IMG/VR virus record: IMGVR_UViG_3300044730_000509
Coordinates: 1 to 43,764 of that record
Source of the DNA: a virus
Reading direction: 5' to 3' (one strand)
Length of the DNA: 43,764 nucleotides
Positions 1 to 43,764 of the stretch are shown here, piece after piece (positions within the stretch are counted from its first letter, which is position 1; every line of letters begins with the position of its first letter). A model generated the notes under the pieces. That model was not told the DNA's origin. It saw nothing but the letters and a program-made list of their open reading frames with translations, and searched no databases. The translations under genes and the position numbers were made by a program.

Positions 1-1083
1 TATAGCGTAGCTGGGGTTGCTAGTGCCACAAGAGGGGTTTTTGGTGGCGGGTATGCGGCAGTAGAAACAAATGTTATTGATTACGTTACGATTGCTTCGA
101 TAGGTAATGCGGTTGACTTTGGTGATCTTACGGTTGCCGGGTATGGTTCTGGTTCTTGTTCCAACGCAGCTTCTGCCGTCCAACCCACTCCGACAAGTGC
201 TGCGATGGCGTTGTTTGGAGGTGGATACGATGCAGTTGGAACGACTATAAGTCTAATACAGTACGTTAACATTGCTACTACGGGGAATTCCTATTTATTT
301 GGCGATTTAAGTGTAGCCAGAAGTTATGTTTCTGCGTGTTCTTCTTCAACACGAGGTGTTTTTGGTTATGGATACAACATGACTGTAGGAGGCACCAACG
401 TAATTGATTATGTGACATATTCTTCTTTTGGAAACGCTATTGATTTTGGTGATTTTTCTTCTACTGGCACAACAAGTCAACCTGCTGCATGTTCAAATGA
501 AACTAGAGGATTATTTGTAAGAGGTAATTCGGTTTCTAATATTTCCTACATCACAATTGCATCAACAGGTAATGCAATTAATTTTGGAAATTTGCTGTAT
601 TCGCCAGATAATTTAGCTGCTTGCGCCTCTACTACAAGAGGAATTTTTGGTGGTGGAGCAACGGGATCCACATATCAAAACACAATAAATTATGTAACTA
701 TTGCAACAACTGGTAACGCAACTGATTTTGGTGATTTGTCTCAAGGAAGAAAATCGTTAACTTCCGCATCAAGTTTAACAAGAGGTTTGTTTGCGGGTGG
801 GGAGGCATCTGGCTCTGTTAATGTAAATACGATTGACTACATCACAATAGCTTCTGTTGGTAATGCCACTGACTTTGGTGATTTAACGGTAACTAGGCGC
901 ACTTTGTCTGCATCCGCATCTTCTACAAGAGCGGTGTTTGGTGGAGGGTTGATTCCGGGTACCGCATATAACGTAATTGATTATGTAACCATTGCTTCCG
1001 CAGGTAACGCAACTGATTTTGGTGATTTAATAACAACGGTGTATGCATTGGCTGGTTGTTCCAACGCTCATGGTGGTCTTTAA
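1..1083 (+). CDS. Repeat-built tail fibre/adhesin, 3' part only (beta-propeller-like)
   Basis: The frame is open from base 1, so the start lies upstream; 360 codons are visible. The protein is built from units of about 45-50 residues. Each unit carries a TRG(V/L/I)FGGG strand, then (V/T)IDYVTIA, then GNATDFGDL and a Cys/Ser-rich turn. Seven GNxxxFG(D/N) repeats can be counted. Such Kelch-like repeats suggest a beta-propeller, and related repeats occur at the C-termini of phage fibre proteins; receptor binding is therefore an inference. It ends SNAHGGL, a Gly-rich terminus I recall from similar fibre proteins. The gene is visibly A+T-rich compared with the structural genes after 5.5 kb. A coiled-coil gene follows 15 bases later. 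Confidence 0.7.
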   Translation, partial: YSVAGVASATRGVFGGGYAAVETNVIDYVTIASIGNAVDFGDLTVAGYGSGSCSNAASAVQPTPTSAAMALFGGGYDAVGTTISLIQYVNIATTGNSYLFGDLSVARSYVSACSSSTRGVFGYGYNMTVGGTNVIDYVTYSSFGNAIDFGDFSSTGTTSQPAACSNETRGLFVRGNSVSNISYITIASTGNAINFGNLLYSPDNLAACASTTRGIFGGGATGSTYQNTINYVTIATTGNATDFGDLSQGRKSLTSASSLTRGLFAGGEASGSVNVNTIDYITIASVGNATDFGDLTVTRRTLSASASSTRAVFGGGLIPGTAYNVIDYVTIASAGNATDFGDLITTVYALAGCSNAHGGL

Positions 1084-1098
1084 ACATAGGGAGAAAAT

Positions 1099-1944
1099 AT
1101 GTCAAATGATTTGATCATAAGTAATATGCAAACGGCTCTGACTATTCAGAAGCCGGAGTACAACCTGATGTTGCAAAACATTCAGGAAAGAATGCCTGCC
1201 GTTACAAAAGACACAAGCAACTTTCATAAATCGCACAGCCAGTTTATGCAAGTTACTTTGGACGTAACCGCAATCACCCCTATTCGTTCTATCAAACACA
1301 CTCTGGCTGAGATCGACCGCACAAAGGCTGCATTACAAGAAGCCTACCTCAACATGCGTAAGAAGCAGGTTGAGTTAAAGAAAAAAGAGCGTGAGTTAGA
1401 AAGATGCGCCGATGAGCTTGACCGTGAGATGCTGGAAATTGAGATTCTTGAGTTGAATAGCCACCTCGAAGGAACTCAGAACCATGTGAACGGCGCTCTG
1501 CGTAAGATGAACTTCATGGTCAACCAGCACAAGCAACTGCTGGAAGCTGTTGGCAAGAACGAGATTACTGAGGAAGATTACGAGCGCGAAGAGTCTCGCT
1601 ATCACATCATGACTTGCATGAAGCAGGCTTTGAACGCTGCACGCAGCCGCAACGGTATGATTGATGAGGGCAACCTGATCTATCTGTTCGACTTGGGTAT
1701 CAATGCCGCTCAGGCACAAGCTGAAGTCTTTGCCTACCTGAACATGGAGAATCAGCTTATCTCTAACGGTCAGGCACCAACGCACGAGATGACGATGCGC
1801 TGGCTTGAGGCTTGTGCAGACAAGTGGCAGAACGACCCTGAAACATTCGCCAAGCGTCGTGGGTTCTCAGTATTTGATCGGTCAAGCCTTACTAACACGC
1901 CGTTGTTAGAAGAGGCGCCACCACCGACTACAAAGGCTGCGTGA
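1099..1944 (+). CDS. Coiled-coil phage protein of unknown function
   Basis: This 281-residue protein has no catalytic motif that I recognise. Residues about 75-165 are strongly helical and charged, rich in Lys, Glu and Leu, as expected of a long coiled coil. The C-terminus is Pro-rich. The start ATG is preceded by GGGAGAAAAT, a good ribosome-binding site. It lies directly downstream of the fibre gene and overlaps the next gene by one base (TGATG), so it may be a fibre-associated or chaperone-like factor. That role rests on position only. Confidence 0.75.
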   Translation: MSNDLIISNMQTALTIQKPEYNLMLQNIQERMPAVTKDTSNFHKSHSQFMQVTLDVTAITPIRSIKHTLAEIDRTKAALQEAYLNMRKKQVELKKKERELERCADELDREMLEIEILELNSHLEGTQNHVNGALRKMNFMVNQHKQLLEAVGKNEITEEDYEREESRYHIMTCMKQALNAARSRNGMIDEGNLIYLFDLGINAAQAQAEVFAYLNMENQLISNGQAPTHEMTMRWLEACADKWQNDPETFAKRRGFSVFDRSSLTNTPLLEEAPPPTTKAA

Positions 1945-2690
1945 TGCACTTAGTCATCGGAACCCCTTGCTACGGCGGCATGATGTGTACTGAGTACACG
2001 CAGTCGCTGTTGTCACTTAAAGAGGCTTGTTTAAAACACAACATAAAGTTGACTTGCATCTTTTTAGGGAATGAGTCTTTGATTCAGCGTGGCAGGAATA
2101 CGGTTGCTCATCACTTCCTAAATATGCCAGACGCAACTCATCTGATGTTTATTGATGCGGATCAGAAGTTTGTGGCGAACGACATCGCTAGGATGATCAA
2201 GGCTGACAAGGGCATCATTGGTGGAGCGGTGCCGATGAAAGGCATGAACTGGGAGAAAGTCAGACAGGGCGCTGTGTTGAACCATCCCGACCTCTCTAAA
2301 CTCACCGGCATATTCAATGTCAATAAGCTAGATGGTCACGAGATGATTAGCGCTGACTTGCCGTTTCAGGTTAAGCACGTTGGCACTGGGTTTATGTTGA
2401 TTCGTCGGGACGTATTTGAGAAGCTAAAGCCCCATGTCGGCTGGTACAGCAACGGAGGCACAACAATCAATCCTGAAGACAAGGTTTACGACTTTTTCAA
2501 AGTGCAGAACGTAGACCACGAGTTGCTGTCTGAGGATTACAACTTCTGCCATATGTACCGAGAGCATGGCGGCACGGTTTGGGTAGCGCCTTGGTGTGAA
2601 CTAGGGCATTTTGGGGCATATCTTTTCAGTGGGCAGTACGCCCAGCAAGGAGCATTAAATGGCACATCATTGCATCAAGTATCGGCTTAA
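1944..2690 (+). CDS. GT-A fold glycosyltransferase
   Basis: The 248-residue protein has the family-2-like GT-A layout. An N-terminal Rossmann-like strand (HLVIGTPCYGG) is followed by FIDADQKF near residues 69-76, whose Asp71-x-Asp73 is the likely metal and nucleotide-sugar binding DxD motif. A late His in the WCELGHFG segment fits the metal-coordinating C-terminal His of such enzymes. It may glycosylate host surface sugars or phage fibres; the acceptor is unknown. I chose the ATG at 1944, which overlaps the upstream stop as TGATG, over the GTG at 1941. It is followed by a 32-base overlap with the next gene. Confidence 0.75.
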   Translation: MHLVIGTPCYGGMMCTEYTQSLLSLKEACLKHNIKLTCIFLGNESLIQRGRNTVAHHFLNMPDATHLMFIDADQKFVANDIARMIKADKGIIGGAVPMKGMNWEKVRQGAVLNHPDLSKLTGIFNVNKLDGHEMISADLPFQVKHVGTGFMLIRRDVFEKLKPHVGWYSNGGTTINPEDKVYDFFKVQNVDHELLSEDYNFCHMYREHGGTVWVAPWCELGHFGAYLFSGQYAQQGALNGTSLHQVSA

Positions 2691-3000
2691 CGCTGACGGA
2701 ACTATTCCTTCGTTTCTCTGCCTGCATTCAGAAGGCGTAGGGGGTATGTATGTTGTTGCTGATCCTGCTACACCGTCACCCCGTGACATGGTGATGATTG
2801 GCATTTCCGAAGACGACAATACCGGCGACGCCGAAGTGATCGCAACTCAACAAGCGCTGCAAGACTACCTTGCACAAGTGGGCGCTGGGTGGACGCAGCC
2901 TGATCCTGCCAATCCAAATGATTTAGAAGCTCGGGTGCCATTTGACCCGGCTGCTGCGGCTACTTGGGTTTGGGGTCGCTTGACCGCTCTGAACGCTTGA
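2659..3000 (+). CDS. Small conserved-type phage protein, unknown
   Basis: This 113-residue soluble protein has no motif that I recognise. The start ATG has an AAGGAG site six bases upstream and lies inside the end of the glycosyltransferase gene (32-base overlap). The overall make-up is acidic, with Pro/Ala-rich and Trp-containing C-terminal stretches. It sits between the glycosyltransferase and the membrane-protein/lysis group. Confidence 0.65.
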   Translation: MAHHCIKYRLNADGTIPSFLCLHSEGVGGMYVVADPATPSPRDMVMIGISEDDNTGDAEVIATQQALQDYLAQVGAGWTQPDPANPNDLEARVPFDPAAAATWVWGRLTALNA

Positions 3001-3011
3001 TGGAGGTATAA

Positions 3012-3707
3012 ATTGACCCGCTCACTCTTCTAGCAGCAGCAAATGCAGCGGTTGCCGCAGTCCGCAAGGGCTGCGAGTTGTACAAGGAAATTAAGAGCGT
3101 AGCTGGGGAAGCAAAAGACGTTATTGATGATCTGAAGCAGCAGTACGACAAGATCGTCGATCCGACCCCAGCGCAGAAGCAGCAATACCACGCAGAAGTC
3201 CAGCGGGTGCAGGAGGTAGCGAAAGCCGACCCGAACGACGTTTTCACCGACATTGGCAATCAGTTGGGTGCGTTGATGGACAGCTATGACGCAATCAGCA
3301 AGTTGTTCTTGAAGGAGCAGTTGGACGCCAAGCAGGTCTACAAGGGTGAAGAGAGTATCGGGCGGCGAGCGTTGAAACGGATACTGATTACATCAAGGCT
3401 AGACGCCATGCTGGTAGAGATTCGAGAGACGATGACGTACCGAGCGCCGCCGGAGTTGGGTGCACTTTGGAGTAAGTTTGAAGAGATGTGGCAGCGGATC
3501 GTTGCCGAGCAGGAAGAAGCCCACGCAGAGGAACTGAGGTTAGCTCAGATAGCAAGATGGCGACGCAAAAGAAGAATAGCGGATCTCAGGGCAAAAGTGG
3601 CATGGATTTCAGCAGTCGTTTTCGTAATAGCGTGGGCGGTGGGACTGATGTGGCTGACGACAAGAAGCGCAACTCAGAGGATGTACCTTGGTCACTTATC
3701 GTTGTAG
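3012..3707 (+). CDS. Membrane-anchored coiled-coil protein with an apparent ATT start
   Basis: The reading frame is open back to ATT at 3012, which lies five bases after a GGAGG at 3002-3006. From there it reads (M)DPLTLLAAANAAVAAVRKG, an N-terminus I recall from small phage proteins beginning MDP. The next usable codon, TTG at 3078, would delete this helix and has no comparable site. The product is 231 residues: a helical N-terminus, a charged Lys/Glu/Gln-rich middle and one C-terminal membrane segment (VAWISAVVFVIAWAVGLMW, about residues 194-216). It precedes the lysis genes, and a role as accessory lysis protein is possible but unproven. It overlaps the next gene out of frame by about 150 bases. 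Confidence 0.65.
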   Translation: MDPLTLLAAANAAVAAVRKGCELYKEIKSVAGEAKDVIDDLKQQYDKIVDPTPAQKQQYHAEVQRVQEVAKADPNDVFTDIGNQLGALMDSYDAISKLFLKEQLDAKQVYKGEESIGRRALKRILITSRLDAMLVEIRETMTYRAPPELGALWSKFEEMWQRIVAEQEEAHAEELRLAQIARWRRKRRIADLRAKVAWISAVVFVIAWAVGLMWLTTRSATQRMYLGHLSL

Positions 3708-3862
3708 TGATGACCGTTCTCTTGATGTTCTTCATCATCATGCCGATCTTAGCTTTTATGTACTACGACATGTATTACGCGACGCAGGCAGCAGTGTATG
3801 AAGTTCGGAAGATGCGGGAACTACGCAAAGAGATTCAGATTGAACGAATGTACGATAGATAA
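3557..3862 (+). CDS. Small single-span membrane protein upstream of the holin
   Basis: The 101-residue protein has a polar N-terminus, one strong membrane segment at about residues 45-70 (Val/Leu/Phe/Ile-rich) and a short basic C-terminal tail. I chose the ATG at 3557. A more upstream start at 3488 would add a shadow-like Arg-rich leader, and a later ATG at 3602 is also possible; neither internal start has a strong ribosome-binding site. Its first half overlaps the end of the preceding gene in another frame. It is followed nine bases later by the holin-like gene, so it could be part of the lysis group. Confidence 0.55.
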   Translation: MATQKKNSGSQGKSGMDFSSRFRNSVGGGTDVADDKKRNSEDVPWSLIVVVMTVLLMFFIIMPILAFMYYDMYYATQAAVYEVRKMRELRKEIQIERMYDR

Positions 3863-3871
3863 GGAGTAGTG

Positions 3872-4384
3872 ATGCTGACGCTTATTTCAACTCTTGGTGG
3901 CTACCTAGTCGCCCTCTTTCCTAGACTGTTTGACCTGCTGCAAGACCGTGCGGACAAGAAGCACGAGCTAGACATCCTGCACATGCAGATGCGCCAGCAG
4001 TTGGCGCTGACAGACAAGGGCTATTCCCCGTCAGACAAGACTGAGGAAGTCCGTGAGAATGATGAGCAGGATCACCAGCAGTATATGGCGCAAATCGGTG
4101 CCATCTACAACAATCAAGAAAAACTATTGGAATCGTCTTCCCAATGGGTAAAAGATATGACGGCGGCTACTCGCCCGTTCGTGACGTTTGTTTTCGTCCT
4201 TGAGTTAGTCCTGATCAACCTGCTGACCATGCTGTGGATCTTTTTGCATGGCAGCACAATCACCTCTGTGGGTGAGTTCATTCAGATCATGGAGATCGTG
4301 TTTGACGCTGACGAAATGGCGCTCTTGGGTACGATCATCGCTATGTGGTTTGGCTCCCGTGGTAACTCGAAGGCTGGCAAGTGA
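3872..4384 (+). CDS. 3TM holin-like protein (GTA-holin type)
   Basis: This 170-residue protein has an N-terminal amphipathic or membrane helix, a soluble charged middle, a strong membrane pair around residues 98-125 (TRPFVTFVFVLELVLINLL) and a third segment near the C-terminus ending MWFGSRGNSK. The spacing and the late FGSRG are typical of the '3TM holin for gene-transfer release' family. It would permeabilise the inner membrane and release the leaderless endolysin encoded next. An AAGGAG at 3861-3866 fits the ATG at 3872 better than the GTG at 3869. It ends overlapping a tiny membrane gene (GTGA). Confidence 0.7.
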   Translation: MLTLISTLGGYLVALFPRLFDLLQDRADKKHELDILHMQMRQQLALTDKGYSPSDKTEEVRENDEQDHQQYMAQIGAIYNNQEKLLESSSQWVKDMTAATRPFVTFVFVLELVLINLLTMLWIFLHGSTITSVGEFIQIMEIVFDADEMALLGTIIAMWFGSRGNSKAGK

Positions 4385-4455
4385 TCTACCTTGTCTATGC
4401 GCGGATTGCCGCGACCGTGTTGCTGTGTGCTTACTTTATAAGTAATCTGCCATGA
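4381..4455 (+). CDS. 24-residue single-span membrane peptide in the lysis cassette
   Basis: A GTG at 4381 overlaps the holin stop, and the frame closes in a TGA that overlaps the endolysin ATG (ATGA at 4452-4455). The encoded peptide, beginning MIYLVYARIAATVLLCAYFI, is hydrophobic enough to span the membrane once. The double overlap suggests translational coupling of holin, peptide and lysozyme. It could be an antiholin-like regulator or simply a coupling ORF. No homology can be asserted. Confidence 0.5.
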   Translation: MIYLVYARIAATVLLCAYFISNLP

Positions 4456-4937
4456 AACTACCACTTGCCACAATTGCAATGATTAAGCATCACGAGGGGG
4501 TGCGGTATAAGCCTTACAAGTGTCCAGCGAAGTTGTGGACGATAGGTGTGGGGCATGTGCTCTACCCTGAACAGGGCAAGATGCCCGTCGATCAACGCGA
4601 CAAGTTCGCACTCAAAATAGAGGACTTCCGTGTATTTAGCAAAGAAGAAGTTGATTCGATCCTTGAGAAAGACCTACAGCGGTTTGTCGCTGGTGTTCTT
4701 CGTTATTGCCCTGACCATCTTAACGAAAATCGCTTGGGCGCGTTGGTCAGCTTTGCATTCAATGTTGGGTTAGGTACCCTCCAGAGATCGACCCTGCGGC
4801 AGAAGCACAACCGGGGTGACTTTGAGGGCGCGAAGCAGGAGTTCCTGAAGTTCACGAAGGGCGGTGGCAAGGTCTTGCCGGGGTTGGTAAAGCGCCGGAA
4901 TGACGAGATAGCCCTGTATTTTGCGGAGCCGAAATGA
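4452..4937 (+). CDS. Endolysin, GH24 lysozyme (muramidase)
   Basis: The 161-residue enzyme has the T4-type lysozyme signature: Glu15 in KHHEG, then YKCPAKLWTIGVGH with Thr30. It cleaves the MurNAc-GlcNAc bond of peptidoglycan. In T4 lysozyme the triad is Glu11, Asp20 and Thr26; at identical spacing this protein has Glu15, Cys24 and Thr30, so the Asp is a Cys. A helical C-terminal lobe with AFNVGLGTLQ and PGLVKRR follows, as in the family. No signal peptide or SAR helix is seen, so export should depend on the upstream holin. It overlaps the Rz gene by ATGA. Confidence 0.9.
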   Translation: MKLPLATIAMIKHHEGVRYKPYKCPAKLWTIGVGHVLYPEQGKMPVDQRDKFALKIEDFRVFSKEEVDSILEKDLQRFVAGVLRYCPDHLNENRLGALVSFAFNVGLGTLQRSTLRQKHNRGDFEGAKQEFLKFTKGGGKVLPGLVKRRNDEIALYFAEPK

Positions 4938-5395
4938 ATCCGTACCTGATTCTGGGTGCTGTACTAGCCATTGGCGCAGCGGCAGCGGGAGGCTATTATA
5001 CGGGCAAGGAAAGTGGCATGGCAGAGGTGCAACAGGCGTGGGATAAAGAGAAGACTGCCCAGTATGCCGAATACGCAAAAAATCAAGCAGCCGCGCGGCA
5101 ACGCGAGCAAGAAATGCAAATTTCTGCTGACAAGTTGAGGAAGGAAAAAGACCATGAAATCAAAGAGCTTAACGCTCGCACTGCCGCTCTTGCTAACAGC
5201 CTGCGCGACCGCCAAAGTCGCACCGCCGCCAGCCCAAGTTCCGTGCCCAGTGCCGCCAGCGTTGGACCAACAGCCTGTACCGGAAAAGAGCTTTACCGAG
5301 AGGATGGCGAATTTCTTGTCCGGCTCGCTAGAGAAGCCGACGAAATCAGAGCCGCCCTCAAGCAATGCTACGCCCAATACCAAGCAATAAAATGA
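4934..5395 (+). CDS. Rz: Rz-like inner-membrane spanin (i-spanin)
   Basis: The 153-residue protein has an N-terminal membrane segment (YLILGAVLAIGAAAAGGYYTG), then a long charged coiled-coil periplasmic region rich in Gln, Glu, Lys and Ala. This is the i-spanin plan. It would pair with the Rz1 lipoprotein to fuse inner and outer membranes in the last step of lysis. The start overlaps the endolysin stop (ATGA). The whole Rz1-like gene lies inside it in the +1 frame, which is diagnostic even without sequence similarity. Confidence 0.85.
   Translation: MNPYLILGAVLAIGAAAAGGYYTGKESGMAEVQQAWDKEKTAQYAEYAKNQAAARQREQEMQISADKLRKEKDHEIKELNARTAALANSLRDRQSRTAASPSSVPSAASVGPTACTGKELYREDGEFLVRLAREADEIRAALKQCYAQYQAIK
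5154..5390 (+). CDS. Rz1: Rz1-like outer-membrane lipoprotein spanin (o-spanin)
   Basis: This 78-residue frame is embedded in the Rz gene, +1 relative to it. It has a classic lipoprotein signal: basic MKSK, a hydrophobic LTLALPLLL stretch and the lipobox LTAC with Cys17 as the lipidation site. The mature part is Pro-rich (APPPAQVPCPVPPA), as in known Rz1 proteins. It would be lipidated, sorted to the outer membrane and contact Rz across the periplasm. Confidence 0.85.
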   Translation: MKSKSLTLALPLLLTACATAKVAPPPAQVPCPVPPALDQQPVPEKSFTERMANFLSGSLEKPTKSEPPSSNATPNTKQ

Positions 5396-5427
5396 CGCAA
5401 AACTTGATGAATGCGCACTAATATGAA

Positions 5428-5457
5428 TTGCCTAAAAGTGCTTTCCCGAGACATAAT
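5428..5457 (+). promoter_or_regulatory. Candidate sigma-70 promoter for the structural operon
   Basis: TTGCCT (5428-5433) and CATAAT (5452-5457) are separated by 18 bases. They match the -35 and -10 consensus at 4/6 and 5/6 positions. They lie in the 109-base gap between the spanin genes and the first tail gene at 5505, the only gap over 20 bases in this stretch. The gap is otherwise unremarkable. Confidence 0.35.
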
Positions 5458-5504
5458 CTTGAAAAGGTGCATGCTGAACCAGCGGCAAAACCGATGGAGC
5501 GCGT

Positions 5505-6137
5505 ATGAGCTATAGCATGACCTATGACAGCTTGCTGCAGGATGTGCGGCGTTATTTGGAACGCGGCTTCACTGCGGAATCTGACGCCATTGTCTACGAG
5601 CAGTTGCCACGCCTGATTACTTTGGGTGAGCGTCGCATCGCGCGCGAGCTCAAGATCGAAGGTTTCATCCGTGCGGTGCAAACGCCGCTGCAAGTTGGGT
5701 TGGCCGTTTATCTCAAGCCAGATCGTTGGCGCGACACCGTGAGCATGTCGATCAATAACGTGCCCATCTTTGCACGCTCATACGAATACATCCGCAACTA
5801 TTGGCCCGACGAATCGGAAACCGGCACGCCAGAGTTCTATGCAGACTATGATTATCAGCATTGGATAATCGCCCCAACGCCTGCTGCTGCGCAAACTTGG
5901 GAAATCCTTTATTACGAGCAGCCCGCGTTCTTGGGCGAAGATTTCCAAACCAACTGGCTCACCGAATATGCGCCGGACTTGTTGCTTTATGCAACGCTCT
6001 TAGAGGCCGCGCCGTTCCTCAAAAAAGACGAGCGCATTCAAACGTGGCAAGCCATGTATGACCGGGCGGCGCAAGCTCTGAGCGGCGAAGACTTGAAGCG
6101 CATCATGGACCGCACCGCGAACAGGAGTGAAGCGTAA
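5505..6137 (+). CDS. Tail adaptor / head-tail connector-like protein
   Basis: The 210-residue protein resembles the phage adaptor proteins (SU10-adaptor type) that dock on the portal. It opens with a short helical start (TYDSLLQDVRRYLERGF). This is followed by a helix carrying ITLGERRIARELKIEGF, a beta-rich middle with Tyr/Pro-rich strands (PEFYADYDYQHWIIAPTP), and a helical C-terminus (LLLYATLLEAAPFLKKDERI) typical of this fold. I chose ATG 5505 because GGAG lies five bases upstream. It starts a tightly coupled run of structural genes; the next gene overlaps as TAATG. Confidence 0.6.
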   Translation: MSYSMTYDSLLQDVRRYLERGFTAESDAIVYEQLPRLITLGERRIARELKIEGFIRAVQTPLQVGLAVYLKPDRWRDTVSMSINNVPIFARSYEYIRNYWPDESETGTPEFYADYDYQHWIIAPTPAAAQTWEILYYEQPAFLGEDFQTNWLTEYAPDLLLYATLLEAAPFLKKDERIQTWQAMYDRAAQALSGEDLKRIMDRTANRSEA

Positions 6138-7336
6138 TGACCATTTATACCGATGTTTTCGGCGGCGCGAACATCTATCCGAGCGAGATAAGTTACAGCT
6201 CGCTCACACTGACCGCCAGCGTTTATCTCTCTTGGCCAGAGGAAACTTCCACCAATCAAAATCTTGCGACAAGAATTATAGATGTCACTGCCAGCGCAGG
6301 ATTGAGCATCTATTTGCCCGACGCCAGCAAGTCGGGCACAGGCAACACAATCCTTTTCAACAATGTCGGCGGCAACACCGTCACAGTTCGGAACTCAACC
6401 GGCACACAAGTTGTCACCGTCGGTTCAGGCGAGTTGTGGCAAGTTTACCTCACCAACAACACGACAGTCGCAGGAACTTGGCAAGCGTTGCAATATGGCG
6501 CAGCGGTCAGCCAAACTAATGCGAGCTCGCTGGCTGGCACAGGCATTGTCGCTGTTGGTACGTTGTTGAGTCAGTCTGTTCCTGTTACTTCATTCAACGC
6601 GAACTACACCGCAGGCGTCAACGACCGCGCCAAGATGTTCAACTGGACAGGCGCAGGTGGCACACTCACGTTGCCTGACGCCACGGCTGTTGGAAACAAC
6701 TGGTTTATTTATTTGCGCAACAGCGGCTCAGGCGCGATACTCGCTGATCCGCCAGGATTGATCACGATCAATGGCGCTGTCTCGTTGAGTTTCCAACCCG
6801 GCGACAGCGCAATCATCGCGTCAGATGGAACAGACTTCTACACGATTGGTTTTGGTCAGTCTGCTACGTTCGCGTTCGATTACACGGTTATTGACATTGC
6901 CGGCACAGGAACTTACACGCTGGTTGGTTCTGAGTTGAATCGAATCGCTTATCGGTTCACTGGTGCGTTGACTGGCAACCGCACCGTGGTCGTTCCAGCC
7001 ACAGTGCAGCAGTATTGGGTAGACAACCAAACGACCGGCGCATACACGCTCACGATAGATCCTTCAGGGCCGGGCACAGGGTTCAACGTAGGGCAAGGTG
7101 AGCGCGTCATCCTTTATTGCGACGGAACAGACGTGCTCAATGCCACGACACAAGGCATTTCTGTGCCGTTGACGATCGCAGAAGGCGGCACAGGCGCAAC
7201 AACCGCCAGCGGCGCGCGCATCAATTTGGGCGGCAGCTCCACAGGCATCGCGCTGTTCACGGCAGTCGACCAAGCCGCTGCGTGGGCGGCGTTGGGCGTG
7301 GCTCCGGCAGGCGTGGTAGACGGCGGGACATTCTGA
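6137..7336 (+). CDS. Virion appendage/tail fibre protein with beta-rich repeats
   Basis: This 399-residue protein is rich in Thr, Gly, Ser, Ala and Val and almost free of helical stretches. At least three similar beta modules can be seen. Each carries a (S/N)xxLPDA-like strand and an NNxGG or RNSGSGA turn, then a GSGELWQVYL or PGDSAIIASDGTDFYTIG strand. Near the C-terminus IAEGGTGATTASGARINLG matches the GGTGA(T)T..A..NLG motif common at fibre C-termini, where it often precedes a variable tip. It sits between adaptor and nozzle-like genes and may be a tail spike, head fibre or nozzle-attached protein. Confidence 0.65.
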   Translation: MTIYTDVFGGANIYPSEISYSSLTLTASVYLSWPEETSTNQNLATRIIDVTASAGLSIYLPDASKSGTGNTILFNNVGGNTVTVRNSTGTQVVTVGSGELWQVYLTNNTTVAGTWQALQYGAAVSQTNASSLAGTGIVAVGTLLSQSVPVTSFNANYTAGVNDRAKMFNWTGAGGTLTLPDATAVGNNWFIYLRNSGSGAILADPPGLITINGAVSLSFQPGDSAIIASDGTDFYTIGFGQSATFAFDYTVIDIAGTGTYTLVGSELNRIAYRFTGALTGNRTVVVPATVQQYWVDNQTTGAYTLTIDPSGPGTGFNVGQGERVILYCDGTDVLNATTQGISVPLTIAEGGTGATTASGARINLGGSSTGIALFTAVDQAAAWAALGVAPAGVVDGGTF

Positions 7337-9186
7337 TGCCTGAACAAACAATCATCCTGCGCTCTCAACCCGGCATAAAGCGGGATGGGACAAAGTATGA
7401 GGGCGACTTCTACGTCGACGGGCAATGGGTTCGTTGGCAGCGGGGGTTGCCGCGCAAGATGGGCGGCTATCGTTCGACACAGAAATTCCTCACGGAGATA
7501 AGTCGTGGGTTGTCGAACTTCACGCAGCAAGGATTTGTTTATTGTCATTCCGGCGGCGCAAGCACACTTGAGCGATTCACGATTGACGGCAGCCTCAACA
7601 GCTCCATCATTAGTGACAGAACGCCTGTGGCTGTCGCTTCTTCTTGCACCGTCACATTGACGGGCGGCGCGGCTGGTTCTGTAGACGACATCACAATTGA
7701 TGCCGTTTCAATCATGACTGGCGCGGTCGCATTCAACACAAACTTGTCTACGACAGCCGCTGACGTCGTTACCGACATCAATGTCGGCACAGGTACGCAT
7801 GGTTATACCGCGTCTAACGTCGGCGCTGTGATCACGATTGAATCAGACGTCACTGAAGGATCTAACCCGAACGGCTACGAAGTAATCGTCACCACCACGA
7901 CGATCACCGCTACCAACACCGACATGGCGGGTGGTTCGTTCGCGCTGCAAAGCTCTGCTGAAAACTTGTGGATGTTTGATTATCAGTACGAATCCTCAAG
8001 CAATCAAAATTACATCCTCGCTCATGTCGCGCCGAATTCAGAATGCATTTGCAACGATACCGGCGGCCAGATATTTTTCGGTGACGTGCTCGGAACCGCG
8101 CCACTGACCAGCATCTCGTTGCCGCCAGACGCGAACGTCACCGGCGGCATCGTTTCCTTGCACCCTTATTTGTTTTATTACGGCACCGACGGCATCATCG
8201 GGTGGTCTAAGGCGGGTGAGCCGACCAACCTGACAGACCTCGCAGGTGGCGCAGGCATTGCGCGTCCTTGGGGCCAAAAAATCATCAAAGGGTTGCCGCT
8301 GCGAGCAGGCTCCGGCAGCGCTCCTGCCGGCATCTTTTGGGCGTACGACGCGGTCATCCGTGCAACTTTCACGGGCGGCGCAACTGTTTTCCAGTTTGAC
8401 GTCATTGCTACCGAAACCTCAATCATCTCGCCGCAGTGCGTGGTGGATTACGACGGCGTGTTTTTCTGGTGCGGCGTCGACCGTTTCTTGATGTTCAATG
8501 GTGTGGTGCGAGAGGTTCCCAACCAGATGAACCTCAATTACTTTTTCGACGGCATAAACCAAAACCAAAAGAACAAAGTATTTGCATTCAAAGTGCCGCG
8601 CTATGGTGAAATTTGGTGGTGTTATCCACGCGGCGACGCTACCGAATGCACTCACGCTGTGATTTACAATGTGCGCGAGAACACTTGGTACGACACCGAG
8701 CTGCCTAATTTCGGGCGGTCTGCAGGTCAGTTCAGCAATGCGTTCGCCGCGCCTATCCTCGCAGGCGTCGTGGACGACGGCGATGGGTACAAAGTTTGGA
8801 TTCAAGAACAGCTCACCGACGAATACGACGGCTCCAACATACGACCGATCCAGTCGTATTTCGAGACAGCCGACTTGTCGTCGTTGCCGCAAGGGCGCAA
8901 TGAATACTTGCGCATCATCGCAATCGAACCAGACTTTGTGCAAAATGGCCCGATGACGGTGAAGATCACTGGCCGCGCCAACGCTCGCGCGCCAGAAGTT
9001 TTCAGCACAGACTTTGAGTTCCCTGCCAGCGCTGCGGCTGACAAACCTTACGAGCAGATCGTCATGCTCAAAGAACAGCGCCGTGAATTGCGTGTGCGGT
9101 TCGAGAGCAATGCGGTTTATGGAGACTACCAAATGGGCCAGATCATTGGTCATTTGGACACTGGCGACAGGACGGTTCTCGGATGA
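7336..9186 (+). CDS. Tail nozzle / packaged-DNA stabilisation-like protein
   Basis: The frame is open further upstream, but the leader before 7336 is Arg-rich shadow sequence. The ATG at 7336 overlaps the previous stop (TGATG), giving 616 residues. The N-terminus (RDGTKYEGDFYVDGQWVRW) and the propeller-like repeated strands later in the protein (VSLHPYLFYYGTDGIIGWS; VVDYDGVFFWCGVDRFLMF) are typical of podovirus nozzle or stabilisation proteins that close the tail tube. Residues about 95-195 are a Thr/Val/Ile-rich Ig-like module that looks inserted. It is followed by an ATGA overlap with a small gene. Confidence 0.6.
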   Translation: MPEQTIILRSQPGIKRDGTKYEGDFYVDGQWVRWQRGLPRKMGGYRSTQKFLTEISRGLSNFTQQGFVYCHSGGASTLERFTIDGSLNSSIISDRTPVAVASSCTVTLTGGAAGSVDDITIDAVSIMTGAVAFNTNLSTTAADVVTDINVGTGTHGYTASNVGAVITIESDVTEGSNPNGYEVIVTTTTITATNTDMAGGSFALQSSAENLWMFDYQYESSSNQNYILAHVAPNSECICNDTGGQIFFGDVLGTAPLTSISLPPDANVTGGIVSLHPYLFYYGTDGIIGWSKAGEPTNLTDLAGGAGIARPWGQKIIKGLPLRAGSGSAPAGIFWAYDAVIRATFTGGATVFQFDVIATETSIISPQCVVDYDGVFFWCGVDRFLMFNGVVREVPNQMNLNYFFDGINQNQKNKVFAFKVPRYGEIWWCYPRGDATECTHAVIYNVRENTWYDTELPNFGRSAGQFSNAFAAPILAGVVDDGDGYKVWIQEQLTDEYDGSNIRPIQSYFETADLSSLPQGRNEYLRIIAIEPDFVQNGPMTVKITGRANARAPEVFSTDFEFPASAAADKPYEQIVMLKEQRRELRVRFESNAVYGDYQMGQIIGHLDTGDRTVLG

Positions 9187-9419
9187 GTTTGCCACATGTT
9201 ACCTTGCCGCGTTATATGGGGTTGGTGGACTGGGCCAATCAGGTGGCGTTGGATTTAGACCCGTATGGCGCATTTGGTCGGCTGGATTCGCCCGACAACT
9301 GGCAAAATTGGGCGATGCAATTTTTGAACAACACATCGTTGGGCAGAAACTTCCCAAACCCTTACGACTTTGAAGATTGGGAAGAGTGGGCTGAACGTTT
9401 TGTGCAAACGCTCTCATGA
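9183..9419 (+). CDS. Small Trp-rich phage protein, unknown
   Basis: The 78-residue protein is rich in Trp, Asp and Asn (DNWQNWAMQFLNN; DFEDWEEWAERF) with no motif that I recognise. It overlaps its neighbours by ATGA on both sides, which supports it as a real coupled gene. Its place between nozzle and GNAT genes suggests a minor virion or assembly factor. Confidence 0.65.
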   Translation: MSLPHVTLPRYMGLVDWANQVALDLDPYGAFGRLDSPDNWQNWAMQFLNNTSLGRNFPNPYDFEDWEEWAERFVQTLS

Positions 9420-9850
9420 GATATATCGGGTTTTATCGTGAAGATGAAGCAGAAATTTGGGCAAGAGAGAAAATGGATTTGCCGGCAGCACCGGGATTTT
9501 ATCGTGCTGCAGCGGCAGTTGATGAGAACGACGAATTCGTTTGTGTGATCGTGATGACGAATTTTTCGCCGCGCAATGTTGACTTCAATGTGGTCATTGA
9601 AAAACGCAAGGTTAGGCCAAAAGCCATGAGGACCATGTTCACTGAGGCGTTCGGTTTTGTGTTCGACCGTTTGGGCACAGCGAGGATTACTGGTTTGATT
9701 CCTAGCAAAAACGAACAATCTTGCAAACTCGCTGAACATTTTGGTTTCAAATTAGAAGGCGTCATGCGCGCCGCGTTGGACGAAGACGATTTGAACATTT
9801 ATGGTTTTTTGGCTGAAGAATATCGCTCACATGCTTGGCATAGAGGATGA
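9416..9850 (+). CDS. GNAT-family acetyltransferase-like protein
   Basis: The 144-residue protein matches the GNAT fold in its second half. A helix (RTMFTEAFGFVFDRLG) is followed by ARITGLIPSKNEQSCKLAEHFGFKLEGVMR, the N-x-x-S-x-x-x-(A)-E-x-x-GF-x-x-EG(V/I) pattern of motif B, and then a C-terminal strand. Such enzymes move an acetyl group from acetyl-CoA to an amine. The usual pyrophosphate-binding Q/RxxGxG/A loop is not clear, so binding of acetyl-CoA may be altered. GNAT-like genes are frequent beside podovirus ejection genes; the target is unknown. Confidence 0.65.
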   Translation: MRYIGFYREDEAEIWAREKMDLPAAPGFYRAAAAVDENDEFVCVIVMTNFSPRNVDFNVVIEKRKVRPKAMRTMFTEAFGFVFDRLGTARITGLIPSKNEQSCKLAEHFGFKLEGVMRAALDEDDLNIYGFLAEEYRSHAWHRG

Positions 9851-9852
9851 AA

Positions 9853-11754
9853 ATGGACGTACGCGCAATAGTAGAACTCGTCAAACAAACGCCTGAAGTC
9901 CAGCGCGCAGTCGACATCATTGAAGCGCAGCTTGAGCGCGCGCCAATCATGCCGGAGGATCTGGACGAAATAATCGGCATGCTGGAAGCCGTCGTTCAAG
10001 ACCCGAATCGTTACCCGGAAGTGCGCGCGGCGGCGGTGAAAGACGGCGTCATCAGCGAGCAAGACGCGCCGCAAGAATACGATCCGACATTCGTGTTGGC
10101 TGTGTTGGTGGCACTTTATGGTTACCGTGAGCGGCTCTCGACCAAAGGGTATGCGCGCGGCGGGTTGAAGGTTGCCGGCAGACAGCTTGCCGCAGCAGGG
10201 CGCGGCGGCGACTCAATGCTCGCCCATATCAACCCGCGTGAAGCGGAAATGTTGCGTCGCATGGGCGGCTCAGGCACCGTCAACCCGAACACCGGGTTGC
10301 GTGAATATAAAAGCGGCAAAGGGCTGCTCGGCGCTATCTTGCCGATTGCACTGAACTTCATTGCGCCGGGGTTGGGCGGCGTGATTGGAACTGCATTGGG
10401 TGCGACAGCAGGCAGTGCAGCCGCGACGATGTTGGGCAGTGCGGTGATTGGTGGTGTTAGTTCAGCGCTCACTGGTGGCGACCCATTGAAGGGCGCGCTC
10501 ATGGGTGGCTTGGGCGGCGGTTTGAGCGGTGCTGTCGGCAGCGCCGCGAGCAATACATTGAAGTTGGGTTTAGGGGAAACAGGACAAGCTCTGCTTGGCG
10601 GCGCACTGGTGGGTGGCACAGCTGGCGCGTTGACGGGTGACGGCTTTGTCCGAGGCGCTTTGCAAGGCGCGGCGGGTTCTGGCCTCAGCAAACTCGCAGG
10701 CGGTTTCAGTGGCCCTTCAGCCTTTGAAAAAGGCATCAGCCAAGCCGGTCAAACGATGGGTCAAGCATTGACCGCAGGATTCGACCCGAAGACAGCAGCT
10801 ATCGCTGGCGGTTTGTCTGGGTTGGCGAGCGGCGTTCAAACTAAACTTCAATCAATGAAGCCGTCTGACAACGTCGTCGCGAATTTGAAAGCGCCGGGCG
10901 GTGGTTCATCAGGTCAACTGACTTCATTGCAGCGCGACTTAACTGGCCGGTTTTATGACGCTCAACCGGGCTCGCAGCCATCTTTGACGGGAGCGACAGA
11001 TTTAAGTCGTTTTGGATCAACGTCTGATTACAGCGCATTAACACGGCCCGGCGGCTTAAAAGTCAACGCAGGCGATTTAGACGAACTTTTGGTTCCTTCG
11101 GGCTCAGATGCTGCGTTTTCAGGTGTTGGTAAATTGCGGGGTCTGCAACCTACGCCAACCGGCACAGAAAGCGCGATTCCAAGCGGCACAGAAAGCGCTT
11201 TGCCGGGCTTGAATTTGAAGACCGCAGGAACATTGGCCTTGTTGAGCAGCTTAAAATCTAGCCGCCCACCGGAAGTCAATGCCGCGATAGAAAAGATGTC
11301 TCCAGCGCAACAAGAATATTTCAATCGTCCGAGCATCAAGTGGGATTGGAACAAGTTGCAATCTGACGCGAATGCACAACAAATGTCGTTGAGCCAATAC
11401 ATGTCGACTTATTGGCCACAAATCGCTGCTGGCACTTACAGCATTGAGCCTGCCGCGATGGCCATGGGCGGCATGTACGCGATGGGCGGTGGGCCACTGG
11501 GTGCTGTGGCGCGGCTCGTACGCGGGGGCGGCTCTGGCCGTGACGACACAATCAATGCACGGCTCTCAGACGGCGAATACGTGATGGATGCAGAGACCGT
11601 CGCGATGCTTGGAGACGGATCAGCTGACGAAGGCGCTCGCAGGTTAGACGGCATGCGCGCTCAACTGCGCAAACACAAAGGGAAAACATTGGCGCGCGGC
11701 AAGTTCAGCCCCAACGCCAAGAGCCCACTCGCATACATGAAAGGAGCCGCATAA
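9853..11754 (+). CDS. Glycine-zipper ejection (internal virion) protein with SDGEYV C-terminal motif
   Basis: This 633-residue protein has a short acidic N-terminal helical domain, then (about residues 155-300) a Gly/Ala-rich, alternately hydrophobic region with many GxxxG steps, as in proteins that insert into membranes. The C-terminal 100 residues contain YAMGGGPLGAVARLVRGG and GRDDTINARLSDGEYVMDA. The latter is a motif I recall from many phage virion proteins. It is most likely packed inside the head and ejected with DNA. GAGG at 9843-9846 fits ATG 9853 better than the ATG at 9847 that overlaps the GNAT stop. Confidence 0.65.
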   Translation: MDVRAIVELVKQTPEVQRAVDIIEAQLERAPIMPEDLDEIIGMLEAVVQDPNRYPEVRAAAVKDGVISEQDAPQEYDPTFVLAVLVALYGYRERLSTKGYARGGLKVAGRQLAAAGRGGDSMLAHINPREAEMLRRMGGSGTVNPNTGLREYKSGKGLLGAILPIALNFIAPGLGGVIGTALGATAGSAAATMLGSAVIGGVSSALTGGDPLKGALMGGLGGGLSGAVGSAASNTLKLGLGETGQALLGGALVGGTAGALTGDGFVRGALQGAAGSGLSKLAGGFSGPSAFEKGISQAGQTMGQALTAGFDPKTAAIAGGLSGLASGVQTKLQSMKPSDNVVANLKAPGGGSSGQLTSLQRDLTGRFYDAQPGSQPSLTGATDLSRFGSTSDYSALTRPGGLKVNAGDLDELLVPSGSDAAFSGVGKLRGLQPTPTGTESAIPSGTESALPGLNLKTAGTLALLSSLKSSRPPEVNAAIEKMSPAQQEYFNRPSIKWDWNKLQSDANAQQMSLSQYMSTYWPQIAAGTYSIEPAAMAMGGMYAMGGGPLGAVARLVRGGGSGRDDTINARLSDGEYVMDAETVAMLGDGSADEGARRLDGMRAQLRKHKGKTLARGKFSPNAKSPLAYMKGAA

Positions 11755-12995
11755 TGGCTAGCTTGTTCCAAGGTGACCCACAAAAGGCCACCAGCTATAC
11801 GACGTCCACGAGCGAGACGCCCAAATGGATGCAAGATGCGATTTACAACCAAATTCAGGTTGCCCAAAACATCGCCAATCGTCCTTTCATGGAATACGAC
11901 CTGCCGCGTACTGCGGAGTTGTCGCCGCTGCAACAACAAGCGTACAAAAATGTTGTTAGCAATCAAGGATTTTTCCAAGGTGACCTAGATAAAGCCCAAA
12001 CTGGAATGTATGGCTTTTCTGAGAAAGGCACTGCAGATCAGCTTGGCCAACAACAAGGCCAATATTTGTATGACCCAAGCAAAGTTCAAGGAATGCTCGG
12101 TCAAGGAATTGGTTATTTTGACAAAGCAGGCGCCACAACAGGCGAAGCGTTAGCCGAACGCGCACTGAAAGCCGCTGACCCATACTTGCAATCAGCCGCT
12201 CAAACTTCGGCTCAGAACATCAATCAATACATGTCGCCTTACCAAACAGGCGTCTTGGATGTGATTGCCAAGCAAGGTGCGCGTAACCTGACCGAAAACC
12301 TTCTGCCGGGCGTTTCAGACGCTTTTGTCAGAGCGGGCCAATTCGGTTCTTCTCGCATGGGCGAGTTGGGTGCGCGTGCGATGCGTGATACGCAAGAAGC
12401 GATCCTCAACCAACAAGCGCAAGCCGCTCAACAAGGTTATGGACAAGCGCTTGCCGCTTCTCAAGCTGATCTGGCTCGTCAAGCTCAGTTGGCTGGCACA
12501 GTCGGTTCAATCAGCGGCGCGGATTTGTCGCGCATCCTGCAAGGCGGCGCTCAGTATGGCAGCATAGGACAAGCCTACACAGGCGCAGGACAAGCCCAAC
12601 AACAGCTCGGCATGGGTGCAGCCCAAGCAGAACAACAAGCGCGCGCGGCTGATTATCAGCGGCAAATGGCAGCACTCAATCAGTTTGCGCAAATGCAACA
12701 ACAAGAGCAAGCGATGCGCGCGGCAGACGTGGCTGCGCTGGAAACAGCAGGGCAAGCACAACAAGGTCAACGTCAGCGCGAGCTCGATATGGCTTACGGC
12801 CAAGAGCGCGAAAAGTTCTTGTACCCACAACAACAAATGGATTGGCTCAGCACACAAATTCGCGGCATGGCACCAATCACGCCGCAAACTGTCACGCAGG
12901 CAGGACAAACCACGGGTGCAACGTATTCGCCTTCGCCGCTGTCGCAGTTGGCTTCTGGCGTGTTCGCGTACAAAGGTCTGCAAGGTCTCGTCTAA
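11754..12995 (+). CDS. Gln/Ala-rich internal virion protein
   Basis: The 413-residue protein is dominated by Gln and Ala, and its central third is predicted helical (for example QQAQAAQQGYGQALAASQ). The N-terminal part has a WMQDAIYNQIQVAQNIA segment, followed by RTAELSPLQQQAYKNV, typical of phage ejection proteins of the T7 gp14 class in composition though not provably homologous. It begins with a TAATG overlap and lies between two other large ejection-type genes, which makes a role in genome delivery likely. Confidence 0.6.
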   Translation: MASLFQGDPQKATSYTTSTSETPKWMQDAIYNQIQVAQNIANRPFMEYDLPRTAELSPLQQQAYKNVVSNQGFFQGDLDKAQTGMYGFSEKGTADQLGQQQGQYLYDPSKVQGMLGQGIGYFDKAGATTGEALAERALKAADPYLQSAAQTSAQNINQYMSPYQTGVLDVIAKQGARNLTENLLPGVSDAFVRAGQFGSSRMGELGARAMRDTQEAILNQQAQAAQQGYGQALAASQADLARQAQLAGTVGSISGADLSRILQGGAQYGSIGQAYTGAGQAQQQLGMGAAQAEQQARAADYQRQMAALNQFAQMQQQEQAMRAADVAALETAGQAQQGQRQRELDMAYGQEREKFLYPQQQMDWLSTQIRGMAPITPQTVTQAGQTTGATYSPSPLSQLASGVFAYKGLQGLV

Positions 12996-13004
12996 GGAAC
13001 CGTC

Positions 13005-15806
13005 ATGGGATACGAACTCAATAAACTGATGAAGCTGTATGGCGTTTCGACGCCGGGCATGGCCCCTTACACCGGTCCTGCCGGCAATGCATCGGCGTTG
13101 CAAGGTTACAATCAGTATCGCACAGACTACATGAACCGCGTGGCAGCTACGCCAATGTATGGCGAACAACAATACCTCACCGGGTTGGCTGGCGAGCGTG
13201 TTGCACCAAATTACGCGTCAATGATATCGCCGCCGACGTTCGATTCGACCGGCAAAATAATCGACACAATCACAGGCGGCACGAAAAACGACACGCTTGT
13301 CGGCGGCAAAACGGTCGACACAATCACAGGCGGCACGAAAAACGACACGATAGCAGGCGGCGGCATATCTACAGAGCCGGGTTCTTACGAATACAACTAC
13401 TTTGAAAACACCCCAGCAGATCTGGCAAAAATCAAAGAACTCCAAACCGGCCCGAACGCAAAAGCGCGTGCTGATTTAGTTGAGATGTATTTGACGACAT
13501 TTAATCGTCTGCCAGACAAGCCGGGATTTGAGTATTACTTGAACACAATCGGCAGTGACGACTACATTTCTCCAGAAGAAGCCGAGTTGTTTGCCAGAAA
13601 TGCTCAGCCTGAATTGAACCAATACAACCAATTGCAGGGATTGTATGGAAAATACGCAGGCCGTGAAGCTGACATTCCCGGTTTGGAATATTGGATGGGT
13701 GAGATTGGTCGTTCTGGCGGCGTTGACCCTGTGAGAGACCGTTTCTTAGCTGGCGTCCAAAAAGAAGTTGATATGGGCAATGCAGGGTTTAGACCCGGCA
13801 TGTATGACGTTGGTCAGATGGGTAGCCGTATTACGCCGGAAGAGTCTGCTCGGCTGTACGCAGCTGCGCCATTCGTGTTTGGCCAAGACCCCACAGGCGC
13901 GGCGAACAACCGTGCCCGACAGCAACTATATGATTTGTACACAAAGGATTTAGGCCGGACAGCGCCAGACCCAGAGGGGTTCAATTGGTGGATCAATAAA
14001 ATCGGTAGCGACAACATCATCACGCAGGAAGAAGCTAATCAGTTCTTGGCGGGGGCAAATCAACCAGCTGCGCCGATGGGCACAACCCCAAGCATGGCAG
14101 CTCCGACAGCGCCGGCTCCAGTGTCGGCGGCTCCAGCAGCGATTGCGCAACCAAGTGCCGCCCCAGCAAGTGCACCAGCTGCGCCGGTAAGTATGCCGGG
14201 AATGGCTTCGGCGGCTGACATCGCGAACGTGTTCTCTCAACAATTAGGTCGCCAACCAGAAGCTGCTGCGCTGGCTTATTACAGCACGCAGCCTTATTCA
14301 AAACTGATGAGCGATGTTTTGGGCTCTTCAGAAAGAGCGGCTATGGTGGGAGGCAGACAGATGTACCACGGCGGCGCTGTGCATGATTTAGCCCAGAAAT
14401 ACAAAGTGGGCGGCGCTGTTCGCAAATTCGAAATTGGTGGCAACAAAGGCGAGCTGGACGAAAGCAAAGTCACAGCAGTTCGTCGCGCCCGAGGCATGTT
14501 GGATGACGAAGGGTTTGAAGCTTACTTGCGCAACCAAGAATTCATCGGCAACCCTGCGGGTGAAATGCGCGCCGCAGCCAGCGGCCCTGTGACTAGAGCG
14601 GTGCCAAGCACGGAAGGCGCTGTTGAGTCGGTTTCTCCGGCTGCGCAACCAGTGAAGCCGCCGCCATCAGTCACCACGCCGGTTTCTCCTGCCGCGACAG
14701 ACTTGATGGCTATGCTCGCTAACTATGGCGATGACGTTTATGCGCCAGAGCTGAAAACGGCAAGACAAAAAGTCTCCACAGAGAATGAGAAGTTTGCTCA
14801 GATGATTGAAACAGCGATGAAAAGTGAAAGCGCTGTTCCAGACAAGACTGAGCTTTATTTCCGGCTAGCTAAAGCATTTGGCTCACCAACGAAAACCGGC
14901 GCATTGACAGAGAATTTGAGTCTAGTCGGTGGTGAGGCGGCCGAATATGCAAAAGACGTCAGAGCTGGTCAACGCGCTGACAAACAACTTCGCACGCAGC
15001 TCGGCTTGGAAGCTCAGAAGCTCCGTGCGCAGGGCGCTCGCGAAGACCTCACGACGCTGCGCACGTTGGCTGGTGAGGAAATGAAAGACAGGCGCGCCAT
15101 CTTAACAGAATACATCAAGAGTGGCCGCCCACAGTCTGAAGCAGGCAAGGCGGCAATCGACGCAGGCTTGACGCAGGGCACGACAGAGTTCACAAAGTTT
15201 GTTGAGAAGTACATCGACGACAAAGTCCGCACCGGCAACATGCTGAAAGAAGCCATGGTCGCGATTGCCGCTGGGCAACTCCAGCTCGGCAAACAGCGTG
15301 TTGATATTGCCAAACAAAGCGAACAACGGCAGCAAGAGGCCGCTGGCAAACTCACGCCCGGAGAAGTCAAGCTCAAAGCGGAAGCCGAAACAACACTCGG
15401 CGGCATCGACGACGCGATGTCTTCGCTCAAGCGTGCTTATTCGCTCAACCCCAACACATTCGACGGGACACTCATTGCGCTGGCTCAACGCAAGATCCTC
15501 GAACAAACGGATCCAAAAGATCCGCGTGTGTTGGCGACGCGCGAACAACAAAACTTGCTCAGCAAGGGTGCAATCGACAAGCTGCGCGCATCGTTCGGCG
15601 GCAACCCGACAGAAGGCGAACGTGCCGCGCTGTTGGCGTTGGAAGGGATCGATTCCAAGAGCAAGGAAGAGCGCGCACAGATTATGAAGAACACGTACAA
15701 GTTGTTGCAAGCTCGTCGTGAACGCGAACAGAAACGCTTGAACGAAATTTCCAAAGGCGCGTACCGCGAAACGACACCAGCACCAGCCGCAGGAGACCTT
15801 GAATAA
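13005..15806 (+). CDS. Large ejection-type protein with DUF4214-like repeats and RTX-like motif
   Basis: The 933-residue protein is modular. Residues about 85-120 hold two copies of (V)DTITGGTKNDT, RTX-like in character. About 145-350 hold three units of the DUF4214 pattern, each with a (L/M)Y...FNRLPDKPGFEYYL or DLGRTAPDPEGFNWW core followed by an acidic segment. Then comes a Pro/Ala linker, two short GGAV motifs (YHGGAVHDL, VGGAVRKF), and a long charged coiled-coil C-terminal half. DUF4214 is best known from secreted and surface bacterial proteins. Position and helical make-up point to an internal virion protein. It starts nine bases after the previous stop and overlaps the next gene (TAATG). 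Confidence 0.6.
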   Translation: MGYELNKLMKLYGVSTPGMAPYTGPAGNASALQGYNQYRTDYMNRVAATPMYGEQQYLTGLAGERVAPNYASMISPPTFDSTGKIIDTITGGTKNDTLVGGKTVDTITGGTKNDTIAGGGISTEPGSYEYNYFENTPADLAKIKELQTGPNAKARADLVEMYLTTFNRLPDKPGFEYYLNTIGSDDYISPEEAELFARNAQPELNQYNQLQGLYGKYAGREADIPGLEYWMGEIGRSGGVDPVRDRFLAGVQKEVDMGNAGFRPGMYDVGQMGSRITPEESARLYAAAPFVFGQDPTGAANNRARQQLYDLYTKDLGRTAPDPEGFNWWINKIGSDNIITQEEANQFLAGANQPAAPMGTTPSMAAPTAPAPVSAAPAAIAQPSAAPASAPAAPVSMPGMASAADIANVFSQQLGRQPEAAALAYYSTQPYSKLMSDVLGSSERAAMVGGRQMYHGGAVHDLAQKYKVGGAVRKFEIGGNKGELDESKVTAVRRARGMLDDEGFEAYLRNQEFIGNPAGEMRAAASGPVTRAVPSTEGAVESVSPAAQPVKPPPSVTTPVSPAATDLMAMLANYGDDVYAPELKTARQKVSTENEKFAQMIETAMKSESAVPDKTELYFRLAKAFGSPTKTGALTENLSLVGGEAAEYAKDVRAGQRADKQLRTQLGLEAQKLRAQGAREDLTTLRTLAGEEMKDRRAILTEYIKSGRPQSEAGKAAIDAGLTQGTTEFTKFVEKYIDDKVRTGNMLKEAMVAIAAGQLQLGKQRVDIAKQSEQRQQEAAGKLTPGEVKLKAEAETTLGGIDDAMSSLKRAYSLNPNTFDGTLIALAQRKILEQTDPKDPRVLATREQQNLLSKGAIDKLRASFGGNPTEGERAALLALEGIDSKSKEERAQIMKNTYKLLQARREREQKRLNEISKGAYRETTPAPAAGDLE
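13261..13349 (+). repeat. Direct repeat, 54-base period, inside the ejection gene
   Basis: A 35-base segment starting TCGACACAATCACAGGCGGC at 13261 recurs without change at 13315. The period is 54 bases (18 codons), so the frame is kept and the peptide DTITGGTKNDT is doubled. The near-identity at DNA level suggests a recent tandem duplication. Confidence 0.8.
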
Positions 15807-17854
15807 TGGCGACCAAACCTGTGAATCAATTGGTGGGCGGCGCTCGCGCTGCCGTTGGGCAAGGCCTCATGATGGGTTGGGGTGACGAAGCTGAAGCATG
15901 GCTCCGTTCCAAACTCGGCGAGGGCGAATACCAAAACATCGTTGACCGCATCCGCAAAGAGTACGGCCAATACTCTGAAGAAAACCCCGTCACTTCTACG
16001 CTCGCAGAGTTCGGCGGCGGCGCGTTGCCGGGATTGGCGGCGATGATGGTGCCGGGTGGACAACCTGCGGGGGCTGCGCAACTGACCACAGCGGGTGGTT
16101 CGGCGTTGGCTCGGTTGGCGGCGCGCCCAATCACCAAGAGCATCGCCGCAGGCACCACCACAGGCGCGATTGCAGGCGCTGGTTCGGCTGTAGAAGGCAG
16201 TCGAGGTTCCGGCGCGGTCACCGGCGGCGTGACTGGCGCTGGTGTGGGCGCGGCTATTCCTGTTGTGATGCGCACTTCAGGCGGCGTAAAGGACTGGCTC
16301 AGTGAGCGGTTGTTCCCGTCTGAAGCCAAAACATTCGAGCGCGCGTCGCAAAAGATGACAGAGGCGCTCGGTGAAGCAGGCATGACACCAAAAGACATTT
16401 CCAAGCGCATGGCAGAAAATCGCGCACTGGGTGTTCCAGCGACCGTCGCCAACACAGAAGCCGCATTGGCTGACTTGGCTGAGACGGTTGCGCAGCGCAC
16501 CGGAAAAGGCACCCGCAGGATTGAAAAGACAATCAGCCAACAGCAAGCAGGAACCAAAGAGCGCGTCTACCAGCAAGTGCGCAAAGGGTTGAAGCCAGAC
16601 GACTATTACAGTGAAGAAGAGCGCCTGATCAGCGACCTGCGCAGCAAATCGGCACCCGCTTACAAACAGGCTTACGCCGTTGGTGAGGTTGACGACCCGC
16701 AGATCATGGACATGTTGGCGTTGCCGCAGTTCCGTGGTGTTTGGGCGACAGCCCGGTCGATTGCAGAAGCTGACGCAGCAGCCGCGAAGGTCAACGCAAT
16801 GCGCGGCGGCGAGGCATTCGACCCAAGTGAGTTCAAGTTGCGCGACATCTATGAAGTCATCCGCGACCCAAAAACAGGCAACCCAATCGACGTAAAAATC
16901 ACCGGCACAGTGCCAGACGTGCGCACGTTGGATTACATGAAGCGCGCGCTGGACGCTCAAATCAGCGCCGGGTACCGTTCCGACAATGCCGCGACGTTGG
17001 CTAGTGCGAACGCCTTCAAAGACCTGCGCAACGCGCTGCGCGACCGTACCAAAGAAGTGGTGCCTGAATACAACGCGGCGTTGCAAACCTACAAAGGCGA
17101 CAAAGAGATTTTGGATTCGCTCAGGGCTGGCTATAACGACTTCGGCAAGATGGACCACGAAGAGGTCATCAGGCTGACGGCCAATATGTCGCCTGCTGAA
17201 AAAGAAGCATTCCGCACAGGCGTCGTGCGCGACATTTACGGCAAGTTGTTCACCACCAGCCGCAACATCAATGCGGGTGCAATCTTGAACGCGCCAGAAA
17301 TGCAAGCCAAGCTGCAGCCGCTGTTCGACAGCCCCGCGCACTTCAGGCTGTTCCAAGCCGCCACAGAACGCGAAGCGCAACTGTTCAACCAAGCCAACCA
17401 AATCCTGCGCGGCTCACAAACCGGCAAACGCACCGCCATGCGGGAAAAGTTCGAAGATTCAGGAGAAGGATTCTCGCAAGCTGCTGCGCAAGCGTTGACT
17501 GGCGGCTGGAAATCTTCGCTCACTGGGATGGCGTCGCGTGCACTTTACAAGACCACAATGACAGAGGACATGGCCGACAAGTTGGCCACGATGTTGATGT
17601 CAAGAGACCCGAAAGAAGTAGCCGCTGTCGTAAAAATCTTGGAAGACTACGCCGAGCGTGCCGCACCCAAAGCAGCAGCGGCCACCAGAAGGGAAATTGG
17701 CGCCACGACAGGCGTTTCGGTCAGCGCGCTGCCTGCACCGAGTTCCGGCGAGAAGTTCGGCGAAATCGAAGAGGAAACGCGTACGGAAATGCCCGCAGGC
17801 CCAGACATTGAAATGGACATAGAGTCTGACAGCTCTCCCCGGCAGCAACGCTGA
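15806..17854 (+). CDS. Large internal virion/ejection protein with glycine-rich membrane-like region
   Basis: This 682-residue protein starts with a short helical domain (GWGDEAEAWLRSKLGEG). Residues about 65-155 are a Gly/Ala/Thr-rich hydrophobic region (GGGALPGLAAMMVPGG; IAAGTTTGAIAGAGSA) of the kind that may form a membrane channel during DNA ejection. The remainder is helical and charged up to an acidic C-terminus. A PDV-rich central domain resembles those of other phage ejection proteins with 'lytic' large N-terminal regions, but I see no peptidoglycan hydrolase motif. It is the last gene of the late structural run, before a strong terminator. Confidence 0.6.
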   Translation: MATKPVNQLVGGARAAVGQGLMMGWGDEAEAWLRSKLGEGEYQNIVDRIRKEYGQYSEENPVTSTLAEFGGGALPGLAAMMVPGGQPAGAAQLTTAGGSALARLAARPITKSIAAGTTTGAIAGAGSAVEGSRGSGAVTGGVTGAGVGAAIPVVMRTSGGVKDWLSERLFPSEAKTFERASQKMTEALGEAGMTPKDISKRMAENRALGVPATVANTEAALADLAETVAQRTGKGTRRIEKTISQQQAGTKERVYQQVRKGLKPDDYYSEEERLISDLRSKSAPAYKQAYAVGEVDDPQIMDMLALPQFRGVWATARSIAEADAAAAKVNAMRGGEAFDPSEFKLRDIYEVIRDPKTGNPIDVKITGTVPDVRTLDYMKRALDAQISAGYRSDNAATLASANAFKDLRNALRDRTKEVVPEYNAALQTYKGDKEILDSLRAGYNDFGKMDHEEVIRLTANMSPAEKEAFRTGVVRDIYGKLFTTSRNINAGAILNAPEMQAKLQPLFDSPAHFRLFQAATEREAQLFNQANQILRGSQTGKRTAMREKFEDSGEGFSQAAAQALTGGWKSSLTGMASRALYKTTMTEDMADKLATMLMSRDPKEVAAVVKILEDYAERAAPKAAAATRREIGATTGVSVSALPAPSSGEKFGEIEEETRTEMPAGPDIEMDIESDSSPRQQR

Positions 17855-17864
17855 TTGAAACGGC

Positions 17865-18077
17865 TCAGCAGCTGTCTTCACCCCGCTCAGTGCGGGGTGT
17901 TTTTTCTTCACACATGACGTAGTTGCGCATGTCGAGAATTATTTCAATGTGTTCGGCGGCTGTGTGTTGCCCTGCGGCGCGCGCTGTTTGGATGGCCGCG
18001 AGCAGCTCTTCTTGAGTGCGGCCCCAATGCAAACCGGGGCCGAGCAGTCGGCGTATGTACGCCCACGTTTCACACAA
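17865..18077 (-). CDS. Small protein at the end of the minus-strand block, unknown
   Basis: The 70-residue protein begins at a TTG preceded by GAGGG seven bases away. It reads as a compact helical protein (TQEELLAAIQTARAAGQHTAAEHIEIILDMRNYV split by short loops). Its last 16 residues (CEEKTPRTERGEDSC region) are encoded by the terminator of the opposing operon, so the terminator shapes its C-terminus. No function can be given. Confidence 0.5.
   Translation of the reverse strand: MCETWAYIRRLLGPGLHWGRTQEELLAAIQTARAAGQHTAAEHIEIILDMRNYVMCEEKTPRTERGEDSC
17879..17905 (+). terminator. Rho-independent terminator of the structural operon
   Basis: CACCCCGC and GCGGGGTG form a perfect 8-bp stem around a TCAGT loop, followed by six T residues (17900-17905). 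It lies 25 bases after the last structural stop codon. It also falls inside the last codons of the convergent minus-strand gene that ends at 17865. Confidence 0.9.
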
Positions 18078-18087
18078 CCGTTTTCCC

Positions 18088-18486
18088 TCATGTCAAGGCG
18101 CTCTCGTCAATTTCCAACATCTTCCGCAAGCGCTTGATTCTTTGTGTTTCGAACTTTACCATATTGTCGTAGTATTCTCGCAGCCGCTGACACTCCAACA
18201 GATTGCGGCGTGCATCTTCCAACTCCCTGTGGCCGAGTTTTTCTGGGCTCGGTTTTTTGAAAAGTTCTACAATCCAGTCATACCAGTGTTCTTCAATTGC
18301 TGGGTGGCTGATTACTTGATATTCCTCAGAAGCGCTGACAGTTCTGATACGCCGCCATTGCACAAAAGCAGATTTTGTGCCTTTCGGTATCTGTCTTGCA
18401 CTGAGTGATTGATGAACTTGGTCATTAGTATGGTATGCGAACGGCGCAGGAGTTCGCGTTTCAATGCTTGTTCGGGCGTCAGACAT
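18088..18486 (-). CDS. Overlapping helical phage protein, unknown
   Basis: The 132-residue frame starts at an ATG five bases after GGAG. Its first 58 residues overlap the end of the 217-residue gene in another frame and look low in order. The unique C-terminal part (ELEDARRNLLECQRLREYYD, then MVKFETQRIKRLRKMLEI) is clearly helical and protein-like. No alternative start other than a Met deep in the C-terminal helix exists after the overlap. So either a 175-base overlap is used, or this is the -1 extension of the upstream protein. Confidence 0.5.
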   Translation of the reverse strand: MSDARTSIETRTPAPFAYHTNDQVHQSLSARQIPKGTKSAFVQWRRIRTVSASEEYQVISHPAIEEHWYDWIVELFKKPSPEKLGHRELEDARRNLLECQRLREYYDNMVKFETQRIKRLRKMLEIDESALT

Positions 18487-18965
18487 GTGAACTCCAAGTT
18501 CGGGAAAGTGTTAATGATGGTTTGAGATTGTTGATTGAGCAACCCTATAACCAGCACTCCTGTGCGCGGAATGCGCGGCGCAGAAATCGGTTGAGGGTCG
18601 TGTTTGGGGTGATGTTTGGCTTCTTCCTTGCGCAACTCCAGTCGTTCAGCGACCTTGTCGGCCAGCGCCTCAAGGAGCTGGTCTAGGATGGTCCGAAAAA
18701 GGTCAGGTGCAGCTTCGGTTGGGGGCGGCGACGGAAGCGGCTCTACGGGCCGAATTTTGGCTTCAGCGCGTGCACGATCTATGTCATCCGCATATTTGTA
18801 AAGTGAGGAAAAATTAGGTTTGCGCCGCCGCTCGACCGGCAACACGCTTTGCGCGGCAACGTACAATTCTTCTTTGCGCAATATGGGGTTGTCGCGTAAC
18901 AACGAGACCATCTGTTTGTAGATGGCTTCGCGCTCTTGTTCATCCCAACGAATTTTGGTTTTCAT
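18312..18965 (-). CDS. Two-domain protein, possible DUF2325-like C-terminal domain
   Basis: This 217-residue protein has a basic helical N-terminal domain (KIRWDEQEREAIYKQMVSLL; ELYVAAQSVLPVERRRKPN), a Pro-rich linker, a helix, then a small alpha/beta domain starting TGVLVIGLLNQQ. The last domain, with its SHTILMTKFINHSVQDRYRK segment and GGVSELSALL end, resembles the DUF2325 Rossmann-like domain in order of strands and the conserved His. DNA or nucleotide binding is an inference. It starts seven bases after an AACTTAGAAAGGTG site, one of a family of extended ribosome-binding sites. Confidence 0.6.
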   Translation of the reverse strand: MKTKIRWDEQEREAIYKQMVSLLRDNPILRKEELYVAAQSVLPVERRRKPNFSSLYKYADDIDRARAEAKIRPVEPLPSPPPTEAAPDLFRTILDQLLEALADKVAERLELRKEEAKHHPKHDPQPISAPRIPRTGVLVIGLLNQQSQTIINTFPNLEFTCLTPEQALKRELLRRSHTILMTKFINHSVQDRYRKAQNLLLCNGGVSELSALLRNIK

Positions 18966-18980
18966 CAGTCACCTTTCTAA

Positions 18981-19008
18981 GTTAAACAACCGGGGCGCGC
19001 GGCCCCGG
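18981..19008 (-). terminator. Terminator-like hairpin downstream of the SSB candidate
   Basis: Read on the minus strand, CCGGGGC and GCCCCGG form a 7-bp stem around CGCGC, followed by TTGTTTAAC. It directly follows the stop at 19015. The T-run is interrupted, so it may be an attenuator or mRNA 3' stabiliser that lets the upstream gene be made in excess over the genes below it. Confidence 0.55.
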
Positions 19009-19014
19009 CAACAA

Positions 19015-19842
19015 TCAGAAGCCGCTCGCTTCTCCAACTTCTGACGGATTTTCCTCGTACTTGACTTGGACGCCGCCTTTGGCGATGCTGCTGTGGAACG
19101 CTTTGGCGGCTGCGTAGACTTCACTGCGGTCTACTTGCCCGGCCAGCTCGAACTTCACACCGAACCATGTGCCTTTGTCGTTGCTTTCTCCTGCGCTGGT
19201 GACGCGCACAAAGTTCGCGAATGTCGGTGGCGTGTAAAGCTGGCCGCCAGAATTCTTGAGCTTAACGGAAGCCAGCGCCGACATCAGCATCTTGGACTTC
19301 TTGATCTGGGTGGACGTCAGTGACAGGAGCGCTTCACTCCATGCGCCGCTTTCCTGATCGATGATCAAGACGTAATGGTTGCGCGTGTCGTTGAAACGAT
19401 CACTCTTTTCCGGGTTGATGGATTTGTCCGGCTCAGGCGCATAAAGCCGTCCGTCCAGCTCCACCACCTGACCTTTGGTGCGCATGTCTGCGACTTCCTC
19501 TGGACTATAAACGCCGCGCAGTCCACCACCGTTGGCGCGCGCACCCCACCGCAAGAATTCGCGGCGGTAAGAGCATGGCACAATGATCACGCCGTCTTTG
19601 CCAGAAAACAATCGGCCTGTGACGTTCTCGAAAAACATACCAGCCTTCGCCCCTTCCAACGCCGCGCCAGAGGCTTCGTCGACCTGCGGCGAACCCTTTT
19701 GCAACAAACTCAAAAACGGAATGGCGAACGATTCCTGACCGGCATTTTCCATGCCTGCGCCAGCGTCGGCAGCAAAATCCATATCAGCGACCACCAATGC
19801 TGTGTTGGTTTCCTCAACCTTCGCAAGTTCTTTTTTGCTCAT
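19015..19842 (-). CDS. Possible single-stranded DNA-binding protein
   Basis: The 275-residue protein has a low-complexity acidic N-terminus, then IPFLSLLQKGSPQVD, a beta-rich middle (GMFFENVTGRLFSGKDGVIIVPCSYRREF split by turns) and TFANFVRVTS strands that would suit an OB fold. It ends in a short acidic-aromatic tail (NPSEVGEASGF), reminiscent of SSB and T7 gp2.5 tails. I recall similar proteins in phage replication clusters, but the SSB call is tentative. It is isolated from neighbours by hairpins on both sides, consistent with high, separately tuned expression. Confidence 0.45.
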   Translation of the reverse strand: MSKKELAKVEETNTALVVADMDFAADAGAGMENAGQESFAIPFLSLLQKGSPQVDEASGAALEGAKAGMFFENVTGRLFSGKDGVIIVPCSYRREFLRWGARANGGGLRGVYSPEEVADMRTKGQVVELDGRLYAPEPDKSINPEKSDRFNDTRNHYVLIIDQESGAWSEALLSLTSTQIKKSKMLMSALASVKLKNSGGQLYTPPTFANFVRVTSAGESNDKGTWFGVKFELAGQVDRSEVYAAAKAFHSSIAKGGVQVKYEENPSEVGEASGF

Positions 19843-19866
19843 GATTAACTCACTTTCTCATGTGGT

Positions 19867-19892
19867 GTGGGGCTCAGAAAACGCCGCCCCAC
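19867..19892. other. Inverted repeat upstream of the SSB candidate
   Basis: GTGGGGC (19867-19873) and GCCCCAC (19886-19892) can pair as a 7-bp stem with a 12-base loop. It lies in the 57-base gap between two minus-strand genes, just after the stop of the upstream gene and about 25 bases before the next start. With no T-run it is more likely an mRNA processing or stability element than a terminator. Confidence 0.45.
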
Positions 19893-19899
19893 TCAGCGT

Positions 19900-20394
19900 T
19901 CACTTCTTCGCAGCAGTGATCTTTACTTTGTTGTAGGGATGCACCCCGAACAAATCGAATGGTATGGCTTGTCCTGCGGCCATTTGTTCCTTGATGAACG
20001 ACTTCAACGTGCTGGGATGCACACGCTCAATCATCTCGCCGTTAATTTTCTGCGCACACTCCAAAGCGGCTTCGCGCTCGTCACGACCGAACTTGGCGAC
20101 GACTTCTGTCTTAATCAAGCCGCCGAACCCATTTGTCGTCAACCAGTCATGCGCTCGCGCGCGGCGTTCTTCGCTGATGCCGCAATCTATCTCTGGCTTC
20201 ACTTCGATTGTTTCGCCGGTGGTGAGCTTGAACGTCGCCAACCCCAACTCTTGCATCAGGTCAGGCAGGTCTTCTTGCTCGACGCGTCGCACGTCTTTTT
20301 TGGCTGTTTCCAGCTCATTTTCCAGCCGCGTGACATTTTCGCGGAGCTTCAATAGCAGCTCAGCCAGCTGCACAGCACGTTGCAAGTCACTCAT
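19900..20394 (-). CDS. Coiled-coil phage replication-cluster protein, unknown
   Basis: The 164-residue protein starts at the ATG at 20394, after GGAGGCGAAC; an earlier ATG at 20439 would need an Arg/His-rich leader. Residues 1-55 form a coiled coil (LRENVTRLENELETAKKDV). The rest is alpha/beta with FKLTTGETIEVKPEIDCG and a C-terminal STLKSFIKEQMAAG helix. I recall proteins of this plan in phage replication regions but not an assigned function. It overlaps the preceding gene by ATGA. Confidence 0.6.
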   Translation of the reverse strand: MSDLQRAVQLAELLLKLRENVTRLENELETAKKDVRRVEQEDLPDLMQELGLATFKLTTGETIEVKPEIDCGISEERRARAHDWLTTNGFGGLIKTEVVAKFGRDEREAALECAQKINGEMIERVHPSTLKSFIKEQMAAGQAIPFDLFGVHPYNKVKITAAKK

Positions 20395-20726
20395 ACGTTC
20401 GCCTCCACGGAAATGTAGCTGCCAGATTGTCTGTCCCACTTGAGTATGCGCAGCAAGCCGCCCGTCTTACGCACGGCAATGCAGGAAACTGCCGCGATGA
20501 GCGATGGGTCACCAACTGCAACAACATAATCTTCGTCTGAATAATCTTTCATCTGCTCGCGCAAGGCGGCGATCAATGGGTTGATGTGGAGCCGGTTGGC
20601 GTTGGGCGGCAACATCACCACCAGCTCGCCGAATGACTTGGCGTGGTCCAAGTTGATGGACGGCACCCAGAGTTTTGTGGCCGGGTCGTACTTACTAGGT
20701 ACTTGCGGCGCGTAGACTTTTGGCAT
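20391..20726 (-). CDS. Small conserved phage protein of the replication block
   Basis: The 111-residue protein begins PKVYAPQVPSKYD and contains FGELVVMLPPNANRLH and DYVVAVGDPSLIAA, an arrangement I recall from phage proteins of unknown function. I chose ATG 20726, which has AAAGGA six bases upstream, over the GTG at 20729. It overlaps the next gene (ATGA), so the two are probably made together. Confidence 0.65.
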   Translation of the reverse strand: MPKVYAPQVPSKYDPATKLWVPSINLDHAKSFGELVVMLPPNANRLHINPLIAALREQMKDYSDEDYVVAVGDPSLIAAVSCIAVRKTGGLLRILKWDRQSGSYISVEANV

Positions 20727-20756
20727 CACATTTCCTTTCTAAATTTGTGAGGGTAA

Positions 20757-22235
20757 TTATCCTTCGACCGCCGCCATCTCGTCTCCCAGCACTATTGCGG
20801 CGGTACGTTGTTTGCGTTGCAAGTTGCGCGCGATTTGTTCGTCTATTGTGTTCTCTGCGGCGATGTCGATATAAACAACATTCTTGCGTGTGCCGATGCG
20901 ATGTGCGCGGTCTTCAGATTGCAACCTTGTTTCTAGGTTGAAATCATTACTGAAGTAAAACACCGTCTCAGCAGCCGTCAACGTCAACCCAATGCCGCCA
21001 GACTGAGGTTGGCCCACGAACACACGCACGTCACCATTTTGGAAACTGTCGACGGCGGCTTCCCTGTCGTCACGACTCACGCCGCCATGGTATTGAACGC
21101 AACTGACGTTCGCCTCATTGAGCGCGGCGCTGATGGCGTCCAGTTCTTCCCTGAACCGAGCCCAAATGATGAACTTGCCGTCCACGTCTTCGATGGCGTC
21201 CATCAATGTTTTGAGCCGAGGATTGTCGTCAGAAACATAGCGCACACCCAACGGCGTATTGACGTAGCCGCTGGTGATTTGTTGCAGCTTTATCAGCGCG
21301 GCGAGTTCGCTGACCGGCAACTCGACATTGTTGCCCAAATCAATGCGCAGCTCGTCTTGCATCTTGTCGTAGGCGCGTTGCTGCGCAGCGTCCAACTCGA
21401 ATGTGATCGTTTTATAAATCTTGTCCGGTAAATCCAAACAGTCTTTTTTCAGCACCCTGAACGAATGCGGCTCCAGCAACTTTTGCAGCTTGTCGAGGTT
21501 ACGCCAGCGCGGCGAGCCGTCTGGGTTGCGTGCGATGATTTGTGCGAACGCCGCGCGCGGGTTGCGGCGTACCATGTTTTGCATGAGCGGGTGGGTGTTG
21601 GGCAACACGTCAGCGTATTCAGAAACGAACGCGCGGTAACTGGTCGTGCCCAACAAACCGCTCTCGAGAAATTCCATTTGTGCGAATACGTCCACCGGGG
21701 AGTTGGTGACCGGCGTGCCTGACGCGATGCGAGCGCCCTTTGCGTAGCGACGGAGCCGCATGAGCGCTTTTGTGCGCGCGGCGTCTGGGTTCTTGATGCG
21801 TGAACTTTCGTCGAGCAAAATCCATGCGTTGCCGCTCAACAAGAATCGTTCGCAAAACTCGTAGCCTTTTTTGGTCACCAGCGCGTCGATGTTGACGGCC
21901 AGAAACCGTAACGGGACAGATTCGCCTTCTTGGCGAACCCTGAACAAGTCTTCCAGTGAGCGCATATACCGTTGACCAGCACCTGAGCGCCACGCACGAG
22001 CGACTATGTTGCCTTCCATGTGGGCGGGGATCTCCCGGTTGATCCAGTTGAGGTGCACACCGTTGGGCGCGACCACGAGCACAGTGTCGATGGTGCCTTT
22101 TGCGTAGAGCCGCTCGACATCAGCCAGCAACGTCCATGTCTTGCCGGTTCCTTGTTCCATGAACAAGGCATAGGTCTGACGCCCGACCATGCGTTGTATG
22201 GCTTGCAGTTGATGCGCCATGCCTTGCGTTTTCAT
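20757..22235 (-). CDS. SNF2-family (SF2) helicase/translocase
   Basis: The 492-residue enzyme shows the SF2/SNF2 motifs in order. Q-like HQLQAIQRM is near residue 8, Walker A EQGTGKT is at 27-33 and Walker B LLDESSRIKN is at 140-149 (DESS rather than DEAH). Motif III SGTPVTNSP follows, then IIWARFREEL, YHGGVSRDDREAAVDSF, GGIGLTLTAA and motif VI QSEDRAHRIGT. It should hydrolyse ATP and move along DNA. In phages such proteins serve recombination, replication restart or late transcription. It overlaps the upstream nuclease by ATGA, so the pair may act together. Confidence 0.9.
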   Translation of the reverse strand: MKTQGMAHQLQAIQRMVGRQTYALFMEQGTGKTWTLLADVERLYAKGTIDTVLVVAPNGVHLNWINREIPAHMEGNIVARAWRSGAGQRYMRSLEDLFRVRQEGESVPLRFLAVNIDALVTKKGYEFCERFLLSGNAWILLDESSRIKNPDAARTKALMRLRRYAKGARIASGTPVTNSPVDVFAQMEFLESGLLGTTSYRAFVSEYADVLPNTHPLMQNMVRRNPRAAFAQIIARNPDGSPRWRNLDKLQKLLEPHSFRVLKKDCLDLPDKIYKTITFELDAAQQRAYDKMQDELRIDLGNNVELPVSELAALIKLQQITSGYVNTPLGVRYVSDDNPRLKTLMDAIEDVDGKFIIWARFREELDAISAALNEANVSCVQYHGGVSRDDREAAVDSFQNGDVRVFVGQPQSGGIGLTLTAAETVFYFSNDFNLETRLQSEDRAHRIGTRKNVVYIDIAAENTIDEQIARNLQRKQRTAAIVLGDEMAAVEG

Positions 22236-22654
22236 TTCTTGTCTCCTAGTTGCACCAGCATGCCAACGATGTTGTCGATGCCGATGAGCATTGCGGCTGA
22301 CCTGAACTGCGGCGTGTTGTATTCATTGATGTGGTCAGCGGTCGCGCCGCTGAATACAAACACTTCGTCGCCCACACCCACAACAACCAGAGAAATGCCG
22401 CCCCAGTTGCGCCAGTTGAGATGCCAATTCTTTTGCACTTGCGAGAGCCCTTTTTCACCGAGGACTTTGGTAGAGCTCCGCGCAGGCCATTCTTTCACGT
22501 ACTTCAATTCTATCGGGATGAAATTTCCCTTCACCAGCGTATCCACATCAGGCCGACCAACACCGACCAGATTTTCTATCCGTTCTGTGTAGACGCGGCC
22601 CGCAGCAGCGTCACGCAGGCGATCCCACAAGCGTTGTTCTGGGCGTCGACTCAC
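22232..22654 (-). CDS. VRR-NUC type endonuclease
   Basis: The 140-residue protein has the short VRR-NUC/PD-(D/E)XK core: a basic start (PEQRLWDRLRD), GRPDVDTL with the catalytic Asp, IPIELKYVK with Glu and Lys, and GLSQVQKNWHLNW with the conserved Gln. These nucleases cut branched or flapped DNA. The start is a GTG with AGGAGG six bases upstream. The gene begins inside the end of the polymerase gene (44-base overlap) and is coupled to the SNF2 helicase by ATGA. Confidence 0.8.
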   Translation of the reverse strand: MSRRPEQRLWDRLRDAAAGRVYTERIENLVGVGRPDVDTLVKGNFIPIELKYVKEWPARSSTKVLGEKGLSQVQKNWHLNWRNWGGISLVVVGVGDEVFVFSGATADHINEYNTPQFRSAAMLIGIDNIVGMLVQLGDKK

Positions 22655-25442
22655 TCAAATCCTCCTGGCGGTTCAATACTTTGATGCGTTCAACTTTTAT
22701 CATGCCGAAGTTCGGTATCTTCTTGCCGCGCACGAGCAGCACATCCTGTTCAGCCACCAACCGCTCCATGGCAATGCGGCCCAGCGGCTCATACTTGAAA
22801 CGGTCAACGCGGCAAATGATCGGGATGCCGGTGTCGTCTTTCAAAAAGAAGTCTGAAAACAATGTTTGGCCAGTGAGTTTGCGGCCATCACGCCGCGCGA
22901 CACGCACCGTTTCATTTTCGTCACGCAGCTCTTTCTTTGATATTTTGCCGATGAACAAAACATCGCCGCCATCAGGCAACTTGTCGGCTGTATAAATGAC
23001 CGACCCAACCCGGCAACCATGGCTTACAGGGTCGGCGTACCAATCAGCGTAGGCGTGGCTGATTGGGTAGAGGTCACTGAACTTGATGTGTGCTTCCTTG
23101 ATGCGTTGCCGCAGCTTGTCGTCGGTTGTACCGAGACGGCGCGCTTCTACTGCGGCGACAGCCTTTGCAGGGCCGAACCCGACGAGGTTCATGTAGCCGC
23201 CGATCAACCTTCCATTTTGCACCGACCAGTTGATGTCGCTCAGGTCTGGGTCGAACGCGGTATATTCCACGCCTTCACGGGCCATCTCACGCAAGATTTC
23301 CATCGTCTGGTCATCGTCCTTGGCTGACCTGAGGCAAGCCGCTGCATATTCCAGCGGGTGATACGCCTTCATCCAAGCGCACCAATAACTGATCACTGCG
23401 TAAGCGCACGTGTGCGACTTGTTCATGCCCCATGCGCCGAAGTTACAGATTTCATTCCAGATGTCTTGCGCGACCTCTCCATCAATTTTGTCTTGCGCCG
23501 CGCCTGCGATGAACTTTGCACCTTGCTGGTCGAAGTATTCTTTCCCTTTGCGGCCAGACATCGCCTTGCGAATGACGGTGGTTTCATCCCACGAGAACTT
23601 GCCGATGTCGCGCACGATGCGCATGACTTGTTCTTGGTAGAGCACGACGCCGTATGTGTCAGCCAACAACTCCTCCAGCGCCGGGTGGGTGTACGTCACC
23701 GGCTCTTGACCAGCCTTGCGAGCGATGTATTTCCCGGTCGCGCCGCCGCCTAACGGTCCTGGACGAGCCAGCGCCGTCAAGTGGTCCACCGTCTTGAAGT
23801 TGTCCACGTGCACTTGCGCTGAAATGGTGCGCTGGCTTTGTCCTTCAAACTGAAAGATGCCGGTGTATTTGCGCTGGTTGAAAACTTCTAGCACCTTCGG
23901 GTCGTCCAGCTTCAATCCATAAAGTTCTTCAGCCGTGACGCAATGCGTGTCCTCAATGATGCCGAGTGTGCGCAACCCCAATGCATCAATCTTGAGCAGG
24001 TTCAGGTATTCGCTGTCTGGCTTGTCGATGTGCGCTACGCCGTCTGCACCAACGGTGCAATATTCGTCGACTGGCACGTTACAAACAATCACCCCGGCGG
24101 CGTGTACGCCTGTGTGCCACGCATGGTTTTCAACTTCTGACATGACCACAGCCTTTGGGTTGCGACCCATGAATCGCCGCCCGATGTCGGTGTTGTTCAG
24201 TGTGTCCTCCAACCCTTTCCCGTAGCGAGAGTCACCCGACGAATACTCAATCAACACGTTGAGCAGCTCGAACCGCTCCTTGTCAGGAATGCCGAATCGC
24301 TTGCAAACTTCAGCCATCACGCTGCGCGGCTTGAGTGTATTGACGTTGCCGATACGCGCCACGCAGTTGCGGCCATACTTCTCGGCAAGGTAATCGAAAC
24401 ATTGGTCGCGCTTGGTGTCCGAAAAGTCAATGTCGATATCAGGCAAATCCTTGCGCGTCAAATCAATGAACCGCTCGAACAACAACCCATGCGGTATCGG
24501 GTCAACTTCAGTGATGCCCAACAAGTAACAAAGCAGCGAACCAGCCGACGAGCCGCGCCCCGGCCCCACCAGCATGCGTTCCTTGGCCCAAGCAATCAAG
24601 TCAGCCACAACGATGAAGTAGCTCTCGAAGTTTTTGGCTTCGATGGCGCTCAGTTCACGCTGCAACCGGTCTTCGTATTCCTGCGGCCAAGATGCCAAGT
24701 GACCGAGCGACAAACGATTCCTGCGCCCTTCTTCAGCCAGCGCGCGCAAGTCTCCATCCACATGAATCAGCGGCGCGGTAGGCAGCGCACCAGCGCATCG
24801 TTCAGCGACTTCGTGCGTGTTGCGTACCGCTTGCTTCCAAGCATCGTCGTCCAGGATGCGCAACGCCGCGTGCAACTCCTGCTCGGAGAGGATGTGTTGC
24901 GGCGTTGTTGCCTCACGACCACCAATCGACATGAATGCGGCGTAGTCGGTTGGCTGGGGATAAAAATTGGCGCTGCTCAGGACGAGGGGTTTGCCTGTAC
25001 GACGTGCGAGCGCCAATGCAAAGCGTTGCGCCACGGGAGACGCAGGGTTGATGTCTACATAATCGAATGTGTCCGGGTCAGTCAACGCCGCGCCAGCGAA
25101 CCTGATTACACCCTTGCTCTCACGCAGCAATGCGAGCGGGTCAGAATCTTTGGCGCGCAATGCGGTGCTGAACCGGTAAAATGCACGAGTGTCCTCGGCC
25201 AGCGCCCATGCTTGCGGCTTGCGACCGTCTGGCAGCGTGACGGAAAACTCCGTACCGAATAACGGCTTGAATCCCTGAGCGGCTGCCGCTTTGGCCCAAC
25301 GTACATGGCCCCACGTGCCGCCGTCAACGATGCCTGCTGCTGGCGCGCCGAGCTCCTTGATGGCTGCCGCCACTCGCGGCACAGGCCCGAAAGTTTGACG
25401 GAACGTGAACTCGGTGCGACAACGCAGCTGTGGTATTGTCAT
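22611..25442 (-). CDS. dnaE-like: C-family DNA polymerase (DnaE-like, Pol III alpha)
   Basis: The 943-residue protein is a full catalytic alpha subunit. GPGRGSSAGSLLCYLLGI is at about 293-310, PDIDIDF at 334-340 (Asp335 and Asp337) and KIDALGLRTL at 484-493 (Asp486), which gives the three metal-binding Asp residues. LARPGPL, GVVLYQEQVM, a helix-hairpin-helix region (MNLVGFGPAKAVAAVEARR) and a C-terminal OB domain follow. The N-terminal PHP domain keeps its fold (LRCRTEFTF; GIVDGGTWG; FKPLFGTEF), but the metal-binding His residues are gone. It is shorter than E. coli DnaE (1160). A separate exonuclease gene overlaps it by ATGA. Confidence 0.93.
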   Translation of the reverse strand: MTIPQLRCRTEFTFRQTFGPVPRVAAAIKELGAPAAGIVDGGTWGHVRWAKAAAAQGFKPLFGTEFSVTLPDGRKPQAWALAEDTRAFYRFSTALRAKDSDPLALLRESKGVIRFAGAALTDPDTFDYVDINPASPVAQRFALALARRTGKPLVLSSANFYPQPTDYAAFMSIGGREATTPQHILSEQELHAALRILDDDAWKQAVRNTHEVAERCAGALPTAPLIHVDGDLRALAEEGRRNRLSLGHLASWPQEYEDRLQRELSAIEAKNFESYFIVVADLIAWAKERMLVGPGRGSSAGSLLCYLLGITEVDPIPHGLLFERFIDLTRKDLPDIDIDFSDTKRDQCFDYLAEKYGRNCVARIGNVNTLKPRSVMAEVCKRFGIPDKERFELLNVLIEYSSGDSRYGKGLEDTLNNTDIGRRFMGRNPKAVVMSEVENHAWHTGVHAAGVIVCNVPVDEYCTVGADGVAHIDKPDSEYLNLLKIDALGLRTLGIIEDTHCVTAEELYGLKLDDPKVLEVFNQRKYTGIFQFEGQSQRTISAQVHVDNFKTVDHLTALARPGPLGGGATGKYIARKAGQEPVTYTHPALEELLADTYGVVLYQEQVMRIVRDIGKFSWDETTVIRKAMSGRKGKEYFDQQGAKFIAGAAQDKIDGEVAQDIWNEICNFGAWGMNKSHTCAYAVISYWCAWMKAYHPLEYAAACLRSAKDDDQTMEILREMAREGVEYTAFDPDLSDINWSVQNGRLIGGYMNLVGFGPAKAVAAVEARRLGTTDDKLRQRIKEAHIKFSDLYPISHAYADWYADPVSHGCRVGSVIYTADKLPDGGDVLFIGKISKKELRDENETVRVARRDGRKLTGQTLFSDFFLKDDTGIPIICRVDRFKYEPLGRIAMERLVAEQDVLLVRGKKIPNFGMIKVERIKVLNRQEDLSESTPRTTLVGSPA

Positions 25443-25996
25443 GCTTTTTCCTCGAATGCCATCTTATGCAAGTCCAACGCCAAAACAACTTCTACCAGCG
25501 CCATCACATCGTCCAGCGCCCGGTGAGTTTGCGGCAGCGGTTTGTTGAGCGTGAACTCATAGAGCTCAGTCAACTTGGGGTTGCGGCCCCATTGATCCTT
25601 GTGCAATCCAACGGTGCAATATTCTTGCGCTGGCCAAGGGAAGTCCAACACATCGCACCGCGCCAAATCGTTACGAATCATCGCCCGGTCGAACGGCAAG
25701 TTGTGTGCAAACACAGCGAACGCCTGTCCAAAGATGTGCCGCAGTTGCGGCAATGCATCTTTGAACGATGGCGCGCCGACGAGGTTGGCGTTGGTGATGC
25801 CTGTGATGCGCGTGATCTCGTCGGTGATGTCCTCGCCGGGATGCACAAGTTGAGAGAGCGTCTCTACAACCTGACCTTGCTCATCCACCAATGCCGCGCC
25901 AAGCTCAATTATCTTCGGTTGCTTGGCGAGCGGCGCTGATGGGTGCAACGTCAGCCCGGTTGTTTCTGTATCGAAAACGAGGACAAGGTTGCTCAC
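25439..25996 (-). CDS. dnaQ-like: DnaQ-like 3'-5' proofreading exonuclease
   Basis: The 185-residue protein has the DEDDh motifs: FDTETTGL (Asp9, Glu11), HNLPFD (Asp103) and HRALDD (His158, Asp163). It would remove mismatched 3' ends during replication. The ATGA overlap with the DnaE-like gene, and the lost PHP metal ligands in that polymerase, imply that this protein supplies proofreading in trans. No beta-clamp motif is obvious. Confidence 0.9.
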   Translation of the reverse strand: MSNLVLVFDTETTGLTLHPSAPLAKQPKIIELGAALVDEQGQVVETLSQLVHPGEDITDEITRITGITNANLVGAPSFKDALPQLRHIFGQAFAVFAHNLPFDRAMIRNDLARCDVLDFPWPAQEYCTVGLHKDQWGRNPKLTELYEFTLNKPLPQTHRALDDVMALVEVVLALDLHKMAFEEKA

Positions 25997-26472
25997 CCGG
26001 CATTCTCCCGGCGCACGATGAACTTCAGGTCTGTGCCGAGAATTGCGCGTGTGTCGAAGATCACGTAATGATACTTGCGCTTTTGGTCAATCAAGAACTG
26101 GTTGGTGTGGCTGCGTGTGAACACTTCTTGCGCGACCTTGATGCCCATGGTGTTGAGCTTTTGGCGAAACTTTTCCAGCTCTTCCTCGGTGCAATGCATG
26201 CCAATGTGCGAAACAGTCGGACGCCGCCCAGACATCCAGTTTGGCCCGGTTGTGTAATCCAACACCTCCAACTCCAGCGGCTTGTCGCCGGGGCGAGTGT
26301 TTTGGTAGTTGAATGAGAGGTCAGCTTCGTTCGTGCCAGAAACGCCGAACACACGACCGTCAGCCACCACATGGTCTTCGACCCATTCGTTCAGGCCCAA
26401 GTCGGAGAGCAGTTGTTTGGCCTTCACTGGATCGTTCGGGCAAAGGGCAATTTGTTCGATAAAGAATTTCAT
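25993..26472 (-). CDS. VOC-superfamily (glyoxalase/dioxygenase-like) protein
   Basis: The 159-residue protein shows paired beta-alpha-beta-beta-beta modules: FFIEQIALCPNDPVKAKQLL with FGVSG strands, then VSHIGMHCTEEELEKFRQKL and YHYVIFDTRAI. This is the vicinal-oxygen-chelate layout. His94-like VSHIG and a C-terminal Glu or Asp could bind metal, but the reaction is unknown. ATG 26472 has GGAG six bases upstream and lies one base after the SDR stop. An ATG at 26484 is possible too. Confidence 0.6.
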   Translation of the reverse strand: MKFFIEQIALCPNDPVKAKQLLSDLGLNEWVEDHVVADGRVFGVSGTNEADLSFNYQNTRPGDKPLELEVLDYTTGPNWMSGRRPTVSHIGMHCTEEELEKFRQKLNTMGIKVAQEVFTRSHTNQFLIDQKRKYHYVIFDTRAILGTDLKFIVRRENAG

Positions 26473-26473
26473 T

Positions 26474-27154
26474 TCAAGCTCCATAAGGTAGCACGCAACC
26501 AGTCAGGTATTTGTGCCGGGGTTTATTGTGCAACAAAAAGGCCATGAACTCCGCGAGCTGGGTCGGGTCAGTTTCCTCACCGGCCAGCAGGGCGTTGATT
26601 TGATATTGTTCAGCGTATTCGCGCGTCCAGCCGCGATGCTTGATGACTTGTTCCTCGATGTCCTTGGACATTTCGGTACCCTTGAGCTTGTTGGGGCTGA
26701 TGCCAAAGACGGTGATGCCGTGTTTCTTGGTCAGCTCGCGCGCCAGCTGCAGCGTCATGATGTGCGCGGCCCCTTTGGAAGCGTTGTAAGCGAGCGATGT
26801 CGTCATGGGCATGTGCGATGCATTGCTCACGATGTTCAGCACGGTGCCATGCGAACGCTTCAACTCCGGCAGCGCCCACTGGGTCATGCGGTAGATGCCC
26901 TTTGCGTTCACTGTCAAGACGTCATCCCAATCCTCTTCTTGGAAATCTTCCAGCCAGCCTGTGATGTTGATCCCTGCGCAGTTGATCAACACATCCAGCC
27001 GCTCAGGACAGTCACCGTAAGTTTCTTGCGGGTCAACAACGTCATTGCCCTTCTTGCGGTCGAACTCAAACACCTCATGCCCATCGCGGCGCAGTGCCGC
27101 AACAGCCAGCTTGCCGAGCCCGGCCCCAGAGCCGGTGACGAGAATCTTGCTCAT
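26474..27154 (-). CDS. Short-chain dehydrogenase/reductase (SDR)
   Basis: The 226-residue enzyme has the cofactor motif TGSGAGLG at 7-14, NCAG at 58-61, Asn83, Ser110 and the catalytic YNASK at 123-127. It would oxidise or reduce an unknown substrate with NAD(P)H. The AGAAAGGAAAAGC site for its start sits inside the end of the upstream gene. It is followed by the VOC gene with a one-base gap, so the two may form a metabolic pair carried by the phage. Confidence 0.9.
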   Translation of the reverse strand: MSKILVTGSGAGLGKLAVAALRRDGHEVFEFDRKKGNDVVDPQETYGDCPERLDVLINCAGINITGWLEDFQEEDWDDVLTVNAKGIYRMTQWALPELKRSHGTVLNIVSNASHMPMTTSLAYNASKGAAHIMTLQLARELTKKHGITVFGISPNKLKGTEMSKDIEEQVIKHRGWTREYAEQYQINALLAGEETDPTQLAEFMAFLLHNKPRHKYLTGCVLPYGA

Positions 27155-27438
27155 TGCTTTTCCTTTCTGATTAATGATTCGACCATGGCGGCGTAAACTG
27201 CGAGGTCATGGATTGAGTCTTCGTGTGTCAGGCCGCTGTTGGCGAACCGCGTCATCTTCACAACCATCAACTCGAACAAATGCCAGACGTTGTAGTCTTC
27301 TGCGGTGTGCAACCAAACCCCATCAGGGAACATGGCCGTCATGACGTCACCCACGCGCTTGTAATTGTCGCCATAGACCTTGTTGCGCTCGCGGTAAGTT
27401 TCGGCCATTTCGGCCAGGATGTCAGCGGCTGTCTTCAT
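27151..27438 (-). CDS. MazG/DUF6378-like protein
   Basis: I chose the ATG at 27438 because AAAGGAG precedes it; this gives 95 residues. It has an AETYRERNKVYGDNYKRVG helix, then LFELMVVKMTRFAN and THEDSIHDLAVYAAMVESL. This E/Y-rich, KxxR...DxxxDLxxY pattern matches the phage DUF6378/MazG-like all-alpha NTP pyrophosphohydrolase group. It may trim nucleotide pools, though the metal ligands cannot be assigned securely. It overlaps SDR and HAD genes by four bases at each end. Confidence 0.6.
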   Translation of the reverse strand: MKTAADILAEMAETYRERNKVYGDNYKRVGDVMTAMFPDGVWLHTAEDYNVWHLFELMVVKMTRFANSGLTHEDSIHDLAVYAAMVESLIRKEKQ

Positions 27439-27923
27439 GCGGGCTCCTTTGTGTTGGGTTTTGTGTAGGCACAAACATTGTGAATCTCTCGCTTTTCAGC
27501 GTTTATCCCGGCCCGGAGATACATCGCCACAACGTCAGGCCTGTCGTCGTATGCCGCGACGATTTCTTCCATGGGCACCCCATAGATGTGCGGCAACCAG
27601 TTGAGCATTGTTTGCTTGAGCTCCAACGAATGGCGGTGGTCATTGTTGTTGCGCATGACAAGGTATTCATAAGGCACGTCGTTGAGGCGCAACCACTCCT
27701 TCGTCAGCGCGGCGTAGTGCACTGGGCGCGCAGTGAAGATGATTGTCTTGGCGTCAGGGTGCTGTTCAAAAATGTCTCTGTTACCAACCTTGTCGAAGCC
27801 GCTCAACACATGGTAGTCGTGGTAGCGCTCCATTGGGTCTGACTTTTGCCAGTTGATTTTTGGGATGCGCCATGCGTCGTCAGCGATACAGTTGTCGAGG
27901 TCGACGATTATGAACTTGTTCAT
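27435..27923 (-). CDS. HAD-superfamily phosphatase
   Basis: The 162-residue protein has the HAD nucleophile motif near its N-terminus (FIIVDLDNCIADD; Asp8 and Asp10), motif II as FTARP, and the late acidic motif AAYDDRPDVVAMY. This resembles the 3'-phosphatase half of polynucleotide kinases and small phage 5'(3')-nucleotidases. The substrate is not resolved; a nucleotide role fits its neighbours. An AGAAAGGAAAACTGC site for its start is embedded in the upstream gene, which overlaps it by ATGA. Confidence 0.85.
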   Translation of the reverse strand: MNKFIIVDLDNCIADDAWRIPKINWQKSDPMERYHDYHVLSGFDKVGNRDIFEQHPDAKTIIFTARPVHYAALTKEWLRLNDVPYEYLVMRNNNDHRHSLELKQTMLNWLPHIYGVPMEEIVAAYDDRPDVVAMYLRAGINAEKREIHNVCAYTKPNTKEPA

Positions 27924-28282
27924 GCAGTTTTCCTTTCTGAGATGCGGTCACGGTTGAGTTGCATTGCGGCTGCGTCAGGCGTCCACTCGCCCCACCACTC
28001 AGGCGGCAAGTTGACTGGTGGTGGTTGCACGTATTGCGGCTTGTACCCGCGCACCAACATCTCCAGCCGCAACGCCAAGAATCTATCAAGGCACCAACCG
28101 AGCCGCCGGTAGAAGAACTTGACGTGGCCAGCGCCCAACGTATAACGCTCAGGCGCCACGACCTTTCGGTTGGACTGGTAGGCTTTGGCCGCGAGATTGA
28201 AAACGCGCGGTAGCTCACGGTATTCAGCCAGCAGGTGCTCTCGGGAGAGTTCTTCAGGCGGCACGCAATTGATCCGGGTCAT
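27920..28282 (-). CDS. denV: Pyrimidine-dimer DNA glycosylase (T4 endonuclease V family)
   Basis: The 120-residue protein closely follows T4 DenV: MTRIN at the start with Thr2 as the N-terminal nucleophile, HLLAEYRELPRVF with Glu23, TLGAGHVKFFYRRL and a C-terminal region. DenV (138 residues) removes UV-induced cyclobutane dimers and nicks the abasic site. The shorter C-terminus lacks the last aromatic WYKYYG of T4. Its presence fits a phage exposed to sunlight. It is coupled to ThyX (ATGA) and the HAD gene. Confidence 0.92.
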   Translation of the reverse strand: MTRINCVPPEELSREHLLAEYRELPRVFNLAAKAYQSNRKVVAPERYTLGAGHVKFFYRRLGWCLDRFLALRLEMLVRGYKPQYVQPPPVNLPPEWWGEWTPDAAAMQLNRDRISERKTA

Positions 28283-29001
28283 TTTGCCTCCTTGCGCATC
28301 TTGTCCACGATCTTCAGCAGTCGGCCCTTCTTGAGCAAGTCACCGCCATATTCTTCTTCGGCGAACTTTTCGATCTCTGCAAAGTAGTCGCGCCCTTCTT
28401 GGAACAAGAACTTCTCAGCCCATGGGTGCACCTTGAGCACCTCGTCGCACATCGCGTTCATGACCTTCTGGTATTCGTTTTGTGTTCGTCCACCGGTGCG
28501 GCTCTTGGCCAAGTCGACGAATGACCTGAGGTTGAACTTGGCGACGATGTTGGTGCTGATGTTGGTCGGCAGGATGCCGCGTGCGTCTTCCGCTGGGAGG
28601 CCGAGCTCAATCAACTTGTTGTAGCCGAGCCGGATGTTCTCATTGACGATGTCGACGATGCCGCGCGCTTGGATGTCGTTGTTCACGCGGTCGGTGTAGA
28701 CGTAATCATATTCGCCCATGTTCAACACACGCATCGTTTGTTGCGCGTAGCTGCCATTGCGCGAGCGCACGAACTGATGAGTGAACGCGCGACTGACGCC
28801 TTCAATCATGAAAACGTAATCCACAAACTCCCATGAGCTGGGGATTGTGTTGGCCATGTAATCTAGCTCGGCCAGCTTCTTTTCCTCCGGCCAAGCACGA
28901 ATCTCATCCATCAACCCCGGCGACATCGTCAGCCGAGTTGACTTGGTGAAGATCAGAAGCTCCCGAGCTTCTGGCGTTGTGCTGATTAGTGTTACCTTCA
29001 T
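28279..29001 (-). CDS. thyX: Flavin-dependent thymidylate synthase (ThyX)
   Basis: The 240-residue protein has the ThyX plan: FTHQFVRSRNGSYAQQTMR at 73-91, then PTNISTNIVAKFNLRSF with the late conserved Asn/Arg, and a helical C-terminus. It makes dTMP from dUMP using FAD and methylene-tetrahydrofolate. The family motif RHRx7S reads R79-S80-R81-x7-T89 here, so His and Ser are replaced. It is preceded by AACTTAGAAAGGAACAACC, the phage's recurrent ribosome-binding site, which lies inside the upstream regulator gene. Confidence 0.9.
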   Translation of the reverse strand: MKVTLISTTPEARELLIFTKSTRLTMSPGLMDEIRAWPEEKKLAELDYMANTIPSSWEFVDYVFMIEGVSRAFTHQFVRSRNGSYAQQTMRVLNMGEYDYVYTDRVNNDIQARGIVDIVNENIRLGYNKLIELGLPAEDARGILPTNISTNIVAKFNLRSFVDLAKSRTGGRTQNEYQKVMNAMCDEVLKVHPWAEKFLFQEGRDYFAEIEKFAEEEYGGDLLKKGRLLKIVDKMRKEAK

Positions 29002-29362
29002 GGTTGTTCCTTTCTAAGTTCAAGTCAATTTTCGCAACTCTTCTGTGAGGAGAAACGTCTAACGGAGATGCGCGTATTTGCCGCACGCGCGTGGCGGTGA
29101 TGCCGAGGTCTTTGGCGACCAATGAGGCGGCCCGTTGATCCATGGAAATCATCAAGTCGCGGTTGTACCTGCCGATGCGGCGCTTTATGTGACGCACAGC
29201 ACAATCGAACTCCCGCTTGTCGCCCAACAACGACAGATGAACTTCCATTGTTGAGAAGCGATGTTTCCGGTCACAAATGCGCGCATACTCAACACAATAT
29301 TCGAGCGGCCTGTGGCTCACACCAATGACCGCGCTCTCAGAACCGCAAATGGGACAGTTCAT
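28904..29362 (-). CDS. Zinc-ribbon/HTH regulator-like protein
   Basis: ATG 29362 gives 152 residues; an upstream ATG at 29461 would add an Arg/Gln-rich leader and overlap the FAD gene. Residues 1-38 form a zinc ribbon: MNCPICG, then a second Cys pair ending ARICDRKHRFSTMEVHL, reminiscent of NrdR. A helix-turn-helix-like VAKDLGITATRVRQIR follows at about 85-102. The last 33 codons overlap the ThyX start region in another frame. DNA binding and control of this nucleotide cluster are inferences. It is coupled to the FAD gene by ATGA. Confidence 0.6.
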   Translation of the reverse strand: MNCPICGSESAVIGVSHRPLEYCVEYARICDRKHRFSTMEVHLSLLGDKREFDCAVRHIKRRIGRYNRDLMISMDQRAASLVAKDLGITATRVRQIRASPLDVSPHRRVAKIDLNLERNNHEGNTNQHNARSSGASDLHQVNSADDVAGVDG

Positions 29363-30258
29363 GCTGCGGCTCTTCGCAGGTCGTAGGCGTTGTTGACCTT
29401 GAGCAGCTTCTTGATTGCCGCGATGTCGTCCACAACGTCGTCGAGCAATATGTTGCGCCAAGTCGCGAACCGACCCAACGAATATATGTTGCGCTCCATC
29501 GTGAGCCTGAACAACAGTTGTTTGCGCACAGCGTCATCGATGGGTGCAATCTTGCCATACTTCTGGTCAACTGAACCCAACGACTCACACCCGCTCAGTT
29601 GGATGCCGAAGCTCTTGTTGATTTCTTCTTCGTCCATGTCGCCGAGCGGCCCGACCGTTTCCACGATGAGTGTGTCACCGGTGATGCTGGCGCGGTAGAC
29701 GTTCAGGTGCTGTTCGGGGTAGTAGAGCGTTTGGAACACGTCAGCGCCGGGGATGCGCCAGCGGTGCACCGTGATGCCAGAGCGCGAGAACGTCACCGGG
29801 GCGAGCCACCCCACCAAGCTCAACACCACCGGCAACGGCGCTGTGGAGATGGTTGGGCGCGGCGCGTTGTAGTTGGCGGGTGTTTCCCAGTCAATCCGGT
29901 CATTCACTGCGGCCACCAGCTGCTCGTACAAATCGTCCGGCGCGATGAACCGCTCAGCCGGGTCAAGGTTCCAAATGCTCCGCTCACCGGCCAGCCGCCC
30001 GACAACCTTCTGGGCGTAGAGGTTGGCCCACCGGATGGCGCTGGTTTGTTGGGTGCCGTCGGCCCAGATGCCCTTGCGTACCCGAACCTTGCGGAACTCA
30101 ATGCCCGTCAGCCGCGCGACAGCGTCACTGCGGAAACGCAGCAATGCCTTGTGCGCAGCTTTGGGTTGCGCAGCGGCTTCCACCACTTGCGCATTCGGCC
30201 ACGCATGGGCTGCAATCAACCCTGCGAGGCCAGCGCCAACGATCACTGGGGCCGTCAT
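29359..30258 (-). CDS. FAD-dependent oxidoreductase-like protein
   Basis: The 299-residue protein begins with the Rossmann dinucleotide motif VIVGAGLAGLIAA (Gly8-x-Gly10-x-x-Gly13) and a PNAQVVEA strand where the ADP-ribose 2'-OH is usually bound. The C-terminal SLGRFATWRNILLDD segment resembles the GR(Y/F)..W flavin-binding end of UDP-galactopyranose mutases and amine oxidases. The substrate is unknown. It lies between two DNA-binding-like genes, an odd place for an enzyme, and overlaps both by four bases. It could supply a host- or nucleotide-related redox step. Confidence 0.7.
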   Translation of the reverse strand: MTAPVIVGAGLAGLIAAHAWPNAQVVEAAAQPKAAHKALLRFRSDAVARLTGIEFRKVRVRKGIWADGTQQTSAIRWANLYAQKVVGRLAGERSIWNLDPAERFIAPDDLYEQLVAAVNDRIDWETPANYNAPRPTISTAPLPVVLSLVGWLAPVTFSRSGITVHRWRIPGADVFQTLYYPEQHLNVYRASITGDTLIVETVGPLGDMDEEEINKSFGIQLSGCESLGSVDQKYGKIAPIDDAVRKQLLFRLTMERNIYSLGRFATWRNILLDDVVDDIAAIKKLLKVNNAYDLRRAAA

Positions 30259-30818
30259 TCGTCATCCTCAACGATGGCGAGATGATTTTTCTCGACCAGC
30301 TTTTGCAGGTAGCCGCGCACATTTTGCTGGAAGTGTTCCTCCAGCTCTGCCACCGTGCAGGTCTGGTTCGGTGCATTTTGCACGTAGACCAATACCTGAT
30401 TGCGGATTGATTCGGCTTGCGGGCGAGATTCACCCGCGTTGGTGGCGACCACCTTGTGAATGATTACGCGTTTGCGTCGTTCGCCTTTGGGTTGCTCTGA
30501 GACCTTCGGGCGCGGCTCGATGGGTTGTTGTGCCGTCACGGCATCGTGCAGTGAATGACTCATGGTGCCTTCCTTATACGGATTGTTGTTTTTTATTTCG
30601 CTGGGCGTGAGCGCCACTGGCTGCACGCCTTTGGGCACACCTGCGCGCCCGACAGCGTCCTGAGCGGACATGATGGCCATGCCCACTTGCACTTCTGCTG
30701 CTGCGCGGCTCCCGAACCCTTTGAAGCCGGGATCATTCTTCAGCGCGCGGTAAGTTGCGTTCAAGTCTTCCAATGTGGCGCCCTTCACGGCATCACGGTC
30801 GCGGATTATGTTTGGCAT
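30255..30818 (-). CDS. Winged-helix DNA-binding-like protein
   Basis: The start is ATG 30818, after AACTCAGAAAGGTGAACGC; an ATG at 30935 would run through the DUF932 gene. The 187-residue protein has an N-terminal helical domain (LNATYRALKNDPGFKGFG; AAAEVQVGMAIMSAQ), a low-complexity basic linker, and a C-terminal winged helix (TVAELEEHFQQNVRGYLQKL, then VEKNHLAIVEDDE). It is likely to bind DNA or a partner of the replication machinery, but I do not recognise the family. Confidence 0.55.
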   Translation of the reverse strand: MPNIIRDRDAVKGATLEDLNATYRALKNDPGFKGFGSRAAAEVQVGMAIMSAQDAVGRAGVPKGVQPVALTPSEIKNNNPYKEGTMSHSLHDAVTAQQPIEPRPKVSEQPKGERRKRVIIHKVVATNAGESRPQAESIRNQVLVYVQNAPNQTCTVAELEEHFQQNVRGYLQKLVEKNHLAIVEDDE

Positions 30819-30861
30819 TGCGTTCACCTTTCTGAGTTTGCTGAATTGATTATGCTGGAGT

Positions 30862-31605
30862 TTACCACGTCGCGGCAACTTCTTCTGCCAGTTGCCACAA
30901 CTGCGCATTGTAGTCAACTGAGCGAGTGATGTCACTCAATGGGCGGGAAGTGGCCGCACGGCCTGAGCGTGAGAGCCCTTCGATGCCGCCGCGCACGGTA
31001 TTTTCCTGGACGCGGTTGAACACCGACCACAAGTCACCCTTGTCGTCTTCTGCGCGGCGCGGCTCCAGCAACTCAGCCGGTGAGAATCGCTGCGCGTCAC
31101 CCCAACGCAATTGTGCGGCGAAGCGCGCGAATTCAATGCGCTGACTTTTGCTCAGGTCAACTTTCGACCAGCGGTCAATTTGCGTGTAGAGCTTGGACGT
31201 GTTTTTCGCCAACTCTTGCATGCGGTGAATCAGGTCAGCCGCAGCATCTCCGGTGTGGCGCACTACTTCATGGCCCACCGTGTTGCCGACAACCAGCCCA
31301 TTGGCACAAACGAACCGGAAAACTCCCGCCATCACGCGCGCCGAGGAGGAACCGTCGTGGCTGTTGATGAGGATGATGCGCGGTACGGCCCCATTGATTT
31401 CTTCGTGGTCTGGGTGGCGGAAGTCGATCATGTGCTTGGCGTAGAGTGAACTGCGCTTGCGCGGGTTGGCGACGGAGCTGGTGGCAACCTGCCAACCTTC
31501 TTGCGCGAAGCGGTCGACAATCTCGCCGCTGGAAATAAACTGGTAACGCGCGCTCACGGTTGGGGCGGCTCCGTTGGCCAAGGCGGGTGCTGGTAGTGTT
31601 TTCAT
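30862..31605 (-). CDS. DUF932 domain protein
   Basis: The 247-residue protein has the hallmark of DUF932: IILINSHDGSSSARVMAGVF followed by RFVCANGLVVG, then VRHTGDAAADLI and a helical C-terminus. DUF932 proteins are common on plasmids and phages, with no settled function; a DNA- or nucleotide-related job is often assumed. ATG 31605 follows GAGGAG. A 43-base gap separates it from the next minus-strand gene. Confidence 0.8.
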   Translation of the reverse strand: MKTLPAPALANGAAPTVSARYQFISSGEIVDRFAQEGWQVATSSVANPRKRSSLYAKHMIDFRHPDHEEINGAVPRIILINSHDGSSSARVMAGVFRFVCANGLVVGNTVGHEVVRHTGDAAADLIHRMQELAKNTSKLYTQIDRWSKVDLSKSQRIEFARFAAQLRWGDAQRFSPAELLEPRRAEDDKGDLWSVFNRVQENTVRGGIEGLSRSGRAATSRPLSDITRSVDYNAQLWQLAEEVAATW

Positions 31606-31615
31606 GAGTGTCTCC

Positions 31616-31790
31616 TCAGAGAGTTTGTTGTTGAACAGAGATGGTGTAGCCTAGACCTTTGATTTGCTCAAGGACGCGGTCTGTGAATGTTTTGCAGCCG
31701 ACGAGCGCTGCGAGCTTTTGGGCCACCGGGCAAACCGGGTACACCGCCCGGTTGCCGTAGTTGTTTGCGATTCTGACGGTGATGGTCATT
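31616..31790 (-). pseudogene. Small phage gene with an apparent +1-base frameshift
   Basis: After a good site (AACTCAGAAAGGACAACGC) the ATG at 31788-31790 opens MTITVRIANNYGNRAV and then meets TAA at 31740-31742. One base later the frame continues without stop to 31616, reading PVCPVAQKLAALVGCKTF, then TDRVLEQIKGLGYTI and SVQQQTL. Removing one T at 31740/31741 joins both halves into a well-ordered 57-residue protein of a phage family that I recall (NNYGNRA-YPVC...). Sequencing error, a real mutation or programmed +1 frameshifting would all explain it. Confidence 0.6.
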
Positions 31791-31807
31791 GCGTTGTCCT
31801 TTCTGAG

Positions 31808-32398
31808 TTAGACGATTTTGAACTTGTAGCCGCCGAAGTCTGCCTTGCCGGCAGCTTTGAGCTGGCCACGGAACTTAATGTGCTGGCCGATCGGCAATGC
31901 CAGCACCATGAACGCTTCCCGCACTGAGCGGTGCGAGACCTTCTTGCCGTCAGGCCTCACGACTTCAACTGCGTGGCGCGCTGCACGAGCAGCTGCGACC
32001 TCTTTGTCCTGCCATGAGGCGGCGATGGAAGCGCTGCGCTCGGCGCTGGCGGCAGCTTTGCGCACTGGGCGGCCAGTTTCAGTATTCCACTCATGACCGC
32101 ACATGTGGCAATCAGCGATGTGTTCGTTGACGACATGTTGCATGCCGCGAATGATGCGCACTTCGCCGCAGGTCAGGTTCTCTGTGTCGCCGCACTCAGG
32201 GCAACGCAGCTCATGAGCGTTGTCGGCAGCGACTGCGCGCTGGGCAGCAGCCATGATGTCTTCAGCGGCAACCTTCGGCAACAATGCTGCGACCCGGCGC
32301 TCGGCGGTCTTGCGGTCAGCGAACTTCTTGACTGGCTTGGCGTTGTGAGCGTTATAAAATGCGACCAGTTCAGCGGTGGTGGCGGTGGTGATGTTCAT
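31808..32398 (-). CDS. Zinc-ribbon phage protein
   Basis: The 196-residue protein has an N-terminal module (TAELVAFYNAHNAKPVKKF then ADRKTAERRVAALL) that I recall from other phage proteins. Residues about 66-105 form a zinc ribbon (CPECG ... CHMCGHEW), and a basic Ala/Arg-rich helix (KAAASAERSASIAAS) and a short OB-like end follow. It probably binds nucleic acid. Upstream of the ATG lies AACTCAGAAAGGAAACTAATC. Confidence 0.6.
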   Translation of the reverse strand: MNITTATTAELVAFYNAHNAKPVKKFADRKTAERRVAALLPKVAAEDIMAAAQRAVAADNAHELRCPECGDTENLTCGEVRIIRGMQHVVNEHIADCHMCGHEWNTETGRPVRKAAASAERSASIAASWQDKEVAAARAARHAVEVVRPDGKKVSHRSVREAFMVLALPIGQHIKFRGQLKAAGKADFGGYKFKIV

Positions 32399-32425
32399 GA
32401 TTAGTTTCCTTTCTGAGTTGTCGAA

Positions 32426-32620
32426 TTAAATCAGGTCATGCTCTTCAACGGCGATGCAGTTGGATTCGTCCTCGCCCCAGACGTTGTTGCCTTGCGGCTC
32501 GTGGAGTGAGTATTCAGCGACGTCACTGGCGTGCTCCCACGCCTGCTTCAACGTCTTGTAAACGCCGCCGATGGACTTCTCGCCGTCGATGGTTTCGGTC
32601 ACGATGTAAACTTTGTTCAT
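32426..32620 (-). CDS. Small acidic protein of the early block, unknown
   Basis: The 64-residue protein (KVYIVTETIDGEKSIGGVYK, then TLKQAWEHASDVAEY) is acidic and compact, with a beta-beta-alpha start like many small phage early proteins. No function is recognised. It carries AACTCAGAAAGGAACTAGCC before its ATG and is followed by 27 non-coding bases. Confidence 0.65.
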   Translation of the reverse strand: MNKVYIVTETIDGEKSIGGVYKTLKQAWEHASDVAEYSLHEPQGNNVWGEDESNCIAVEEHDLI

Positions 32621-32638
32621 GGCTAGTTCCTTTCTGAG

Positions 32639-33271
32639 TTAGAGGATGGTTGGGCGGCTGATCAAGGTTTGTGCAATGCCTTCGCGCTCGCCGTGTTCTT
32701 TGATGGTTGCTTTCACGCGAAGTTCATCGCCGCGCTCCCAAGGGTTAGAACCTTTGTAAACGACAACATTGTTGTCACCGTCGCGGCACACATTCACAAA
32801 CGTGATTCCGAACCGCGTTTCGAAAGAGAACACAGCTTCAACCTTCAATGCAAACTCACGGCGCTCGCCGACGTTGCCGACATGCTGGCTGTTGGCGCGG
32901 TCCAGATCTTTCTTCGCAGCGAAATCAATCAAACGCTGTTCAGCGCGCGCCAATGCTTTGGCGACCACAGCAGTTTGTTTTTCGCTCAACGAACCCCACT
33001 CATCCAGCGCGAATTGCATCTGGCAAAGCATGTTGCCGAAATCGCCCTTGTACATTCCGCGCACCAATGGGTGCGGCTTGTCTTCGTCTGCTGGGTGATG
33101 CTTGAACTCGCCGCGCTGGTTCAGCCAATCGCTCAGGCGCGCGTTGTTCGGGTCAGCTGCGAGCCACTCGCGTGAGCGACGGATGGCTGCGTTGCGCTTG
33201 ATTGCATCGGCGCGACCCTGCTCCCATGCGCCTACATTGTGAATCAGTGTGCCGCCGGTAGTGATTCTCAT
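32639..33271 (-). CDS. First gene of the minus-strand block; OB-like C-terminal domain
   Basis: ATG 33271, after TCTTAGAAAGGAAACGACC, gives 210 residues; an ATG at 33307 would swallow that site. The N-terminal half is helical (EQGRADAIKRNAAIRRSREW). The C-terminal part is beta-rich (FALKVEAVFSFETRFGITFV; NNVVVYKGSNPWERGDELRV) and would suit an OB fold binding single-stranded nucleic acid or a protein partner. As the promoter-proximal gene of the leftward block it may act early in infection. Confidence 0.55.
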   Translation of the reverse strand: MRITTGGTLIHNVGAWEQGRADAIKRNAAIRRSREWLAADPNNARLSDWLNQRGEFKHHPADEDKPHPLVRGMYKGDFGNMLCQMQFALDEWGSLSEKQTAVVAKALARAEQRLIDFAAKKDLDRANSQHVGNVGERREFALKVEAVFSFETRFGITFVNVCRDGDNNVVVYKGSNPWERGDELRVKATIKEHGEREGIAQTLISRPTIL

Positions 33272-33276
33272 GGTCG

Positions 33277-33290
33277 TTTCCTTTCTAAGA
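33277..33290 (-). promoter_or_regulatory. Extended Shine-Dalgarno site (representative minus-strand copy)
   Basis: On the minus strand this reads TCTTAGAAAGGAAA, with AGAAAGGA perfectly complementary to a 16S 3' tail of the TCCTTTCT type. Other minus copies lie at about 18970-18983, 20731-20746, 27159-27172, 27929-27943, 29007-29020, 30825-30839, 31799-31810, 32407-32420 and 32627-32640. Confidence 0.7.
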
Positions 33291-33450
33291 TATCCGGTTT
33301 CGCTCAACCGTACCGTATTTTCGCTGGGAAAATCAGGTCACGGCAACATATTTTTGAATGCCCCTGCAAAATGCAGGGTCTTTCCTAGGCTGGCGCACTC
33401 CCCTGCGGTAAACTGGGCGAGCCCAAGATGCCCGAGAATACCCCTTCCAA

Positions 33451-33463
33451 ATCTCAGAAAGGA
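33451..33463 (+). promoter_or_regulatory. Extended Shine-Dalgarno site (plus-strand copy)
   Basis: ATCTCAGAAAGGA precedes ATG 33470 by six bases. It is the same extended site as in front of most minus-strand genes, now on the other strand, so it belongs to translation rather than to one transcript. Confidence 0.65.
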
Positions 33464-33469
33464 TAAATT

Positions 33470-34399
33470 ATGAAGGAAAATGAAGCATTTCTGGCCGATT
33501 TGGCCAGAGGGTTGGCCCCGGACGAGCGCCTTATCTTGTGCGGCTTCCCCGGTGACCCTTACGCCGCTGGCCCGGCGGCTTGGCGGCCCCGGCCATGGAA
33601 GGTGGGCGCTGAGGTGCCATTCGGGCCGCTGGACAACGCCTACGTGACCGTGGGCGCGTTCAAGCGCGCCACCGACGGTACCTACCGCCGCCGCACCGAG
33701 ACGTTCACCGCTGGCTTGGCGCTCATGGTGGACGATGTCGGCACAAAGGTTGACCGGACATTTGTGGAGGCAATGCAGCCAACTTGGAAGATTGAAACTT
33801 CTCCCGGCAACGAACAGTGGTGGTACTTCTTGCAAGAACCTGAGCGCGACATGGCGCGGTTCGATGGGCTTATACGCGCGTTCATTCACGGCAAGCTCCT
33901 GGGCGCGGATCCAGGGATGAGCGGCGTGACACGTGTGGGCCGGTTGCCCGGACACTTGAATGGCAAAAAGGCCTACAACGGCTGGACAACGCGCGTGACG
34001 GAGGCCAACGGCACCCGGTGGACGCCGCAAGAACTCCTGGACGGCTTCGGGCTGCAAATCCGTGGACAAAGAGTCACGCGGGAAAAGTTGCCGACGGAGG
34101 AAGCGTTAGAGCGCAACCGCATGTTCATGAATGTCTACAAGTGGCTCGACCAGCGCAACATGCTCAAGCGTCATGAACCTGACCCCAGCGGTTGGACAGA
34201 GATGACTTGCCCATGGGTGGGTGACCACACTGGCGGCGTCGACAGCGGGGCCGCGATACGTGAGCCAGCGCCTGAGAACGATTATTACGGTGCCTTCAGG
34301 TGCCACCATGGACATTGTGTCAACAAGGGTTGGTCGCAGTTGACGGAATGGGTGAACGAAGAATCAATCGAAGAACTGGAAAGGGCCGCGCATGAATGA
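33470..34399 (+). CDS. PrimPol / RepB-like DNA primase
   Basis: The 309-residue protein has the archaeo-eukaryotic primase-like order of motifs: LALMVDDVGTKV (Asp88, Asp89) as metal motif I, then ETSPGNEQWWYFLQEP and GVTRVGRLPGHLNGK, the R-LPG-xxN-K pattern of RepB-type primases. A C-terminal Cys/His cluster (TCPWVGDH ... FRCHHGHC) forms a likely zinc knuckle near residue 285. It would prime DNA synthesis for the phage replisome. An SF3 helicase two kb downstream is the natural partner. It overlaps the next small gene by eight bases. Confidence 0.7.
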   Translation: MKENEAFLADLARGLAPDERLILCGFPGDPYAAGPAAWRPRPWKVGAEVPFGPLDNAYVTVGAFKRATDGTYRRRTETFTAGLALMVDDVGTKVDRTFVEAMQPTWKIETSPGNEQWWYFLQEPERDMARFDGLIRAFIHGKLLGADPGMSGVTRVGRLPGHLNGKKAYNGWTTRVTEANGTRWTPQELLDGFGLQIRGQRVTREKLPTEEALERNRMFMNVYKWLDQRNMLKRHEPDPSGWTEMTCPWVGDHTGGVDSGAAIREPAPENDYYGAFRCHHGHCVNKGWSQLTEWVNEESIEELERAAHE

Positions 34400-34511
34400 G
34401 CTTTGGTACTTCATTGTTTTGGCAGGCATCGGCACTATGGGCGCTGGTGTTTTTGTTTTGTTGTTGGGGTTCGCTGCTGCGTTGGGCATGATCTTGGAGG
34501 ACGACGAATGA
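34392..34511 (+). CDS. 39-residue single-span membrane protein
   Basis: This short frame begins MNELWYFIVLAGIGTMGAGV, is strongly hydrophobic through a Leu/Val/Phe/Gly-rich segment and ends LGMILEDDE. It overlaps the primase gene by eight bases and the next gene as ATGA, which supports its reality. Its role is unknown; small membrane proteins in early phage blocks often alter host membranes or exclusion. Confidence 0.55.
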   Translation: MNELWYFIVLAGIGTMGAGVFVLLLGFAAALGMILEDDE

Positions 34512-34675
34512 CTGACACAAGATTTTGCACAAGTTGTCAAGTGACAAGGTCGCTCGAAGGCGGCCAGCGCAAGGTCACACGCGGCGTTCCGCGTTGGGTT
34601 TGTTTGCCTTGCTTGCAACGTAAATCAGAGAGCATATATAAGAATCATGAGCGGAGGAAAGATGACAAACGATGA
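34508..34675 (+). CDS. 55-residue zinc-ribbon protein
   Basis: The ATG overlaps the membrane gene (ATGA). The protein has FCTSCQV and WVCLPCLQ, two CxxC pairs that should bind zinc, and a Lys/Arg-rich tail. Such tiny zinc ribbons usually bind nucleic acid or a polymerase. It ends inside the next gene, which begins in another frame. Confidence 0.55.
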   Translation: MTDTRFCTSCQVTRSLEGGQRKVTRGVPRWVCLPCLQRKSESIYKNHERRKDDKR

Positions 34676-35147
34676 CATTATCCGCATGGCGCGGGAGGCT
34701 GGGATTCCCGAAACGGCGACCGAAGGAGTGTTCATTGCAAATTCAGACGATCTTGGGCGACTGATAGCAGCGGAGCGCGAGGCAAACAAAGATCGGATTG
34801 AGACGATGTACCAGATGTACAAGATGGCTAGTCAACAGCGTGATGAACTGATGCAGCAGCAAGCCGACGCACTCCGCGCCCGACTAGCGCAACTTGAACG
34901 TAACGATGGCATCGAATTAAAAAACATTGAGCATCCGATTTCTTTGGGCGATGCGTCAGACTATAAGTTTTCTAGCGAATCCATTGAAGAAGGGTGGTTG
35001 CAGCGCGAATGGCAAGGGCTGACAGATGAGGAGATGCGGCAAGCAGCGCAAGCAATGGATGCTGAACCATTAGCAGAAGGTTGGCGTGAGTTAATTAAAT
35101 TTGCCCATGCCATCGAAACCAAGCTGAAGGAGAAGAACGGTGGATGA
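34662..35147 (+). CDS. Helical phage protein, unknown
   Basis: I chose ATG 34662 because GGAGG lies four bases upstream; ATG 34647 is possible. The 161-residue protein starts TNDDIIRMAREAG, a start I recall from many small phage proteins, has a coiled-coil middle (AAEREANKDRIETMYQMYK) and a helical end. It overlaps both neighbours. No enzymatic motif is visible. Confidence 0.65.
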   Translation: MTNDDIIRMAREAGIPETATEGVFIANSDDLGRLIAAEREANKDRIETMYQMYKMASQQRDELMQQQADALRARLAQLERNDGIELKNIEHPISLGDASDYKFSSESIEEGWLQREWQGLTDEEMRQAAQAMDAEPLAEGWRELIKFAHAIETKLKEKNGG

Positions 35148-35376
35148 ACCGATTGCGAAGGTCATAGGAATTTACGACGGCTACTTTATGGCGGCTTCCA
35201 TCAATGAGGCGGCATTGCCTGTTGTTGGTGCGCAACTCTATGGCGCGCCGCCCAAGCCGGTATGGCGAGAGTTGACAACAGCAGAAACAAAAGCGCTTTG
35301 GGCCGCTGCGGAGAAAAAGCCGAGCGCGTTCGCGGAGATGATTGGCCGGAAATTGAAGGAGAGGAACATTGACTGA
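35140..35376 (+). CDS. Small phage protein with a GTG start, unknown
   Basis: The 78-residue protein starts at GTG (35140) after GAAGGAG. It contains a short strand region (KVIGIYDGYFMAASI) and a helical end (TAETKALWAAAEKKPSAFAE). It overlaps genes on both sides by about eight bases, as do its neighbours. The second part resembles the tail of other small phage early proteins. Confidence 0.55.
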   Translation: MDEPIAKVIGIYDGYFMAASINEAALPVVGAQLYGAPPKPVWRELTTAETKALWAAAEKKPSAFAEMIGRKLKERNID

Positions 35377-35524
35377 TTACAACGACTACGCAACACAACG
35401 CCGCGTGCTGCTGGAATATCTGCAAGTGATGATTGTGTTGGAGGACTGGCATGGCGTCTCCGACGTGGCCAACGATTTGCGAGAGCTGGAAGCAAAACAC
35501 AACAACAACTACAAACCAAAGTAG
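35369..35524 (+). CDS. 51-residue phage protein with a TTG start
   Basis: A TTG at 35369, after AAGGAGAGGAACA, opens a frame reading (M)TDYNDYATQRRVLLEYL, then QVMIVLEDWHGVSDVANDL and RELEAKH. The TDY..Y..QRR.LL(D/E)YL..M...(D/E)DWHGV pattern is one I recall from small conserved phage proteins that begin MTDY, which supports the TTG start. No function is known. The SF3 helicase gene follows six bases later. Confidence 0.6.
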   Translation: MTDYNDYATQRRVLLEYLQVMIVLEDWHGVSDVANDLRELEAKHNNNYKPK

Positions 35525-35530
35525 GAACCC

Positions 35531-37039
35531 ATGACAACAATCGAGGAAAGGACCGCCGCCAGAGAAGCGGCGCTGGCAGCAGCCGTGGCAGCTTCCCGGC
35601 GGCTCGCGCGGCCAGAGGATTACGTATTCGACAAAGCGCAAGAGGCATTTTGGGACTTGCGTGATGGGACACAGCATTCTGAAAAAGCGGTCGACGCTTC
35701 CATCCCTATCGAGCTTTGGCGAGTTGAAGTGGAAGAAGCCGAAGAGGAAGCACCAGCCGAAGGACGGCGTGGCCGTGGGCGGCGTCGACGTGAACGGCTC
35801 ATCCCGCCTTCGCGCGACATCATGCGCGTTGAAAATGATCAGTTCGTCGAAGGTAGCACATGGTGGCCCGGTGAGCCGCAAATCATCAAGGATATATTTA
35901 TAGATTCCAACGGCTGGCGTCCAGCGCTGGGCCGGAGGATCTACAACAAATACCTGCCGCCGCCCGAACTCACTGGCGACGCTGCGCAAGCGGTTGTTTG
36001 GGTCAACCACGTACGCAAGCTCTGGCCCGACCCGGTCGAGCATGAGTTCTTCTTCGACTTCTGCGCGCATATGGTCCAGCGCCCCGACGTGAAGTGCAAC
36101 GCTGCAATCGTCTTGAGCGGCACACAAGGCATCGGTAAAGATGCGGCGTTGATGCCAGTGAAAGCCGCAGTGGGCAACTGGAACACCAAGAACATCGACC
36201 CCGACGAGCTGTTCTCTCCTTACAAGCCGTGGCTGGAAACTTTGATGCTCGTGGTCGACGAAGTGCGCCCGACGAAGGATGAGTTCCATGCGTCGTCAGC
36301 TTACAATATTCTTAAGCCAATGATCGTCGCGCCACCCGACACGCTGCCGCTGAACGACAAATACGCAAAGTTGCGGCACATCATCAACCGGCTGCGCGTG
36401 TTCATCACGACCAACGACTGGATGAGCATGTACATCCCACCCGAAGACCGCCGCATGTTCATCATGCACTCTCACCTGCCACAAAAGTGGCATGAGAAAG
36501 AAAAACAACCAGCCTACTTCAATGAGCTGTTCGCATGGTTCGAAAGTGGCGGCATCAACCACGTAGCCGCGTGGCTGACGGCGAGAGACCTCTCGGCGTT
36601 CGACCCCAAGGCACAAATCGCTCGCACAGCCGGGTGGGGCGCTGTGGCGGCTTCCTGGGGTGAGCCTGAGGACGCTGTCGCTTGGGTGCTTGACCAGCTG
36701 GGCAACCCACCGGCCATCCTCGGACAAGAACTTGTCAACCCACAATTCGACCACCGCGAAGAAGTTGCCAACATGCTCAAGTCGCCGCGCAAGATTTCTC
36801 ACCGCATGAACCGCGCTGGCTACGTCAATGTGCCTGCACCGGGCGGCGCTGACCGATGGGTCTTCCGCTCGGAAGGCAAAACGCTGCGCGCGAGATATGC
36901 CTTTGTGCGCGGAGAGCTGACGCGTGATATCGATGCCGCGACCGAGCTTGTGCGCAAAAGAGGAGAAGAATTGCTCGCCGCACAATCCCAAGATGGGGGA
37001 AATGTGGTCGTTTTGGAAGCAAAGAAGGGTGGATTCTGA
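35531..37039 (+). CDS. SF3-type replicative helicase (DUF5906-like)
   Basis: The 502-residue protein has Walker A GTQGIGKD at 197-204, Walker B LMLVVDEV (Asp243, Glu244) and a sensor/Arg-finger stretch (RVFITTNDW; PPEDRRMF). This matches the DUF5906/NrS-1-like helicase domain of phage primase-helicases. The Walker A Lys is followed by Asp rather than Thr or Ser, seen in this group. A basic low-complexity stretch (GRRGRGRRRRER) lies near residue 78. With the separate primase it should open and prime the origin. Its stop codon runs into the repeat region at 37036. Confidence 0.75.
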   Translation: MTTIEERTAAREAALAAAVAASRRLARPEDYVFDKAQEAFWDLRDGTQHSEKAVDASIPIELWRVEVEEAEEEAPAEGRRGRGRRRRERLIPPSRDIMRVENDQFVEGSTWWPGEPQIIKDIFIDSNGWRPALGRRIYNKYLPPPELTGDAAQAVVWVNHVRKLWPDPVEHEFFFDFCAHMVQRPDVKCNAAIVLSGTQGIGKDAALMPVKAAVGNWNTKNIDPDELFSPYKPWLETLMLVVDEVRPTKDEFHASSAYNILKPMIVAPPDTLPLNDKYAKLRHIINRLRVFITTNDWMSMYIPPEDRRMFIMHSHLPQKWHEKEKQPAYFNELFAWFESGGINHVAAWLTARDLSAFDPKAQIARTAGWGAVAASWGEPEDAVAWVLDQLGNPPAILGQELVNPQFDHREEVANMLKSPRKISHRMNRAGYVNVPAPGGADRWVFRSEGKTLRARYAFVRGELTRDIDAATELVRKRGEELLAAQSQDGGNVVVLEAKKGGF

Positions 37040-37261
37040 TCCCGAGATTGACGCAGAATGAATTTCGATGAGAGCCGCAGGAATAATAGTCGTCTCGGGC
37101 AACTTGGGATCCTGATCCCGAGATTGAAGCATAATCCCAAAAATCCCAAGATAGTAATTGTTGGATAATTTTGTGTTAATTTGTATTAAATTAAGAAAAA
37201 GAGAAGAATAGGAAATCTCGGGCATCTCGGAATCTCGGGATTTGGCGGCGTACCCGAGATT
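37036..37261. repeat. Iteron-like repeats: candidate replication origin
   Basis: CCCGAGATT occurs at 37041-37049, 37117-37125 and 37253-37261, and its reverse AATCTCGGG at 37214-37222 and 37231-37239. Near copies lie at 37092-37099 (GTCTCGGG), 37223-37231 (CATCTCGGA) and 37146-37154 (CCCAAGATA). A 16-base unit, CTGATCCCGAGATTGA, repeats exactly at 37036 and 37112. GGGATC-CT-GATCCC (37106-37119) is a small palindrome. Between the left and right clusters lies an A+T-rich stretch (about 37141-37210). Repeats around an unwinding zone beside primase and SF3 helicase genes fit an origin; an operator is the alternative. Confidence 0.6.
37161..37189 (+). promoter_or_regulatory. Weak candidate promoter inside the A+T-rich core
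   Basis: TTGGAT (37161-37166) and TATTAA (37184-37189), 17 bases apart, match the sigma-70 boxes at 3/6 and 4/6. A+T-rich DNA gives such matches by chance, and the following terminase gene starts 200 bases away. From 37262 to 37390 I see no gene or strong signal beyond a weak hairpin. Confidence 0.2.
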
Positions 37262-37390
37262 TAGGAAACTTTTTATGCTTTGTGCGAAATAGAAACGCGC
37301 GGCGAAAATGTTGCCGGAAGAACAGAGCGCGGCGATAATCGCGCGAAGAATGCTGTTTGAAGCATTTTCAATAAAACTTTAGGATCAAAT

Positions 37391-37810
37391 ATGGCTGGCG
37401 TGAAGGGTCGTAGTGGCAGACCACCGGGCAGCGGCGGTCGTCCTCCTGGCGTTTTGAACAAAACAACGCGCGCGGCGCGTGAAGCCATCGCGGCGTTTGT
37501 TGACGACAATGCTCCGCGCATGCAGGAGTGGCTGGACAAGGTTGCGCAGGGCGTGCCTCGTGTTGATGCGGATGGCAATCAGTTGCACGATGAAGACGGC
37601 AACCCGATGTGGTTCCATCCACCCAACCCTGAGAAGGCGTTCAACATGCTCAAGGATGTGGTTGAGTATCACGTGCCCAAGCTCGCTCGCAGCGAGGTCA
37701 CTGGTGCAGGCGGCGGCCCGATTAGTGTGGCGGCCATCGACATGAAAGGGTTGTCTGACGCCGAGCTGGAAACAATGCAGCGGCTCTTGGCGAAAGCGAG
37801 CGACGCATGA
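37391..37810 (+). CDS. terS: Terminase small subunit
   Basis: The 139-residue protein has the DUF5681-like start (GVKGRSGRPPGSGGRPPGV then NKTTRAAREAIAAF), a Gly/Pro/Arg-rich DNA-contact arm followed by a helix, and an acidic linker and helical C-terminus. This is the usual small terminase of phages with this kind of large subunit, which lies 247 bases downstream. It would recognise the packaging site. The site AGGATCAAAT precedes the ATG, and it overlaps the next gene by ATGA. Confidence 0.75.
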   Translation: MAGVKGRSGRPPGSGGRPPGVLNKTTRAAREAIAAFVDDNAPRMQEWLDKVAQGVPRVDADGNQLHDEDGNPMWFHPPNPEKAFNMLKDVVEYHVPKLARSEVTGAGGGPISVAAIDMKGLSDAELETMQRLLAKASDA

Positions 37811-38058
37811 GCATCGACCGCACGCCAGTCGGTGCTGAAACAGAAGTGATCGAGGAATGGCTGCGGCAGTTCGGTGAATTGCAAGAAACATCCGAAGGCA
37901 CAGCGGTGGTGCTCACAACAGAGCTGTTGCGCGAATACGCCGAGTGGGTTGCGGCTTGTCAGCGCGAATGTATCGCTCAGGTGTTGGAGCGGATGCCTGA
38001 TGGTTACTGGGCGAACAACTGCGCGATGGCTATACGCATGATGAGGGCGCAACACTGA
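37807..38058 (+). CDS. Small protein between terminase genes, unknown
   Basis: The 83-residue protein is acidic and helical (EVIEEWLRQFGELQETSEG; LLREYAEWVAACQREC) with a Met-rich end. It is coupled to terS by ATGA and to terL by TGATG, so it may be a packaging accessory. No motif identifies it. Confidence 0.6.
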   Translation: MSIDRTPVGAETEVIEEWLRQFGELQETSEGTAVVLTTELLREYAEWVAACQRECIAQVLERMPDGYWANNCAMAIRMMRAQH

Positions 38059-39629
38059 TGAATGCTCCATTGAGCCCTGCTGTGATGTTGGACGCGATAC
38101 GCCGTGAGAAAGACCGGCGAGCGGCGTCTGCATCATTGTACGAGTTCGTGAAGCAAGCATGGCCGATTGTCGAGCCGGGTGTGCCGTTCATTGCCAGCTG
38201 GCACATCGAAGTCATCTGTGAGCACTTGGAAGCGATCAGCTCAGGCGAGCTCCGCAAGCTGCTCGTCAACATCCCACCGCGACACTCCAAATCTACCATC
38301 GTGAGCGTTATGTTCCCGATGTGGGAGTGGCAAGTGTCGCCTGAGCAAAAGTATCTGTGTGCGAGCTACAGCGGCACACTCTCCATCCGCGACAACCTGA
38401 AGGCGCGGCGGCTCGTGCAGAGCCCATGGTACCAAGAGCGTTGGGGCCAGCTGTTCGAGCTCGCTGGTGACCAGAACGCCAAGCAGCGTTTCGAGAACGA
38501 CAAGACAGGCTACCGGCTCGCCACCAGCGTTGGCGGTACGGCCACTGGTGAAGGCGGCTCGCGGTTGTTGCTTGATGATCCGCACTCAGCGCAAGAAGCT
38601 CAGTCTGACGTGATCCGTCAGAGCGCGCTGGAATGGTTTGACGTTGTTTGGTCGACGCGACTCAACGATCCCAAGCGTGACGCGATGATCACCATCATGC
38701 AGCGGCTGCACGAAAAAGACATCAGCGGACACATCCTTGAGGACATTGGCGGCTGGGAACACTTGATGATCCCGGCTGAGTGGGATGGTGTGCGTCGCAA
38801 GACGATCCTGGGCTCATACGACCCGCGCACGACAAAGGGCGAGCTTATCTGCGCAGAGCGCTTCGGTGAAAAAGAAATCACCGAGCTCAAGCAGCTGCTC
38901 GGCGTTTACGGCACTGCGGGTCAGCTGCAGCAAGATCCGCAACCGGCTGAGGGCGGCATTCTCAAGACCAAGTTCCTGCGGCTCTGGCCGCACGACAAAG
39001 GGTTGCCGCAGTTCGAATATGTCTTGCAGTCGTATGATTGCGCGTTCACTGAGAAGACGACTGGCGACCCAACGGCTTGCAGCGTTTACGCCGTGTTCAC
39101 GCTCGACAACGAGCGGCACGTGATGTTGATCGACGCATGGGATGAGCATTTGTCGTACCCTGAGTTGCGCACAAGGGCGATCAGGGATTGGCAGACAGAG
39201 TACGGCGGCACGACGGTCAAGGATGGGTTGCGCGCGGCCCGGCGGCCTGACCGCGTGTTGGTCGAGGCAAAGGCGTCAGGCCAGTCACTCTTGCAAGACC
39301 TGCGGCTCGCGAAGGTGCCAGCTATCGGCTACAACCCCGGCAACGCGGACAAGGTCTCGCGCGCGCATCAGGCGGCCCCAACACTGGAGCTCGGCTACGT
39401 TTGGGTTCCTGAGAGCGGCAAGAACATCGGCCATGCGGTGAGCTGGGCGTTGCCGTTCATCAAGCAGCTCGAGAAGTTCCCTGTGGCCGAGCATGACGAC
39501 TATGTCGACACGTTCACTCAGGCGATCATTTACCTCAAGAACGATGGTTGGTTCGACTTGCCCAAGGCACGCGACCCAGACGAACCCAAGCAGTGGAAGC
39601 GTGAAAGGATCAATCCTTATGCAGCCTAA
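38058..39629 (+). CDS. terL: Terminase large subunit
   Basis: The 523-residue motor protein has Walker A NIPPRHSKST (71-80), Walker B LLLDDP (170-175) and a C-terminal RNase H-like nuclease. The nuclease shows YDCAFTEKTTGD for the first Asp, VLVEAKASGQSLLQDL in the middle and HDDYVDTFTQAIIYL with the last Asp residues. It pumps DNA into the procapsid and cuts concatemers. PPRHSKS is the P-loop typical of the T4-like/phage terminase group with 'RHxKS'. Confidence 0.95.
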   Translation: MNAPLSPAVMLDAIRREKDRRAASASLYEFVKQAWPIVEPGVPFIASWHIEVICEHLEAISSGELRKLLVNIPPRHSKSTIVSVMFPMWEWQVSPEQKYLCASYSGTLSIRDNLKARRLVQSPWYQERWGQLFELAGDQNAKQRFENDKTGYRLATSVGGTATGEGGSRLLLDDPHSAQEAQSDVIRQSALEWFDVVWSTRLNDPKRDAMITIMQRLHEKDISGHILEDIGGWEHLMIPAEWDGVRRKTILGSYDPRTTKGELICAERFGEKEITELKQLLGVYGTAGQLQQDPQPAEGGILKTKFLRLWPHDKGLPQFEYVLQSYDCAFTEKTTGDPTACSVYAVFTLDNERHVMLIDAWDEHLSYPELRTRAIRDWQTEYGGTTVKDGLRAARRPDRVLVEAKASGQSLLQDLRLAKVPAIGYNPGNADKVSRAHQAAPTLELGYVWVPESGKNIGHAVSWALPFIKQLEKFPVAEHDDYVDTFTQAIIYLKNDGWFDLPKARDPDEPKQWKRERINPYAA

Positions 39630-39786
39630 GAAACCAGTGTGGGAAAAAGCTCGCCCCAAAGACCTGCCTGAGCCGAAGGCGCTCAGCAAGAAGCAAAAGT
39701 CCAGCGCCAAGAGCATGGCCAAGAGCGCCGGGCGGCCCTACCCGAACCTTGTCGACAACATGCGCGCTGCGCGCAAGAAGGGTTGA
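39619..39786 (+). CDS. 55-residue basic conserved phage protein
   Basis: The ATG at 39619 lies within the end of terL (11-base overlap) after AAGGATC. The protein is Lys/Pro/Ala-rich: KPVWEKARPKDLPEPKALSK, then AGRPYPNLVDNMRAARKK. This (K)AGRPYPNLVDN ending is one I recall from short phage proteins next to terminase genes. Its function is unknown; the charge suggests DNA contact. Confidence 0.65.
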   Translation: MQPKKPVWEKARPKDLPEPKALSKKQKSSAKSMAKSAGRPYPNLVDNMRAARKKG

Positions 39787-39789
39787 GCC

Positions 39790-40032
39790 ATGGTCGACAA
39801 AAGCAAGATGGCCTGCAACAAACCGCGCAGCACGCCTGACCATCCGAAGAAGAGCCACATCGTGAAGGCGTGCGAGGGTGGCACAGAGAAGATCATTCGC
39901 TTCGGTCAGCAGGGCGTCAAGGGTTCGCCCGAGGGCAGCGCACGCAACGATTCATTCAAGGCGCGCCATGCGAAGAACATCGCAAAAGGCAAGATGAGCG
40001 CGGCTTACTGGGCTAACAAAACCAAATGGTGA
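39790..40032 (+). CDS. Conserved small phage protein (KSHIVKACEGG family)
   Basis: The 80-residue basic protein has CNKPRSTPDHPKKSHIVKAC, KIIRFGQQGVKGSP and SFKARHAKNIAKGKMSAAYW, a pattern I recall from many phages beside terminase or portal genes (DUF6321-like). The segment between GSP and the ARHAKN part is shorter than in relatives as I recall them. The function is unknown. Confidence 0.75.
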   Translation: MVDKSKMACNKPRSTPDHPKKSHIVKACEGGTEKIIRFGQQGVKGSPEGSARNDSFKARHAKNIAKGKMSAAYWANKTKW

Positions 40033-40035
40033 TCT

Positions 40036-42615
40036 ATGGCTGACATCCGTCCAACACCCGAGCAGCGCCCCGTTGTGGGCGGCTTGGCACGATTGCTCCA
40101 GCGCGCCGACCAGTTCGCTCGTAAGCCGTTCGGCTACGAGAACCCGCCGGTGGCGATGGTGTCAGACTTTCTAAGTATCCCACCGCTTTACCGAACGCTA
40201 GAGAACTATGCGTATGGTTCGCCGTTGGCGTCAGGCACCAGCTCGGTCAGCCGGTATCTGCCAAAGCTGACTGAGGACACAAAGGGCGCGATTGAAGGTG
40301 CGATCAACTTGGCACCGCTGGTGGGGCCAGCAGCGCGCGCCACGACAGCCGGTGCAACAGCGTTGGGGCGCTTGGGCGAGCGAGCAGCGGCTCAAGCGGT
40401 TCCTCAAATCATGGAGCGTCGTGGCGTTGGTGCAGACTTGTTGTCGGCGCTCTCGCAAGGCACGACCAGCAACGTCGTGAAACCAAAGGGCGGCAATTGG
40501 TTGGCGAGCAGCATTGAAAACAAGTTAGTGCCGCTCAAAAGCCCAGACGAAGAAATGGCAATCCAAGCTGTTCTGCGTGCCAATCCAAATATCGATCGAG
40601 AGGCTGCTCGCCAATTTGTAGCTGCTGATTCTGCTGTCCCGCCGCAAAACCAAGCCATCAATCGTTGGATCGACACAAAGCTCGCGAAGTACATCCGCAA
40701 CGAGATGGGCACGCCGGAAGATCCTGTGCGTGCGTTGGCCGAGCGCGGCGTGTTGCATTTCCAACCACGCGGCTTCCGTGACGCTTCGTCAGCTATGGAC
40801 AGCGTCAGGATCAATCGAGGGTATGGTGGGTTCCCGCTTGAAGACACAGCCACATCACCACTCGCAAAACAGTGGGAGCGTTATGCCGATGAAGCCATTC
40901 AGCCTGTTCCTTCACAAACGCGCGTTGCCGGTCTTGAGTTGACGGGCGATTTCCGTGCTCAAAAAACTTTAGCAGACAATCCTTGGTTGAAAACGTTGCC
41001 GCGCGACACGCTTGTTTATGAACCCGGTTATCGCGCGTTTGTCGATGATGAAATGCTCGGCTTCCCGCACCTCATCGACGAACTGAAAGCTGCAATGAGC
41101 CCGACGAGCGAATTGCCGACGAACTTGCGGCTCGACCCAAAGGACATTGACAAGCTCACTGTGCCGCAAGCGGTTGAGCGTGTAAGCAAGATCAACGCAT
41201 GGCGCGCCGAACAAGCCGCCCAAGCTGAGAAAGCAGGGATGATGGAAAACCTGCAAGCGGCTCCGCGCTTGGCCGACGAGAACTTGCAGTTGTCGTTCGT
41301 GGAGAAACCCGGCGGCGCATGGGTGGACATTCCAGAGACGGTCAACGAAAAAGGAATCCAGCTCTGCACATCAATCGGCAAAGCGGGTGGCTGGTGCACG
41401 AAGAACGAAGGTCTTGCCAGGACTTATGGTTCAGGCGAGAATCGTTTGACAACGCTTTTGGACGCCGAGGGCCGTCCGCACGCTCAGGCGAAGATCACGA
41501 CGGACGCTGACCATCTTGCTGCTTTCGAAACAGCGACAGAAACTTTGACGCCTCAACAAGTTGCACGTTGGGAAGACGACATGGCGCGGATAATGGATCG
41601 GCCACCAGAATTGGAAGAAGGTCTCGACTGGATGGCGCAAAACGCGCCAGAAGCTTATTTGGCGTACAAGAAAAATCTGGCTGACCAAGGCAAAAACTCT
41701 TTACCCGACATCACCGAGCTCAAGCCTCCCGGCAATTCATTCAGCAGCGACCGCGCACAAGAATACGCCAAGCGCGACCCGCAATACAAAACCAAGGTCA
41801 CCGGCTCTGTCTTGAACTTCCTCAACAGCGGCGAGTGGGGGCGTGTCGCTGACCTGCATCATTACGACATCGTGGACTTGCAGGAGCCGGGGAGCTTGAT
41901 GGACGGGCTCAAAACGCTCTACGGCGACGAAAGTTCTCGCCGCATCGGACAAGAGTTCATCGATGCGTTCAACCATGCTGTCGCAGCAGAGCCGAACGCC
42001 AACCGCTTTATGACGCCGCGCCAGTTACGCGACTTCATTGGCCCTGTCGAACCTTTGGAGGGCTACGCCGAAGGTGGTTATGTTCAAGGCTATGGCGTCG
42101 GTGGCGCAGTCAAGTCGTTCGCCAAGCTGGTGCGCAGTTACCTTGCAGGCGAAGGCAAAGTAGCAGAAGCCGCGCCCAAAGAACAGAAGATGTTGCAAGG
42201 TGTTTATCGCGGCTATGCAGGCGAGCCCGGCGGCGAAGAAGCCTTGTTCGCCTCGCCTCAAAAGTCGATCGCAGACTATTACGCGCGGCGGCGCGCTGCA
42301 GAGACCGGCCAAACACCGCACGCCGAGATGCTGTTGGTGGATCCGTTTGCGGGTGACCAATATGGCTTGAGCATCTTGTTGGACAGACACAACCGCGACC
42401 CGAACTTCACACGCGCTCGCAAGCTCCGGCCCGAAGACGTTGTTGAGCGCACTCAGCTCTATGCAAAGGGCGGCGCGGTCGACTATGACCCTGACGAGAT
42501 CGCAAGGTTGGCGGCGAGTGTTGTGCCCGGTTACGCCGCAGGCGGCTTGGTCGACTATGACCCAACAGAAATAGACACAATTGTGTCCAAACTGAAAGAG
42601 GAATTCCATGGCTGA
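40036..42615 (+). CDS. Large virion-associated protein with ART-like C-terminal domain
   Basis: This 859-residue protein sits between terminase and portal. Its N-terminal part has helical Pro/Ala-rich sequence (LAPLVGPAARATTAGATA). Residues about 430-490 hold ETVNEKGIQLCTSIGKAGGW, then CTKNEGLARTYGSG and LLDAEGRPHAQAKI. This WCT...Y..G...(L)D.(E)GRPHAQ pattern is found in other phage proteins and resembles PcfJ-like or protease-like modules. The C-terminal 140 residues hold VYRGYAGEPGGEEALFASPQ, SIADYYARRRAAETGQ and HAEMLLVDPFAGDQYG. This order suits an ADP-ribosyltransferase-like fold (ART-PolyVal type). YAEGGYV, YAKGGAV and YAAGGLV motifs match those in the ejection proteins, so it is probably packaged and injected. 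Both domain calls are tentative. Confidence 0.5.
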   Translation: MADIRPTPEQRPVVGGLARLLQRADQFARKPFGYENPPVAMVSDFLSIPPLYRTLENYAYGSPLASGTSSVSRYLPKLTEDTKGAIEGAINLAPLVGPAARATTAGATALGRLGERAAAQAVPQIMERRGVGADLLSALSQGTTSNVVKPKGGNWLASSIENKLVPLKSPDEEMAIQAVLRANPNIDREAARQFVAADSAVPPQNQAINRWIDTKLAKYIRNEMGTPEDPVRALAERGVLHFQPRGFRDASSAMDSVRINRGYGGFPLEDTATSPLAKQWERYADEAIQPVPSQTRVAGLELTGDFRAQKTLADNPWLKTLPRDTLVYEPGYRAFVDDEMLGFPHLIDELKAAMSPTSELPTNLRLDPKDIDKLTVPQAVERVSKINAWRAEQAAQAEKAGMMENLQAAPRLADENLQLSFVEKPGGAWVDIPETVNEKGIQLCTSIGKAGGWCTKNEGLARTYGSGENRLTTLLDAEGRPHAQAKITTDADHLAAFETATETLTPQQVARWEDDMARIMDRPPELEEGLDWMAQNAPEAYLAYKKNLADQGKNSLPDITELKPPGNSFSSDRAQEYAKRDPQYKTKVTGSVLNFLNSGEWGRVADLHHYDIVDLQEPGSLMDGLKTLYGDESSRRIGQEFIDAFNHAVAAEPNANRFMTPRQLRDFIGPVEPLEGYAEGGYVQGYGVGGAVKSFAKLVRSYLAGEGKVAEAAPKEQKMLQGVYRGYAGEPGGEEALFASPQKSIADYYARRRAAETGQTPHAEMLLVDPFAGDQYGLSILLDRHNRDPNFTRARKLRPEDVVERTQLYAKGGAVDYDPDEIARLAASVVPGYAAGGLVDYDPTEIDTIVSKLKEEFHG

Positions 42616-43764
42616 AATGAACAAGCCGCTCGAAGACGACGAGGAACAAGGCGAAATGTTCGAGCTCGAAGACGACGAGCTCGAAGTTGAAGACACCGAA
42701 GACGGCGGCGCGATCATCCGTATGGAAAACGAGCAAGACGCCGCAGTCAAGCAAGCGCACTTCGCCAACATCGTCGAAGAGGTCGACCCATCCGCACTCA
42801 AGACGGCGGTGCAAGACCTGCTGGATAAGCTCGAAAAAGACAAGGAAGCCAGAGAAAAGCGCGACAAGCAGTACGAGGAGGGATTGCGTCGTACTGGCTT
42901 GGGTGACGACGCGCCGGGCGGCGCTCAGTTCACTGGTGCCAACAAGGTGGTGCATCCGATGCTGGTGGAAGCCTGCGTGGACTTCAGCGCGCGGTTCATG
43001 AAGGAGGTGTTCCCGCCGTCCGGCCCGGTGAAGAGCAAGATCCTGGGCGAGCACGACAAAGAGAAGGTCGACAAGGCGCGGCGCAAGGCTGAGTTCATGA
43101 ACTGGCAATGCACGGAACAAATGCCAGAGTTCCGCAGCGAGCTGGAGCAGCTCAGCACGCAGCTGCCGTTGGGCGGCGGTCAGTACCTGAAGCTCATGTG
43201 GAACGCGCAATGGAAACGCCCATGCTCTGAGTTCATTGCGATTGACGACATTTACTTGCCGTTCGCGGCCACGAACTTCTACAGCGCCGAGCGCAAGACG
43301 CACGTCCAATACATCACCAAGATGGAATACCAGCGGCGCGTGAACGCCGGTATGTATTCAGACGTCGACATCGGCCAGCCAGAAGACCCCGAGTTCAGCA
43401 AGGCGAGCCAAGCCAACGACAAAATCGAAGGGCGCAAGGACACCGCCTACAACGAAGATGGCTTGCGCACCATCTTTGAAATTTATACGCACTTGGACTT
43501 TGGTGATGGCGTTGAGCCTTACATTCTCTCCATCGACAAGAGTTCCGGCAAGGCGCTTTGTTTGTACCGCAACTGGGAACCAGAAGACGAACAAAAGCGC
43601 GAGCTAGACTGGATTGTTGAGTTCCCATTCGTGCCTTGGCGCGGCGCTTACCCTATCGGGCTCACGCACATGATCGGCGGGTTGAGCGGTGCGGCCACCG
43701 GCGCGTTGCGCGCGCTGTTGGATTCAGCTCACATCCAAAACATCCCGACGCTGTTGAAGTTGAA
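42608..43764 (+). CDS. Portal protein, 5' part (open at window end)
   Basis: ATG 42608 follows GAGGA and overlaps the upstream stop by eight bases; 385 codons are visible without a stop. After an acidic N-terminal 75 residues the protein reads as a podovirus/P22-like portal. Typical segments are GANKVVHPMLVEACVDFSAR, FMNWQCTEQMPEFRSELEQL, LPLGGGQYLKLMWN, then FPFVPWRGAYPIGLTHMIGG and ALRALLDSAHIQN. The portal ring docks the terminase and later the adaptor and tail. Location after terminase genes agrees. Confidence 0.85.
   Translation, partial: MAEMNKPLEDDEEQGEMFELEDDELEVEDTEDGGAIIRMENEQDAAVKQAHFANIVEEVDPSALKTAVQDLLDKLEKDKEAREKRDKQYEEGLRRTGLGDDAPGGAQFTGANKVVHPMLVEACVDFSARFMKEVFPPSGPVKSKILGEHDKEKVDKARRKAEFMNWQCTEQMPEFRSELEQLSTQLPLGGGQYLKLMWNAQWKRPCSEFIAIDDIYLPFAATNFYSAERKTHVQYITKMEYQRRVNAGMYSDVDIGQPEDPEFSKASQANDKIEGRKDTAYNEDGLRTIFEIYTHLDFGDGVEPYILSIDKSSGKALCLYRNWEPEDEQKRELDWIVEFPFVPWRGAYPIGLTHMIGGLSGAATGALRALLDSAHIQNIPTLLKL

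Follow-up and report, generated by a model that had tools for sequence, protein, structure and literature searches.

The stretch of viral DNA analysed here (the window, 43,764 nucleotides, positions 1 to 43,764 of IMG/VR record IMGVR_UViG_3300044730_000509) raises the question of what a dense cluster of short repeats is doing between a set of replication genes and the terminase genes. Upstream lie the genes for a RepB-type (PF16793) DNA primase (33470-34399, + strand) and an SF3/D5-type helicase (DUF5906; 35531-37039, +). Downstream is a gene for a small protein (37391-37810, +) with no function match in the profile library, called terS from its position directly before the gene for the terminase large subunit (terL; Terminase_6C / phrog_38; 38058-39629, +). 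As the early genes include DNA polymerase III alpha, an RNase-T-fold exonuclease, ThyX and an SNF2-type helicase, the phage carries much of its own replication machinery. A sequence-only reading had proposed that the cluster is an origin bound by a phage initiator, with an operator as the main alternative. The comparative evidence argues for the former: the cluster is probably the phage replicator, a dyad-shaped origin bound by the SF3 helicase, which is thus the proposed initiator, and organised like the origins of PICIs and SaPIs and the crr element of P4.

The repeats themselves were all recovered. The 9-mer CCCGAGATT occurs exactly at 37041 (+), 37117 (+), 37214 (-), 37231 (-) and 37253 (+), three forward and two reverse copies as had been reported, and is absent from the rest of the 43,764-base record, for which chance predicts 0.25 copies (0.0013 per 226 bases). 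The claim that this density is far above chance was borne out by block-wise dinucleotide shuffles, none of 200 of which had any 9-mer at five copies inside 230 bases. The 16-base direct repeat, CTGATCCCGAGATTGA, was found at 37036-37051 and 37112-37127, an offset of 76, together with the small palindrome, GGATCC. The interval of 226 bases holds these repeats as described but is not fully non-coding, positions 37036-37039 still being the stop region of the helicase gene. A matrix built from the iteron copies located ten sites in the cluster, one at 36986 in the end of the helicase gene and a tandem pair at 33421/33430 in the leader of the primase gene.

Within the cluster the functional unit is sharper than first drawn and consists of two forward iterons, an A+T-rich core and three reverse iterons in a 9-base phase. 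The inner left arm (37133-37152, +), which has a homologous arm in relatives, is formed by two tandem iterons, AATCCCAAA-AATCCCAAGAT, 9 bases apart (matrix positions 37135 and 37144). The core is a candidate unwinding region of 58 bases with 79% A+T, bounded by a conserved left edge element, TAATTGTTGG (37155-37164, +), and a conserved right edge element, GAGAAGAATAGG (37201-37212, -; reverse complement CCTATTCTTCTC), the latter replaced in other relatives by AACAATAGG, i.e. CCTATTGTT. The inner right arm (37213-37241, -) holds three tandem reverse iterons (AAATCTCGGGCATCTCGGAATCTCGGGAT), 8-9 bases apart (matrix positions 37214, 37223 and 37231). The A+T-rich stretch that had been noted between repeat clusters can be placed at 37155-37212, but the organised core spans 37133-37241 and leaves the five exact copies partly outside. 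Further copies lie around it: ATCCCGAGATT at 37039-37049 (+), within the 16-base repeat and overlapping the helicase stop codon, and again at 37115-37125 (+); a reverse pair from the matrix scan, GCCCGAGACG and TCCCAAGTTG, at 37091-37109 (-); ACCCGAGATTT at 37252-37262 (+); and an iteron-like AATCCCAAGATG at 36984-36995 (+) in the 3' end of the helicase gene. GC skew showed no turn at the dyad; its minimum, ~6 kb off, tracks gene direction and supports neither side.

Relatives were sought in IMG/VR, which yielded 40 helicase loci and 56 primase loci. The dyad was found to be conserved together with the primase/helicase module, its plan being kept in about 25 of these relatives while the iteron sequence changes. 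The shared order 3' of the helicase gene is forward iterons, a CTAATTGTTGG-like edge, the A+T-rich core, a (G)AGAAGAATAGG or AACAATAGG edge and reverse iterons. Core length in 27 related dyads was 55-61 bases in 14, 63-72 in eight and 74-106 in the five most divergent. The iteron is CCCGAGATT in the window group, ACCAAGATT/ACCGAGAT in L027/L028, CCTGAG-like in L029 and L069, GTCCTGAGA in L032, TTCCCAAGA in L082, TTGCCTCGCA in L090, ACCCATAGA in L087 and GTACCATGT in L088. The relatives were scored without a motif, since most of them escaped a strict regular expression for the core. In a scan of whole contigs for repeats the dyad ranked top in G000, G002 and G020; in some other contigs it was outscored by coding repeats. 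Two matches in the cellular collection were on contigs filed under beta-proteobacterial MAGs. A DNA search of 50,697 phage records gave no match, so that named relatives were reached by protein only.

The position of the dyad directly 3' of the helicase gene, as in the window, is shared by most relatives. The exceptions are the rearranged genomes G007 and G026, in which it adjoins terS, ~2-3 kb from the primase gene and away from the helicase end, and G011/G012, in which a stretch reading as an inverted gene separates it from the helicase gene. In L015, L020 and L024-L026 a lineage-specific insertion, which reads as an inverted gene, lies between helicase and dyad, and in L012/L013 an ORF with a GIY-YIG-like start (judged by eye) is inserted between the dyad and terS.

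The two arms of the dyad drift together. Among 18 divergent dyads (including BPP-1, MW202483 and P4 crr, with cores placed by eye), the two arms of the same dyad shared 154 six-mers as reverse complements against 37 expected in mixed pairs (permutation p about 1e-5), with arms weakly symmetric in the stretch tested in L017, L086 and L070. The pooled arms were phased, with an identity of 0.42 at lag 9 and 0.36 at lag 18 compared with a highest value of 0.30 in 300 shuffles. Iteron divergence followed residues 380-460 of the helicase (36668-36910, +), a predicted winged-helix-like domain and the proposed iteron reader, better than it followed the ATPase, N-terminus, linker, C-tail or primase (n=22; similar at n=24). 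The Mantel correlation was 0.67 for this domain, 0.51 for the ATPase and 0.49 for the primase; the partial correlation was 0.51 for the domain given the ATPase (permutation p 0.001) and 0.14 for the reverse, in sequences related by descent whose kinship is only partly controlled by such conditioning on other domains. The faster-evolving domain may correlate better partly through less saturated distances, but the still faster C-tail does worse.

The structure model of the helicase had a mean pLDDT of 83.5, and the order of helices and strands in its C-terminal part is of the winged-helix type, with helix 419-428 at the recognition position. Foldseek placed the whole model nearest, among solved folds, to the helicase region of phage NrS-1 (E 9e-17) and the SaPI5 primase-helicase (E 7.5e-9), and also matched pox D5/E5. 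The isolated C-terminal domain had no significant match in the PDB (best E 0.07), and the label of winged helix accordingly rests on element order and family analogy. A residue-to-base code in the recognition helix was sought by eye and none was found, as relatives whose iterons are of the CCCGAG type and those whose iterons are of the ACCAAG type share the central helix KSPRKIxHRM unchanged. In profile comparisons with hhalign the BPP-1 primase gave no significant match.

Taken with the conservation of the dyad beside the primase and helicase genes, the co-varying arms and a divergence that tracks the helicase C-terminus and not the terminase, these observations favour, at the level of sequence comparison, the proposal of an origin bound by a phage initiator. 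The C-terminal winged-helix-like domain would read the iterons, one helicase assembly would be loaded on each arm, face to face, and the opposed assemblies would melt the ~58-base core. The RepB-type primase could then start the leading strands, which the phage DNA polymerase III alpha would extend. The primase belongs to the same RepB_primase family (PF16793) as the RepB' primase of RSF1010 oriV. RSF1010 differs in that its initiator, RepC, and its helicase, RepA, are separate proteins and that it uses hairpin ssi sites for priming.

That the helicase binds both arms and opens the core is suggested by analogy with SaPI Rep and the PICI origins. The C-terminus of SaPI Rep binds iterons directly downstream of the rep gene, apparently as two hexamers (PMC7581432), and PICI origins consist of two iteron sets flanking an A+T-rich region, a layout that has been called unique to PICIs (PMC6092414). 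The phages studied here share with these elements the two iteron sets around an A+T-rich core, the usual place of the dyad directly 3' of the helicase gene, and an AAA+/SF3-D5 helicase related, distantly, to SaPI Rep. From the co-variation, the C-terminal domain of this helicase is the proposed reader of the iterons. The phages differ in having their own polymerase genes, a separate RepB-type primase, conserved edge elements and an iteron pair in the primase leader. Unlike PICIs they are not satellites: the window has its own terL, and full-length contigs of relatives carry terS, terL and portal genes.

The comparison with P4 provides the alternative that survives best, although it is unlikely: the dyad could be a helicase-bound element required in cis, like crr, with synthesis starting elsewhere. 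P4 crr has forward iterons at 4314 and 4323, an A+T-rich core and reverse iterons at 4366 and 4384; it thus matches the dyad in its mirror-oriented, 9-spaced iterons and in lying immediately downstream of the helicase gene, alpha, while the annotated P4 origin is ~4.7 kb away. The alpha protein is described as having a C-terminal origin-binding winged helix (Yeo 2002, as cited in PMC4234260). The systems are not the same, since P4 has that separately annotated origin, crr is a double 120-base repeat, a Toprim primase is fused into alpha where the window has a separate RepB-type primase gene, and by profile the window helicase does not match alpha significantly (E 0.29). Against such a division of labour, the equivalent PICI region together with pri-rep is sufficient to support a plasmid (PMC6092414), and in the window record no other iteron cluster is combined with an A+T-rich core; the one further tandem pair is that in the primase leader.

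This leader pair, GCCCAAGATGCCCGAGAAT (33421-33439, +; matrix scan), bears on a second alternative, that a phage repressor or activator binds the cluster as an operator array and so controls terS and the late genes. The pair is the only same-strand pair with 9-base spacing outside the dyad in the window. A tandem pair 9 bases apart precedes the primase gene in most relatives (it is absent in L059 and L057) and co-varies with the dyad (p 0.0025), following the iteron of its own dyad as, for example, CACCGAGATCACCGAGAAT in L079. In the window and relatives it overlaps GAGAAT/GACAAT just before the primase ribosome-binding site. It is a probable autoregulatory operator, through which the helicase might throttle its own operon. 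The operator idea of the sequence-only reading thus seems to hold for a second site that it had not listed, but not for the cluster. In favour of an operator at the cluster, the leader iteron overlaps a possible -10 box (GAGAAT) and a promoter-like TTGCCG-17-GATAAT precedes terS (37311-37339, +), but promoter-like sites are no commoner than chance predicts. A mirror-symmetric arrangement of sites about a core with conserved edges is not something that an operator requires; the iterons drift with the helicase, and the array disappears when the helicase does, not when terL does. The cluster is therefore very unlikely to be an operator array.

A packaging site beside terS, whether cos or a pac-like array to which the small terminase subunit binds, is highly improbable. 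Arrays of repeats close to terS are a usual mark of packaging sites, and the dyad does lie directly before terS or an HNH gene in most genomes and is still beside terS in the rearranged G007 and G026. However, among contigs with terL at least 80% identical to that of the window the dyad follows the helicase: all seven that show the helicase and cover at least 3.4 kb of upstream sequence had the dyad (six) or at least its iterons (L155), compared with 0/20 where no close helicase was present in at least 4.3 kb upstream. L177, L171 and L162 have the dyad with only 1.9-2.6 kb upstream in view and are by sequence of the rearranged G026 type. The dyad is also kept in relatives whose terminases have no detectable relation to that of the window, among them G015, G018, G030 (L069) and G025 (L040). 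These four contigs stop just past the HNH gene, G030 and G025 at the homologous sequence CCCTAGGRCRAAAC, and G015, G018 and G030 start with terS-terL at the opposite end, which places cos beyond the HNH gene and apart from the dyad. As a cos/pac site the dyad was rejected, as it neither travels with the terminase genes nor lies at genome ends. Metagenome contig ends can in this way reveal the position of cos. Upstream of terL, three terL relatives (L212, L214 and L225) have instead a long inverted repeat, AACGTGGTAA...TTACCACGTT, enclosing an A+T-rich core that contains GAGGAGAATATAGGG; this is perhaps another type of origin. Of the three, L212 and L225 also show a distant helicase.

A partition (centromere-like) site or an RNA element is barely conceivable: partition sites can consist of iteron arrays, but no parA/parB-like gene was seen among the ORFs scanned (part of all ORFs), and an Rfam search of the cluster gave no match up to E 1.

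Few tailed-phage origins have been located outside model phages, and the replicator proposed here would be one recognisable from sequence alone, in a phage group with no named DNA-level relative in the phage collection searched. The ~25 natural variants, with their matching helicase domains and leader sites, form a data set on how an initiator helicase changes specificity and offer swaps that can be tested. The layout has been known mainly from satellites (P4 and PICIs) and is found here in tailed phages that are not satellites and whose packaging systems are unrelated. A dyad of this kind seems to be present in phage BPP-1 as well. For Bordetella phage BIP-1/BPP-1 the stem-loop type of origin of pRN1 has been invoked; repeats were searched, and a stem-loop beside the replication gene was preferred (PMC4234260). 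The pRN1 system resembles that of the window in its prim-pol, SF3 helicase and winged helix and in an origin 3' of the replication gene, but its stem-loop lacks iterons. BPP-1 has between its primase-helicase (replication) gene and the HNH-terS-terL block (L132 2601-2720; NC_005357 ~26600-26720, the dyad itself near 26600-26690) a mirror-image 9-base dyad, TTTGCCTCG-TTTGCCTCG / CGAGGCAAA-CGAGGCAAA, of which no description as an origin was seen in the papers retrieved. The window group and BPP-1 would then be exceptions to the restriction to PICIs claimed in PMC6092414. It is possible, though put forward only tentatively, that mirror-image, 9-base-phased dyads serve as the replicator throughout the tailed phages and satellites that have SF3/D5 helicases, BPP-1 included, that the iterons drift with the helicase winged helix and that the PICI and P4 origins belong here; if so, the layout is no hallmark of satellites. 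When named phages carrying distant SF3 helicases or primases were scanned, a clear dyad emerged in BPP-1 and MW202483; Vibrio 1.185.O and Thiohalocapsa MD04 showed repeat clusters of uncertain type, and AXL_3, PEi21 and Carpasina showed nothing convincing. In MW202483 (L130) a dense array of TGTTTACATAAACA-like palindromes at 10351-10590 lies ~0.5 kb from the CACTACCAA iteron dyad.
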